A DNA stretch of 46,788 nt, taken from a virus. The DNA is taken from positions 1-46,788 of IMG/VR virus record IMGVR_UViG_3300042306_000394; one strand, given 5' to 3'. Positions 1 to 46,788 of this stretch are shown here, piece by piece (the first letter of the stretch is position 1; each line of letters starts with the position of its first letter). Made by a program: the position numbers and the translations under genes. The notes beneath the pieces are model-generated. The model saw only the letters and a list, made by a program, of their open reading frames with translations. It was not told where the DNA came from and made no database searches.

Positions 1-1
1 A

Positions 2-214
2 TATTCATCTATTCCAATTCCAGATGCAGAAATCAGTTTAGATGGTGCGGCATTGAGAGCAGAGGCTCAAGTTGAAAAAGATATGTTGATAACACAATTG
101 AGAGAAAACTTAGAAGAATTGAGTAGGAAAAATGTGATGGAAAACAAAACGCACGAATCTAATCATCAGCAAGAGATGTTAAGAAAAGTACCTTTACAAA
201 TATATGTAGGATAA
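2..214 (+). CDS. C-terminal end of a truncated phage structural protein (possibly neck)
   Basis: The frame is open from the first base of the window and ends at TAA 212-214, so only the last 70 residues are seen. The visible part starts with a short Pro/Ile stretch, then a charged, probably helical segment (residues about 16-60 of the visible part, rich in Glu, Gln, Arg and Lys, suited to a coiled coil). It ends in RKVPLQIYVG. The next gene starts two bases later and looks like a T4 gp14 neck protein. In T4 the gene before 14 encodes neck protein gp13, so a neck or head-completion role is a fair guess from position only. The sequence itself does not identify the family. Confidence 0.6.
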   Translation, partial: YSSIPIPDAEISLDGAALRAEAQVEKDMLITQLRENLEELSRKNVMENKTHESNHQQEMLRKVPLQIYVG

Positions 215-215
215 T

Positions 216-671
216 ATGCCAAAATTTATTTCAGAGAGAGATGTAGCTTTTTTTAAAGGATTAGCTAGAGAAGTAGTAGATGATGTGATACAAAATGCTA
301 TTGTTTTATTTAAAGTAAATTTAAATGAAACGAAAATAAATTTGTATGGAGAATCTATTAATAAAACTTGGCACGCCGGTGTTCAATTATATGCATTAAT
401 TAATAAAGAAATTGAAACTTCTGCATATGAAGGATTTGGTTCAAATACAATGCAAAATATAGAATTTAGATTAGATAGATGGATGTTAGAAGAAAAGAAC
501 TTATACCCGGAAGTTGGTGATATAATTTTCTTTGATAAATCTTATTATGAAATAGATAATACAAATGAAGTACAATTTGTTGGAGGACAAACTTATAATA
601 ACTTTAGTATAGTATGTTCTACGTTTATGGTAAATTCATCAGCATTAAACATAGAAGAAAGAATTAATTAA
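216..671 (+). CDS. Neck protein, T4 gp14-like
   Basis: This 151-residue protein is shorter than T4 gp14 (256 residues). The most telling stretch is near residues 98-125: a GDIIFF motif, then YYEIDN, then a V-x-F-V-G-G segment. The same order, GDLIYF, then FEIN, then Y-x-L-G, is found in T4 gp14, which with gp13 forms the neck joining head and tail. The N-terminal half contains a helical segment and a Y-x-x-I-N-K-E region of unknown role. The gene follows the truncated gene by one base and precedes a gp15-like gene, which matches the T4 order 13-14-15. The assignment rests on this motif order and on synteny. A different minor tail-connector protein remains possible. Confidence 0.5.
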   Translation: MPKFISERDVAFFKGLAREVVDDVIQNAIVLFKVNLNETKINLYGESINKTWHAGVQLYALINKEIETSAYEGFGSNTMQNIEFRLDRWMLEEKNLYPEVGDIIFFDKSYYEIDNTNEVQFVGGQTYNNFSIVCSTFMVNSSALNIEERIN

Positions 672-672
672 T

Positions 673-1782
673 ATGTCTACAAATCCACTAAGACCCGATT
701 TAAACAGGGCAAACGAAATAAAATCCGAAAAGGGGGATATTAAGAAAAGTGTAGGTCTTTTTGATATAGACTATGCTATGATGACCTATTTGGAAGATAC
801 TGCTTTGCCAAAATTAGATTATAATGGTAAGTCGGTAAGTATTCCTGTTATATATGGAAATTCCGAAAGATGGAATGGTGCAAGAAGAGATGGCATTTTT
901 AGAGATAGTAAAGGTAAAATTCAATTACCATTATTGATGCTTAGAAGAACATCGATTGCAAAAGATGAAGCTATGCCTATGTTAAATAGACACGTTTCGT
1001 ATCCAACTATAACAAAATATTCAAAAAATAATAGATACGATAGATTTACAGCATTGGGTGGTAGTACTCAACCAAAATACGAATTGTTTAATATAGTAAT
1101 GCCGGATTATGTAGAAGTTAATTACGAATGTATGGTTTGGACTGATTATACCGAACAACTTAATTCAGTAATCGAACAATTAAATTTTACATCATCATAT
1201 TGGGGTGATAAAGAAAAGTTTAAATTTAGAACATCTGTTTCGGATTTTAATGTTATAAATGAAGTAGGTGAGGGAACTCAAAGAATTAATAGAGTTGAAT
1301 TTACATTGAATGTGAAAGCATATTTACTTCCTGAAAAATTTGATGGAGAACTTACTACTAAAAAATCAATATCAACTAGAAAAGTTGTTATGTCAACTGA
1401 AGTAGATGTAACAAGTGGAAGTGGTAGATTAGAAGGATTACTCACAACTCCATCTCCATATTATGATAACAAAGATTTAATTGATTTTCTTTCAATAAAT
1501 AATAGTAAAGTAGTTGCTGGAGGAATAGATTCGGCAACATTTACAAATATTAAATTAATACCCGCACCTGCTCAATTACAATCGGTAATATCGGCTGGAT
1601 TATTAGTAAATGATACAACCTATGATGCTAAAATTTATATAAATGGTGTAAGATATTATCAAACTACACATTTTACAACAACATCATATACAAACAATAC
1701 ATTAACATTAGCACTATTTCCAGGATTTTCAGTAGATAGTAATGATGAAATTATTATAACTGGTAAATTTCTAAACCTATAA
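673..1782 (+). CDS. Tail sheath stabiliser/completion protein, T4 gp15-like, with an extra C-terminal domain
   Basis: Residues about 30-230 show a pattern typical of the gp15 family: an early Y-x-x-D-x-A helix, SIPVIYGNSERW (family form V-x-V-x-Y-G-x-x-x-R), a run of hydrophobic-Pro strands (LPLLMLRR), then YELFNIVMPDYVEVNYEC and a VEFTLNVKAYLLPE strand. In T4, gp15 caps the sheath and tube at the head-proximal end. At 369 residues it is about 100 longer than T4 gp15 (272). The extra C-terminal part, from about residue 300, looks like a small beta domain (AKIYINGVRYY, then DEIIITGKF) and resembles the end of the 182-residue protein two genes downstream. It overlaps the next start by one base (TAATG), so the two are probably translationally coupled. 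Confidence 0.5.
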   Translation: MSTNPLRPDLNRANEIKSEKGDIKKSVGLFDIDYAMMTYLEDTALPKLDYNGKSVSIPVIYGNSERWNGARRDGIFRDSKGKIQLPLLMLRRTSIAKDEAMPMLNRHVSYPTITKYSKNNRYDRFTALGGSTQPKYELFNIVMPDYVEVNYECMVWTDYTEQLNSVIEQLNFTSSYWGDKEKFKFRTSVSDFNVINEVGEGTQRINRVEFTLNVKAYLLPEKFDGELTTKKSISTRKVVMSTEVDVTSGSGRLEGLLTTPSPYYDNKDLIDFLSINNSKVVAGGIDSATFTNIKLIPAPAQLQSVISAGLLVNDTTYDAKIYINGVRYYQTTHFTTTSYTNNTLTLALFPGFSVDSNDEIIITGKFLNL

Positions 1783-2114
1783 TGAAAAGAAGTTTAGCAG
1801 ATATTACACAAAAATTATTTAGAAAACCAATAATGGCTGTTTTAATTCCTAAAGATTTAAATCATCCCGATTATTGGATATACGAAGCAACCGGTCATAG
1901 ATTAGTAAGTATATTGAGAGAAATAGAATTGAGAGAATCGCAAGATAGATTGTTGGTTTCAATCAATACACAAGGAATATCTCCGAGAGATTATATTGTT
2001 GAAGATGGTGGAAGTGGATTATTAATTAAATTTATAAAAACCAGATTTAATGGATTTGTTTTGGATGATTCCGATTATATTGAAATTCACGGAGATATAG
2101 AAAAATATGCTTAA
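1782..2114 (+). CDS. Uncharacterised tail-completion-region protein
   Basis: This 110-residue protein is not recognised. It has a basic N-terminal helix (KRSLADITQKLFRK), a Pro-Lys-Asp-Leu-Asn-His-Pro turn, then a beta/alpha pattern ending with a DSDYIEIHGD strand. There is no signal peptide, membrane segment or metal-binding cluster. It shares its first base with the stop codon of the gp15-like gene and overlaps the next gene by 8 bases, so it belongs to the same transcription and translation unit. From position, a role at the head-tail joint or as an adaptor to the fibres is possible, but nothing in the sequence proves it. Confidence 0.65.
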   Translation: MKRSLADITQKLFRKPIMAVLIPKDLNHPDYWIYEATGHRLVSILREIELRESQDRLLVSINTQGISPRDYIVEDGGSGLLIKFIKTRFNGFVLDDSDYIEIHGDIEKYA

Positions 2115-2655
2115 ACAATTTAACTCAAATGCTAGAAAATTAAATAGGATTATACCAAAAATCAATCCTAATAATTTGGTGTCTACGGATTTGACAGGAA
2201 GTTTAGTAAATATTGAAATTCCAACGAATACTAAATTTGAATCTAAAACTCGTTCAAATCCAAATCCTATAAAACTTATAAATAATAAATCTAATATTAA
2301 CAATTTTTATTCAGATATATTGGATTATAGTGCTAGAAAAGTTGAACGATATATAGATGGGTTTGATAATGTAGCAAATACATTGATTATTAATAATGTT
2401 TTATTAGATTATGGAACAGAGGGAGCAACTCCAAGTAATTTTGAAATATTAGTTTATGGTTTACATCTTCCAGGAAACTTTACAATTAAAGAAGTTGGAA
2501 ATGATGTGGTAATAACTTTAAATGAATACTATATAGATTACGATAATGTAACTATAAATGATATTTATGTTATAGGTAAATTGCTAGAATTAAATTTAGA
2601 TACCGAAGACTATTTTGATATAAGAACTGAAAATGACGAAAATATAATATTGTAA
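2107..2655 (+). CDS. Uncharacterised structural protein with a small C-terminal beta domain
   Basis: This 182-residue protein has an Asn-rich N-terminal half without recognisable motifs. The C-terminal half, from about residue 100, is a beta-rich domain with alternating hydrophobic residues (FEILVYGLHLP, then VVITLNEYYIDY, then NDIYVIGKLLEL). The strand order resembles the extra C-terminal domain of the 369-residue gp15-like protein. That suggests a shared virion-surface or interaction module, but the match is weak and was made by eye. The start at 2107 overlaps the previous gene by 8 bases, and the first long fibre gene begins one base after its stop. Position suggests a virion protein linking tail completion and fibres. 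Confidence 0.6.
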   Translation: MLKQFNSNARKLNRIIPKINPNNLVSTDLTGSLVNIEIPTNTKFESKTRSNPNPIKLINNKSNINNFYSDILDYSARKVERYIDGFDNVANTLIINNVLLDYGTEGATPSNFEILVYGLHLPGNFTIKEVGNDVVITLNEYYIDYDNVTINDIYVIGKLLELNLDTEDYFDIRTENDENIIL

Positions 2656-2656
2656 A

Positions 2657-5365
2657 ATGGCAAATAAAAGTAAAAAAATATCGGAATTACCTTCATTAAA
2701 TGCTGCATCATTAGATACAACGTATGTAGTTGGTATTTCGGGTAGTACAACATATAAAATTTCTATAAACAATTTAACATCTTCATTAGATGGTGCATTT
2801 GCAACGGATTTAGTAACTTCGGCATTAAGTAGTTCATTGGATAGTAAATTATCTACATCATCTTTCAACCAATATACAGCATCAGCTATAAATGGAACTA
2901 TAAGTGGTTCTTCACAATTGACAAGTTCATTTGATACAAGATATGTTATAAGTGGTAGTGTTACACAAACTACATGGGATAATATTGCAAATAAACCAGC
3001 AGGTATAGTTTCTCAATCTACGGATTTAAGTTCTTTAAATACATTTACTGCAAGTATTTCAACTGCAAGTTTAGTAACATCAATAGATAATCTAAACACA
3101 TTTACTGCTTCTCAATCTACATCATCGTTGGTGAATAGATTAAATGCAATTGAAAGTGTAAGTGGAAGTTGGATTACCGAAAGTGAAACGGGTTCATTTT
3201 TGACATCATTAAGTGGAGCAATAAGTTCATCTGCACAAATAACTGCATTTGGATTTATCAGTTCGTCAGCAACAATAGATACGGGTTCATTAGCAACAAC
3301 CGGTTCAAATACATTCAATGGAGATGAAACTATAAGTGGTTCTCTATTCATAAGTGGAACAACCGAATTAGGTGGTAATATTGTACCAAAGACGGCAAGA
3401 GGTGCAACATTAGGAACATTAGAAAAACCATTTAGAGAAATTTATGTTCAATCTGGTTCAATCAATATAGCATCGGATACAATTGGTGACCCAAATACAA
3501 CTCTATCAAACGTTGGTGGAAACATATTAGTTTCAGCAGGTGGTATGAGATTGATTGGAGATGCCTCATTTATAGCAGCAACGGGTTCATTTGGATACAT
3601 TAGTGGTTCAATGACTCAGGTTGGTGATTATACTCAACAAGGTAATTATGTAATGATTGGTAATAAAACAATTACTGGTTCATTTTATCAATCGGGTTCA
3701 ACATCATTTAGTGAATTAGGAAACACATCTATATTAACATTTAGTTCCTCTTTGGATAACAGATTGGATATTTTAGAAGCATATAGTTCTTCTCAATTAG
3801 TTCCAACATCATCATATTCATTTAGAACATCTCAAGTTGATGTCTATGTAAAAAACACAACCGGAACACAAATAGATAAAGGTAAAGTTGTAAGAATAAT
3901 TGGAGCAGCGGGAGATAACCCATTAATAAGCCTTGCAGACCCAAATACAGAACACACTTCTGCAAATAGTTTGGGTATAACAACTGAAAATATTCCAAAC
4001 GATAGTTTTGGTTTGGTAATAACCGAAGGTATTTTATTGGGAGTTAATACAAATGGAATGACCGCCGGACAACTCCTATATTTAGGTAATAGTGGTTCAT
4101 TTACAACCACATCAACGATTGCACCAAGACATGGTGTTAGATTAGGAGAGGTATTAAGAGTTCAACAAAATAATGGTTCAATATATGTTCGTATAGATAA
4201 TGGTTCAGAATTAGGTGAAGCACATGATGTTATAGATACATCAACTACATCTTCGTATGGTCATATTTTAATGAAAAGTGGAAGTGTTTGGATTAATAAT
4301 TCAACATTTAGTTCTTCGGTAGATAATAGATTAGATACATTAGAATCATCAATAATAAGTGGAAGTCCAAATTATACACAAGTATTAGGAAATAGAAGAA
4401 CCGGAATCACAACAATTGGTACATCAATAATAAGTGGAAGTATTACTACGACAGGCAATCCTGTCCAAATTATGGTGACTGGTGATGCAAACCCAGTAAA
4501 TGTTACATCTTGGACTAGATTACAAATTTATAGAGATGAAAATTCAATTGGTGGTATTGTTCAGGTTGAAAATAGTTCAAACCTAAATGTACCATATTGT
4601 GTAAATGTAATAGATACTCCACCAGCAGGAACTTATTCATATAGTATGAGAACTGTTAGTGGAATTTCGGGTCTTTTTGATTTTGGTGAATCAACGGGTC
4701 CTGTTTTAACGGCAGTAGAATTAAAAACAAATACAAACCTACCATCTACGAATAATACATTTACCGGAACAAACACATTTACAGGCACAACAACATTAAG
4801 AGGTGCAGTAAATGTTGGAACGGGAAGTGGTGATGAAGGTGGTGAAATTCAATTAGCAACCGCACAAACAAATACATCTTTAACAAATAAAGTTATTGTT
4901 GATGTTTATCAAAATAGATTAAGATTTTGGGAAGGTGGTGCAGATTCAAAAGGTGTACATATTGATTTAAGTAAAGCACCAGCCGGAAATGCGGGTGAGT
5001 TATTATGGAAATCAAGTGGAATGGTAGGGGCGGGAACATTTGTAACATTAGATAACCTTAAATGTGCAGTAACAACGGTAGCACAGGGTAATAGAGGTTT
5101 AAGTATAGGTGCAGTTTCAACAACATTTGAAGCGGATGTAAGTGGGTGGTACACAGTTGCAGGTGGTAATAATGGATTAACGGGAAATAACTACACATTT
5201 ACAACAACTGCATCTAATTCTCTATTTAATTGGAACTTCCCTACACATGGTGATATGGTACAAGTTAATTTAAGAGATAAAACGAATAATAGATTTTATC
5301 GTATTACAATGATGATAGGTGCATCATACATTAGTAATTTCATTTCAATAGAAAGATTATTTTAA
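2657..5365 (+). CDS. Long tail fibre / virion adhesin (902 aa)
   Basis: The protein is rich in Ser, Thr, Asn and Gly. Its N-terminal third is built of short repeats such as SGSSQL, TWDNIANKPAGIVS and the TGSNTFNGDETISGSL module, which are typical of trimeric phage fibre shafts. Around residues 395-525 there is a compact domain starting VYVKNTTGTQIDKGKVV and containing a G-V-R-L-G-E-V turn; it resembles beta-barrel modules found in many phage fibres. The last 130 residues (ending FISIERLF) contain a separate tip-like domain with GWYTVAGG. It has no S74 chaperone, unlike three other fibres here. It starts one base after the preceding gene, so it is co-expressed with tail-completion genes. Probable role: host recognition. 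The receptor is unknown. Confidence 0.8.
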   Translation: MANKSKKISELPSLNAASLDTTYVVGISGSTTYKISINNLTSSLDGAFATDLVTSALSSSLDSKLSTSSFNQYTASAINGTISGSSQLTSSFDTRYVISGSVTQTTWDNIANKPAGIVSQSTDLSSLNTFTASISTASLVTSIDNLNTFTASQSTSSLVNRLNAIESVSGSWITESETGSFLTSLSGAISSSAQITAFGFISSSATIDTGSLATTGSNTFNGDETISGSLFISGTTELGGNIVPKTARGATLGTLEKPFREIYVQSGSINIASDTIGDPNTTLSNVGGNILVSAGGMRLIGDASFIAATGSFGYISGSMTQVGDYTQQGNYVMIGNKTITGSFYQSGSTSFSELGNTSILTFSSSLDNRLDILEAYSSSQLVPTSSYSFRTSQVDVYVKNTTGTQIDKGKVVRIIGAAGDNPLISLADPNTEHTSANSLGITTENIPNDSFGLVITEGILLGVNTNGMTAGQLLYLGNSGSFTTTSTIAPRHGVRLGEVLRVQQNNGSIYVRIDNGSELGEAHDVIDTSTTSSYGHILMKSGSVWINNSTFSSSVDNRLDTLESSIISGSPNYTQVLGNRRTGITTIGTSIISGSITTTGNPVQIMVTGDANPVNVTSWTRLQIYRDENSIGGIVQVENSSNLNVPYCVNVIDTPPAGTYSYSMRTVSGISGLFDFGESTGPVLTAVELKTNTNLPSTNNTFTGTNTFTGTTTLRGAVNVGTGSGDEGGEIQLATAQTNTSLTNKVIVDVYQNRLRFWEGGADSKGVHIDLSKAPAGNAGELLWKSSGMVGAGTFVTLDNLKCAVTTVAQGNRGLSIGAVSTTFEADVSGWYTVAGGNNGLTGNNYTFTTTASNSLFNWNFPTHGDMVQVNLRDKTNNRFYRITMMIGASYISNFISIERLF

Positions 5366-5367
5366 CG

Positions 5368-5376
5368 ATATTTATA
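5368..5376 (+). promoter_or_regulatory. Putative late promoter element ATATTTATA
   Basis: Exact ATATTTATA in a 30-nt gap, 19 nt before the ATG at 5396. It is one of twelve gene-proximal copies in the window (see findings). The class is inferred from recurrence, not from known transcripts. Confidence 0.6.
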
Positions 5377-5395
5377 ACTAAATAAACAAAACAAA

Positions 5396-5866
5396 ATGGG
5401 AATAGAATTTTCAAACGGATTTACAATAACTAAAAATACTCTAAATGATAATATACCTGGAGTAGGAGAATGGTTCTTTTATAGTGATGAAGGCAATATA
5501 AATGCAGGCCCACCTGAAAATAATGGTAACGCAATATTCATAACAGAAGGTACACCAAATATTGAAACATTTAATCCAAATGCAAGTAGTGGAACTGATT
5601 ACATTTATTTTAACCCATTAGATGCAACTGGTGCAGATTACTTTAACGATTTTCAACAATTGGTAGATGCGGGTGGAACACTTACACTTAATCAAAATGG
5701 AGATACTGCAATTTTTAATACAGTTGGTTCAATTGGTGGATTTGAAATGTTACCTATCAGCACATATTGGATTTTTAGAGTAAAATTATCCGTTGCAACC
5801 CAAACAAAATCATCAAATGCACCATATGTGTATGCTGACCCTATCTCTTTAACATTTGGTGCATAA
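5396..5866 (+). CDS. Small fibre-module protein (156 aa), function unknown
   Basis: The protein begins MGIEFSNGFTIT, comparable to the start of the 126-residue protein at 8023 (MAIILPGGFNIT), so the two may share an N-terminal virion-attachment strand. The rest is beta-rich, with a Gly/Pro turn (NAGPPENNGN), an YIYFNPLDATG stretch and a C-terminal YVYADPISLTFG. No catalytic motif is visible. It is the first gene after a TATTTATA element and is followed 12 bases later by the 107-residue protein. It could be a small adhesin, an adaptor or a fibre-tip protein. Family not recognised. Confidence 0.6.
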   Translation: MGIEFSNGFTITKNTLNDNIPGVGEWFFYSDEGNINAGPPENNGNAIFITEGTPNIETFNPNASSGTDYIYFNPLDATGADYFNDFQQLVDAGGTLTLNQNGDTAIFNTVGSIGGFEMLPISTYWIFRVKLSVATQTKSSNAPYVYADPISLTFGA

Positions 5867-5878
5867 TATTAATAAGTA

Positions 5879-6202
5879 ATGGCAAATTTAATTAGATTAA
5901 AACAAATTGAAAGTGGTTCTGCATTAACAAGTGCAGCAAATATAGGAACGGATATAAGTGGTTCAGTTATTGGTATCATTAGTTCATCTTTAAGTGGAGC
6001 TTTATCTATACTTGCAACCGATGTAGAAGTTGCAGCAATAAGTGCATCAATCGCTGCAAGCATTGGTATAGTAGCAACTGGGGTAGGGCTTGTAACAACT
6101 TCATCTTTCCATGCTTACACCGCATCTTTGGGAGATACATTTGCAACCGATTTGGAAGTTTATCTTACTGCTTCGAACATTATTGACCAAGGGGAGTTTT
6201 AA
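5879..6202 (+). CDS. Short fibre-like protein ending in a D-x-G-E-F tail (107 aa)
   Basis: The protein begins MANLIRLKQIESGS, an N-terminal pattern (short hydrophobic strand, then basic residue and Gly/Ser) that recurs in the long fibres. The centre is a low-complexity Ser/Ala/Ile/Gly helix with coiled-coil-like spacing. The C-terminus, TFATDLEVYLTASNIIDQGEF, is nearly repeated at the end of the 126-residue protein at 8023 (TFATDQELYVTSSNLDAGEF). The two proteins are probably paralogues lacking a receptor-binding head. Each lies just before a long fibre gene (6253 and 8533), so they may be adaptor segments. That role is inferred. Confidence 0.6.
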   Translation: MANLIRLKQIESGSALTSAANIGTDISGSVIGIISSSLSGALSILATDVEVAAISASIAASIGIVATGVGLVTTSSFHAYTASLGDTFATDLEVYLTASNIIDQGEF

Positions 6203-6214
6203 TTATTAAAAGTT

Positions 6215-6223
6215 ATATTTATA
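6215..6223 (+). promoter_or_regulatory. Putative late promoter element ATATTTATA
   Basis: Exact ATATTTATA in the 50-nt gap before the 584-residue fibre gene, 29 nt upstream of ATG 6253. It has the same nine bases as the other members of this set. Confidence 0.6.
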
Positions 6224-6252
6224 CATAATAAAGTAAATTAAGAATAACATAG

Positions 6253-8007
6253 ATGGCTCAGTTAATACAACATAAAAGAGGTAGATTAGAACGATTATCG
6301 GTAATTACGGGTTCTTTACAAAAAGGAGAAATCTTAATTGTAACCGGTTCATCTAATATTACATCATCAAATGGCTCATCTATTATATTCGCAGCAACTG
6401 AAAGTGGTTCAGTTCAAGCTACCAATAGATTTATAATTGGTAGTTCAGCGCCAAATGTATTTCCATCATCTACTTATGGTGGTTTAGTAAATGGAGTTCC
6501 TTATTACGATAGTGGTAGTGGAACTTTGTATTTATTGGGAAGTGATGGTAATACTCCAATCAACTTAACGGGTAACATCAATACATTTAGTGCATCCGTA
6601 GCAACTTCATTTAGTGCGAGTAATGCGAGTATAGCAAGTGTGACTGGTGATTTTAGTTCATCGGTGGCTCAAACATTTGCAACACAAAGTTTAAACTTAT
6701 CAAATTTAAGTTCTTCTATTTCCCAATCTATCATTGATATTGTAAGTGCATCATTGAGTAGTTCATTATCAGTTATAGCAACCGATATTGAAGTTTCAAT
6801 CGTTAGTGCATCATTATCATCATCACAAGCATTAATATCATCTTCAATTAGTACATCGATTGCAGAAACTTTGAGTGGAAGTGCGGCATCGATTAGTACT
6901 TTAAGTTCATCGGTATCTGCTTCATTAGCAAGTTTAAGTGCAAGTAGTGGATTTATACAATATGTAACCAATAGTGTTCAAAATTTGACAGGTATAGAAG
7001 TTGCAGATTTTGATAGTAATACCGCAGTAACATTTACAAATGGAGTTCTTAAATTTATTTTTGGAACACCTACACAACCATCATCGGTAGCAGCATCTTT
7101 GAGTGGATTTGCAACCGATAGATTTAATAATGTAACAGATGGATACTCGGTTAACGGAACTTGGAATAATCAAGGATATACATTAGTAAGTGCATCTTTA
7201 TACGAAGGTTCAACTCTATTAACACAAGTTGGAGTTGGAACATCTTTAACATATAGTACAACAACATCAGGCTCTCACACATATAGATTAGAATATACAG
7301 CAAGTTCTCCATTAGATAATAGTTTATACAAAACATCAACTACAACAACGGGAACAGTTTCCAAAACCAATCCGGCTTCACCTACATTAACACCAACTGC
7401 AACAATTCAATTGGGGGTTACTTCAAATCAAATTGAACAAGGTGCAACGGGTAGTATTTCATTTACATCTTCATCCGCAAATCCTTCTAATAGTTGGAAT
7501 TTGATAAGTTTAACAACAAATGTGGCATCACCATATTTGGTAACGGGCTCTGCAACAGGTTCTACTTCAATTAGTTTAACGGCAACTGCAAACTACGCAT
7601 CCCCATCAGGTGATAATATTCCTGATACTACAACTACATCAACTACAACTACTACTTATACAAAAATTAGAAGTTTAAGACATGGTGCAAGTGCAGCAAC
7701 ATCATTTACTGCTGGAGAATTGGAAAACATTGGTGCATGGGATACTACATTAGGCGGAACAATAGGAACAATTGTAAAAGGAACAACAACTGCAAGTGGA
7801 CAAACTCTAACAATTGCTTGGACAGGTGATAAATATCATTATATAGTATTTGATTCAGCGAGAGCAAACTTAACAAGTATTACAACAAGTGGGTTTGGAG
7901 TATTAGGGCAATTTACATTAAGTACAGTTGGACAATACAAAGTATACAAATCAAATACACTACAAGCGGGAGGAGCAGGAAGTAGTATAACATATATATT
8001 AACATAA
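6253..8007 (+). CDS. Tail fibre / adhesin with Ig-like region (584 aa)
   Basis: Residues 1-120 (MAQLIQHKRGRLERLS onward, with ITGSLQKGEILIV and NGVPYYDSGSGTLYLLGSDG) are clearly paralogous to the N-terminus of the 1523-residue fibre at 8533, suggesting the same attachment site on the virion. Residues about 125-235 are a Ser/Ala-rich shaft. Residues about 240-450 look like Ig-like beta domains (repeated Y-x-L-V/S and G-S-H-T-Y-R-L patterns). Then follow a Thr-rich linker and a C-terminal domain (KIRSLRHGASAATSF, later YKVYKSNTLQAGG) of a kind common at phage fibre tips. It has no S74 chaperone. Probably a receptor-binding or surface-decorating fibre. Confidence 0.75.
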   Translation: MAQLIQHKRGRLERLSVITGSLQKGEILIVTGSSNITSSNGSSIIFAATESGSVQATNRFIIGSSAPNVFPSSTYGGLVNGVPYYDSGSGTLYLLGSDGNTPINLTGNINTFSASVATSFSASNASIASVTGDFSSSVAQTFATQSLNLSNLSSSISQSIIDIVSASLSSSLSVIATDIEVSIVSASLSSSQALISSSISTSIAETLSGSAASISTLSSSVSASLASLSASSGFIQYVTNSVQNLTGIEVADFDSNTAVTFTNGVLKFIFGTPTQPSSVAASLSGFATDRFNNVTDGYSVNGTWNNQGYTLVSASLYEGSTLLTQVGVGTSLTYSTTTSGSHTYRLEYTASSPLDNSLYKTSTTTTGTVSKTNPASPTLTPTATIQLGVTSNQIEQGATGSISFTSSSANPSNSWNLISLTTNVASPYLVTGSATGSTSISLTATANYASPSGDNIPDTTTTSTTTTTYTKIRSLRHGASAATSFTAGELENIGAWDTTLGGTIGTIVKGTTTASGQTLTIAWTGDKYHYIVFDSARANLTSITTSGFGVLGQFTLSTVGQYKVYKSNTLQAGGAGSSITYILT

Positions 8008-8022
8008 ATAGAACAATAAGAA

Positions 8023-8403
8023 ATGGCAATTATATTACCTGGTGGGTTTAACATAACGAATAGTGAGCCTGTTGATGCTAGATTTAGTTTAGCAGACCAA
8101 TCGGCACGTTATGCATTGTCATTGGCTAATGTATATGAAGGATTGCAAGTTTATCAACAAAGTGATAACACAATTTGGGTACTAACCGATACGGCAAATG
8201 TAGGAAATTCGAATGGTTGGATTCAATTAGTAATAGGTAGTTTGGAAGGAAATTTACCGACCGGTGTAATAAGCAGTTCTCAGCAAGTAATTGATATAAT
8301 ATTAAACAACTTTACTCAATTTACACAATCAATTGATAACACATTTGCAACCGACCAGGAGTTATATGTTACATCTTCTAACTTAGATGCAGGAGAGTTT
8401 TAA
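8023..8403 (+). CDS. Short fibre-like protein ending in a D-x-G-E-F tail (126 aa)
   Basis: The N-terminal half contains SLADQSARYALSLANVYEG, then LQVYQQSDNTIWVL and NGWIQL. This small module recurs in phage fibre proteins, where it often forms an attachment or oligomerisation domain. Then come a VISSSQQV element, related to the SGSSQ motif of the long fibres, and a polar helix. The end, TFATDQELYVTSSNLDAGEF, is a near copy of the end of the protein at 5879. It sits 15 bases after the 584-residue fibre and before the 1523-residue fibre gene. The short-long gene alternation looks like an ancient cassette duplication. Confidence 0.65.
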   Translation: MAIILPGGFNITNSEPVDARFSLADQSARYALSLANVYEGLQVYQQSDNTIWVLTDTANVGNSNGWIQLVIGSLEGNLPTGVISSSQQVIDIILNNFTQFTQSIDNTFATDQELYVTSSNLDAGEF

Positions 8404-8465
8404 TATAAAATAAAAAAATATATTAGAATAACATCTACTTTAGTTAATGGTTACATAAAAAATTA

Positions 8466-8474
8466 ATATTTATA
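8466..8474 (+). promoter_or_regulatory. Putative late promoter element ATATTTATA
   Basis: Exact ATATTTATA in a 129-nt gap, the longest in the window, 58 nt before the ATG of the 1523-residue fibre. Nothing else recognisable was seen in the gap. Confidence 0.6.
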
Positions 8475-8532
8475 ACGGAATAGCACATAATAGCGCAACA
8501 GAATAATAAAATAGAATAACCAATCCAAAAAT

Positions 8533-11500
8533 ATGGCACAAATCATTAGACACAGACGTGGTAGTTTAGAATCCCTTTCAGCAGCAACGGCATCGTTCCA
8601 AAAAGGTGAATTAATAATTGTATCTGGCTCCTCGAATATTACCTCCACAAATGGTGGTAGTATGGTGTTCGCAGCCACCGAAAGTGGTTCAGTACAGGCA
8701 GTAAATAGATTTATAATTGGAAACAACGCACCAAATGTATTTAGTTCATCTACTTACAATGGGTTAGTTAAAGGTGTTCCTTACTATGCAAGTGGTAGTT
8801 CAACTTTATATTTACTTGGTTCTGATGGAAATGATATCCCAGATTTAACGGGTAACATTAGTAACTTTAGTGCATCTGTTGCAACATCAATTAACGCATT
8901 ATCTGCATCAATTGGTGGTGGTTCAATTGGTAATTCGGTAAGTTTATTAAATTCAAAAACAGGTTCATACGCAACTACCGGTTCAAATGTATTTGAAGGA
9001 TTACAACATATTAATGGTACAATTGAAATACATTCGGGAAGTAATCCAGAACTTAGATTACAAAATACCACAACTGGAATAGAATATCATATTCAAAATG
9101 GCGATGGTGGTCATTTTCAAATCCATAATGGAACTACTAACGGATTATTATTTAGATTTAATTCCGGCTCGGTAGCAAATGGTAATCAAAGTGCACAATT
9201 TTTTGGCGGAGTAATCGTTAGCCAATCATTACAGGCGCATATATTAGAAGCTGCACATATAAGTGCATCTGAAGGATTTAGTGGTTCAATAGCTGGTATC
9301 GGAAACGTAACGGCATTTAGTTCTTCTGTAGATAGTAGATTTAGTGCAAGTGTAGCGAGTGTTACATCATTATCCGCATCAGTTGCATCGGTAACGGGAG
9401 ATTTTAGTTCTTCAGTTGCACAAACATTTACAACTCAAAGCCAAAGAATTTCTTCATTAGAATCATTTAGTGGTTCTCAATTAACTCAAAATACTGCATT
9501 AGCAACTGTTACGGGTTCATTGATTAGTTCAGCATCGACTGCAAAATCAACAAACGATACACAAGATGGTAGATTAAGTAATTTAGAAACAACTTCTGCA
9601 AGTGTAAATATTTCAGTAAGTAACTTAAACTCATTCAGTTCTTCTCAATTAACTCAAAATACTGCATTAGCAACTATTTCTGGTTCATTGATTAGTTCAG
9701 CATCAGCTGCAGCAGTATCAATTGCAAACTTAAATGCAAATAGTGGTTCTTACGCATTATTGAGTGGTTCAAATGTATTCTACGGACAACAAGTAATCAC
9801 AGGTTCATTATATGTTACACAAGATTTAATTGTACAAGGTTCATCTTCATTACAATATATTACGGCAAGTGCGGTTGATTTAGGAACAAATACAATCATC
9901 CTTAATAACGACTCCCCTTCAGTTAGATTTGGTGGTATATCGGTAGTAGATAGTGGAAGTGCAAGTGGAACAAGTGGTTCATTATTTTGGGATTCATTAA
10001 ATAACAACTGGATTTACCAACACCCATCGGGTGGAGCAGAATCAGGACAAACAGCAATTTTAATTTCTGGTCCTAGAAATTCTGGTTCAATGGGTAGTGA
10101 AGCACACATTACGCCGGGTACAATTATGGTTGCGGTTGGTGATGACCATATTGGGGATTCAATTATTACGCAAGCAACTGATAATTCAACAATTTCGGTA
10201 GCAGGTGATGTAAATGTATCTGGTTCAATTATTGTTGATGATACAATTGCAAGTACTGGAAATCTATACTTACAACCTGATGTTAATGATGCAAGAACTA
10301 TTCAAATCTATAACACATCGGTAAGTGATACTCACATCAAAGCAACCGGTGGATTAACTTTCTTAGGTGATGATACTAACTTTGTAAAAATAGATGATAG
10401 TGCACAAACGGTAACTATTACCGGAGTAAATGGTGTATTCATTAATAATTCATTAGATGTAACTGGACCAATAAGCGCATCGGCAGGATTTAGTGGTTCA
10501 ATTGACGGTATTGGAAATGTAACCGCATACTCTTCATCAGTAAGTGCTTCATTGGCAGCAATAGTTGCAAATGTGGGTAGTGGTGTTGGAGTTTCTATTG
10601 ATAACTTAAATTCATTTACACAATCATATTTCACAAACGATTCATCTTCATTTGATACAAGAATTTCAAATGTAAGTAGTTCAGCATATGATTTAAGTGA
10701 TTCACTTTATAATTTAAGTGGTTCTACATATTCTGCAAGTTCTTCGTTTGATATAAGAATTTCAAATGTAAGTTCTTCTTTATACGATTTAAGTGGTTCA
10801 GCATATTCAGTAAGTTCTTCATTAGATACACGAGTTTCTAATGTAAGTAGTTCAGTATACGATTTAAGTGGTTCAACTTATAGTTTAAGCTCATCTTTAG
10901 ATACAAGAATTACTAATAATAGTTCTTCTATATCTGAATTGAGTGGCTCTAATTATACATTGAGTTCTTCATTTGATACTAGAATTACTAATAATAGTTC
11001 TTCTATCTCAACATTAAGTGGTTCTACTTATAATTTGAGTTCATCTTTAGATACAAGAATTACTAATAATAGTTCTTCTATATCTGAATTGAGTGGTTCG
11101 ACTTATACTTTAAGTTCTTCTTTAGATACTAGAATAGTAAATGTAAGTTCTTCAGTAGATTTATTAAGTGGCTCAGTATATACTTTAAGTTCTTCATTTG
11201 ATACAAGAATTACTAATAATAGTTCTTCTATTGCAGCATTAAGTGCAAGTGTAGCAAGTACAACGGGTGATTTTAGTTCTTCAGTAAGTAGTAGATTAAC
11301 AAATTTAGAATCAACATCCGCAAGTGTAAATACTTCAGTAGCAGCATTAAACAGTTCATCTGCATCACAACAAACTCAATTAGATAGTTTAAGTAGTAAG
11401 ACTGGTTCATACGCAACTACTGGTTCAAACGTATTCTACGGAACACAAACTATTAGTGGTTCATTTAATGTTAGTGGTTCTGCTAACTTTGGTGGGGCAG

Positions 11501-13104
11501 TAGCAGTTGATAACTCAAATATGAATTTGGGTAATAGTTCTTCATTGAACTTAACGGGTGGTTCTTCAATATATGTTGCAGGAGCAGGTGTAATTAGTGG
11601 TTCTATCGTAGGTATTGGTAATGTAACCGCATTCTCAACTTCGGTAGATAGTAGATTATCTAATTTACAAAGTAAATCAGCAAGTGTTGATGCATCAATT
11701 GCAGCATTAAACTCTTACACATCATCAAATACATCAACAACCGCATTAAATAACTTTACTGCATCAGCAGCTGAGAAATTTACTGAAATTGGTGTAGTTA
11801 GTGGTTCATTGATTAGTTCCGCATCGGCAGCAGCAGTTGCAAATGTAAATCTAAATTCATTTACACAATCTGCGGATGGTAGATTAACAAACTTAGAAAG
11901 TACTTCAGCAAGTGTTAATACTTCATTATTTAATATTAACTCATTTACTGAATCAGCAGATTCCAGATTAGATAATTTAGAAGCTAAATCGGCATCTATT
12001 GATATTTCGGTATATAACATTAATGGAGCAACCGCAAGTTTATTTAGTTCAATAGCTAATTTAAATACAAATTCTGCAAGTTTAAACACTTCAATATTTA
12101 ACATAAACGGTACAACTGCAAGTTTAAATACTTCGGTAGCAGCATTAAACTCTTACTCATCCGCATTAAAAACCGCATTTGAATTTACCGGTTCTAATGT
12201 AGTAGTAATTGGTGATTTAATTGTTAAAGGAAATACAACATCGGTAGAATCAAACGTAGTTCAATTAGGTGATAACATCATCGAATTGAATGGTACGGGA
12301 GCAGCAAATGGTGGTTTATTAGTTAAAGACCCAACTGCACCTAATACGGTAAGTGGTTCTTTACTTTGGGATTCTACAAACGATTATTGGAAGGCGGGAG
12401 CAGCAGGAGCTGAATCTAAATTATTAAGAGCAGATGGTGATAACGTAGTTAGTGGTGGTGCACAAATCGCAATTGCAGATTTAGATGGATACGCTGATTA
12501 CAATGATAATATCTTATTAGAATTTAGTGCAAGTAATGCAAGTATCACTTCATTATCGGCAAGTGTAGCAAGTGTAACGGGAGATTTTAGTTCTTCAGTA
12601 GCAACTTCATTCTCAGCAAGTAACGCTAGTATCACCGCATTATCTGCGAGTGTAGCAAGTGTAACGGGAGATTTCAGTTCATCGGTAGCAACATCATTTA
12701 GTGCAAGTGCAGCATCTCAAACAGCATTGAGTTCTTCATTCGCATCATCGCAAGCTACGCAAAATGGTAGATTAGATAATTTAGAAACTACATCTGGAAG
12801 TTTAAATTCATTTAGTTCTTCGATTAACACTATCATTAAAACTAAATTAGACGCTGAAACTGTTGTAAGTGGTTCATCTCAAATTACAATTGGTGATACA
12901 ACCGGATTTAGTACATTTAGTGGCTCAATCGCAACATCAATAAGTGCATCGGTAGCAGCATCTACGTGGGAAAATCTTAATGGTAAGCCAGGTGGAATTG
13001 TAAGTGGTTCATCGCAAGTTGATATCACACAAACAACCGGATTTAATACATTTAGTGCATCAATTGAAACTCGAATCAGTATAATTGACGGTGGAACTTA
13101 TTAA
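8533..13104 (+). CDS. Giant tail fibre with 25-residue repeats (1523 aa)
   Basis: Residues 1-120 match the N-terminus of the 584-residue fibre (paralogous attachment domain). The shaft contains repeated modules of the TGSNVFxGxQxIxGS type, polar coiled-coil segments with Leu/Ile spaced among Ser, Thr and Asn (NLESTSASVNTS, repeated), and a tandem 25-residue repeat at residues about 704-910. At residues about 1227-1308 there is an 82-residue block (GDNIIELNGTG, then GGLLVKDP, then SGSLLWDS) that recurs almost unchanged in the 1501-residue fibre. Two SGSSQ motifs lie near the end. The C-terminus is short (SIIDGGTY) with no S74 chaperone or obvious tip domain, so a partner protein may form the tip. 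This is probably the longest fibre on the particle. Confidence 0.8.
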   Translation: MAQIIRHRRGSLESLSAATASFQKGELIIVSGSSNITSTNGGSMVFAATESGSVQAVNRFIIGNNAPNVFSSSTYNGLVKGVPYYASGSSTLYLLGSDGNDIPDLTGNISNFSASVATSINALSASIGGGSIGNSVSLLNSKTGSYATTGSNVFEGLQHINGTIEIHSGSNPELRLQNTTTGIEYHIQNGDGGHFQIHNGTTNGLLFRFNSGSVANGNQSAQFFGGVIVSQSLQAHILEAAHISASEGFSGSIAGIGNVTAFSSSVDSRFSASVASVTSLSASVASVTGDFSSSVAQTFTTQSQRISSLESFSGSQLTQNTALATVTGSLISSASTAKSTNDTQDGRLSNLETTSASVNISVSNLNSFSSSQLTQNTALATISGSLISSASAAAVSIANLNANSGSYALLSGSNVFYGQQVITGSLYVTQDLIVQGSSSLQYITASAVDLGTNTIILNNDSPSVRFGGISVVDSGSASGTSGSLFWDSLNNNWIYQHPSGGAESGQTAILISGPRNSGSMGSEAHITPGTIMVAVGDDHIGDSIITQATDNSTISVAGDVNVSGSIIVDDTIASTGNLYLQPDVNDARTIQIYNTSVSDTHIKATGGLTFLGDDTNFVKIDDSAQTVTITGVNGVFINNSLDVTGPISASAGFSGSIDGIGNVTAYSSSVSASLAAIVANVGSGVGVSIDNLNSFTQSYFTNDSSSFDTRISNVSSSAYDLSDSLYNLSGSTYSASSSFDIRISNVSSSLYDLSGSAYSVSSSLDTRVSNVSSSVYDLSGSTYSLSSSLDTRITNNSSSISELSGSNYTLSSSFDTRITNNSSSISTLSGSTYNLSSSLDTRITNNSSSISELSGSTYTLSSSLDTRIVNVSSSVDLLSGSVYTLSSSFDTRITNNSSSIAALSASVASTTGDFSSSVSSRLTNLESTSASVNTSVAALNSSSASQQTQLDSLSSKTGSYATTGSNVFYGTQTISGSFNVSGSANFGGAVAVDNSNMNLGNSSSLNLTGGSSIYVAGAGVISGSIVGIGNVTAFSTSVDSRLSNLQSKSASVDASIAALNSYTSSNTSTTALNNFTASAAEKFTEIGVVSGSLISSASAAAVANVNLNSFTQSADGRLTNLESTSASVNTSLFNINSFTESADSRLDNLEAKSASIDISVYNINGATASLFSSIANLNTNSASLNTSIFNINGTTASLNTSVAALNSYSSALKTAFEFTGSNVVVIGDLIVKGNTTSVESNVVQLGDNIIELNGTGAANGGLLVKDPTAPNTVSGSLLWDSTNDYWKAGAAGAESKLLRADGDNVVSGGAQIAIADLDGYADYNDNILLEFSASNASITSLSASVASVTGDFSSSVATSFSASNASITALSASVASVTGDFSSSVATSFSASAASQTALSSSFASSQATQNGRLDNLETTSGSLNSFSSSINTIIKTKLDAETVVSGSSQITIGDTTGFSTFSGSIATSISASVAASTWENLNGKPGGIVSGSSQVDITQTTGFNTFSASIETRISIIDGGTY
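10642..11262 (+). repeat. In-frame 75-bp tandem repeat (25 residues) in the giant fibre
   Basis: Units start with SSS(F/L)DTRI at 10738, 10813, 10888, 10963, 11038, 11113 and 11188, exactly 75 bp apart. A 96-bp longer first unit starts at 10642 and a degraded last unit ends near 11262. The unit consensus is SSS-F/L-DTRI-T/S-N, N/V-SSS, then LSGS-x-Y-x-L. The spacing fits a trimeric polar coiled coil. Confidence 0.9.
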
Positions 13105-13132
13105 TAAAATAAAATAAAGAAATAACAAAAAT

Positions 13133-13678
13133 ATGGCAACAAATAACATAACTTCATCGATTTTATTAAAACGTTCAGGCGTAGCAGGTTCGAAACCAAC
13201 AACCGGTTCGTTACAGGTAGGTGAAATCGCATTAAATACCTATGATGGTAAAGCGTTTTTACGCAAATCCGGTTCAACCGATGAGGTAGTAGAAATTGTA
13301 GTTACCGGCGCAGCCGTAACGGGTTCGATTAATCTTAGTGGAGCAGTAACCGCATCGGCATTCGTTGGAGATGGTACATACTTAACAGGTGTAACCGCAT
13401 CGATGAGACCTGATGACTTTGATTTCAATTCAGACCCATTTGCAGGAACGATTGGATACATACAAGGTAGTGGTTCTCTTTACAAAGTAGCAACTACTGA
13501 TAATCAAATTGATTTTAGATATGATGATGTAACAATCGCAACTATAACAACTGCAAACGGATTTAGTGGTTCTCTTTATGGAATTGGTGATGTGTTAGCA
13601 TTTAGTGGTTCGGTAGCAGGTAGATTGTATAACTTAGAAATATCAGCATCATTTGGTCCAGATGGTGGAGAAATCTAA
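13133..13678 (+). CDS. Short fibre protein with paralogous N-terminus (181 aa)
   Basis: The start (SSILLKRSGVAGSKP, GSLQVGEIALNTYDGKAFLR) is paralogous to the first 50 residues of the 1056-residue fibre (VQLKRSALSGKVP, GSLNLGELALNTYDGKIFFR). This is a conserved virion-attachment module: basic strand, G-E-x-A-L-N-T-Y-D-G-K. Then come GAVTASAFVGDGTYLTGVTAS, a fibre module common in marine phages, and a short beta domain. It ends LEISASFGPDGGEI, a variant of the D-x-G-E-F tails seen in neighbouring short proteins. A terminator follows 20 bases later, so it closes the transcription unit that began near 8466. Probable adaptor or short fibre. Confidence 0.7.
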   Translation: MATNNITSSILLKRSGVAGSKPTTGSLQVGEIALNTYDGKAFLRKSGSTDEVVEIVVTGAAVTGSINLSGAVTASAFVGDGTYLTGVTASMRPDDFDFNSDPFAGTIGYIQGSGSLYKVATTDNQIDFRYDDVTIATITTANGFSGSLYGIGDVLAFSGSVAGRLYNLEISASFGPDGGEI

Positions 13679-13698
13679 TAGCAAATAAAAAATTTAAT

Positions 13699-13724
13699 AA
13701 AACCCCTCTTAGTAGGGGTTTTTT
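13699..13724 (+). terminator. Rho-independent terminator
   Basis: A 9-bp perfect stem (AAAACCCCT / AGGGGTTTT) with a 6-nt loop CTTAGT is followed by T-rich sequence. It lies 20 nt after the stop of the 181-residue fibre gene and just before a new TATTTATA element, so it separates two fibre transcription units. Confidence 0.9.
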
Positions 13725-13734
13725 ATTTTATAGT

Positions 13735-13743
13735 ATATTTATA
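13735..13743 (+). promoter_or_regulatory. Putative late promoter element ATATTTATA
   Basis: Exact ATATTTATA directly downstream of an intrinsic terminator and 50 nt upstream of ATG 13794. The terminator-then-motif order supports a promoter role. Confidence 0.65.
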
Positions 13744-13746
13744 TTC

Positions 13747-13760
13747 GTAGTATATACTAC
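13747..13760. promoter_or_regulatory. 14-bp perfect palindrome in the leader of the 1056-aa fibre gene
   Basis: GTAGTATATACTAC equals its own reverse complement and lies 3 nt after the TATTTATA element, about where transcription would start. It could be an operator for a dimeric regulator. I saw no second copy at the other promoter elements. AT-rich DNA makes a chance palindrome possible. Confidence 0.4.
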
Positions 13761-13793
13761 ATTTTTGTTAGATAACTTTAAAGGATTAGACAT

Positions 13794-16700
13794 ATGTCAT
13801 CAATTGTTCAGCTGAAACGCAGTGCGTTATCAGGTAAGGTACCTGGTACGGGTTCACTTAATTTAGGAGAATTAGCATTAAATACTTACGATGGTAAGAT
13901 ATTTTTTAGACGTTCGGGTTCGACAGATACAATCCAAGAAGTAGTAACAACAAATGTAGTAAACACAGGCTCCGTAACTCTTACGGGGACATTGAACGCA
14001 GGTTCTATTGTAGGTTCGATAACGGCATCCAATGGTGTAGTGAGTGGTTCATCTCAAGTAATTGAAATACTCTCTTCATTGAACTCCTATACATCTTCAA
14101 TTGATATTTGGAGTAGTTCATTGGCAACTACGGGTTCAAATCAATTCAAAGCAGACCAAAATATTACTGGTTCTTTGAGAGTAACTGAAACGGGCTCATT
14201 TGGTTCTCTAAAAGTAAACGATACACTTACTATTAATCACGGTGAAGCCATAATTAGTGGCTCTGCATTAGTAACATCTAATTTAACCATATTAGGAGCA
14301 GTTAATGCCAGACAATTCAATATTTCAGTAATTTCTTCATCTGTCCTTTTCGAAAGTGGTTCATCAAATTTTGGTAACACATCCGATGATACCCATTCAT
14401 TCACAGGTTCAGTAAATATTACAGGTTCATTTTTATTAAATGGACAGGAAGTAGGTGGCGGAACAACAAGCGGCTCATTTACGGGTTCTTTTACCGGCGA
14501 TGGTAGTGGATTAAGAGGAGTAGTAAGTGATGATATACCGAGAGATGGTTGGGATTATAATGCAAATAGCTCAGCATCTATAAGTGATTTTAATAGTGTA
14601 TCGGATAAATATTATATAGATTTTGAACAATCGCAATCAACTGCGGTAGGAACGCCGGTTGGATTAAAAGGATTTTTAACAAATGTATCAGGTAGTACGC
14701 AAATATTACCTACATTAAATAGTATTGATTTTGTAGTTGGAAATAATGTTGTTGCATCGATTGATGCAAATGGTATCACCGCAACGGCAGCTGCAGGAAC
14801 TGTAAGTGGTTCATCGCAATTAACATCTTCATACGATAGCAGATATGTTTTAAGTGGTAGTATAACACAAACAACTTGGGATAACATCGCAAGTAAACCT
14901 TCGGGAATAGTAAGTGGTTCATCGCAATTAACTGCATCGGTATTAGCAACAACGGGTTCCAATACATTTAGAGGAACGCAAACATTGAGTGGTTCTATTA
15001 TACCCGCAACTGATAATACATACGATTTAGGTTCGGCAACGTATCAATGGAGAGATATATATGTTTCATCTGGTTCACTTTATATAGATGGTACAAAAGT
15101 ATTAGGTTCAACGGGAAATGAATTACAAATTACAACCGATGAAGGACAATCAATAAAGATATTAGAAGCTGGAACTGATAATATTATTTTACAATCTGCA
15201 GATGGAGATATTCAATTAAAAACATCGGGTGGTGGTAACTTATTATTTGACCCAACAACTGGTTTAATTGATGTTAGAGGAACTTTGCAAATACAAGATG
15301 GATATAAAATAACATCTTCAGGTGGAAATGGTGTTGTTTTTGGTAATAATATAGTAGTAAGTGGTTCATTGGAAAGTACGGGAAACATTAATGGTATAAA
15401 TCTTACATTATTCAGTTCTTCTATTGCATCTACTTTATCAAACCAAAATTCAGCAACTTCATCATACGAAACAAAAGGTAGAGGAATCGTTAGTGGTTCA
15501 TCACAAATTACATACGCAAATATATCTTCTATACCATCGGGTATAGTAAGTGGAAGTTCACAAATAACGATTTCATCTACAACCGGATTTACTACATATA
15601 GTTCTTCGGTAGATAGTAGAATCGCAACTGAAAAAGGAAGAGTTGATGCAATTCTATTGGCATCCGATGCAGATAAAGATTCATTTGCAGAAATTGTATC
15701 TTTAATTAATTCGGTTGATACTTCAAACGATAGTACTTTTGCATCGTTTTATACTGCAAGTGTTGGTAGATTAAATAATTTAGAAACTACTTCGGCAAGT
15801 GTAAATACTTCAATAAGTAACTTAAACACATATACCGCATCTATTTCAACTGCAAGTTTAGTTACTTCAATAACAAACTTAAATACAACAACTGCAAGTT
15901 TAAATACTTCAGTAAGTAATTTAAATACATTTAGTGGTTCATCTCTTACACGATTAACGGCATTAGAAGTTGAAACATCTAATTTGGAATCATTTAGTTC
16001 ATCAGCATTAAGTAGATTATCAGCATTAGAAGTTGAAGCATCTAATTTAGAATCATTTACATCTTCAATTAATACAACTATTAAGACAAGATTAAATGCA
16101 GAAACAATCGTTAGTGGTTCATCGCAAGTAATTGGAATACTATCATCATTAAACACATATACGGGTTCAAATGATACAACTAATACTGCACAAAATAGTA
16201 GATTAACTTCGATTGAAAGTGTAACGGGAAGTTATGAAACAAAAGGTAGAGGTATAGTTAGTGGTTCATCGCAAATAACTTTTAGTGGAATTAGTTCATT
16301 ACCTACTTTAGTAAGTGGTAGTTCTCAAATAACATTATCATCAACAACCGGTTATGGCTCGGTATTAAATCAAGCGGTATTAACTACATCATCACCCACT
16401 TTTGCAGGTGGTACTCGTGTTTACACTACAACCGCCGCAGATAATGATGGAACGCTTATATATGAAAATGGAAATACGGGAACGGGTGGTATAACAAACG
16501 CACAACTAATTGGAAAATCTAAATACGGAACTGTTCAAATGTTGGTTTGGGATTCATTTGGAACTCGAATCGGAATGCGAAGTGTAACAAATGGCGGAGC
16601 TGGTAATATTTATTTTACAACAGGAGCTGATAATGTTGGAATGCAATTAATTGGAAATAATCTAACAGTAACGGGAACAATTACAGAAAACTCATCAATA

Positions 16701-16964
16701 CGATATAAAGAAAATGTTGAAACTATAAAATATGGTTTAGATAAAGTTCTTCAAATGAGAGGAGTTACTTACGATAAGAAAGATAATGGTGTAAAAGAAA
16801 TGGGTGTAATTGCCGAAGAAATTTACGAAGTATTACCTGAAGTAGTTTTGAAAAACGAAGAAGGTGAAATAGATTCAGTTTCATATGGTAGAATTACCGC
16901 AGTTTTAATTGAAGCAATAAAAGATTTGAAGAAAGAAATCGAAGAGTTAAAAGCAAATAGATAA
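13794..16964 (+). CDS. Long tail fibre with C-terminal S74 chaperone (1056 aa)
   Basis: The N-terminal 50 residues match the short fibre at 13133. The shaft carries eight SGSSQ motifs, a SYDSRYVLSGSITQTTWDN block also seen in the 902-residue fibre, and a 59-residue block (EKGRVDAILLASDADKDSF) shared with the 669-residue fibre. Before the tail is a mixed beta domain (TRVYTTTAADNDGTLIY). The last 90 residues are a peptidase S74 intramolecular chaperone: SSIRYKENV at residues 967-975, MGVIAEE and VSYGRITAVLIEAIKDL, then a charged coiled coil. In known members (endosialidase, T5 L-shape fibre) this domain drives trimer folding and cuts itself off at the Ser of the S-x-x-R-x-K motif. Here Ser replaces the Asp found in the other two copies; this variant is common in the family. 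Confidence 0.88.
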   Translation: MSSIVQLKRSALSGKVPGTGSLNLGELALNTYDGKIFFRRSGSTDTIQEVVTTNVVNTGSVTLTGTLNAGSIVGSITASNGVVSGSSQVIEILSSLNSYTSSIDIWSSSLATTGSNQFKADQNITGSLRVTETGSFGSLKVNDTLTINHGEAIISGSALVTSNLTILGAVNARQFNISVISSSVLFESGSSNFGNTSDDTHSFTGSVNITGSFLLNGQEVGGGTTSGSFTGSFTGDGSGLRGVVSDDIPRDGWDYNANSSASISDFNSVSDKYYIDFEQSQSTAVGTPVGLKGFLTNVSGSTQILPTLNSIDFVVGNNVVASIDANGITATAAAGTVSGSSQLTSSYDSRYVLSGSITQTTWDNIASKPSGIVSGSSQLTASVLATTGSNTFRGTQTLSGSIIPATDNTYDLGSATYQWRDIYVSSGSLYIDGTKVLGSTGNELQITTDEGQSIKILEAGTDNIILQSADGDIQLKTSGGGNLLFDPTTGLIDVRGTLQIQDGYKITSSGGNGVVFGNNIVVSGSLESTGNINGINLTLFSSSIASTLSNQNSATSSYETKGRGIVSGSSQITYANISSIPSGIVSGSSQITISSTTGFTTYSSSVDSRIATEKGRVDAILLASDADKDSFAEIVSLINSVDTSNDSTFASFYTASVGRLNNLETTSASVNTSISNLNTYTASISTASLVTSITNLNTTTASLNTSVSNLNTFSGSSLTRLTALEVETSNLESFSSSALSRLSALEVEASNLESFTSSINTTIKTRLNAETIVSGSSQVIGILSSLNTYTGSNDTTNTAQNSRLTSIESVTGSYETKGRGIVSGSSQITFSGISSLPTLVSGSSQITLSSTTGYGSVLNQAVLTTSSPTFAGGTRVYTTTAADNDGTLIYENGNTGTGGITNAQLIGKSKYGTVQMLVWDSFGTRIGMRSVTNGGAGNIYFTTGADNVGMQLIGNNLTVTGTITENSSIRYKENVETIKYGLDKVLQMRGVTYDKKDNGVKEMGVIAEEIYEVLPEVVLKNEEGEIDSVSYGRITAVLIEAIKDLKKEIEELKANR

Positions 16965-17434
16965 TGGCAAGTTTACAAGGTACAACGGTAACAACATATA
17001 ATGCATCATCTACATCAAATGCTAGTACAACCATTTGTTCTAACGCAATGGCTTTACAACAATGGGGTGGTGATGTTTCCGTAATATCGCCATATTATAC
17101 AGCAACGCCATATACCGATGTACTTTGTAATAATAATAACTGGCAATGGGTAACGGGGTATATTAGTTTTTTATCATATCAAAGTTATAATGGTACTCAA
17201 AATGTTTGGTTTGCATTATCACAATATGGTTTACAAATAACATCAGGCCCAACTAATGACCAATTAATAACATTTTCATATTATCAAGACCCATCAAGCG
17301 CTTCTAAAAGTTGGTTAAGATTTACAAATCAATATAATGTATCGTGGGGAAATGCTCTATGTTTAGTTAATATAACATTATTTGCTCCAAATACTAATGC
17401 AGTAACATCACCTATTTTAACAAGATACGTTTAA
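16964..17434 (+). CDS. Small adhesin-like protein, first of three tandem paralogues (156 aa)
   Basis: Shared features with the two following proteins are: a start MA-S/T/N-L followed by a Thr/Ser-rich strand; an aromatic core with Y-G-L/F-x-I/H (ALSQYGLQIT here); a W/C-R-F-x-N motif (SWLRFTNQYNVSWGN); and a C-terminus S-x-ILTRY/V. Trp, Tyr and Asn are abundant, as expected for a carbohydrate-binding beta sandwich. No catalytic residues are recognised. The start codon overlaps the stop of the S74 fibre (TAATG), so it is translationally coupled to it. It may form the receptor-binding tip of that fibre after the chaperone leaves. That role is inferred. Confidence 0.65.
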   Translation: MASLQGTTVTTYNASSTSNASTTICSNAMALQQWGGDVSVISPYYTATPYTDVLCNNNNWQWVTGYISFLSYQSYNGTQNVWFALSQYGLQITSGPTNDQLITFSYYQDPSSASKSWLRFTNQYNVSWGNALCLVNITLFAPNTNAVTSPILTRYV

Positions 17435-17901
17435 TGGCAACTTTACAAAATACAACGATAAATGGTACGCTAACCGCATCTACGAGTTTTACATCTCCAC
17501 GTATATTGAATAATACGAGTTATAATCATATGATGAGAGAGTATAGTGGAACGGTATCAATCCCAACATCGGTTAATAGTGCAACAAACTATGTTGATTT
17601 ATTTGGTAATACGGGCGTTCATAATCGTATGTACGGATTTTGTAGTTGGGTTTGCTATCAATCTCAAATACATTGTGGTAGTTTTTATTGGCAATTATCC
17701 GAATATGGGTTTAATATACAAACACTAACAAGTACAGGCACATGGTCTGCGGCTAGGCACAATCCATCGTATGGAACAAATTATTGTAGATTTTATAATA
17801 CAATAGGTTCTGAATGGGGTAATGGAACATATTTCTTTGTATTGAATGTACAAGGACCTGGTGATTTCACAACATCATATTTAACACAACGAGTGAGATA
17901 A
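17434..17901 (+). CDS. Small adhesin-like protein, second of three tandem paralogues (155 aa)
   Basis: It starts MATLQNTTINGTLTAS and follows the pattern of its neighbours: hydrophobic strand VDLFGN, aromatic/Cys segment (GFCSWVCYQ), QLSEYGFNIQ, a YCRFYNTIGSEWGNG motif and a C-terminal SYLTQRV. Identity to the first and third copies is modest and concentrated at these positions, so the duplications are old or the genes diverge quickly. It overlaps both neighbours by a single base (TAATG). Probably a virion surface or receptor-binding protein, but the ligand is unknown. Confidence 0.65.
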   Translation: MATLQNTTINGTLTASTSFTSPRILNNTSYNHMMREYSGTVSIPTSVNSATNYVDLFGNTGVHNRMYGFCSWVCYQSQIHCGSFYWQLSEYGFNIQTLTSTGTWSAARHNPSYGTNYCRFYNTIGSEWGNGTYFFVLNVQGPGDFTTSYLTQRVR

Positions 17902-18341
17902 TGGCAAATTTAATATCAACAACATCATCGGAATTAACTGCAACATCGATAACATCGCCAAAAATGCTATCGAGTAATTCATATTTAGGAATGAATGAAT
18001 GGGTAGGAACTGCGGCAATTAATAATGGTTCTTCAGTTGATTTAATATGTAATGTTAGTGGATATGCACGAACAGTTGGACTTTGTAATTTTTTTAATTT
18101 TACAACGGGCACTTGGAGATATGGAATATTTGAGTTTGATGTATCGAGATATGGATTACAACATACACCAATTTTAGCAGATGGTGCATATTCGGTATCC
18201 CATTATCAAGAAGGTAACGTTGACAGAAATTGGTTAAGATTTACTAACACATCGGGACAAAATGGACTAACTGTTTATTTCAACATACGAATATTAAATT
18301 CAGCAGGATACGAATCATCAATTTTAACAAGAGTAAAATAA
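17901..18341 (+). CDS. Small adhesin-like protein, third of three tandem paralogues (146 aa)
   Basis: It starts MANLISTTSSELTAT. It keeps VDLICNVSGY (compare VDLFGN in copy two), FDVSRYGLQHT, NWLRFTNTSGQNG and the C-terminal SSILTRVK, matching SPILTRYV in copy one. This end is the clearest evidence of common ancestry. Cys residues are fewer than in copy two. It is followed 9 bases later by a small protein of a tail-fibre-associated family. The three genes form a coupled cassette placed between two S74 fibres, a typical location for host-range proteins. Confidence 0.65.
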   Translation: MANLISTTSSELTATSITSPKMLSSNSYLGMNEWVGTAAINNGSSVDLICNVSGYARTVGLCNFFNFTTGTWRYGIFEFDVSRYGLQHTPILADGAYSVSHYQEGNVDRNWLRFTNTSGQNGLTVYFNIRILNSAGYESSILTRVK

Positions 18342-18350
18342 TTATATAAT

Positions 18351-18617
18351 ATGATACATGAATTAGATAACGGAGAACCACTATTAAGCCCAATCGATGG
18401 AACTCCACTTACAGAAGAACAAAGATACGGATTTTATATTGGGTTAGAAGAATGGCAAAATACCCAATATCAAAGAGATAGACAGGAAATATATCCTTCA
18501 TTGGGTAATCAATTAGATATGCTATGGCACGAATTAAACCAAAGCGGAAGTTTATCTACAAATGGAGAATGGTTTCAATCAATTCAATCGGTTAAAGATA
18601 CATTTCCAAAAGTATAA
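18351..18617 (+). CDS. Small tail-fibre-associated protein with a YPSxxxQLDMLWHE motif (88 aa)
   Basis: The centre has R-x-x-IYPSLGNQLDMLWHELNQSG. A Y-P-S-I/L-G-x-Q-L-D-M/A-L-W pattern is widespread in short phage proteins encoded beside tail fibre genes (XkdW-like and related families). It is also found at the ends of some fibre proteins, where the role is probably in fibre assembly or attachment. The N-terminal half contains TPLTEEQRYGFYIGLEEWQ, probably a helix. It has no membrane segment or signal peptide. It closes the operon of the 1056-residue fibre and the three small adhesins. A new TATTTATA element follows. Confidence 0.6.
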   Translation: MIHELDNGEPLLSPIDGTPLTEEQRYGFYIGLEEWQNTQYQRDRQEIYPSLGNQLDMLWHELNQSGSLSTNGEWFQSIQSVKDTFPKV

Positions 18618-18666
18618 TATAGATAGAATCAGATTCGGACTATAATAAAAGAAAAAATATATTACT

Positions 18667-18675
18667 ATATTTATA
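18667..18675 (+). promoter_or_regulatory. Putative late promoter element ATATTTATA
   Basis: Exact ATATTTATA in a 77-nt gap, 19 nt before ATG 18695 of the 1501-residue fibre. Confidence 0.6.
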
Positions 18676-18694
18676 AGAAACATAATAGAATTAA

Positions 18695-21600
18695 ATGGCA
18701 GCTATATTTCAAATAAGAAGAGGTTCAGATTCAGTACTTACATTACAAGATGGTGAATTGTATCTACACGAACAATCACGTTCCATATATGTAGGAACTG
18801 ATAACGCAACTAACATACAATTAGCAAAATTGGATGCAGTAAATACGGGCTCTTTCAATGTTACGGGGGATATTACATTGGGTGGAACTATTACAATTGG
18901 TGATACTACTTCTGATAGTGTTGTATTCAATGCAGATTTAAGTTCTTCAATTATACCAGATGCAGATAGAGTATATGATTTAGGAAAAGCTTCAACATTA
19001 CCAAATGGTAATGATGGTAGATGGTATAGAAATTTATATGTTAATACAGTATCAGCATCAGTTATTTCGGGTTCAATAGCAGGTATAGGTAATTTAGAAG
19101 CATTTTCTCAATCGGTAGATAGTAGATTAGATTATTTAGAAGGACCTTTTAGTACATCCGTTGATAGTAGAATGGATTTATTAGAAAATGCAATGAGTGG
19201 TTCTAAAAGATTATATGTTTCTCCACAAGGAAATGATACTAATGATGGTACTCAACATAATCCATTTAAAACGATTAAAGCAGCAGTTGCATCTTTAGGA
19301 GATACGATTGCATCGAATATACAAAGAACTACAATTTTTGTAGGTAGTGGTAATTATACTGAAAATAATCCAATAGCAGTTCCTCCTGGAGTTGCAATTG
19401 TTGGTGATAATTTAAGAACAGTAAGATTAACTGCATCAAATCCTACAAAAGATTTTTTCCATTGTCACGATGGAAACTACTTTTATGGTTTAAGATTTTT
19501 AAATTTACAAAACCCTTCATTCTGTTTTTCATTCCCATGTTCTACTGCAAACGCAACAATAAGTGGCGGTGGTATTGGTACTATAACGATGGTACATACT
19601 GAAAGTGGATATGTTGATGGTGAGAATGTAAATGTTATTATAGAAAAACCAAATGCTGATGACGGAGTAGCAGCTACTGCAACCGCAACTGTATCCGGTG
19701 GAACGTTATCAATTAGTATTGATACAAATGGTAGTGGATATGTTGCGGGTGAAAAACCACATATCTCCATTCAAGCGCCTACAACCAAACGACCAATTAT
19801 TACAACATCACCATATGTTCAAAACTGTTCGTCAATCACCGGTCCATTTACAACCGATGGTACTTTACTATCTCTTATACCTGGAACTGCAAATTACGCA
19901 CGATTACCATACAATGTAAATGATGTAAGAAATGAATCAAACGCTGTAATTGGTTCGGGTGTAATAGATGAGCAAGGAGCTGGTGGTGGTATTAGAATAG
20001 ATGGTAATTTAGTTAGTGGATTATCTCCATTGGAATCATTTGTAGCAGATGCTTTTACACAGGTAAACCAAGGTGGACCTGGTCATTTAGTAATTAATAA
20101 AGGATATGCACAATTCGTATCTTGCTTTACTACATTTTGTACTTATGGTTTTAAAACCGCAGCAGGTGGTTTTGCAAATATTTCAAATTCAGTAATAGAT
20201 TTTGGTAGAGAAGGATTAGTATCAAAAACATATTTTCCAACAACATATAATACCGGGTCATCTTTAGAAACAAAAACTTCGCAAGTAAGTGGGTTTGTAA
20301 TTGATGAAAATGGAGCAGGATATGTTGGTTCTACAACCGGTGTAACAATTACCGGAGGTGGAGCAAGTGTTCAAGCAACAGCAGAAGCAACTATAAATGC
20401 AAATGGTTCAATAGATGAAATTGTATTATTAACAGGTGGTAGTGGATATACATCGCAACCATCGGTAGCAATAGACCCACCAGGTCCTGGAGGAATACAA
20501 GCTACAACTGTGGCTGGTAAAGCATTGATTAGTGGAGTTAGTGAAATGCTAATGGCATTAGAAAGTGGTAGTAGAGGTGTTGATATTTCTTCTAATATGA
20601 TTTTGAATGGTGTTGACTATTTGGTAACGGATGTGGCAGCAGTAAGCGGACAACCGAATCAAAGAAGAGTAACAACTTATCCAGCACCTCCTTCAATTAC
20701 AACAAATGCTCAAATTAAATTCCATCAATTATCAAACATCTCAACGGGTGGATTAGTAATGGAATACGTTGGTAGTGGTGTTACATATAATGCGCTTCCA
20801 AAATTTGGTGGAGTTCCAATTAGAACAAGAGAAATAATAGAATTTGCGCCAGGTAAAGTATTTTACTCAACGGTTGATAATATAGGTAATTTAAAAATTG
20901 GAGATTTCTTTTCGGTTAATCAATTAACGGGAGAAGTAACAATAGATGCAAACTCATTTAACCTTTCAGGTCTTAACGCAATCGGGCCATTTAGAAGAAA
21001 TGGTGTAGCAGTTGGAGTTGTATTACAAGAAGTAAGTAATAATACAACTTTATTAAACTCACAAGGTTTATATGGCGAAGATACCGTTCCAACTCAATAT
21101 GCCGTTAAAGAATATGTACAAGCTATAAATACTAGCTTAGATGCTAGAATAGATAAATTAGAAATCGCATCAGGCTCACTTAATACATTTAGTGGTTCTA
21201 CATTAGGCAGATTATCAAATTTAGAAACAACATCGGGTTCACATAATGGTAGATTAAATAATTTAGAAAGTAAATCAGCATCAGTTGATACTTCTTTAGC
21301 AGAAATTCATACATATACATCATCTCTTAAAACTGCGATAGGTGTAAGTGGACAAAACGTAACTATTGTAGGAGATTTAATTGTAAATGGAACAACAACC
21401 GCAGTAAACTCTACTACGATTCAATTAGGAGATAATATAATTGAATTAAATGGAACAGGTGTTGCAAATGGTGGTTTATTAGTTAAAGACCCAACATCAC
21501 CAAATACAATTTCAGGTTCTTTATTATGGGATTCTACTTTAGATTATTGGAAAGGTGGAGCAGCTGGAAATGAAAGTAAATTACTATTAGCAGGTGGCGA

Positions 21601-23200
21601 TGGAGTTCTTTCCGGTTCAACGGACTTTAACGCATTTTCAGTATCGGTAGATAGTAGATTAGATAATTTAGAAACAAAATCGGCTAGTGTTGATATTAGT
21701 ATTACAAATATTAACTCTACAACGGCAAGTTTAAATATTTCTATTTCTAATTTAAATACCGCAACTGCGAGTTTATATACTTCGGCATCTTTAATGACTG
21801 CATCAATTGCTTCATTAACATCTTCAGTAGTTGCATTGCAAACGTTTAGTGGAAATGTTCAAACGAAATTTGATAATCTACAAACATATACAACATCTGT
21901 AAATAGTAGGTTTATAATATTAGAAACTCATACTGGTTCAGTTAATGATAGATTTGTAACATTAGGACAAGTAACCGCATCTTTATTATCATATACATCA
22001 TCTGCAAATGAGTGGAGTGGTACAATTGATACTAAATTTAATACATTATCATTATATACAGCAAGTGTTAACCAAACTACATTATCATTAAATGAATTTA
22101 CTGAATCGGTTAATACTAAATTTGGTAATTTACAAACTTATACGAGTTCAATAAATAGTGACTTAACATCTATACATCAAACTACATCTTCATTAAATCA
22201 ATTTAGTGCAAGTGTAACCGCATCATTGGTAAGAATAACAGCATCCATTGTTGACCATGAGGATAGAATACAATATTTATATGATATTGGTGGAATTGGT
22301 ACTGGAAATCCTTTAGTACCATTAAATCAATTTTCTGCATCTGCTATAATTTCAATAGCAAATTTAGAATCGTTTACATCATCAATTGATACAACTATAA
22401 AAACTAAGTTGAATTTAGATGGTGTAATAAGTGGTAGTTCTCAAATAATTTCAATATTACCTTCGGGAGTAGTGAGTGGTTCATCACAAGTGAACATATA
22501 TGATGTAGAAAACTTCGCAACATTTAATGACGCAATTTCGGCTGATATAAATGGTAAAGAAGAAGTAGCATCAGCAACGCATACATTAGTATCGGGTTCT
22601 TCACAAATAACATATGGTAGTATAAGTTCTATACCAGCTGGAATCGTAAGTGGGTCATCACAGGTGACTCCATTATTACCTACGGGAGTAATTAGTGGTT
22701 CAATTCAAATATTGGGTGGAAGTGGAGTTTGGAGTAGTTCAGTTCAAATGCCAGCAGGTGTTGTAAGTGGTTCATCGCAAGTTTTAGGTGGTTCTACAAT
22801 TCATAGTGGTTCTGCAGGAAATTATCAATTTAATTCAATTGGTGTTGGGATTGCGGCTACCGGAGTAAGTGGTGAAATTATAGCAAGTGCCGATATTGTG
22901 GCTTTCTCTTCTTCTGATATTAGATTAAAAGAAAATATCAAACCAATTGAAAACGCATTATCAAAAGTTGAATCAATTAGTGGTAACACTTATGATTGGA
23001 AAGAAGGATACGATACAATTCATTCTCACAAAGGAAATGATGTTGGAGTAATAGCACAAGAAATTGAAAATATATTACCTCAAATTGTAACAAATAGGGA
23101 TAATGGATACAAAGCAGTTCAATATGAAAAAATAATTCCATTATTAGTTGAAGCAATTAAGGAATTATCGGATAAAATAAAGCAATTAGAAAATAAATAG
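18695..23200 (+). CDS. Giant tail fibre/tailspike with beta-helix region and S74 chaperone (1501 aa)
   Basis: The N-terminus (FQIRRGSDSVLTLQDGELYL) is the attachment module. Residues about 172-260 begin RLYVSPQGNDTNDGTQHNPF and TIKAAVASL, then a GVAIVGDNL turn. This is the usual start of a pectate-lyase-like beta-helix in phage tailspikes and cyanophage fibres. Two G-x-GY beta modules follow (near residues 330-350 and 575-600). The 82-residue block at 21371-21616 is shared with the 1523-residue fibre. A polar coiled-coil shaft and five SGSSQ motifs precede the S74 chaperone (SDIRLKENI at 1407, VGVIAQEIE, YEKIIPLLVEAIKEL). I see no certain catalytic pair in the beta-helix, so depolymerase activity is only possible. 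It probably trimerises and self-cleaves at Ser1407. Confidence 0.85.
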   Translation: MAAIFQIRRGSDSVLTLQDGELYLHEQSRSIYVGTDNATNIQLAKLDAVNTGSFNVTGDITLGGTITIGDTTSDSVVFNADLSSSIIPDADRVYDLGKASTLPNGNDGRWYRNLYVNTVSASVISGSIAGIGNLEAFSQSVDSRLDYLEGPFSTSVDSRMDLLENAMSGSKRLYVSPQGNDTNDGTQHNPFKTIKAAVASLGDTIASNIQRTTIFVGSGNYTENNPIAVPPGVAIVGDNLRTVRLTASNPTKDFFHCHDGNYFYGLRFLNLQNPSFCFSFPCSTANATISGGGIGTITMVHTESGYVDGENVNVIIEKPNADDGVAATATATVSGGTLSISIDTNGSGYVAGEKPHISIQAPTTKRPIITTSPYVQNCSSITGPFTTDGTLLSLIPGTANYARLPYNVNDVRNESNAVIGSGVIDEQGAGGGIRIDGNLVSGLSPLESFVADAFTQVNQGGPGHLVINKGYAQFVSCFTTFCTYGFKTAAGGFANISNSVIDFGREGLVSKTYFPTTYNTGSSLETKTSQVSGFVIDENGAGYVGSTTGVTITGGGASVQATAEATINANGSIDEIVLLTGGSGYTSQPSVAIDPPGPGGIQATTVAGKALISGVSEMLMALESGSRGVDISSNMILNGVDYLVTDVAAVSGQPNQRRVTTYPAPPSITTNAQIKFHQLSNISTGGLVMEYVGSGVTYNALPKFGGVPIRTREIIEFAPGKVFYSTVDNIGNLKIGDFFSVNQLTGEVTIDANSFNLSGLNAIGPFRRNGVAVGVVLQEVSNNTTLLNSQGLYGEDTVPTQYAVKEYVQAINTSLDARIDKLEIASGSLNTFSGSTLGRLSNLETTSGSHNGRLNNLESKSASVDTSLAEIHTYTSSLKTAIGVSGQNVTIVGDLIVNGTTTAVNSTTIQLGDNIIELNGTGVANGGLLVKDPTSPNTISGSLLWDSTLDYWKGGAAGNESKLLLAGGDGVLSGSTDFNAFSVSVDSRLDNLETKSASVDISITNINSTTASLNISISNLNTATASLYTSASLMTASIASLTSSVVALQTFSGNVQTKFDNLQTYTTSVNSRFIILETHTGSVNDRFVTLGQVTASLLSYTSSANEWSGTIDTKFNTLSLYTASVNQTTLSLNEFTESVNTKFGNLQTYTSSINSDLTSIHQTTSSLNQFSASVTASLVRITASIVDHEDRIQYLYDIGGIGTGNPLVPLNQFSASAIISIANLESFTSSIDTTIKTKLNLDGVISGSSQIISILPSGVVSGSSQVNIYDVENFATFNDAISADINGKEEVASATHTLVSGSSQITYGSISSIPAGIVSGSSQVTPLLPTGVISGSIQILGGSGVWSSSVQMPAGVVSGSSQVLGGSTIHSGSAGNYQFNSIGVGIAATGVSGEIIASADIVAFSSSDIRLKENIKPIENALSKVESISGNTYDWKEGYDTIHSHKGNDVGVIAQEIENILPQIVTNRDNGYKAVQYEKIIPLLVEAIKELSDKIKQLENK
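21371..21616 (+). repeat. 82-codon module duplicated between two fibre genes
   Basis: This block matches 12211-12456 in the 1523-residue fibre at equal length (246 bp). The proteins share LGDNIIELNGTG, GGLLVKDP and SGSLLWDS, and parts are identical at the DNA level. It is a dispersed, in-frame repeat that could support recombination. Confidence 0.85.
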
Positions 23201-23209
23201 ATATTTATA
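23201..23209 (+). promoter_or_regulatory. Putative late promoter element ATATTTATA
   Basis: Exact ATATTTATA starting right after the stop of the 1501-residue fibre gene, 50 nt before ATG 23260. Confidence 0.6.
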
Positions 23210-23259
23210 GAGGTATAGGGAATTTCTTGTACTTTAACTAAAAAAAAGAGTAAACTAAA

Positions 23260-25269
23260 ATGGGACTTAAATTTAGACGCGGTAGTACCGCACAACAATC
23301 CGGTTCATTAGCATTCGGAGAACCATATGTGAACACCACATTGGGAACATTAGTAGTAGGTGGAGCAACAGGCGATATCATACTATCATCAACAGGTACG
23401 GGAAGTACCGGTAATTTCGGTGCAATTTCTGGTTCAGGATTGGATATTACAGGAAATGCAAATATAGCAGGTAACTTAACATTAGGTGGAAAATTAACAA
23501 TAGGAGATGCAACATCCGATACTGTTAATGTAGTAGCATCTTTAAGTTCATCACTTATTCCATCAGTAACAAACGCATTTGATTTGGGTTCTGAAAATTA
23601 TTTTTGGAGAGACCTTTATATATCAACAGGTTCAATCAAATTTGTTGGAGCAGCTGGTCAAATTGTAGGTACATTATCCAATACAGGTAATGGAATAGCT
23701 TTGGATGGTGGTGTGGTAGCAAATGGTAATAGTACATTTGGTACATCATCAGCAGCAGTAACATCAATAACCGGTTCATTAAGAGTTAGTGGTTCAATTA
23801 CAACAATAGGTGCTGTAACTGCAACATCGTTTAACGGAACAATAAATGCAAACAACGGAGTAGTAAGTGGTTCATCACAAGTAATTGGAATATTAGATTC
23901 ATTAAACACTTACACAGGTTCAATCAACACAACTATTAAGAGTAAGTTGGATGCAGATGGTGTAATTAGTGGTTCATCGCAAATATTGGGTGGAAGTGGA
24001 TTAGTAAGTGGTTCATCACAAATAACATTGAGTTCAACTACGGGATTTTCAGCATATTCAACATCAGTAGATAGTAGAATTACAACTGAAAAAGGTAGAG
24101 TGGATGCAATATTATTAGCAGCAGATGCAGATAAAGATTCATTTGCAGAAATCGTAACCTTAATCAATTCAGTAGATTTATCAAATGATACTACATTCGC
24201 ATCATTCTATACTGCAAGTGTTGGAAGATTAAACAATTTAGAATCAACATCTGGAAGTGTAAATGTTTCTGTAAGTAATTTAAATACATATACAGGTTCA
24301 AACGATACAACTAACGGAACACAAAATACAAGATTAACGGCATTAGAAGCATCAGCATCTACCGCATTATCTACAAATGGTACACAAGCTACTTCAATTA
24401 CAAATTTAAACTCTTTCAGTTCTTCGGCATTAACAAGATTAACTGATTTAGAAGGTAAAGATTTTAATATTACGTTAACAGGTGATGTAACGGGTACAGG
24501 TACTGTAACTAATTTAGGTAACGTATCATTTGCAACTACAATCGCAGCTGATTCAGTAGCATTAGGAACTGATACAACGGGTAACTACGTTGCAAGTTTA
24601 GTAGCAGGAACTAACATCACACTTTCTAACAATAGTGGTGAAGGAGCAACTCCAACAATTGGATTAACAAATAACACAATTTCTGGTATCTCTTTAGGTT
24701 CTAACTTAGCAACCTTAACAATTGGTACGGGATTAAGTGGTACATCATATAATGGTTCTACCGGAGTAACAATTGCAAACACCGGTGTAACTTCAAACGT
24801 TGCAGGAACGGGTGTAACTGTAAGTGGAGGAACTGGAGCAGTAACTATCTCAATCGGACAATCGGTAGCAACTTCTGCTAACGCACAATTCAACTCATTG
24901 GGTATAGGTATGGCAGCATCCGCTACCGCTGGTAGAATCGATGCAACAAATGATATCGTAGCATACTCATCTTCTGATATTCGTTTCAAAGAAAACATTA
25001 CTCCAATTGAAAATGCATTGGATAAGATTTCTAAGATTAGTGGTAACACTTATGATTGGAAAGCTGAAAACAAAGTTGAGCACGGATACGAAGGAAATGA
25101 TGTGGGTGTAATCGCACAAGAAATTGAAGTAGTATTACCTCAATTAGTTCAGACAAGAGAAAATGGTTTCAAAGCAGTTAAATACGACAAATTAGTAGCA
25201 TTGTTGATTCAGGGTATCAAAGAACAACAAATACAAATTGAAGAATTGAAGGCAAAAATAGGTTTATAA
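23260..25269 (+). CDS. Tail fibre with C-terminal S74 chaperone (669 aa)
   Basis: The N-terminal attachment module (LKFRRGSTAQQSGSLAFGE) is followed by LGGKLTIGDATSD and a FDLGSENYFWRDLYIS segment, both also present in the 1501-residue fibre (LGGTITIGDTTSD, YDLGKAST). The shaft carries three SGSSQ motifs and the 59-residue EKGRVDAILLAADADKDSF block shared with the 1056-residue fibre. A beta domain with VTGTGTVTNLGNVSF and GATPTIGLTNNTISGIS follows; it is a common phage shaft repeat. The end is an S74 chaperone: SDIRFKENI at residue 572, NTYDWK, VGVIAQEIEVVLPQ, YDKLVALLIQGIKEQ. It is closely similar to the end of the 1501-residue fibre. The glycosyltransferase gene begins 3 bases after its stop, so the two are co-transcribed. 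Confidence 0.87.
   Translation: MGLKFRRGSTAQQSGSLAFGEPYVNTTLGTLVVGGATGDIILSSTGTGSTGNFGAISGSGLDITGNANIAGNLTLGGKLTIGDATSDTVNVVASLSSSLIPSVTNAFDLGSENYFWRDLYISTGSIKFVGAAGQIVGTLSNTGNGIALDGGVVANGNSTFGTSSAAVTSITGSLRVSGSITTIGAVTATSFNGTINANNGVVSGSSQVIGILDSLNTYTGSINTTIKSKLDADGVISGSSQILGGSGLVSGSSQITLSSTTGFSAYSTSVDSRITTEKGRVDAILLAADADKDSFAEIVTLINSVDLSNDTTFASFYTASVGRLNNLESTSGSVNVSVSNLNTYTGSNDTTNGTQNTRLTALEASASTALSTNGTQATSITNLNSFSSSALTRLTDLEGKDFNITLTGDVTGTGTVTNLGNVSFATTIAADSVALGTDTTGNYVASLVAGTNITLSNNSGEGATPTIGLTNNTISGISLGSNLATLTIGTGLSGTSYNGSTGVTIANTGVTSNVAGTGVTVSGGTGAVTISIGQSVATSANAQFNSLGIGMAASATAGRIDATNDIVAYSSSDIRFKENITPIENALDKISKISGNTYDWKAENKVEHGYEGNDVGVIAQEIEVVLPQLVQTRENGFKAVKYDKLVALLIQGIKEQQIQIEELKAKIGL
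24067..24243 (+). repeat. 59-codon module duplicated between two S74 fibres
   Basis: This block matches 15609-15785 in the 1056-residue fibre at equal length (177 bp). Both contain EKGRVDAILLA, DADKDSFAEIV and FASFYTASVGRLNNLE. Copies of this module occur in fibres of other phages, probably as a trimerisation segment. Confidence 0.85.
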
Positions 25270-25272
25270 TCA

Positions 25273-26271
25273 ATGTATGATATATACTACACCACCGCTG
25301 GAGGACCTTGGTTCAACAGCGGTGCTGATATATGGGTAACTAATTGGATAAAAGAAGTGGCACCTCATTTAGAAGTGAAGCCACTTCTTCTATTCCATAG
25401 ACATAAACCTACTAATTACGAAGAATTTCCAATTGATATCGACCATATTTGGGAAACATCCGAAGATAAAATCATTGAAATATTAGAAGGTGCAAGAAGG
25501 ATACATATTTTACATGGTCATTATACTCCAACCAGAGCTATTCATCAAAATTTGGAAAAGATTGATTCAATAGTTTTCCATAATTTAACTAAAGTGTCTT
25601 TAATGGCACAGCAAGATAAAGATGAATACTTGCATTGGTACGGAAATTGGGAATACGAAAACGAATTAATAAATAAAATTAAAAATAAAGTTTGGGTAGG
25701 ATTGTATCATTTTCCATATGAAACGGAAAATTTACATCATATTCCAAACAATTATACATTTATTAAAAACAATGAACTTTCAAACTCAACGGAATTAGGA
25801 TACGCAGCAAGAGTTGAGGGTAGAAAGAATGTTGAATATATGGATGGGTTAGGTGGATTCATTTCTACTAATTCAGAAACATTCAACAAATATTATAAAA
25901 AGAAATATGGATACAAATTTGAAAAAGCAAAAATTTACAAATTTGATTACAAATATAAAGAAAAGTTCTATGGACTTGATTGGGGAATCTCTCATTCTTG
26001 TTTTGAATATGAACCATTCGGATACGGAATTTTTGAAGCAGTGGATTGGGGGAAACTTCCAATATTACATGAAAAATGGCACGTACCACTTGATTATAAA
26101 TACAAAGCGAGTGATACGTTATCGTTTAGAGAGACCTACAAAACGATATGTGAGGATGATTACGAAACCCGTAAAACGGAATTTGGAAAACTTAAAAATT
26201 GGATGATTAAAAACTTTTCAAATAAAGATAGTTGGAAAGAAAAACTTTTAGATATTTATAACGGAGAATAA
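25273..26271 (+). CDS. GT4-type (GT-B fold) glycosyltransferase
   Basis: This 332-residue protein has the layout of a retaining GT-B glycosyltransferase. The N-terminal Gly-rich strand is TTAGGPWFNSGADIW (residues 7-21). GYAARVEGRKN at 176-186 is the usual nucleotide-sugar phosphate-binding R-x-x-x-KN region. FEYEPFGYGIFEA at 244-256 contains the E-x7-E pair, Glu247 and Glu255. The predicted role is transfer of a sugar from an activated donor; donor and acceptor cannot be read from sequence. It has no signal peptide or membrane segment, so it acts in the cytoplasm. It lies between a Ser/Thr-rich fibre and an adhesin, 3 bases after the former, which suggests glycosylation of virion proteins during late infection. 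Modification of DNA or host surface glycans is an alternative. Its last codons contain the promoter-like element of the next gene. Confidence 0.75.
   Translation: MYDIYYTTAGGPWFNSGADIWVTNWIKEVAPHLEVKPLLLFHRHKPTNYEEFPIDIDHIWETSEDKIIEILEGARRIHILHGHYTPTRAIHQNLEKIDSIVFHNLTKVSLMAQQDKDEYLHWYGNWEYENELINKIKNKVWVGLYHFPYETENLHHIPNNYTFIKNNELSNSTELGYAARVEGRKNVEYMDGLGGFISTNSETFNKYYKKKYGYKFEKAKIYKFDYKYKEKFYGLDWGISHSCFEYEPFGYGIFEAVDWGKLPILHEKWHVPLDYKYKASDTLSFRETYKTICEDDYETRKTEFGKLKNWMIKNFSNKDSWKEKLLDIYNGE
26252..26260 (+). promoter_or_regulatory. Putative late promoter element ATATTTATA inside the end of the glycosyltransferase gene
   Basis: Exact ATATTTATA, 21 nt before ATG 26282, overlapping the codons for the C-terminal LDIYN of the glycosyltransferase. 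The spacing matches the intergenic copies. Confidence 0.5.
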
Positions 26272-26281
26272 TACATAACAT

Positions 26282-28027
26282 ATGCCAAGGACAAATTTAT
26301 CATTAGGAAATCTATTTAGAGCAACGCAGGGTTCGGCAAGAACTACTCAGCAAGTTTCAATGAATTCAATGAACGCTGCAGCGGGAACAGCCGCAGCATT
26401 TAGTTCATTCGCAGTAGATTCTGTAACTGCAAATTTGCCTACATACACTTATGTAGTAGAAAGTACATCAGAAACAGCAACGTTTTCATTTGGCTCACAA
26501 GGTTCTTTGCATGGAGCAAGAGTTGGTAGTGTGGCTGCAAATTATACGGTATCATTTGATAACGCAAACTTTTCAGTAGGTTCTCCAACATTAGGAGCAT
26601 CTCCATCGTTTCCAATCACACCGGCATCAATCGCAGCATCAAACTATTCAGAAGCACAATCTACATTATCAATGAGATATGCAGATGGATACAATTTAGC
26701 AGCAACAAACTATAATGTAGCATCTACAAAAGTATTATACGCAGTGGATGTTTATAATACAATTAACCAACCTGATTTTTGTTTATTATTTGGTACAAAA
26801 GTAAAATTATCAAACAATACGGAAATCAATGTTGAAGATTTAAATGTTGGCGATGTAATTAAAGCATGGGTGCCAGCAGGATTACCGGATGAGAATTTAG
26901 ATGCAGATTCAGACCAAATAGAATGGCGTTTTCATCATTTAGATTCATTGGAAGGTACACCACAAGAGGTAGTAGTTTCTGATTTAACATTTAACTTTGC
27001 ATCTGGCTATTTTTCAATAAACGATGGTGCTATAAAAGCAACGGGTACTCACCCATTATTTGTATGGGATAACGAAATTGAAAAATATAAATTTAAAAAC
27101 GTAGAAGATATTCTTCCTGGCGATAAATTAGTAAAATCAGATGAAACCGAAGAATTGGTTTATGATATAGCAATGATAGAGGAAGATATTGAAATTGTAA
27201 CTATTAATGTTGAAAGTGCTGACGTTTATATTTCAAACGGATATATATCACATAATAAAATTGGTGGTACAAATGCACAACCATCTATTCCTGCAGCAGG
27301 TTTAAGAATGTATTTAGACCCAACTAAGACGGCATCATTTGGAGCAGGTTCTTTACCATCAACTGGCACACCATCGGTGGACTGGTTAGATTTGACAGGA
27401 TATGGAACAGGTGTTAGACCATCTGCTCAATCTCCAATGGAGAGAAGTGGTGGTAACCCATCATATAACAATGGTGCAAGTAGAAAAGAAAGATATTATT
27501 CTTTTGATGGCGGTGATTTATTCTTTAAAGATACATCATCAAATATTAGTGGAGGTTCAACGCAATTTAATACATCAGCATATAGTATTGGTGCATGGCT
27601 TAGATTACCTTCAACTCCATCGGTAGGTTGGTATTTAATATTTGGTAAACAAAGTTCCGCTCCTTCTAGAATTATGGCATTCTATTTATATTCATATGGA
27701 AATGGTACATATCTATTACATGATGGAACGACTGGTGGTGGAAATAGTAACACATTTAGTTTAACTAATAATGTTTGGTACTTCGTTGGTTATACAGCGG
27801 CTCAAAATGGTACAAATGTATTCTACTTAGATAATAGTGCAATTGGAACGGTATCAAATGGTTCAACTACTTACACTACATCAGCACAAATTATGATTGG
27901 TGGTAATCAGGTTGAAGGTACTAACTTCTACACCGGCCATTTAGGACCAGTATTATTCTACAACACTCAATTGAGTGGAACGAATATGGGAAACATTTAC
28001 AATCATTTCTCACCAACATACAAATAA
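26282..28027 (+). CDS. Lectin-like virion adhesin interrupted by a Hint (intein-like) domain (581 aa)
   Basis: There are three parts. Residues 1-166 are an Ala/Ser-rich domain of unknown fold, starting PRTNLSLGNLFRATQG as in a virion-attachment segment. Residues 167-325 are a Hint domain: Cys167 in FCLLFGTKVKLSNN, EDLNVGD at 185-191, block B ATGTHPLFVWD with Thr254 and His257, EDILPGDKLV at 275-284, and the closing YISNGYISHN with His324-Asn325. From about residue 336 there is a LamG/concanavalin-like lectin domain (SIGAWLRLP, NVWYFVGYTAAQNG, LGPVLFYNTQLS). After Asn325 comes Lys326, not Cys, Ser or Thr, so normal protein splicing is unlikely. Cleavage, as in bacterial intein-like domains, is expected. 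No homing endonuclease is present (159 residues). It sits between the glycosyltransferase and the sheath gene, so it is a late virion protein by position. Confidence 0.82.
   Translation: MPRTNLSLGNLFRATQGSARTTQQVSMNSMNAAAGTAAAFSSFAVDSVTANLPTYTYVVESTSETATFSFGSQGSLHGARVGSVAANYTVSFDNANFSVGSPTLGASPSFPITPASIAASNYSEAQSTLSMRYADGYNLAATNYNVASTKVLYAVDVYNTINQPDFCLLFGTKVKLSNNTEINVEDLNVGDVIKAWVPAGLPDENLDADSDQIEWRFHHLDSLEGTPQEVVVSDLTFNFASGYFSINDGAIKATGTHPLFVWDNEIEKYKFKNVEDILPGDKLVKSDETEELVYDIAMIEEDIEIVTINVESADVYISNGYISHNKIGGTNAQPSIPAAGLRMYLDPTKTASFGAGSLPSTGTPSVDWLDLTGYGTGVRPSAQSPMERSGGNPSYNNGASRKERYYSFDGGDLFFKDTSSNISGGSTQFNTSAYSIGAWLRLPSTPSVGWYLIFGKQSSAPSRIMAFYLYSYGNGTYLLHDGTTGGGNSNTFSLTNNVWYFVGYTAAQNGTNVFYLDNSAIGTVSNGSTTYTTSAQIMIGGNQVEGTNFYTGHLGPVLFYNTQLSGTNMGNIYNHFSPTYK
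26780..27256 (+). other. Hint domain (bacterial intein-like), catalytic residues intact except the +1 position
   Basis: This segment encodes Cys167 to Asn325. Nucleophile Cys, TxxH (Thr254, His257) and the terminal His-Asn are all present, which would allow N-S acyl shift and Asn cyclisation. The following Lys lacks a side-chain nucleophile for transesterification. Expected products are separate N-terminal and lectin parts, or attachment of the thioester to another nucleophile. Confidence 0.8.
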
Positions 28028-28055
28028 TATTTTTGTTGTTTTGAAATAAAAGATT

Positions 28056-28064
28056 ATATTTATA
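28056..28064 (+). promoter_or_regulatory. Putative late promoter element ATATTTATA for tail sheath
   Basis: Exact ATATTTATA in a 68-nt gap, 31 nt before ATG 28096. The downstream sheath gene is a certain late gene, so this copy is the strongest link between the motif and late expression. Confidence 0.68.
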
Positions 28065-28095
28065 GTAGACATTAAAAATTAAATAAAAGCACAAA

Positions 28096-30609
28096 ATGGC
28101 AGAAAAAATAGTATCACCGGGCGTATTTACAAAAGAAAACGACCTTTCATTCTTACAACAGGGTGTAGCTGAAATCGGTGCAGCATTCATCGGACCTTTT
28201 AAAGAAGGACCATTAACTCCTACAATCGTTAACTCACAATCTGAATTCGAAACTCTATTTGGAGTAGTTGATGATACATATTATACTCCATTAGCAGTAC
28301 AATCATATTTAAGAGAAGCTGGAACTGCAACTATTTGTAGAGTAGCTGGTGTTGGTGGATATACCGAAACCGCTCCTTTATTGATTAGTGCAACTAATTT
28401 AGGACAAATTGATTCGTTATTAACATCATCAGCAGGAACAAATTATTCAGCATCAGATGGTACTTCAAATGGTACAGCCCCTATATATTTTCAGGGTGGT
28501 ACATTTGCAACGAATCCATCGGCATCGGCAACAATTACAAATGGTACAATTAGTGCAATATCTATTACTCAAAAAGGTAGTGGATTGACAGTAGCACCTA
28601 CTTCAATATTCGTATCACAATCAGCTGCAAGACTTGCAGATGATATAGTTACTGCTAGTTTTGATATCACATATGATGTATCTGGTTCAACTGCAGCAAT
28701 TTTATTTAATACCGCAGTAGGAGCAAACGCAGGTTTTTCAACCGCAACTTTAGCAGATAATGATGGTAATGGTGATTTCTACTTAGATGGAGGATTAAAT
28801 GTATCGGCATCTCTAAAAGTAACCGATATAAATGATGTTGAAGCTGTATTTGGAACATCGGCATTTGGTTCTAAAGATGCATATGTATATGGATATTTCA
28901 AAAATAGTGGTATAAATTTTGATTCACACGCATCTTGTTCTGTAAATGTATTAGATGAACAAGATTTTACGTTTGATGCACAAGAAGCATTGACACCAAT
29001 GATTCAATCTCAATTGATTAGTGGTGATAGAACTCCTTTATTCCAATTTGAAACAATCGGAGCAGGTAATGCAGCAAACACTAAAGTAAAAATAGGTATT
29101 ACAAATATTAAAGCAGCTGGTTCTGTAAACGGAACTGATTATGGTGTATTTACCGTAGTTGTAAGAGATTACGCTGATACTAATAAGAAAAAGACTGTAT
29201 TAGAAACTTGGGCAAATGTAAACTTAGACCCTAATTCTCCAAACTTTATTAGTAGAGTAATTGGTGATAGAAAATTAACTATCAATTCTGAAGGTAAAAT
29301 TTCAGAAAGTGGTGATTGGGTTAATAATTCAAAATATGTTAGAGTAGCTCACTTAAACGTAGCAGCTCCTATACAGGCAGTACCTTTCGGACACGAAGCT
29401 TACACTTTACCAGTATCTGCATCAGCAGCAATTAGTTCAAAGATTCCATCCGTATCATTCGTAACTGCATCAGTATCACAATATGGTGGTATCGATTTAG
29501 ATTTAAATACTGATAACGCAATTTACTTAAAACCAATTCCAGTAGGAGCAAGTGTAGGTAAAAACGTAGCATTTGGATTAGATGCAGTAAATGGTGGTTC
29601 ATTATCAGTAGGTTCAACTTCAGCACAATTCGTTGTAGCATTCCAAAATGGATTTGATGGTATGAATCCGGCAACACCAATTGCAAAAGCAGGTGAAGCA
29701 GCATTTGAAGTTGGAACTAACTCACAAGGTTTCAATTTGGCAACATCGACCGCAAGTGGTTCGGTAGCATACGCTAAACACATCGCAGCATTATCAAATG
29801 CAGATGAATTTGATATCAATATGGTTGTAACTCCAGGTGTTGTAAGAAGATTACACCCTTCAGTAGTAACTTCAGTATTAGATATGGTTGAGCAAAGAAA
29901 TGATTGTTTCTATATTATGGATTCAACTTCAGTAAACGATTCAATTAGTTTAGTAACTGCACAATCAGACGCAATTGATTCAAATATGGTAGCAACTTAC
30001 TATCCTTGGGTTAAGACAATTGATATTAACACAAACAAATTAATTTCAGTACCACCTTCAGTATTATTACCTGGCGTATTCGCAGCAAACGATAGAGTAG
30101 CAGCAGAATGGTTCGCACCAGCCGGTTTAAATAGAGGTGGATTAGTAGGAGCAGTTAGTGTATTGAATAGATTAACACAATCTGAAAAAGATACATTATA
30201 TGAAGCAAAAGTAAATCCAATTGTACAATTCCCTGGACAAGGCATCGTTGTATTCGGACAAAAAACTTTACAAGATAAACCATCTGCATTAGATAGAATC
30301 AACGTAAGAAGATTATTATTGACTGTTAGAAAGTATATTGCATCTACATCTCGTTATTTAGTATTTGAGCAAAACACATCAACGACTAGAAATAGATTCT
30401 TAAACATAGTTAATCCGTATTTAGAATCAATCCAACAAAGACAAGGTTTGTACGCATTCCGTGTTGTAATGGATGATACTAATAACACACCAGATGTAAT
30501 TGATAGAAACATTATGAAAGGGGCTATCTACTTACAACCAACTAAGACAGCTGAATTCATTCAAATTGATTTCAACATCTTACCAACTGGCGCCGCTTTT
30601 AACGGATAA
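28096..30609 (+). CDS. gp18: Contractile tail sheath protein, T4 gp18-like, with inserted domain
   Basis: The N-terminus (SPGVFTKENDLSFL, AAFIGPFKEGP, QSEFETLFG, YYTPLAVQSYLREAG) is the standard myovirus sheath start. The C-terminus (DRINVRRLLLTVRKYI, LVFEQNTSTTRNRF, FRVVMDDTNNTPDVID, AEFIQIDFNI) is the conserved sheath core that builds the interlocked rings around the tube. At 837 residues it is about 180 longer than T4 gp18 (659). Residues about 97-175 hold an inserted beta module (ITNGTISAISITQKGSGL) that resembles the G-x-GY modules of the 1501-residue fibre. It probably protrudes from the sheath surface. The tube gene follows 48 bases later. Confidence 0.95.
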   Translation: MAEKIVSPGVFTKENDLSFLQQGVAEIGAAFIGPFKEGPLTPTIVNSQSEFETLFGVVDDTYYTPLAVQSYLREAGTATICRVAGVGGYTETAPLLISATNLGQIDSLLTSSAGTNYSASDGTSNGTAPIYFQGGTFATNPSASATITNGTISAISITQKGSGLTVAPTSIFVSQSAARLADDIVTASFDITYDVSGSTAAILFNTAVGANAGFSTATLADNDGNGDFYLDGGLNVSASLKVTDINDVEAVFGTSAFGSKDAYVYGYFKNSGINFDSHASCSVNVLDEQDFTFDAQEALTPMIQSQLISGDRTPLFQFETIGAGNAANTKVKIGITNIKAAGSVNGTDYGVFTVVVRDYADTNKKKTVLETWANVNLDPNSPNFISRVIGDRKLTINSEGKISESGDWVNNSKYVRVAHLNVAAPIQAVPFGHEAYTLPVSASAAISSKIPSVSFVTASVSQYGGIDLDLNTDNAIYLKPIPVGASVGKNVAFGLDAVNGGSLSVGSTSAQFVVAFQNGFDGMNPATPIAKAGEAAFEVGTNSQGFNLATSTASGSVAYAKHIAALSNADEFDINMVVTPGVVRRLHPSVVTSVLDMVEQRNDCFYIMDSTSVNDSISLVTAQSDAIDSNMVATYYPWVKTIDINTNKLISVPPSVLLPGVFAANDRVAAEWFAPAGLNRGGLVGAVSVLNRLTQSEKDTLYEAKVNPIVQFPGQGIVVFGQKTLQDKPSALDRINVRRLLLTVRKYIASTSRYLVFEQNTSTTRNRFLNIVNPYLESIQQRQGLYAFRVVMDDTNNTPDVIDRNIMKGAIYLQPTKTAEFIQIDFNILPTGAAFNG

Positions 30610-30621
30610 TTTAAAAAATAG

Positions 30622-30630
30622 ATATTTATA
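30622..30630 (+). promoter_or_regulatory. Putative late promoter element ATATTTATA for tail tube
   Basis: Exact ATATTTATA in a 48-nt gap, 27 nt before ATG 30658, so the tube gene can be expressed separately from the sheath. Confidence 0.65.
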
Positions 30631-30657
30631 TAAAGAAACAATTAAATAGAGAAGAAA

Positions 30658-31146
30658 ATGCCAGAAGTATTAGAGTTTGATAAAATGTTCTATACCAACT
30701 TTGAACCAAAGTTAGGTAATAGATTTATAATGGAAATCAACGGTATAGAATCATATATGATAAAAACCGCTAATAGACCAACTTTCACATCGGAAGTAGT
30801 TGAATTAGACCACATAAACGTAAAAAGAAAAATTAAAGGTAAATCAACTTGGGATGATGTAACAATCACTCTTTATGACCCAATTGTACCATCAGGTGCA
30901 CAGCAAGTTATGGAGTGGGTTAGACAATCACACGAATCATTAACAGGTAGAGATGGATACGCAGCTTTCTATAAGAAAGATATTACGTTCTTCTTATTAG
31001 GACCAGTAGGTGATAAAGTTGAACAATGGACATTAAAAGGAGCATTTATCAGTTCAGCAAACTTTGGTGAGTTGGATTGGGCTTCAAATGACCCTTTATC
31101 AATTGAATTAACATTAGCATACGATTACGCAATCCTTGAGTACTAA
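30658..31146 (+). CDS. gp19: Tail tube protein, T4 gp19-like
   Basis: At 162 residues it matches the length of T4 gp19 (163). Diagnostic stretches are LGNRFIMEINGIESYMIKTA near residues 19-38, VVELDHINVKRKIKGKSTWD (about 47-66), VTITLYDPI, and the C-terminal GELDWASNDPLSIELTLAYD. They follow the gp19/T4 tube family order: N-terminal strand facing neighbouring rings, a variable loop, then a closing sheet with a D-Y-A-I-L-E-Y end. Hexamers of this protein stack into the tube inside the sheath. It lies directly after the sheath gene, as in most myoviruses, and is closed by a strong intrinsic terminator. Confidence 0.93.
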   Translation: MPEVLEFDKMFYTNFEPKLGNRFIMEINGIESYMIKTANRPTFTSEVVELDHINVKRKIKGKSTWDDVTITLYDPIVPSGAQQVMEWVRQSHESLTGRDGYAAFYKKDITFFLLGPVGDKVEQWTLKGAFISSANFGELDWASNDPLSIELTLAYDYAILEY

Positions 31147-31176
31147 TCTCTAATAGGTAAACTTTAAAATAATTAA

Positions 31177-31206
31177 AAGGGGGTAGATTTTCTACCCTCT
31201 TTTTTT
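31177..31206 (+). terminator. Rho-independent terminator after the tail tube gene
   Basis: The perfect 7-bp core stem GGGTAGA/TCTACCC (31181-31187 with 31191-31197) has a TTT loop. It extends outward through a G-U pair, a G-C pair and A-T pairs into a run of T. It lies 31 nt after the tube stop codon. The T run merges with the next TATTTATA element. Confidence 0.9.
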
Positions 31207-31213
31207 ATTTATA
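31206..31213 (+). promoter_or_regulatory. Putative late promoter element TATTTATA
   Basis: Exact TATTTATA (preceded by T rather than A) at the end of the terminator T run, 34 nt before ATG 31248. It would restart transcription for the tail-assembly operon. Confidence 0.6.
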
Positions 31214-31247
31214 TATACTTATATATAAACATTAAGTTATTAATATT

Positions 31248-32075
31248 ATGGAACAACAAAACGTAGAACAACAAGTTACAAGAGGTTTAGGAACGCCACA
31301 AGCTACACCTACTCAACCTAAAAAAACATATGATTTCGCAACCGAAGTTATTAGTTTACCATCAAAGGGGTTAGGTTATCCCGAATCACATCCATTATCT
31401 AAAGGTGAGGTTACAATTAAATTAATGACCGCCAAAGAGGAAGATATATTGGCATCTCCAAATTTAATTCGTAAAGGAATTGTATTGGATAAATTATTAG
31501 AAGCAATTGTAGTAGAAGATGGTGTAAAGGCTGATGAACTATTAATGGGAGATAAGAATGCTATTTTAATAGCAAGTAGAGTGTTAGCATATGGTCCTGA
31601 ATATGATGTTAAAGTTACAGACCCAATTACAGAAGATAATGTAGATTACACTATCGATATGAGTAATGTAAATTTAAAAGAAATAGATTATTCGGTACTT
31701 AATAGAAATAATAGATACGAATTTACTACTGTAAACGGAACTAAAATTGAGTTTCAGTTATTAACGCATGGTTTAGAAAAGAAAATAGAAGCAGATTTAG
31801 AAGCATTAACTAAATTCAATAAAGATAATCCATCGGAAATTACAACAAGATTACGATACATTATCACTTCCGTAAACGGAAATTCCGATTTAGGACATAT
31901 TACAAATTTTATTAAGAATCAATTTTTAGCAAAAGATTCCAGAGTTTTTAGAAATCATATTCAAGCCATTACGCCTGATATCGATTTAAAATTTGACTAT
32001 ACAAGTCCTATTACGGGAGAGAAGGAGGCTCTTTCTATCCCATTTGGGATGGACTTTTTTTACCCTTCCATCTAA
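31248..32075 (+). CDS. gp26: Tail assembly chaperone / baseplate hub protein, T4 gp26-like
   Basis: This 275-residue protein contains a pattern of the T4 baseplate gp26 family: SLPSKGLGYPESHPLSKGEV (about residues 36-55), IKLMTAKEEDILASPNLIRK, DKLLEAIV, then DYTIDMSNVNLKEID with a beta domain. It lies just before the tape measure, the place where tail assembly chaperones are encoded in long-tailed phages. Its last codons overlap a second open frame. A T7 run at 32055-32061 would let ribosomes slip +1 and extend the protein by about 70 residues. The chaperone would bind the tape measure during tube growth. A purely hub role as in T4 is the alternative. Confidence 0.75.
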   Translation: MEQQNVEQQVTRGLGTPQATPTQPKKTYDFATEVISLPSKGLGYPESHPLSKGEVTIKLMTAKEEDILASPNLIRKGIVLDKLLEAIVVEDGVKADELLMGDKNAILIASRVLAYGPEYDVKVTDPITEDNVDYTIDMSNVNLKEIDYSVLNRNNRYEFTTVNGTKIEFQLLTHGLEKKIEADLEALTKFNKDNPSEITTRLRYIITSVNGNSDLGHITNFIKNQFLAKDSRVFRNHIQAITPDIDLKFDYTSPITGEKEALSIPFGMDFFYPSI

Positions 32076-32271
32076 TTATTCATCATTACTCCATACGGAG
32101 ATATTTGATTTATTGTATTACTCAAATGGTTCATTCACTTGGAACGATGTTTATAATATGCCTACGAAATTCCGTAAGTTTTATATGAGAAAACTATTAG
32201 ATACTAAGAAAGCAGAAGCTGACTCATTAAAAAAGAATCAACCTAAGAAAGAATCAATAAGAAAAAGATAA
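31990..32271 (+). CDS. C-terminal extension of the tail assembly chaperone, read after a +1 frameshift
   Basis: The frame is open from just after TAA 31987-31989 to TAA 32269-32271. There is no ATG before the conserved part; the only early start is a TTG at 31993. The meaningful part begins near 32062: LPSNYSSLLHTEIFDLLYY, then SFTWNDVYNMPTKFRKFYMRKLL and a Lys-rich tail. An h-x-E-I-x-x-L, then V-Y-x-M-P-x-x-x-R-x-F-Y helix pair is usual for chaperone extensions in this position. Upstream of 32062 the frame reads unlikely sequence (MTIQVLLRERRR), so translation by frameshift from the gp26-like frame is more likely than separate initiation. It ends 34 bases before the next gene. Confidence 0.7.
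   Translation, partial: NLTIQVLLRERRRLFLSHLGWTFFTLPSNYSSLLHTEIFDLLYYSNGSFTWNDVYNMPTKFRKFYMRKLLDTKKAEADSLKKNQPKKESIRKR
32055..32061 (+). other. Probable programmed +1 (or -2) frameshift site, T7 run
   Basis: In the upstream frame the codons are GAC TTT TTT TAC. A tRNA-Phe on TTT 32058-32060 can re-pair perfectly with TTT 32059-32061 after a +1 slip, after which ACC is read in the downstream frame. The upstream stop is four codons later. Polymerase slippage on the T run is an alternative mechanism. Confidence 0.6.
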
Positions 32272-32275
32272 TCTT

Positions 32276-32284
32276 ATATTTATA
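32276..32284 (+). promoter_or_regulatory. Putative late promoter element ATATTTATA before the tape measure operon
   Basis: Exact ATATTTATA in a 34-nt gap, 21 nt before ATG 32306. Confidence 0.6.
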
Positions 32285-32305
32285 TAAAAGATTAAATAGA
32301 GAACC

Positions 32306-32545
32306 ATGTCTAAAATAACATTAAAGGAGTTTAAGGATTTAACTGATTTATTTGCAACCTATTATGCACAAAAAAGTGATAATAGAGAAGATGGTTGGAT
32401 TGAAAAAACATTCCAAAAATACCCAGCATTAAAGAATATTTGGAAAGATTTTGATAAAAAAATCAAAGATGCTGAAAATAGAATCGATAAAACAGCAGTT
32501 CCATATCTAAAGAATCAAGGAATAGATGTTTCTAAACTTAAATAA
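32306..32545 (+). CDS. Small charged helical protein before the tape measure (79 aa)
   Basis: The protein is Lys/Asp-rich and predicted to be mostly helical: KITLKEFKDLTDLFATYY at the start, DGWIEKTFQKYPALKNIWKDF in the middle and DKTAVPYLKNQGIDVSKLK at the end. It has no signal peptide, membrane segment or Cys. It is not recognised as a family. It starts a new transcription unit and lies 13 bases before the tape measure. Position suggests an accessory assembly factor for the tape measure, or a minor tail-tip protein. Confidence 0.6.
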   Translation: MSKITLKEFKDLTDLFATYYAQKSDNREDGWIEKTFQKYPALKNIWKDFDKKIKDAENRIDKTAVPYLKNQGIDVSKLK

Positions 32546-32558
32546 GATTTAGAATACT

Positions 32559-35429
32559 ATGGCAAAAACCCCAAAACAACAAGAAGTATCAGCGGCTAAC
32601 GCTAGAGATGCTAAGGCTTCAAAGGACTTAGATAGATACTATGCGCAATTAAAACAAATGAATATTGCGAAAGAAATGGGGGTTGTTATAGATGAAAAAG
32701 AAGTAAAATTATTAAAAGAAAAAATTGCTTTAAAGAGAAAAGAAGTAAAGGCTACGGAAGAAGCGGGTGAATTAGCTAAAACGCAATTTCAGTACTATGA
32801 TGATATTCTTTCTATTGCTGGAAAAATCAATAAAAACTTTGAAAAAACCAACTCTATTTCTTCAAAAGTTGGTAGTCAATTTAATGTACTTACTGGCTAC
32901 GCCGGTGAATTGGCTAAAAATCTAAAAGAAGGTAATTACTATACAAAAGAAGGAGCTGATGCGGCTAAGAGTTCAGCAGTTGCAATGGAAAGCTATTCAA
33001 GCGCTGTTTCCAATGCTATGAAGGAATTCAAAAAGGGAAATATGTCCGCTGAATCCCTTGCTAGTAGTATTCAATCAGCCGAAGATGCTTTATCGGATTT
33101 TGTAGATGATTTGGATGATAGTAACTCTGAAATTGCTAAATTAAAAGAAGGATTGGTAGCATCAACTTCTTCGGCTAAAGATTTAACAAAAGCATTTGCA
33201 GAATCTAAAAAAGAATTATCCGAAATAAAAGGTGGATTTGGGGATTTAGCATCGGGTGCAACTTCCGCAATACCTGGTATCAGTGGTATGGGAAGTGCTA
33301 TTGCAAATATGGGTAGTTTGGGTGTGGTTGGTGGTATATTAGCATTAGGAGCAGCATTCCATCAATTATTAGGATGGTATATGGATGGTACTAATATGTC
33401 AGACCCTATATTTGGTCTTAACAAAGTTGGTATAGAAATGGCTCACGAGATGGCTACATCTATGGCTGGATTGAATACAGAATTGACACAAACCTCAATG
33501 AATTTGGGGCAAGTAATTCAAATATCCGGAGCAGCTAGAGCAAATATGGTAAAATTGGGTGTATCTGGACAAGAATTTGGAGATGCAACTAAATACGCAT
33601 CAAATAATTTAGGATTGATGGGTAAAAACGCACAAGACGTAGGTGCGGATATGGCTATGTACGCTAAAAGAACGGGTACATCGGCAGACCAATTAGGGAG
33701 TATAGCTAACACATTCAGAATAGTAGGTAATTTAAGTGGTAAAGCTGCGGCTAATACATTGGGTATGGCTGAAAGTGTAGCAAAAACTGCTGGATTACCT
33801 GTAAACGCTTTATTTGAAGATTTGGCAGAATCATCAGAATTATTATTACAAAACAATTATGGTAATGAACAAAGTTTGGTAAAGCAAGTAGCAACACTTA
33901 GAGTAATGGGTGTAGCTGCACAAAAAGTTTTACAAGCTGGTCAAAATATGGTTTTGAACTACAAAGATAGTATCAAAGCAGAAATGAGATTATCCGCATT
34001 ATTAGGAAAACAAGTAGACCTTTCAAGAGTTAGACAAAAGTTTGCATCGGGAGATGCCGCTGGAGCAGCTGATTTATTGAGAACTCAATTGAAAGGTATC
34101 GATATGGATAAAATGAATATGTTCCAAAGACAGGCATTGCAAGATGCAACTGGAATGGATATGGATACCGTTATGAAATTGGGTAAAGGTGGTAAAGGTG
34201 GTCCTTTACAAACTGACCAAGAAAAAATGGTTGGTTCTATTGCACAATTAGGAAATAGTTTTGATAATACTATGGCAAAGTATTTCAAAGATGGTATTAG
34301 TATTAAGGGATTGAGTAGTGATGCTGCGGATTCTATGTGGTCTGCTAAAGCTGCAGAAGCATCGGCAAGAATGGCCGCTGATATGCAGAGAGATATTGCA
34401 ACTACTAAAATGGAAATGGGTAGATTGGTTTATACCGCCGGTTTAATTTTAGCAGCTCTTGGTGTAGCTGGTTTGTTTGGAAAAGGACCTATGAAATTCT
34501 TAGGTAATGGAATTAAAAAACTATTTACTAAATCAGGCTCAAAGGTAGCATCAAAAGTAGTTGCAAAAACAGGTTCTCAATTCGCAGGAGGTAGTTTAAG
34601 CGCCGGTAAAAAAATACTAGCTGAAAAAGCATCATCTTCCGCCGGAAAAACAGTATTAGCAAATACAACAAAAACCGCCGCCAAAGGTGGTATATTAAGT
34701 AAAGTTGGTAGTTTGATTCCTGGACTTGGTAGTGATGGAGCAAAAGCTGGTGCAACTGCTCTTAAAGGTGGATTTAAAGGTATTATGGGCAATCTCGGTA
34801 AGGGACTTTTAAAGGGAGGTATAACGGGAGTATTAGGAACTGCCGCATCTATGGCTGGTGATTACTTTGGAGGGCAGAGGCAGGAACAGGGAATGGCTGA
34901 AGGAGATAGAGGTAAAGTTAATCAAGGTAAAGCACTTAAAACGGGAGCAACCGCACTTGAATACGCTGGATATGGTGCAGCAATTGGTAGTATCATTCCT
35001 GGAATCGGTACTGCGGTAGGTGGAGCAATTGGTGGTGTAGTTGGTGGTATAAAAGGTGTATTTGATAATTGGTTTAGTGAAGATGCTAAAAAAGCCGATG
35101 AACAATTAAAAAAAGTTGAAGAGCAAAATAAAGTAGCCGCCGCTCAAAAAGTATTATCAGAAAGAGATATAGCAACTCAAGAGCAAATGAAAACGCAATC
35201 ACAATCATTAGCCGCAGCAGCGCAAGATACGGGATTTTGGCAAGCCGCTGTTGTTGCACAATTAGTTGAAGCTACACGATTATTAGATATTATAGCATTC
35301 TCATCGGATGATGCAGATGATACTACTAGAGAAATTTATTTAGATGGTAAGAGAATTACTAGATTGAACTACGATAGAGCATCCACATTATATAATACAA
35401 TGTCTACTCAAAAGGCAGCAGCAAAATAA
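32559..35429 (+). CDS. Tape measure protein
   Basis: This 956-residue protein is mainly helical. The N-terminal 220 residues are charged coiled coil (KLLKEKIALKRKEVKATEE). Hydrophobic Gly-rich stretches lie at about 228-273 (GVVGGILALGAAFHQLL), about 625-645 (TAGLILAALGVAGLFG) and about 800-840 (GYGAAIGSIIPGIGTAVGG). They are typical of tape measures, which fill the tube and reach the cell membrane. It follows the chaperone with its frameshift and precedes the baseplate genes, as expected. It is much longer than T4 gp29 (590). At about 1.5 angstrom per helical residue, the tail could be up to about 140 nm, an upper bound. No lytic enzyme domain is apparent. Confidence 0.85.
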   Translation: MAKTPKQQEVSAANARDAKASKDLDRYYAQLKQMNIAKEMGVVIDEKEVKLLKEKIALKRKEVKATEEAGELAKTQFQYYDDILSIAGKINKNFEKTNSISSKVGSQFNVLTGYAGELAKNLKEGNYYTKEGADAAKSSAVAMESYSSAVSNAMKEFKKGNMSAESLASSIQSAEDALSDFVDDLDDSNSEIAKLKEGLVASTSSAKDLTKAFAESKKELSEIKGGFGDLASGATSAIPGISGMGSAIANMGSLGVVGGILALGAAFHQLLGWYMDGTNMSDPIFGLNKVGIEMAHEMATSMAGLNTELTQTSMNLGQVIQISGAARANMVKLGVSGQEFGDATKYASNNLGLMGKNAQDVGADMAMYAKRTGTSADQLGSIANTFRIVGNLSGKAAANTLGMAESVAKTAGLPVNALFEDLAESSELLLQNNYGNEQSLVKQVATLRVMGVAAQKVLQAGQNMVLNYKDSIKAEMRLSALLGKQVDLSRVRQKFASGDAAGAADLLRTQLKGIDMDKMNMFQRQALQDATGMDMDTVMKLGKGGKGGPLQTDQEKMVGSIAQLGNSFDNTMAKYFKDGISIKGLSSDAADSMWSAKAAEASARMAADMQRDIATTKMEMGRLVYTAGLILAALGVAGLFGKGPMKFLGNGIKKLFTKSGSKVASKVVAKTGSQFAGGSLSAGKKILAEKASSSAGKTVLANTTKTAAKGGILSKVGSLIPGLGSDGAKAGATALKGGFKGIMGNLGKGLLKGGITGVLGTAASMAGDYFGGQRQEQGMAEGDRGKVNQGKALKTGATALEYAGYGAAIGSIIPGIGTAVGGAIGGVVGGIKGVFDNWFSEDAKKADEQLKKVEEQNKVAAAQKVLSERDIATQEQMKTQSQSLAAAAQDTGFWQAAVVAQLVEATRLLDIIAFSSDDADDTTREIYLDGKRITRLNYDRASTLYNTMSTQKAAAK

Positions 35430-35435
35430 TAATAA

Positions 35436-36725
35436 ATGGCAAAGATAAAAGATTTATTTGTACAACAAAATAAAAACCTGTATGGGTTGAGTGGTAAACT
35501 CATTATTGAAAGTAGAGGGCTTATCAATCCACCAAGAGCTGCCGCATTACTTACATCTTCACCAAATGCTTTGGCTGATATGATTGGTAATCAAATTGGT
35601 GGTCTATTAAAAGGCTCTGCAAATCGACCATCTGATACTATATTTAAAAATAACACACCATTTGCCAAACCAATAACTTTAGGAAAAACTCAAAGAGGTA
35701 TCAAAGATGCAATAGAAGCAGGAGAAACTTATTATATAAAAAAAGACCCTGCACCGGCATCCATTTTTGCTAAATTAAAGCAAGGTGGTACATCTCCATT
35801 GGGAATGTTAGGTGCTGCAGCGGCTGCAGGAATTAATAAATATGGAAGTAAAAAAGGTTTAAAAGCTATTGAAAAATATAGAGAGGAATTAGAAAACCAA
35901 TCTAATGATATTAAACTTGCATTTAAAAAAGGAGAAAAGCCTGATGGAAAAATTCAAAAAGAAAGTAAGTTAGGTAGTGAATATGAACCTATTTTTGGAA
36001 TAAAGGCGGATAAAGGACACACATTTCCGACTGTAATTGGGTGGAAAGAATCTAAAAATACACATTGGGATGTTGCAAATACTTTTATACAAAATAATTT
36101 ACACCTAAACGATACCGATACCAAAACCATAGAAAGTTCGAATTACACCTATATGAAAATTAAAGTATTAGGTGAAACCGATTCAGTACATTTCAATGGA
36201 ACAATTTCTGGCATAAATGAAACTGTTACGCCTGAATGGAACACATATAAATACATTGGTTCTCCATTTAAGGTATATACATATGGTGGAGTTGAACGTA
36301 GTTTAAGTTTTGATTTTAAATTATATTGTACAACTAGAAAAGAAAAGGATGTGATGTTACAAAAATTAAATTATTTAACAGCATTGGCGTATCCTTACAA
36401 ACAATTATCAAATGTTACATATAATCAAGGAGCAACTCAACAAACAATGTTTTCTCCAAATTTTATATTTTTAACAATAAAATCCTTCTATAACAATATG
36501 TTTGGATTTGTTGATAATTTAAGTTTTACAATTGATGATAATGTTTCTTGGGCAAATTTTGAAGGGGTAGAAAAAGATGAAGCGGATACTAATAAAGAAT
36601 CTACACCATCTATTATAAATGTACAATTTGGTATGAAAATAGTAGATTCTAAAAATACATTAGGATACGATAACGCAAATAATCAGTTCAAATATAATTT
36701 TAGAAATCAAACAGAAATTAAATAA
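35436..36725 (+). CDS. Baseplate tail-tube cap / initiator protein, gp48/gp54-like
   Basis: The N-terminal 180 residues have a helix-rich, Lys-rich character with an Ala/Gly segment (LGMLGAAAAAGINKYG). The C-terminal part from about residue 215 is a tube-like domain: YTYMKIKVLGETD, then PEWNTYKYIGSPFKVYTYGG, RSLSFDFKLYC, KLNYLTALAYPYKQL, FIFLTIKSFYNN and FVDNLSFTIDDNVSW. A W-x-x-x-x-Y-x-G-x-x-F-x-x-Y-x-Y-x-G-x-x-R motif followed by a helix and an FNL-type strand is shared by proteins that start tube polymerisation on the baseplate (T4 gp48 and gp54). Its stop overlaps the start of the LysM wedge gene. Which of the two T4 proteins it corresponds to cannot be decided by eye. Confidence 0.6.
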   Translation: MAKIKDLFVQQNKNLYGLSGKLIIESRGLINPPRAAALLTSSPNALADMIGNQIGGLLKGSANRPSDTIFKNNTPFAKPITLGKTQRGIKDAIEAGETYYIKKDPAPASIFAKLKQGGTSPLGMLGAAAAAGINKYGSKKGLKAIEKYREELENQSNDIKLAFKKGEKPDGKIQKESKLGSEYEPIFGIKADKGHTFPTVIGWKESKNTHWDVANTFIQNNLHLNDTDTKTIESSNYTYMKIKVLGETDSVHFNGTISGINETVTPEWNTYKYIGSPFKVYTYGGVERSLSFDFKLYCTTRKEKDVMLQKLNYLTALAYPYKQLSNVTYNQGATQQTMFSPNFIFLTIKSFYNNMFGFVDNLSFTIDDNVSWANFEGVEKDEADTNKESTPSIINVQFGMKIVDSKNTLGYDNANNQFKYNFRNQTEIK

Positions 36726-37027
36726 TGGCAAGTAGATATTCAAATACTAAAATTGTAGTTAACTCTGATACCAAAAAAAGATATTATGAATCTACTATAT
36801 ATCCAAAAGTAATACCATCCGATAATGATACTTATATTATTTCAGAAGCGGGTGATAGATTAGATATATTAGCTAAAAGTTACTATGGTGATTCAAAATT
36901 ATGGTGGATTATTGCAATTGCAAATAATATCAATGATGCTGTATTTTATATAGAACCTGGTGTTCAATTGAGAATACCACAAAACATTGGTAATATATTA
37001 AAAGATTTAGAAAAAATCAATAAATAA
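36725..37027 (+). CDS. gp53: Baseplate wedge protein with LysM-like domain, T4 gp53-like
   Basis: Of its 100 residues, positions about 37-90 are a LysM-like fold: YIISEAGDRLDILAKSYYGD, then LWWIIAIANNI, then an EPGVQLRIP end. The D-x-L-x-x-I/L-A-x-x-Y-Y-G-D and W-W-x-I-A-x-A-N pattern is diagnostic of gp53-type baseplate proteins in T4-like phages, where this domain binds neighbouring wedge proteins rather than peptidoglycan. The start codon overlaps the previous stop (TAATG) and the stop overlaps the next start in the same way, so the three baseplate genes are tightly coupled. T4 gp53 is longer (196 residues), and this is a minimal version. Confidence 0.8.
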   Translation: MASRYSNTKIVVNSDTKKRYYESTIYPKVIPSDNDTYIISEAGDRLDILAKSYYGDSKLWWIIAIANNINDAVFYIEPGVQLRIPQNIGNILKDLEKINK

Positions 37028-39384
37028 TGTTATATTTAAGACCTCTTAGTAACTGGCTTCAAAGTGAATTAGAATTTAGAGAAGCAGCACCGGAATTAGC
37101 TATGTTTAAAATGCCATTCGCATTATTAACATCGGCAGCTATCGTTGCTAAAGATATTGAGTTGGATGCGGCTTTAGCATTTAAGGGAAAGGGACCTAAT
37201 TCATATAGAGGATGTGTTATTGGTAACATATTAGATACTGAATTAAATTACGGAAAAGATTTAATCGGAACAAATGAAGCTAATAAGACTATTGTAGGTA
37301 TCGATTTTGATGGTAAATATATTACAACCGAAGGAGAATTTGGTTTAAGAAAACCAATGCCGATAATAGAAAGAATTGAAATAAATACTGATGGTGAAAA
37401 TAACGCATTAAAAGAAGCTCAAATCACTGTTAGATGTTTTACTTTAAAGCAATTGGAAATGTTTGAATTGTTTTATTGTAGACCTGGTATGAATTTATTA
37501 TTAGAATTTGGAAATAATTTTGAAATAACTCAAAATCAAATTGAAAAATATAAAGATTTTATAAAATTATCAAAAACTCCGAACACTAATACAATTGATA
37601 CTATAAACAATTATACTGGAAAATCATTTAATGATATGAAGGTGGAATCTATCTTAGTACCAAAAACGGATTACACCACATATACAGAAACAACATTTGC
37701 AAAATATTTTGCAATGAGTGAAGATGATGATAAAGAGTACTTAGGTAAAATTATAAAAAGCAAAGGACAATACGATGCTTTCGCTGGTAAGGTTACTAAT
37801 TTTACATATTCTATAAACGATGATGCAACGTATGAAGTATCAATTACAATTTCAGCAGGTAATACTGTTTCATTAGCTATACCAATCGCCAATGTTTCAG
37901 CTGCAGCAAAGATAGGATTAAAAGATGAAAATGGCGTAAAATTAACCGAACAACAAATTATATTAAAACAAATGCAAATTGATTTTAATATACCATTATT
38001 AAAAATCCCAAGTGATTTTTTAAAAACGCATACTTTTAATTTCCTAAAACCAAACGATACAAAAAAAGACCAAAGTACATCCGAACTAAGATATGTATCA
38101 TTACATCTTATATTGAAATATTTTGGAAACTATATTGTTTCGGTAAGTTCTCAATCTCCAAAAAACTTTGATATACAATTTAAAACGATAAATAATAAAC
38201 CAACTATAATTTGTCAAAGTCATAGGAAAATAATTTCTTCATCCGAAGATGTTTTATATCCAGGAATGCTACCAAAAATAAAAATTGGAAAAGGCAATCC
38301 TAAATCGGATAATTTAATGTTAGATGATAAGGAAACAATTGATGCTAAAATAAATGGATTAGAATTTAATATTCCAGAAAAAGAAGTAGAAATTGATTTA
38401 ATAGACCCAAATTCAAAAGATGAAATTAAATTCAAAAAAATAAAGTATAAGGCTGAAGGTGATTTAAGATTAGGTAATGCTTTGAATATATTTGTAAATT
38501 ATGATGTAGTTCTTGAAGCTTGGCAAAAATCATCAACTAGAGCTGATTTTCTTGCATCAATACTTGGTACTGTAAATGATAACTCATTTAATTTATTTAA
38601 TTTGATAACAGCCCCAAATACATCAAGTAGTGGATATTTAACAATTGTAGATACTAATTTTAGAAAATTGGATAATATAACTGTTGATAGTTTAAAATCT
38701 GATAAAATTTATAGGTTTAAAGCTAATACGATTAATAGTATCGTTAAGGCATTTACATTTGAAATGGATTTAGGTAACTTAATAGCAGGGCAAACTGTAT
38801 TTCAGCAATCAAGCGCTATTGAGGAAATCTTAAACGAAAAAAAGAAAAACGGCGCCGATGGTAGAGATAAAGCGTTAATGAGTACGGTGAAACGAAATGC
38901 ATTATATACTAATTATAGAAATGCAGATGGGTACATATCTGCGGATGGAATAGAGGGTAGTATTATTAAAAAAAATCTACTAAAAGAAGAAACAAATTCT
39001 TTTCCAGATGTTCCCGAAAAATCGACTACAAAAAAAACCACAACTGAAAAAACACCAAGCGATACTGAAGTAATCGATGAAAAGGTTATTAAATTTAAAA
39101 ATGGTACTAAAAATTTACCATATATATTTAATGATACTGGGGTTATAATAAAAGGTATGAATATTCAAGCGGAAAAAGATGAAGGTACTTTAAGTGATTT
39201 TAGTGCAACATTGGTTATCGATGGATTAAGTGGAATTAGCTGTGGTGAATTATTTAGAATAGATGGTATACCCGAAATATATAATAAAACCGGCGCATTT
39301 CAAGTTATGAATGTAAAACATAGTGTGGAAGCAAGCGGATGGGATACTACGATTGAAGCAAGTTGGAGAATTATAAAAGAATAG
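37027..39384 (+). CDS. Baseplate hub protein, large (785 aa)
   Basis: The N-terminal part contains FGLRKPMPIIERIEINTDGE and a K-x-A-x-I-T-V-x-C-F-T-L strand, then LEMFELFYCRPGMNLLLEFG (about residues 150-165). This is a hub-type beta sheet with an R-P-G motif. The middle has QYDAFAGKVTNFTYSINDD and YEVSITISAG, typical of gp27-like hub domains. The C-terminal 100 residues (LSGISCGELFRIDGIPEIY, FQVMNVKHSVEASGWDTTIE) form a second hub domain found at the ends of such proteins. A Lys/Thr-rich linker (residues about 665-695) precedes it. It is twice the length of T4 gp27 (391) and has no lysozyme domain, so the piercing enzyme must be elsewhere. It sits at the centre of the baseplate under the tube cap. 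Confidence 0.65.
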   Translation: MLYLRPLSNWLQSELEFREAAPELAMFKMPFALLTSAAIVAKDIELDAALAFKGKGPNSYRGCVIGNILDTELNYGKDLIGTNEANKTIVGIDFDGKYITTEGEFGLRKPMPIIERIEINTDGENNALKEAQITVRCFTLKQLEMFELFYCRPGMNLLLEFGNNFEITQNQIEKYKDFIKLSKTPNTNTIDTINNYTGKSFNDMKVESILVPKTDYTTYTETTFAKYFAMSEDDDKEYLGKIIKSKGQYDAFAGKVTNFTYSINDDATYEVSITISAGNTVSLAIPIANVSAAAKIGLKDENGVKLTEQQIILKQMQIDFNIPLLKIPSDFLKTHTFNFLKPNDTKKDQSTSELRYVSLHLILKYFGNYIVSVSSQSPKNFDIQFKTINNKPTIICQSHRKIISSSEDVLYPGMLPKIKIGKGNPKSDNLMLDDKETIDAKINGLEFNIPEKEVEIDLIDPNSKDEIKFKKIKYKAEGDLRLGNALNIFVNYDVVLEAWQKSSTRADFLASILGTVNDNSFNLFNLITAPNTSSSGYLTIVDTNFRKLDNITVDSLKSDKIYRFKANTINSIVKAFTFEMDLGNLIAGQTVFQQSSAIEEILNEKKKNGADGRDKALMSTVKRNALYTNYRNADGYISADGIEGSIIKKNLLKEETNSFPDVPEKSTTKKTTTEKTPSDTEVIDEKVIKFKNGTKNLPYIFNDTGVIIKGMNIQAEKDEGTLSDFSATLVIDGLSGISCGELFRIDGIPEIYNKTGAFQVMNVKHSVEASGWDTTIEASWRIIKE

Positions 39385-39385
39385 T

Positions 39386-39760
39386 ATGTATAAAGATGTA
39401 GCTAAAAATATTGATAAGTTCACTATTAAGATACCAAAAACTATCGTACCAAAGCCAACTGCTTCAGATTATGAAAATGGATTCATAGAAAGATACTTTA
39501 TACAGGTTAGTTTTGATTCTAATGGGTTTATCTATGAAGTGGATGAAAGCACATTTGATAAGTACTTAGAAAATCCATTTTGGATTGGTGAAAAGCTCTT
39601 TTGGAGAATTGCTGGTCCGTTGGATACTGTATATGATACAGATGGTAAGATATTGGATAAGGGGGTAATTGCATCAAATAAAGCATCTTTATCCATAACT
39701 TCTTTGAAAATTCAAAATATTTCCTTATATTTACCAAACATAAAGCAGTTTTATAAATAA
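39386..39760 (+). CDS. Uncharacterised baseplate-region protein (124 aa)
   Basis: It begins one base after the hub gene. The segment GFIERYFIQVSFDSNGFIYE (residues about 31-50) and the later NPFWIGEKLFWRIAGPLD form a small beta protein with an F-W-x-x-x-x-x-F-W-x-I-x-G motif. Short proteins with a W-x-I-x-G segment are often encoded in T4-like baseplate operons, but I cannot name the family. It has no signal peptide or membrane segment. It is the last gene of the tail operon. A host-type promoter starts 5 bases after its stop. Confidence 0.6.
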   Translation: MYKDVAKNIDKFTIKIPKTIVPKPTASDYENGFIERYFIQVSFDSNGFIYEVDESTFDKYLENPFWIGEKLFWRIAGPLDTVYDTDGKILDKGVIASNKASLSITSLKIQNISLYLPNIKQFYK

Positions 39761-39764
39761 AGCA

Positions 39765-39796
39765 TTTGGAAATTAAATAAATAATTTGTATATTTG
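39765..39796 (+). promoter_or_regulatory. Bacteroidetes-type (host sigma) promoter, P1
   Basis: TTTG at 39765-39768, 20 nt, then TATATTTG at 39789-39796. This matches the Bacteroidetes -33 TTTG and -7 TAnnTTTG consensus. The ATG at 39803 begins 7 nt after the -7 element, so the mRNA may be leaderless or nearly so. Confidence 0.8.
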
Positions 39797-39802
39797 TAGG
39801 GT

Positions 39803-41068
39803 ATGAATTTAATCGAAACAAATAACGCCCTATTAGCATTTTACAAATCCAATCCTAAGATAGATTTGATAGTGCCCGTATGGAGTTCTCCAAAGGCACA
39901 TGAATACGATACCTCCATATCATTTGCGTACCTTAGAACTAAGGATTCCGATTACATTATAAATTTCAATCACATCGATGCCGGACAATGTAGACAGGCA
40001 GCATTAAGTATGTTTGCGAATGAGAATACATTGGTATATGGTAATCGATATATAGGTAGTAAAGGACTCGATTATGAGTGGGTTTATTTTGAAGAGTATG
40101 GTAAGTCGTTCATATTCAATGAGTTCGCTGACGGGGTTTATAAGGGGTATAGAAGCGACTTTAAATATCTAAATGATTGTGTACCTATGATGAGATGGTA
40201 CGAGCTCTTAAAAACGATTCCACTAATTTCAGAAATTAAACCTTGGTATAGAAAATATTCAGATTCTATTAAAATATTAGGGAGGCTGGAGGGGGCTGGG
40301 GTGAAAGTCGAAGAAGAAAAATTTATTGATAGATTTCATTTCAACAAAGAGTATTTGCCCAATGGATTTGCTTATACAAAATACAACCCATATACGATAA
40401 CGGGTAGACCGAGTAACCGACATCTCAATGTGAATTGGGCTGCTATGAACAAATCCGATGGATGTAGAAGTAATGTGGTGAGTAGATTTAAGGGGGGTAC
40501 TTTGATTCAATTCGATTACGAGTCCTATCACATCCGTATCATTGGTAAGATGGTTGGGTATGTATTTCCGGAAGGGGAAACGGCACACGAACATTTAGCA
40601 AAATATTATGGGGTTACGACCGAAGAATCTAAAGCCCTTTCATTCCGATACCTTTATGGTGGGTTGGATGAATTTGCCAAAACCATTCCGTTCTTTCAAA
40701 AGGTGGATGAATACGTTCAATCGGTTTACCAAAAGTTCGTAATTTCGGGAAAATTGACGACACCTCTATATAAGAGGGAAATCCCATTCCAACGAATCGA
40801 AGCCGCCAACGAACAAAAGGTATTTAACTATCTACTTCAGGCGTTAGAAACTGAAATCAATTATACTAAGATTGATGATGTATTGAAGTGGTGTGATGGG
40901 AGAAGGTCAAAAATGATACTATATACATATGATGCGTTCTTAATTGATGTACATCCACAGGATAGAGATAATCTTTTAGGCGAATTAACGACCACATTGG
41001 AAAGAGGTGGCTTTCCCGTTAAAACGTATGAGGGAACAAATTATGATAACTTAGAGGTTATTAAATAA
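39803..41068 (+). CDS. Short, divergent family A DNA polymerase
   Basis: Palm motifs of DNA polymerase I are visible. TGRPSNRHLNVNWAAM at 200-215 is the pre-motif A segment. Motif A is QFDYESYHIR with Asp238. Motif B (O helix) is ESKALSFRYLYGG with Lys277, Phe281 and Tyr285, equivalent to E. coli Lys758, Phe762 and Tyr766. Motif C is YTYDAFLID with Asp377. Two changes stand out: Thr273 stands where the O-helix Arg754 is expected, and motif C reads Tyr-Asp-Ala instead of His-Asp-Glu. Both metal-binding Asp residues are kept, so activity is possible. The 421 residues leave little room beyond the palm and fingers, and no clear 3'-5' exonuclease motif is seen in the first 150. It is preceded by a host-type promoter. 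Probable role: phage DNA synthesis or repair. Confidence 0.75.
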   Translation: MNLIETNNALLAFYKSNPKIDLIVPVWSSPKAHEYDTSISFAYLRTKDSDYIINFNHIDAGQCRQAALSMFANENTLVYGNRYIGSKGLDYEWVYFEEYGKSFIFNEFADGVYKGYRSDFKYLNDCVPMMRWYELLKTIPLISEIKPWYRKYSDSIKILGRLEGAGVKVEEEKFIDRFHFNKEYLPNGFAYTKYNPYTITGRPSNRHLNVNWAAMNKSDGCRSNVVSRFKGGTLIQFDYESYHIRIIGKMVGYVFPEGETAHEHLAKYYGVTTEESKALSFRYLYGGLDEFAKTIPFFQKVDEYVQSVYQKFVISGKLTTPLYKREIPFQRIEAANEQKVFNYLLQALETEINYTKIDDVLKWCDGRRSKMILYTYDAFLIDVHPQDRDNLLGELTTTLERGGFPVKTYEGTNYDNLEVIK

Positions 41069-41074
41069 AAATTT

Positions 41075-41083
41075 ATATTTATA
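41075..41083 (+). promoter_or_regulatory. Putative late promoter element ATATTTATA
   Basis: Exact ATATTTATA in a 48-nt gap after the polymerase gene, 33 nt before ATG 41117. It suggests late expression of the following uncharacterised genes. Confidence 0.6.
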
Positions 41084-41116
41084 TCATATAATTATATAGG
41101 AACAAACACGTAAACT

Positions 41117-42109
41117 ATGAAGTTAATAAATTTAATCCCATTAAAAGAAATTGATTTTAGAAATCAGGACCAATTTGATGATTATACAAAAAATCACGAA
41201 TTAAGACCTGATACAAAGGTTACAATTAATGGTAAAGTTACAACTGCCGGTCAAGCAGCTAAAAATTCCGAACCTGTTAAGGGTACATCGGTATTTGGTA
41301 AATCGGGTGGAGGTTCGGTATTTGGTAAATCAGATGGGATGGAAACTGTAAAATCAATTGCAGCTAAGACAGGATTGAGAGCACAAGCCGTAGCAGGATG
41401 GGCAGATGAGAATGGTGTAAACCTTTCAAAAGTATCTGCTGATATTGATTCTAAAAAATTGAAACCTATGGATATGATGACCGCAGTTAGTGGTAATCCT
41501 GGAAACAAATACGCTAAAGATATAATTACTAAATACTCACAATCAGCTCCTAAAGCCGATAATATAGAATCGTTAACTTCCTACGAAGATTTTAATAAAT
41601 TTTTTAAAGCGAATTCTGATAAAATAAACAAAAATGATTTAGCTTATATAGAGGATGAAATTGGAGCATTAAAGTATTTGGAATCGGATTATAAAAAAGG
41701 AAAGGCGGATAGACAAGAAGTTGAAGTTGCATATGTAGAACTTCAGGACTTAATTAAAAAGGCTTTACCTAAAGATTCATCGACTAAACTTTCACCAATG
41801 ATACCTAAATCAACTGGTGGAGCTAAAAATAAATCTATAACTGATATAAAAGTGGATACGCAAGTAGATGTGTCAACGCTATCTAAATCTCTTTTACCAA
41901 ATATAAGACTTGGAGACGGTAGTGGGCTTCCCGATAAAGATGCCATAGAACTTGTAAAAAGATTGGCTAGTAAAGATAGTGGTGTTTATACCAGAACTAG
42001 TCCACATGGTGGAAATATAGTTTTTAAAGATGGTACACGATTCGAAGTATTTAGACCGCATGATGCACAAAAAACAAAATCTACAACAATTTACGCATCA
42101 AAAAGATAA
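41117..42109 (+). CDS. Uncharacterised phage protein, probably late (330 aa)
   Basis: It starts MKLINLIPLKEIDFRNQDQF, a start style I associate with uncharacterised large-phage proteins. A Gly/Ser-rich repeat follows (VFGKSGGGSVFGKSDG, residues about 60-75), then a helical region SIAAKTGLRAQAVAGWADENG that may form a small helical bundle. A Lys/Asp-rich centre precedes a compact C-terminal domain (VKRLASKDSGVYTRTSPHGG, then VFKDGTRFEVFRPHD). No enzyme motif is recognised. It follows a TATTTATA element, pairs with the 717-residue gene 6 bases downstream, and lies outside the tail operon. It could be an internal head or ejected protein, by expression class only. Confidence 0.65.
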   Translation: MKLINLIPLKEIDFRNQDQFDDYTKNHELRPDTKVTINGKVTTAGQAAKNSEPVKGTSVFGKSGGGSVFGKSDGMETVKSIAAKTGLRAQAVAGWADENGVNLSKVSADIDSKKLKPMDMMTAVSGNPGNKYAKDIITKYSQSAPKADNIESLTSYEDFNKFFKANSDKINKNDLAYIEDEIGALKYLESDYKKGKADRQEVEVAYVELQDLIKKALPKDSSTKLSPMIPKSTGGAKNKSITDIKVDTQVDVSTLSKSLLPNIRLGDGSGLPDKDAIELVKRLASKDSGVYTRTSPHGGNIVFKDGTRFEVFRPHDAQKTKSTTIYASKR

Positions 42110-42114
42110 AAAAA

Positions 42115-44268
42115 ATGACTCCAAATTTTGAAGAAATATTATTGGAACTAAGTTACAGAATTCCAACGGGAATAGTGGATTTAACAAACGAGCAACATTT
42201 AAATGAACTTATAATCATTTTAGAAGAAAATCGTGTATATAATTCTCAAGCTATAAATGGTTTAAGAGAAAAGGTTAAAAAAATTCCAAAAGCCAAAACA
42301 CAAAATGATTTGGATACAACTTTGGCAATGCGATTTACAAATCCAGATACGGGAAGAGAAGTATCGGTAGCAACTGCATTGGGGTATGAAAAAGATTTTC
42401 CAAAAGCTTTTAACATAGCAAAGGGAAAATTTAAAGCCGCCGGATTTAGTGATAAAGATATTGATATGATTGATGTGGGGCCAGATGATATGGAAACTAC
42501 TCCAAACGCATTTGGAGTAAAAGGTGCCGGAGCAAACGTATTCGAACCGGAGGTAGATACTACATCTAAGTTAAATCTAAAGCCCGATGATGTTGCAAAA
42601 AGAACAGCAGCTTTGGCGCAAGTTATTAATAAAGATTTTTCGCCTGAATTAAAAAAGAGTTTAGGAGAAAAGGGAATTAAAACATTACTTTCAGGGTTTG
42701 AGAAAATGATATCCGGCCAAAAAGTTAATGCACAAGAAAAAGAATTATTACAAAACTTTGTAGCATTCAAAGATAAATCTGGTGAAGCTACATTATATAT
42801 AGCAAATAAAACTCCTGGAAACTTTAAAACGCATAAAAAGGTAACATTCCCGGCTACAAAACGAGAACAATTAAAGCAACTTACCCAATCATTTGGATTA
42901 CAATCAACCAAAGCACAGGAAGGGGCTATGGGTAAAAAGCAAACAGTAGCAAATAAAGTTACCCCAGCACGTAAAGTTGTTCTAATTAAAGAAGAACCAG
43001 ATGGTTCTGTAATAATCGATGGAGTTAAACACAAGCCGGTGCCAGTGCCAAAATTAAAAGAGTTGGCATTACTTTTAAAAAAGAATGGAGTACCGGATGC
43101 GGAAGTTGAAGCAAAATCTACAATTGCATCATTGAAAAGATATAATAAGCAATTGGAGATGATGAAGAAAGCTGGAAAGTTTGAAATCGTTGATTTTGGC
43201 GATACATCTACACCAGAAGGTAGACAATCCACATTTGATAATGTAAAAAACCTATACATAAAAAGATTTGAACAACTACTTAAAGAAAGTGGTCCGATAA
43301 CAAAAGAACAAAAAATAGTTATGGATAAATTTAAATCTATACAATTTAATCAAAATGGTAGTAATCCAAATTTTGAAAAAGAATTGGATGATTTATTAAG
43401 TTCAATGACTTTAAATAAAGATTTTAGAACAGCTGTTCCTGATTTATTAGAAGTAATTGTATTTTCAAAAATGATTGGTAGAGGATATCAAGCATTTTTA
43501 CCTTCATCCGAAACATTTAAAGTATCAGATGTAATAGCATTTAAAGAACCAAACTTTAAATTTCCAAAATCAGGAAATATAGCACAAGCAGTTGCAGATA
43601 ATTTTAAAATGATTAAAACATCATTAGTATTAGTTGGTGGTTCAAGCGTTAAGTTTGCAGAGGGCGGAGCAGGTCAAAGCGATTCTAAGGTAGAGCAAAC
43701 TGAATATAAACATCCTGAAACGAAAGTTGTATTAGAGAGTTTACTAAGTACGCATCAATTTGTATATGGTAGAAGTAAAGATAGTAAATATCCACCATCA
43801 ACGCAAGATATAGTAAAAAAAGAAAAGCAAATAATGTTTCATCTAAATTGGGCTTTAAAAAATAATGTAATTACAAAAGATGAATATAATCGTATTATGG
43901 CACAGGCTGATAAGCAATCTGAAAGCGCTTTTCAAACGGCAATGCGAAATGGAGTTGGCCCATTAAATGATAAAGAAAAGATAGAATACAAAAAATTATT
44001 AAGATTACACGCATTATCTGGTGCAAGTATAGAAACAATTAATAATAATGATACTGATTTCAATTATTTTTCTAATGAAAGAAGTACAGTTAACGAAAGA
44101 ACGGGAGCGGTTAAAAACGAAGAGTTAGATGGTATTGTTAATAAATGTTGTATGAGTTGGTCATATAATCCTGGATTTAAATTCAGTAAATTTGAGGGTA
44201 AAGTATGGATGACTCCTAATAACGTAAATCCATCACATATCGTATCATGTGATAAAAAGAAAAGATAA
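42115..44268 (+). CDS. Uncharacterised large Lys-rich protein (717 aa)
   Basis: The first 60 residues form a small helical domain (FEEILLELSYRIPTGIVDL, then LNELIIILEENRV) of a kind that recurs at the N-terminus of unrelated large-phage proteins, possibly a targeting or oligomerisation tag. The body is Lys/Glu-rich and largely helical, with basic linkers near residues 270-300. From about residue 425 there is a globular part (DLLEVIVFSKMIGRGYQAF, SLVLVGGSSVKFAEGGAG). The C-terminus has CCMSWSYNPGFKFSKFEG. No nuclease, polymerase or protease motif could be placed. It is expressed with the 330-residue gene upstream. A virion-internal protein is possible. Function unknown. Confidence 0.65.
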   Translation: MTPNFEEILLELSYRIPTGIVDLTNEQHLNELIIILEENRVYNSQAINGLREKVKKIPKAKTQNDLDTTLAMRFTNPDTGREVSVATALGYEKDFPKAFNIAKGKFKAAGFSDKDIDMIDVGPDDMETTPNAFGVKGAGANVFEPEVDTTSKLNLKPDDVAKRTAALAQVINKDFSPELKKSLGEKGIKTLLSGFEKMISGQKVNAQEKELLQNFVAFKDKSGEATLYIANKTPGNFKTHKKVTFPATKREQLKQLTQSFGLQSTKAQEGAMGKKQTVANKVTPARKVVLIKEEPDGSVIIDGVKHKPVPVPKLKELALLLKKNGVPDAEVEAKSTIASLKRYNKQLEMMKKAGKFEIVDFGDTSTPEGRQSTFDNVKNLYIKRFEQLLKESGPITKEQKIVMDKFKSIQFNQNGSNPNFEKELDDLLSSMTLNKDFRTAVPDLLEVIVFSKMIGRGYQAFLPSSETFKVSDVIAFKEPNFKFPKSGNIAQAVADNFKMIKTSLVLVGGSSVKFAEGGAGQSDSKVEQTEYKHPETKVVLESLLSTHQFVYGRSKDSKYPPSTQDIVKKEKQIMFHLNWALKNNVITKDEYNRIMAQADKQSESAFQTAMRNGVGPLNDKEKIEYKKLLRLHALSGASIETINNNDTDFNYFSNERSTVNERTGAVKNEELDGIVNKCCMSWSYNPGFKFSKFEGKVWMTPNNVNPSHIVSCDKKKR

Positions 44269-44270
44269 AA

Positions 44271-44687
44271 ATGAACACACAACTATTATGTTTATTTACA
44301 TATAGACCAGAATTAGATATATCCTTACAATTTGTAATAAAAAATTATGTCTTAATAAATCCAAATATTTTTATATTAGAAAATAAACTAAAGGAGGATG
44401 ACTTATTTATTACATTTAATGTAGAGAAAGGTTCATCTCCAATAGATTCTCAATGGAAAACTATTTTAGTTCATAGAAAAAAGCAATCAAATACCATCTA
44501 TACAATTAATGCCTTAAATGAAGTTATTAAATCTAAAACAGGCGGACAATTGGATACATCATATCAATTAGATTGGGAAGATTATAGAAACTCTATAATT
44601 ACTACATCAAACTACGGCTACAAAAAAATCCCTACAAAGGTTTACAAAAGTTTAAATCTATCTGATTTAAATAATAATAATTTTTGA
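44271..44687 (+). CDS. Uncharacterised small protein (138 aa)
   Basis: It begins 2 bases after the 717-residue gene. The protein has a mixed alpha/beta pattern: an early LCLFTYRPELDISLQFVIKN, a middle DLFITFNVEKG strand, then TYQ-like and Asn-rich C-terminal segments with YKKIPTKVYKSLNLSDL. The acidic, polar sequence has no signal peptide, membrane segment or metal cluster. The family is not recognised. A host-type promoter begins at the end of the coding sequence (44688), so this gene ends the late unit that started at 41075. Confidence 0.6.
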   Translation: MNTQLLCLFTYRPELDISLQFVIKNYVLINPNIFILENKLKEDDLFITFNVEKGSSPIDSQWKTILVHRKKQSNTIYTINALNEVIKSKTGGQLDTSYQLDWEDYRNSIITTSNYGYKKIPTKVYKSLNLSDLNNNNF

Positions 44688-44719
44688 TTTGGAAATTCCG
44701 AATTAATTTATTATATTTG
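44688..44719 (+). promoter_or_regulatory. Bacteroidetes-type (host sigma) promoter, P2
   Basis: TTTG at 44688-44691, 20 nt, then TATATTTG at 44712-44719. The spacing is identical to P1, and both share GGAAATT right after TT at the -33 box. It lies 37 nt before ATG 44757. Confidence 0.8.
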
Positions 44720-44756
44720 TTCTAACATAAAATAGAAACAATATAATAAAATAATC

Positions 44757-45110
44757 ATGTCGGAACTCAAAGAACAAACTGCAATCGAACATTGCGAAGA
44801 AACCTACCCACAAATGTGTGAGGAATTCAAAAACATCTTAGATGAGATGTACACTACATTTTGCAAAAAGCAGAGAAATTATGGACCTGGAAATATTTCC
44901 GTAGGAACTGCACTTCAAACCAAAGAAGATATCAAATTATCATTGAGTGGGTTATGGTTTAGAAAGAATGATAAAATCCAACGATTAAAACAATTGGTAG
45001 TATTGGGGGCTCCAGATGAAGTAGGAGAATCAATCGAAGATACCTATCAAGACCTAGCAGTTTATTCAGTTATCTCTCAATTGGTGACTCGAAATAAATG
45101 GGCGAAATAA
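44757..45110 (+). CDS. DUF1599 / nucleotide modification associated domain 1 family protein
   Basis: This 117-residue all-helical protein has the family pattern: FCKKQRNYGPGNI (residues about 36-48), GLWFRKNDKIQRLKQLVVLG (about 64-83) and ESIEDTYQDLAVYSVI (about 91-106). The Y-G-x-x-N, R-x-x-D-K-x-x-R-L and E-S-x-x-D-T-x-x-D-L-A-x-Y motifs are those of DUF1599 proteins. These are frequent in phages and were proposed to act with nucleotide-modifying enzymes. The biochemical role is not settled. It starts with a host-type promoter and lies directly upstream of the single-strand binding protein, so early nucleotide or replication function fits. No modification enzyme is seen in this window. Confidence 0.75.
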   Translation: MSELKEQTAIEHCEETYPQMCEEFKNILDEMYTTFCKKQRNYGPGNISVGTALQTKEDIKLSLSGLWFRKNDKIQRLKQLVVLGAPDEVGESIEDTYQDLAVYSVISQLVTRNKWAK

Positions 45111-45142
45111 TTAGGAAAATTCAAAAAATAGTTGTATATTTG
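45111..45142 (+). promoter_or_regulatory. Bacteroidetes-type (host sigma) promoter, P3, weaker -33 box
   Basis: TATATTTG at 45135-45142. TTAG at 45111-45114 replaces TTTG, again with 20 nt between boxes and followed by GGAAAATT, as in P1 and P2. It gives a leader of about 90 nt before ATG 45239. Confidence 0.7.
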
Positions 45143-45160
45143 ATACAACAAAAGATAAAA

Positions 45161-45198
45161 AGGTTATATTTAGATATAGGTAATATCGATATAAACCT
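45161..45198 (+). promoter_or_regulatory. Imperfect hairpin in the leader of the single-strand binding protein gene
   Basis: AGGTTATAT (45161-45169) pairs with ATAT-A-AACCT (45189-45198, one bulged A), and GATAT (45173-45177) pairs with ATATC (45183-45187) around loop AGGTA. It lies 40 nt before the ATG. T4 gene 32 mRNA has an autoregulatory pseudoknot in a similar position. A similar role here is inferred. Confidence 0.5.
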
Positions 45199-45238
45199 CA
45201 ACTTTAAAAACAATTATTAACTTTAAAACAAAAGAAAA

Positions 45239-46099
45239 ATGGACATTTCATTAGCCTTGAAACGATTTAATTCGTTACAAACAACTTCCAAAAAATCAGA
45301 TTCACTTTGGAAGCCAACACCGGGAAAACATCAAATTAGATTAGTTCCCTACAAGTTCAACAAAGACATCCCGTTTATTGAACTTTACTTTCACTACAAC
45401 ATTAACAACAAAACTTATCTATCTCCAATTTCGTTTGGTAGACCTGACCCTATTGTTGAGTTTGCAGAAAAACTTAAACGTACAGGTGATACCGATGATT
45501 GGAAAGCAGGTAAGAAAATGGAGCCAAAGTTAAGAACTTTTGCACCTGTTATTGTAAGAGGTAAAGAAAGTGAAGGTGTTAAATTTTGGGGATTCGGTAA
45601 GACCGTTTACCAAGACATCTTAGGTTACATCGCTGACCCGGATTACGGAGATATCACAAACCCATTAAATGGTAGAGATATCGTATTGGAAATTGTTGCA
45701 GCTGAAGAATCAGGTACATCATATCCAACGACTACAATTCGTGTTAAACCGGCTCAAACAAAAGTAGCTGATACTCCCGAAGCAATTCAAAGTATTTTGG
45801 AAAATCAAAAAGATATTACCGAAGTATATTCAGAATTATCTTATTCAGAATTAAAAGGTGTATTGGAAACTTGGTTAAACCCATCAGCAGTAGTATCTAC
45901 CGATAGTGATAGTGTAGTTGAAGAATTGGAAGCTCCTAAGCAAGCTCCTAAAGCAACACCACAATCATCAATTGGATTAGGTGGAACATCCGACATTAGT
46001 GGTGATTTGCCTTGGGAAACTGAAGCACCTGCCGCACCAAAAGCAGCAGCACCAAAAGATGATGTAGCATCGGCATTCGATGATTTATTCAACAACTAA
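45239..46099 (+). CDS. gp32: Single-stranded DNA-binding protein, T4 gp32-like
   Basis: This 286-residue protein has the gp32 layout. The N-terminal basic region is for cooperativity (LALKRFNSLQTTSKKSD). A core OB-fold segment has LWKPTPGKHQIRLVPYKF, FIELYFHYNINNKTYLSP, KFWGFGKTVYQDILGYIAD and NGRDIVLEIV. An acidic C-terminal tail ends in DVASAFDDLFNN, which would recruit replication partners. T4 gp32 (301 residues) holds a zinc ion through one His and three Cys, but this protein has no Cys at all, so the zinc subdomain is lost or replaced. It is followed by the recombinase after 12 bases, so binding protein and recombinase are co-expressed. It may be regulated by the hairpin in its leader. 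Confidence 0.88.
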   Translation: MDISLALKRFNSLQTTSKKSDSLWKPTPGKHQIRLVPYKFNKDIPFIELYFHYNINNKTYLSPISFGRPDPIVEFAEKLKRTGDTDDWKAGKKMEPKLRTFAPVIVRGKESEGVKFWGFGKTVYQDILGYIADPDYGDITNPLNGRDIVLEIVAAEESGTSYPTTTIRVKPAQTKVADTPEAIQSILENQKDITEVYSELSYSELKGVLETWLNPSAVVSTDSDSVVEELEAPKQAPKATPQSSIGLGGTSDISGDLPWETEAPAAPKAAAPKDDVASAFDDLFNN

Positions 46100-46111
46100 A
46101 ATTAGTTACAA

Positions 46112-46788
46112 ATGGCCAAAAGAGAAGAAGATTTAGCAAGTTTACTTGCCGATTCTCTAAACAAACAAAATAAGGATGGTAAGATTGCCTACTTCTTAGA
46201 TGATGATAGTGCAGATGCACCTACCAACGTTAAGGATTGGTTATCTACGGGTAACGCAATGTTAGACGTGGCAATTTCAAATCGTCCTTATGGTGGTTTG
46301 CCGGTTGGTCGAATTAGTGAGATTACGGGTTTAGAGCAGAGTGGAAAATCTCTGCTCTCTGCCCATCTCTTAGCAGAAACCCAAAAGAAGGGTGGTGTTG
46401 CAGTACTAATTGATACGGAAACCGCAGTAAGTAGAGAATTTTTAGAAGCAATTGGAGTAGATATCTCAAAACTACTTTACGTTTCAGTTGATACTGTTGA
46501 AGGTATTTTCGAAGCGTGTGAAACAATTATTGAGAAAGTAAGAACGGGTGATAAAGATAGATTAGTTACAATCGTAGTTGATTCAGTAGCAGCAGCATCT
46601 TCTAAGAAGGAGATGGAAGCTGATTATGACAAAGATGGTTACGCAACTGATAAAGCTATTATCATTTCAAAAGCAATGAGAAAGATTACCAATATGATTG
46701 GTAGACAATCAATCGCTTTAGTATTCACAAATCAGTTAAGACAGAAGATGAACGCAATGTTTGGTGACCCTTGGACAACATCAGGTGG
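46112..46788 (+). CDS. uvsX: UvsX/RecA-type recombinase, cut by the window end
   Basis: 225 codons are visible from ATG 46112; this start is too close to the window end to be in a complete frame. The Walker A motif is GLEQSGKS (residues 73-80). The catalytic Glu lies in IDTETAVS (Glu103). Walker B is LVTIVVDSVAA with Asp157. The segment VFTNQLRQKMNAMFGDPWTT (205-223) corresponds to RecA loop L1. The protein would form filaments on single-stranded DNA, displace the gp32-like protein encoded just upstream, and drive strand exchange for recombination-dependent replication. T4 UvsX has 391 residues, so roughly 40 per cent is missing beyond the window. Confidence 0.93.
   Translation, partial: MAKREEDLASLLADSLNKQNKDGKIAYFLDDDSADAPTNVKDWLSTGNAMLDVAISNRPYGGLPVGRISEITGLEQSGKSLLSAHLLAETQKKGGVAVLIDTETAVSREFLEAIGVDISKLLYVSVDTVEGIFEACETIIEKVRTGDKDRLVTIVVDSVAAASSKKEMEADYDKDGYATDKAIIISKAMRKITNMIGRQSIALVFTNQLRQKMNAMFGDPWTTSG

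Follow-up and report, generated by a model that had tools for sequence, protein, structure and literature searches.

In the stretch of viral DNA analysed here (46,788 nucleotides, hereafter the window), a gene within a contractile-tail cluster encodes a Hint domain lodged between a conserved N-terminal domain and a lectin domain, and the residue that directly follows the terminal His-Asn of this Hint domain, Lys326, is invariant. The same lysine recurs in unrelated phage and bacterial Hint-ended proteins, which hints, as far as sequence can tell, at an uncharacterised way to cut or join proteins. The reading that we favour, to which we give slightly less than an even chance, is that an amine of Lys326 would resolve the N-terminal thioester of the Hint domain and join the N-domain to the lectin.

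The window, a 46.8-kb IMG/VR viral record, carries a T4-like contractile-tail gene cluster with Peptidase_S74 fibres, a tail sheath, a gp19-like tube, a tape measure and UvsX. The Hint gene (26282..28027, + strand, 581 aa) is flanked by S74 fibre genes and, downstream, by the tail sheath gene (28096..30609, +; phrog_23, E=2.6e-67). Its product consists of an N-terminal domain ending in NTINQPDF (aa 1-166; 26282..26779, +), the Hint domain (aa 167-325; 26780..27256, +), a linker and a LamG, or concanavalin-like, lectin domain (aa 419-566; 27536..27979, +). The first-pass annotation had described the C-terminal half as LamG-like, and PF13385 agrees (E=7.7e-9; 36.3 bits, above the curated cut-off of 27.6); the LamG part of a full-length AlphaFold2 model, which was otherwise poor (pLDDT 48.5) and useful for this part alone, matched pentraxin-like and lectin-like folds in Foldseek. 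The N-terminal domain had been called virion-like, a label that no profile match backs, as PHROG and Pfam searches returned nothing for it. It is conserved in all homologues and, across the contigs and phage records searched, was seen in this protein only: none of 50,697 phage records matched it, isolated phages gave no homologue, and there was no paralogue in the window and five long contigs, where it is single copy. One S74 fibre of the cluster (window 23260-25269) has a sub-threshold match to the N-terminal domain of Mtd (E=6e-5), a family known from the targets of diversity-generating retroelements.

On its own, the protein gave no Hint match above Pfam cut-offs and no match in a PDB sequence search, and family members gave weak Pfam matches to Intein_splicing, Hint_2, Hint and PT-HINT. 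Because the call for the lone sequence fell below these cut-offs, structure prediction and profile comparison were used to test it. For residues 157-340, a 17-row alignment gave an AlphaFold2 model with a mean pLDDT of 66.5 and poor confidence around its C-terminal junction. The top 15 PDB entries that Foldseek matched to this model were exclusively bacterial intein-like (BIL), intein and Hedgehog domains, headed by Tetrahymena BIL2 (6y75; E=4.7e-6, probability 1.00) and followed by a Clostridium BIL, inteins and Hedgehog; at E<=0.001, nothing besides these three kinds of domain was retrieved. In addition, an independent profile built only from other phage and bacterial Hints aligned with the family over the span Cys167-Lys326 (hhalign probability 99.5, E=7e-23) and, in a profile search, retrieved members of it at E=3e-23 and 4e-22. 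The profile comparison called for in the first-pass annotation thus recovers the fold, and both model and profiles confirm residues 167-325 as a predicted member of the Hint superfamily with Cys at position 1 and a block B TxxH. A Pfam AXH match to the same region (26789-27067, aa 170-262; E=0.0035) was set aside, given that Hint and AXH profiles are similar and that undoubted Hints, too, are hit by AXH. Many phage Hints, those of L432, L378 and L520 among them, match this Pfam (ataxin-1) model strongly, at E values down to 2.6e-23, and a terminal-Hint profile conversely matches ataxin-1 chains; these mutual profile matches point to relatedness between AXH and Hint.

Translation of the open reading frame places the catalytic residues where they had first been noted, with Cys167, the block A nucleophile, at 26780..26782, block B (T254-x-T-H257, here T254-G-T-H257) at 27041..27052 and the block G pair His324-Asn325 at 27251..27256, all on the + strand. 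The +1 residue is Lys326 (27257..27259, +), which bears out the initial observation that Cys, Ser and Thr are absent from this position. Alignment to the His-Asn pair puts Thr307 (27200..27202, +) at the block F:4 position usually held by Asp, and Asp314 (27221..27223, +) at the block-F His position. Scans of viral contigs yielded at least 126 distinct complete homologues. When the +1 residue was compared across them, it was Lys in all 126 listed, and the same set is invariant for Asp165-Phe166, Cys167, Thr254, Thr256, His257, Thr307, Asp314 and Ser323-His324-Asn325. Counting every distinct Hint-bearing ORF listed, 146 of 150 have Lys at +1, the other four being distant Hints.

Among the 126 homologues listed, minimum pairwise identity is 53% for the Hint and 21% for LamG, the most variable segment. 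The identities of N-domain, Hint and lectin are nearly uncorrelated across pairs (r = 0.09-0.20): Hints can be 93-96% identical in a pair whose lectin domains share 31-41%, other pairs show the reverse, and the switch in identity between homologues falls after about residue 326-350. Judged by these alignments, the lectin segment is subject to mosaic exchange, as expected of a receptor-binding module. The gene product is probably a phage surface protein, likely of the tail. No Hint-less allele appeared among the matches listed in an N-domain search of homologues, by a DFK pattern scan, or in the window and five long contigs. Four apparent Hint-less homologues (L235, L240, L311 and L348) were rejected, as each reflects a frameshift or stop in the gene or a contig end. 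Two of them are damaged family genes, L235 with a frameshift and deletion and L311 with one in-frame stop just ahead of SHNK, and either may be an assembly error.

To test the +1 residue elsewhere, we searched with DNA patterns for Asn-Gly-phi-phi-x-His-Asn-X-stop, leaving X free and requiring set codons and a TAA stop. The scan of IMG/VR gave at least 120 pattern matches (L380-L499), and a complete scan of 84,980 prokaryote genomes with Val before His gave 43 (L500-L542). Among the matches listed, 30 terminal ORFs are Hint-supported, falling into nine clusters at 40% identity, and X is Lys in 29 of them (24/25 viral, 5/5 from prokaryote genomes) and in eight of the nine clusters, compared with 8/133 of the pattern matches that have no Hint support; Fisher's test gives p of about 1e-23 when related sequences are counted as independent. 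When 12 of these terminal Hints, which are 21-72% identical to the first of the set, are aligned, Cys1 and Lys, both free in the scan pattern, are invariant, while Asn-Gly and His-Asn were imposed by it. The N-parts of the terminal-Hint proteins include FN3, PASTA, LRR, FGE/Lcl and virion-structural sequences. A preference of translation termination for C-terminal Lys explains the pattern poorly, since the lysine is internal in the window family and the trend is absent from non-Hint matches. Lys326, which had at first been taken as a plain loss of the nucleophile, is by these comparisons a selected residue, because it is invariant in the family and the rule in other terminal Hints. We found no account of a Lys-type Hint, or of Hints in phage virions, in the open-access literature.

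Several of the HN-K-stop proteins listed carry two or more tandem Hints. Triple-tandem proteins of 768-769 aa, ending in HN-K-stop, are encoded in two contigs of 245 and 198 kb that also carry the window family (L378:3818-6121, +, and L379:7168-9474, -); their junctions read HN|C, HN|F and the terminal HN-K-stop, and their N-part has an ATP-grasp-like 'RLMEINTDTA' motif. Phage NCTB gp135, a free-standing 153-aa Hint gene (L025:8013-8474) ending in HN-K-V-D-stop, adjoins genes for other Hint tail proteins.

The lysine also goes together with a second change. The commonest F:4 residue of inteins is Asp, an aid to the +1 nucleophile that is not strictly required (Mills 2014, PMC4031507). All 29 Lys terminal Hints listed lack it, with Asn, Thr, Gln, Ser or Ile instead (in the L521 and L537 Hints the loop is one residue shorter and F:4 is Asn), as do all 126 homologues of the window family listed, where F:4 is Thr307. 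The lone non-Lys terminal Hint (X = Ser, one of the 30 listed) retains F:4 Asp. The same pairing is seen within a single 484-kb phage, LR756508 (W01, LR756508.1), in which the Hint of a fibre that we read from its repeats as YadA-like ends in HN-K-H-stop and pairs F:4 Ser with +1 Lys, while in several further Hints or inteins of other large ORFs (C1:143500-149800) F:4 is Asp and +1 is Thr or Cys. As the F:4 Asp is missing from Lys Hints and kept with Ser, Thr or Cys, +1 Lys appears from these alignments to mark a different active-site state, not random loss.

A second gene accompanies the family. Directly upstream of the Hint gene lies a 332-aa gene (25273..26271, +) whose product resembles GT-B glycosyltransferases by motif only; Pfam and PHROG searches returned no match for it. 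Of the 225 loci that could be tested, some of which share contigs, 219 have it no more than 200 bp upstream of the Hint gene. A 35-37% identical gene in LR756508 adjoins the Hint-ended fibre gene, in which just Lys-His follows His-Asn, so the partnership is repeated around another protein layout. Such tight pairing (window 25273-26271; L309:4485-5501) occurs in two separate groups of phages. One possible role for this partner is modification of the Hint protein or of what it gives rise to.

How, then, might Lys326 act? The protein would be made as a precursor of N-domain, Hint and lectin domain, with both ends of the Hint catalytically intact by their residues. The Phe166 acyl group would pass to Cys167, forming a thioester, and cyclisation of Asn325 would cut the chain before Lys326. 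The thioester could then be attacked by the Lys326 side-chain amine, giving a Phe166-Lys326 isopeptide as reported for Tetrahymena BIL2, or by the Lys326 alpha-amine freed by Asn cyclisation, which would amount to splicing of the type-A BIL kind. Either route would excise the Hint and leave N-domain and lectin domain linked. Invariance of both Hint ends argues for chemistry at both, which one cut alone would not need, and invariance of the lysine argues that it does something specific; these points, the Lys rule elsewhere and the BIL2 precedent are why we favour the Lys326 amine. Several observations weigh against it. The lysine could have a structural or a catalytic role and yet accept nothing; it is not universal, since +1 is Ala, Val or Thr in related phage Hints (Alexandravirus, a Yersinia phage, NCTB); and splicing in the HN-K-stop proteins would add one Lys only. 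The model, weak at the C-terminal junction, yields no Lys-Cys geometry, and the homologues listed include no Hint-less allele resembling a spliced product. Furthermore, characterised type-A BILs yield mostly cleavage products (PMC4031507).

The chief rival to ligation by the Lys326 amine is plain double cleavage, in which the thioester after Phe166 is hydrolysed and Asn cyclises before Lys326, leaving separate chains and Lys326 merely supporting the cut. We regard this as possible and clearly less probable than ligation. It fits the behaviour of type-A BILs, which lack a +1 nucleophile and mostly cleave, the absence of the F:4 Asp that helps such a nucleophile, and the finding that alleles swap LamG segments with little dependence on the Hint; however, any non-nucleophile would then serve at +1, yet Lys is found in 126/126 homologues and 29/30 terminal Hints listed, and cutting the lectin from its anchor would be odd for an adhesin unless the parts remain associated. 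The first-pass prediction that the domain cleaves rather than splices keeps the support of type-A BILs, which mainly cleave (PMC4031507), but with Lys invariant it is neither the sole nor the likeliest reading. Its other suggestion, covalent joining, has a parallel in BIL2, structurally the nearest relative, for which an isopeptide to a Lys side chain is reported (PMC8616854).

Transfer in trans, by which the N-domain would move from the Hint thioester onto a virion or host-surface partner, at a Lys, N-terminus or glycan, is improbable: the placement of many phage surface-protein Hints at the extreme C-terminus resembles the Hedgehog layout, and the glycosyltransferase-like gene is a constant neighbour, but where, as here, the Hint is internal and a conserved lectin follows, joining in cis is the better fit. 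Hedgehog with cholesterol and BIL2 with Ras offer analogies for such transfer. BIL2 also conjugates ubl4 to other substrates (PMC8616854). An inactive Hint retained as a structural module would accommodate the two broken alleles (the L235 frameshift and L311 stop, perhaps assembly errors), but all reaction residues are invariant in the 126 homologues listed, and we consider this reading improbable too, a shade more so than transfer. Least credible of all is an ordinary mobile intein with canonical splicing: the domain is internal and its blocks A, B and G are intact, but Lys326 in place of a +1 Cys, Ser or Thr already contradicts canonical splicing, there is no homing endonuclease and no F:4 Asp, and no Hint-less allele was found among the homologues listed.

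Ligation by the Lys326 amine could extend beyond this family. It is conceivable, though we consider it rather doubtful, that Hints with +1 Lys and no F:4 Asp form a class of their own by mechanism, frequent at the termini of surface-type proteins from phages and some from bacteria, where a Lys amine resolves the thioester by isopeptide-type splicing or Lys capping and, here, mounts an exchangeable lectin covalently on a tail protein. If Lys is the acceptor, a widespread Hint class would make isopeptide or amide bonds without ATP and without a +1 thiol or hydroxyl. That would be a new chemistry for protein ligation, usable as a tool, and would give phage adhesins a maturation step that is covalent. 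Should cleavage be all that occurs, the invariant +1 Lys and loss of F:4 Asp would still define a recognisable Hint subgroup of phage surface proteins, and the role of a +1 residue other than Cys, Ser or Thr becomes a question open to point substitutions.

Among known systems, canonical class 1 inteins differ from the window family in having the +1 Cys, Ser or Thr and the F:4 Asp that Lys326 and Thr307 replace here, and in Hedgehog Hog domains a sterol-recognition region follows the Hint where LamG follows it here. The Peptidase_S74 fibres of the same cluster are likewise self-processing tail proteins, but with an unrelated fold and chemistry (intramolecular chaperone). Homologous Hints end tail-cluster proteins of Alexandravirus, Sasquatchvirus and Yersinia phage fHe-Yen9-02 (phrog_38766; family profile E of about 1e-8 to 1e-10), but these have a collagen- or Ig-like N-part, about 10 residues after His-Asn, +1 Thr or Val, and F:4 Asp; a protein of this type in Erwinia phage Y3 is annotated 'contains intein domain'. 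The tail-cluster proteins gp132, gp135 and gp136 of phage NCTB also carry homologous Hints, and gp135 shares the HN-K-V-D ending, but gp132 and gp136 have +1 Ala and gp135 is free-standing. Tetrahymena BUBL1 BIL2 (PDB 6y75, 6tmm), the best Foldseek match, resembles the window Hint in lying between two domains and in its non-Asp F:4 (His), but it is eukaryotic and flanked by ubiquitin-like domains, and its acceptor Lys lies in the neighbouring ubl5 or in other substrates. Type-A BILs, as described in PMC4031507 and PMC7765530 (Amitai 2003; Dassa 2004), share the Hint fold, Cys1, TxxH, a C-terminal His-Asn, the lack of a +1 Cys, Ser or Thr and residence in variable surface-type proteins. Without a +1 nucleophile they mostly cleave, with some splicing in which the amine of the freed C-fragment attacks the thioester (Mills 2014, PMC4031507). 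The window gene differs in being a phage tail-cluster gene with a lectin domain, and in the invariant +1 Lys and uniform loss of F:4 Asp, which we did not find described for BILs in PMC4031507 and PMC7765530. The best reading of the window Hint is an A-type-BIL-like autoprocessing domain, predicted to be active.
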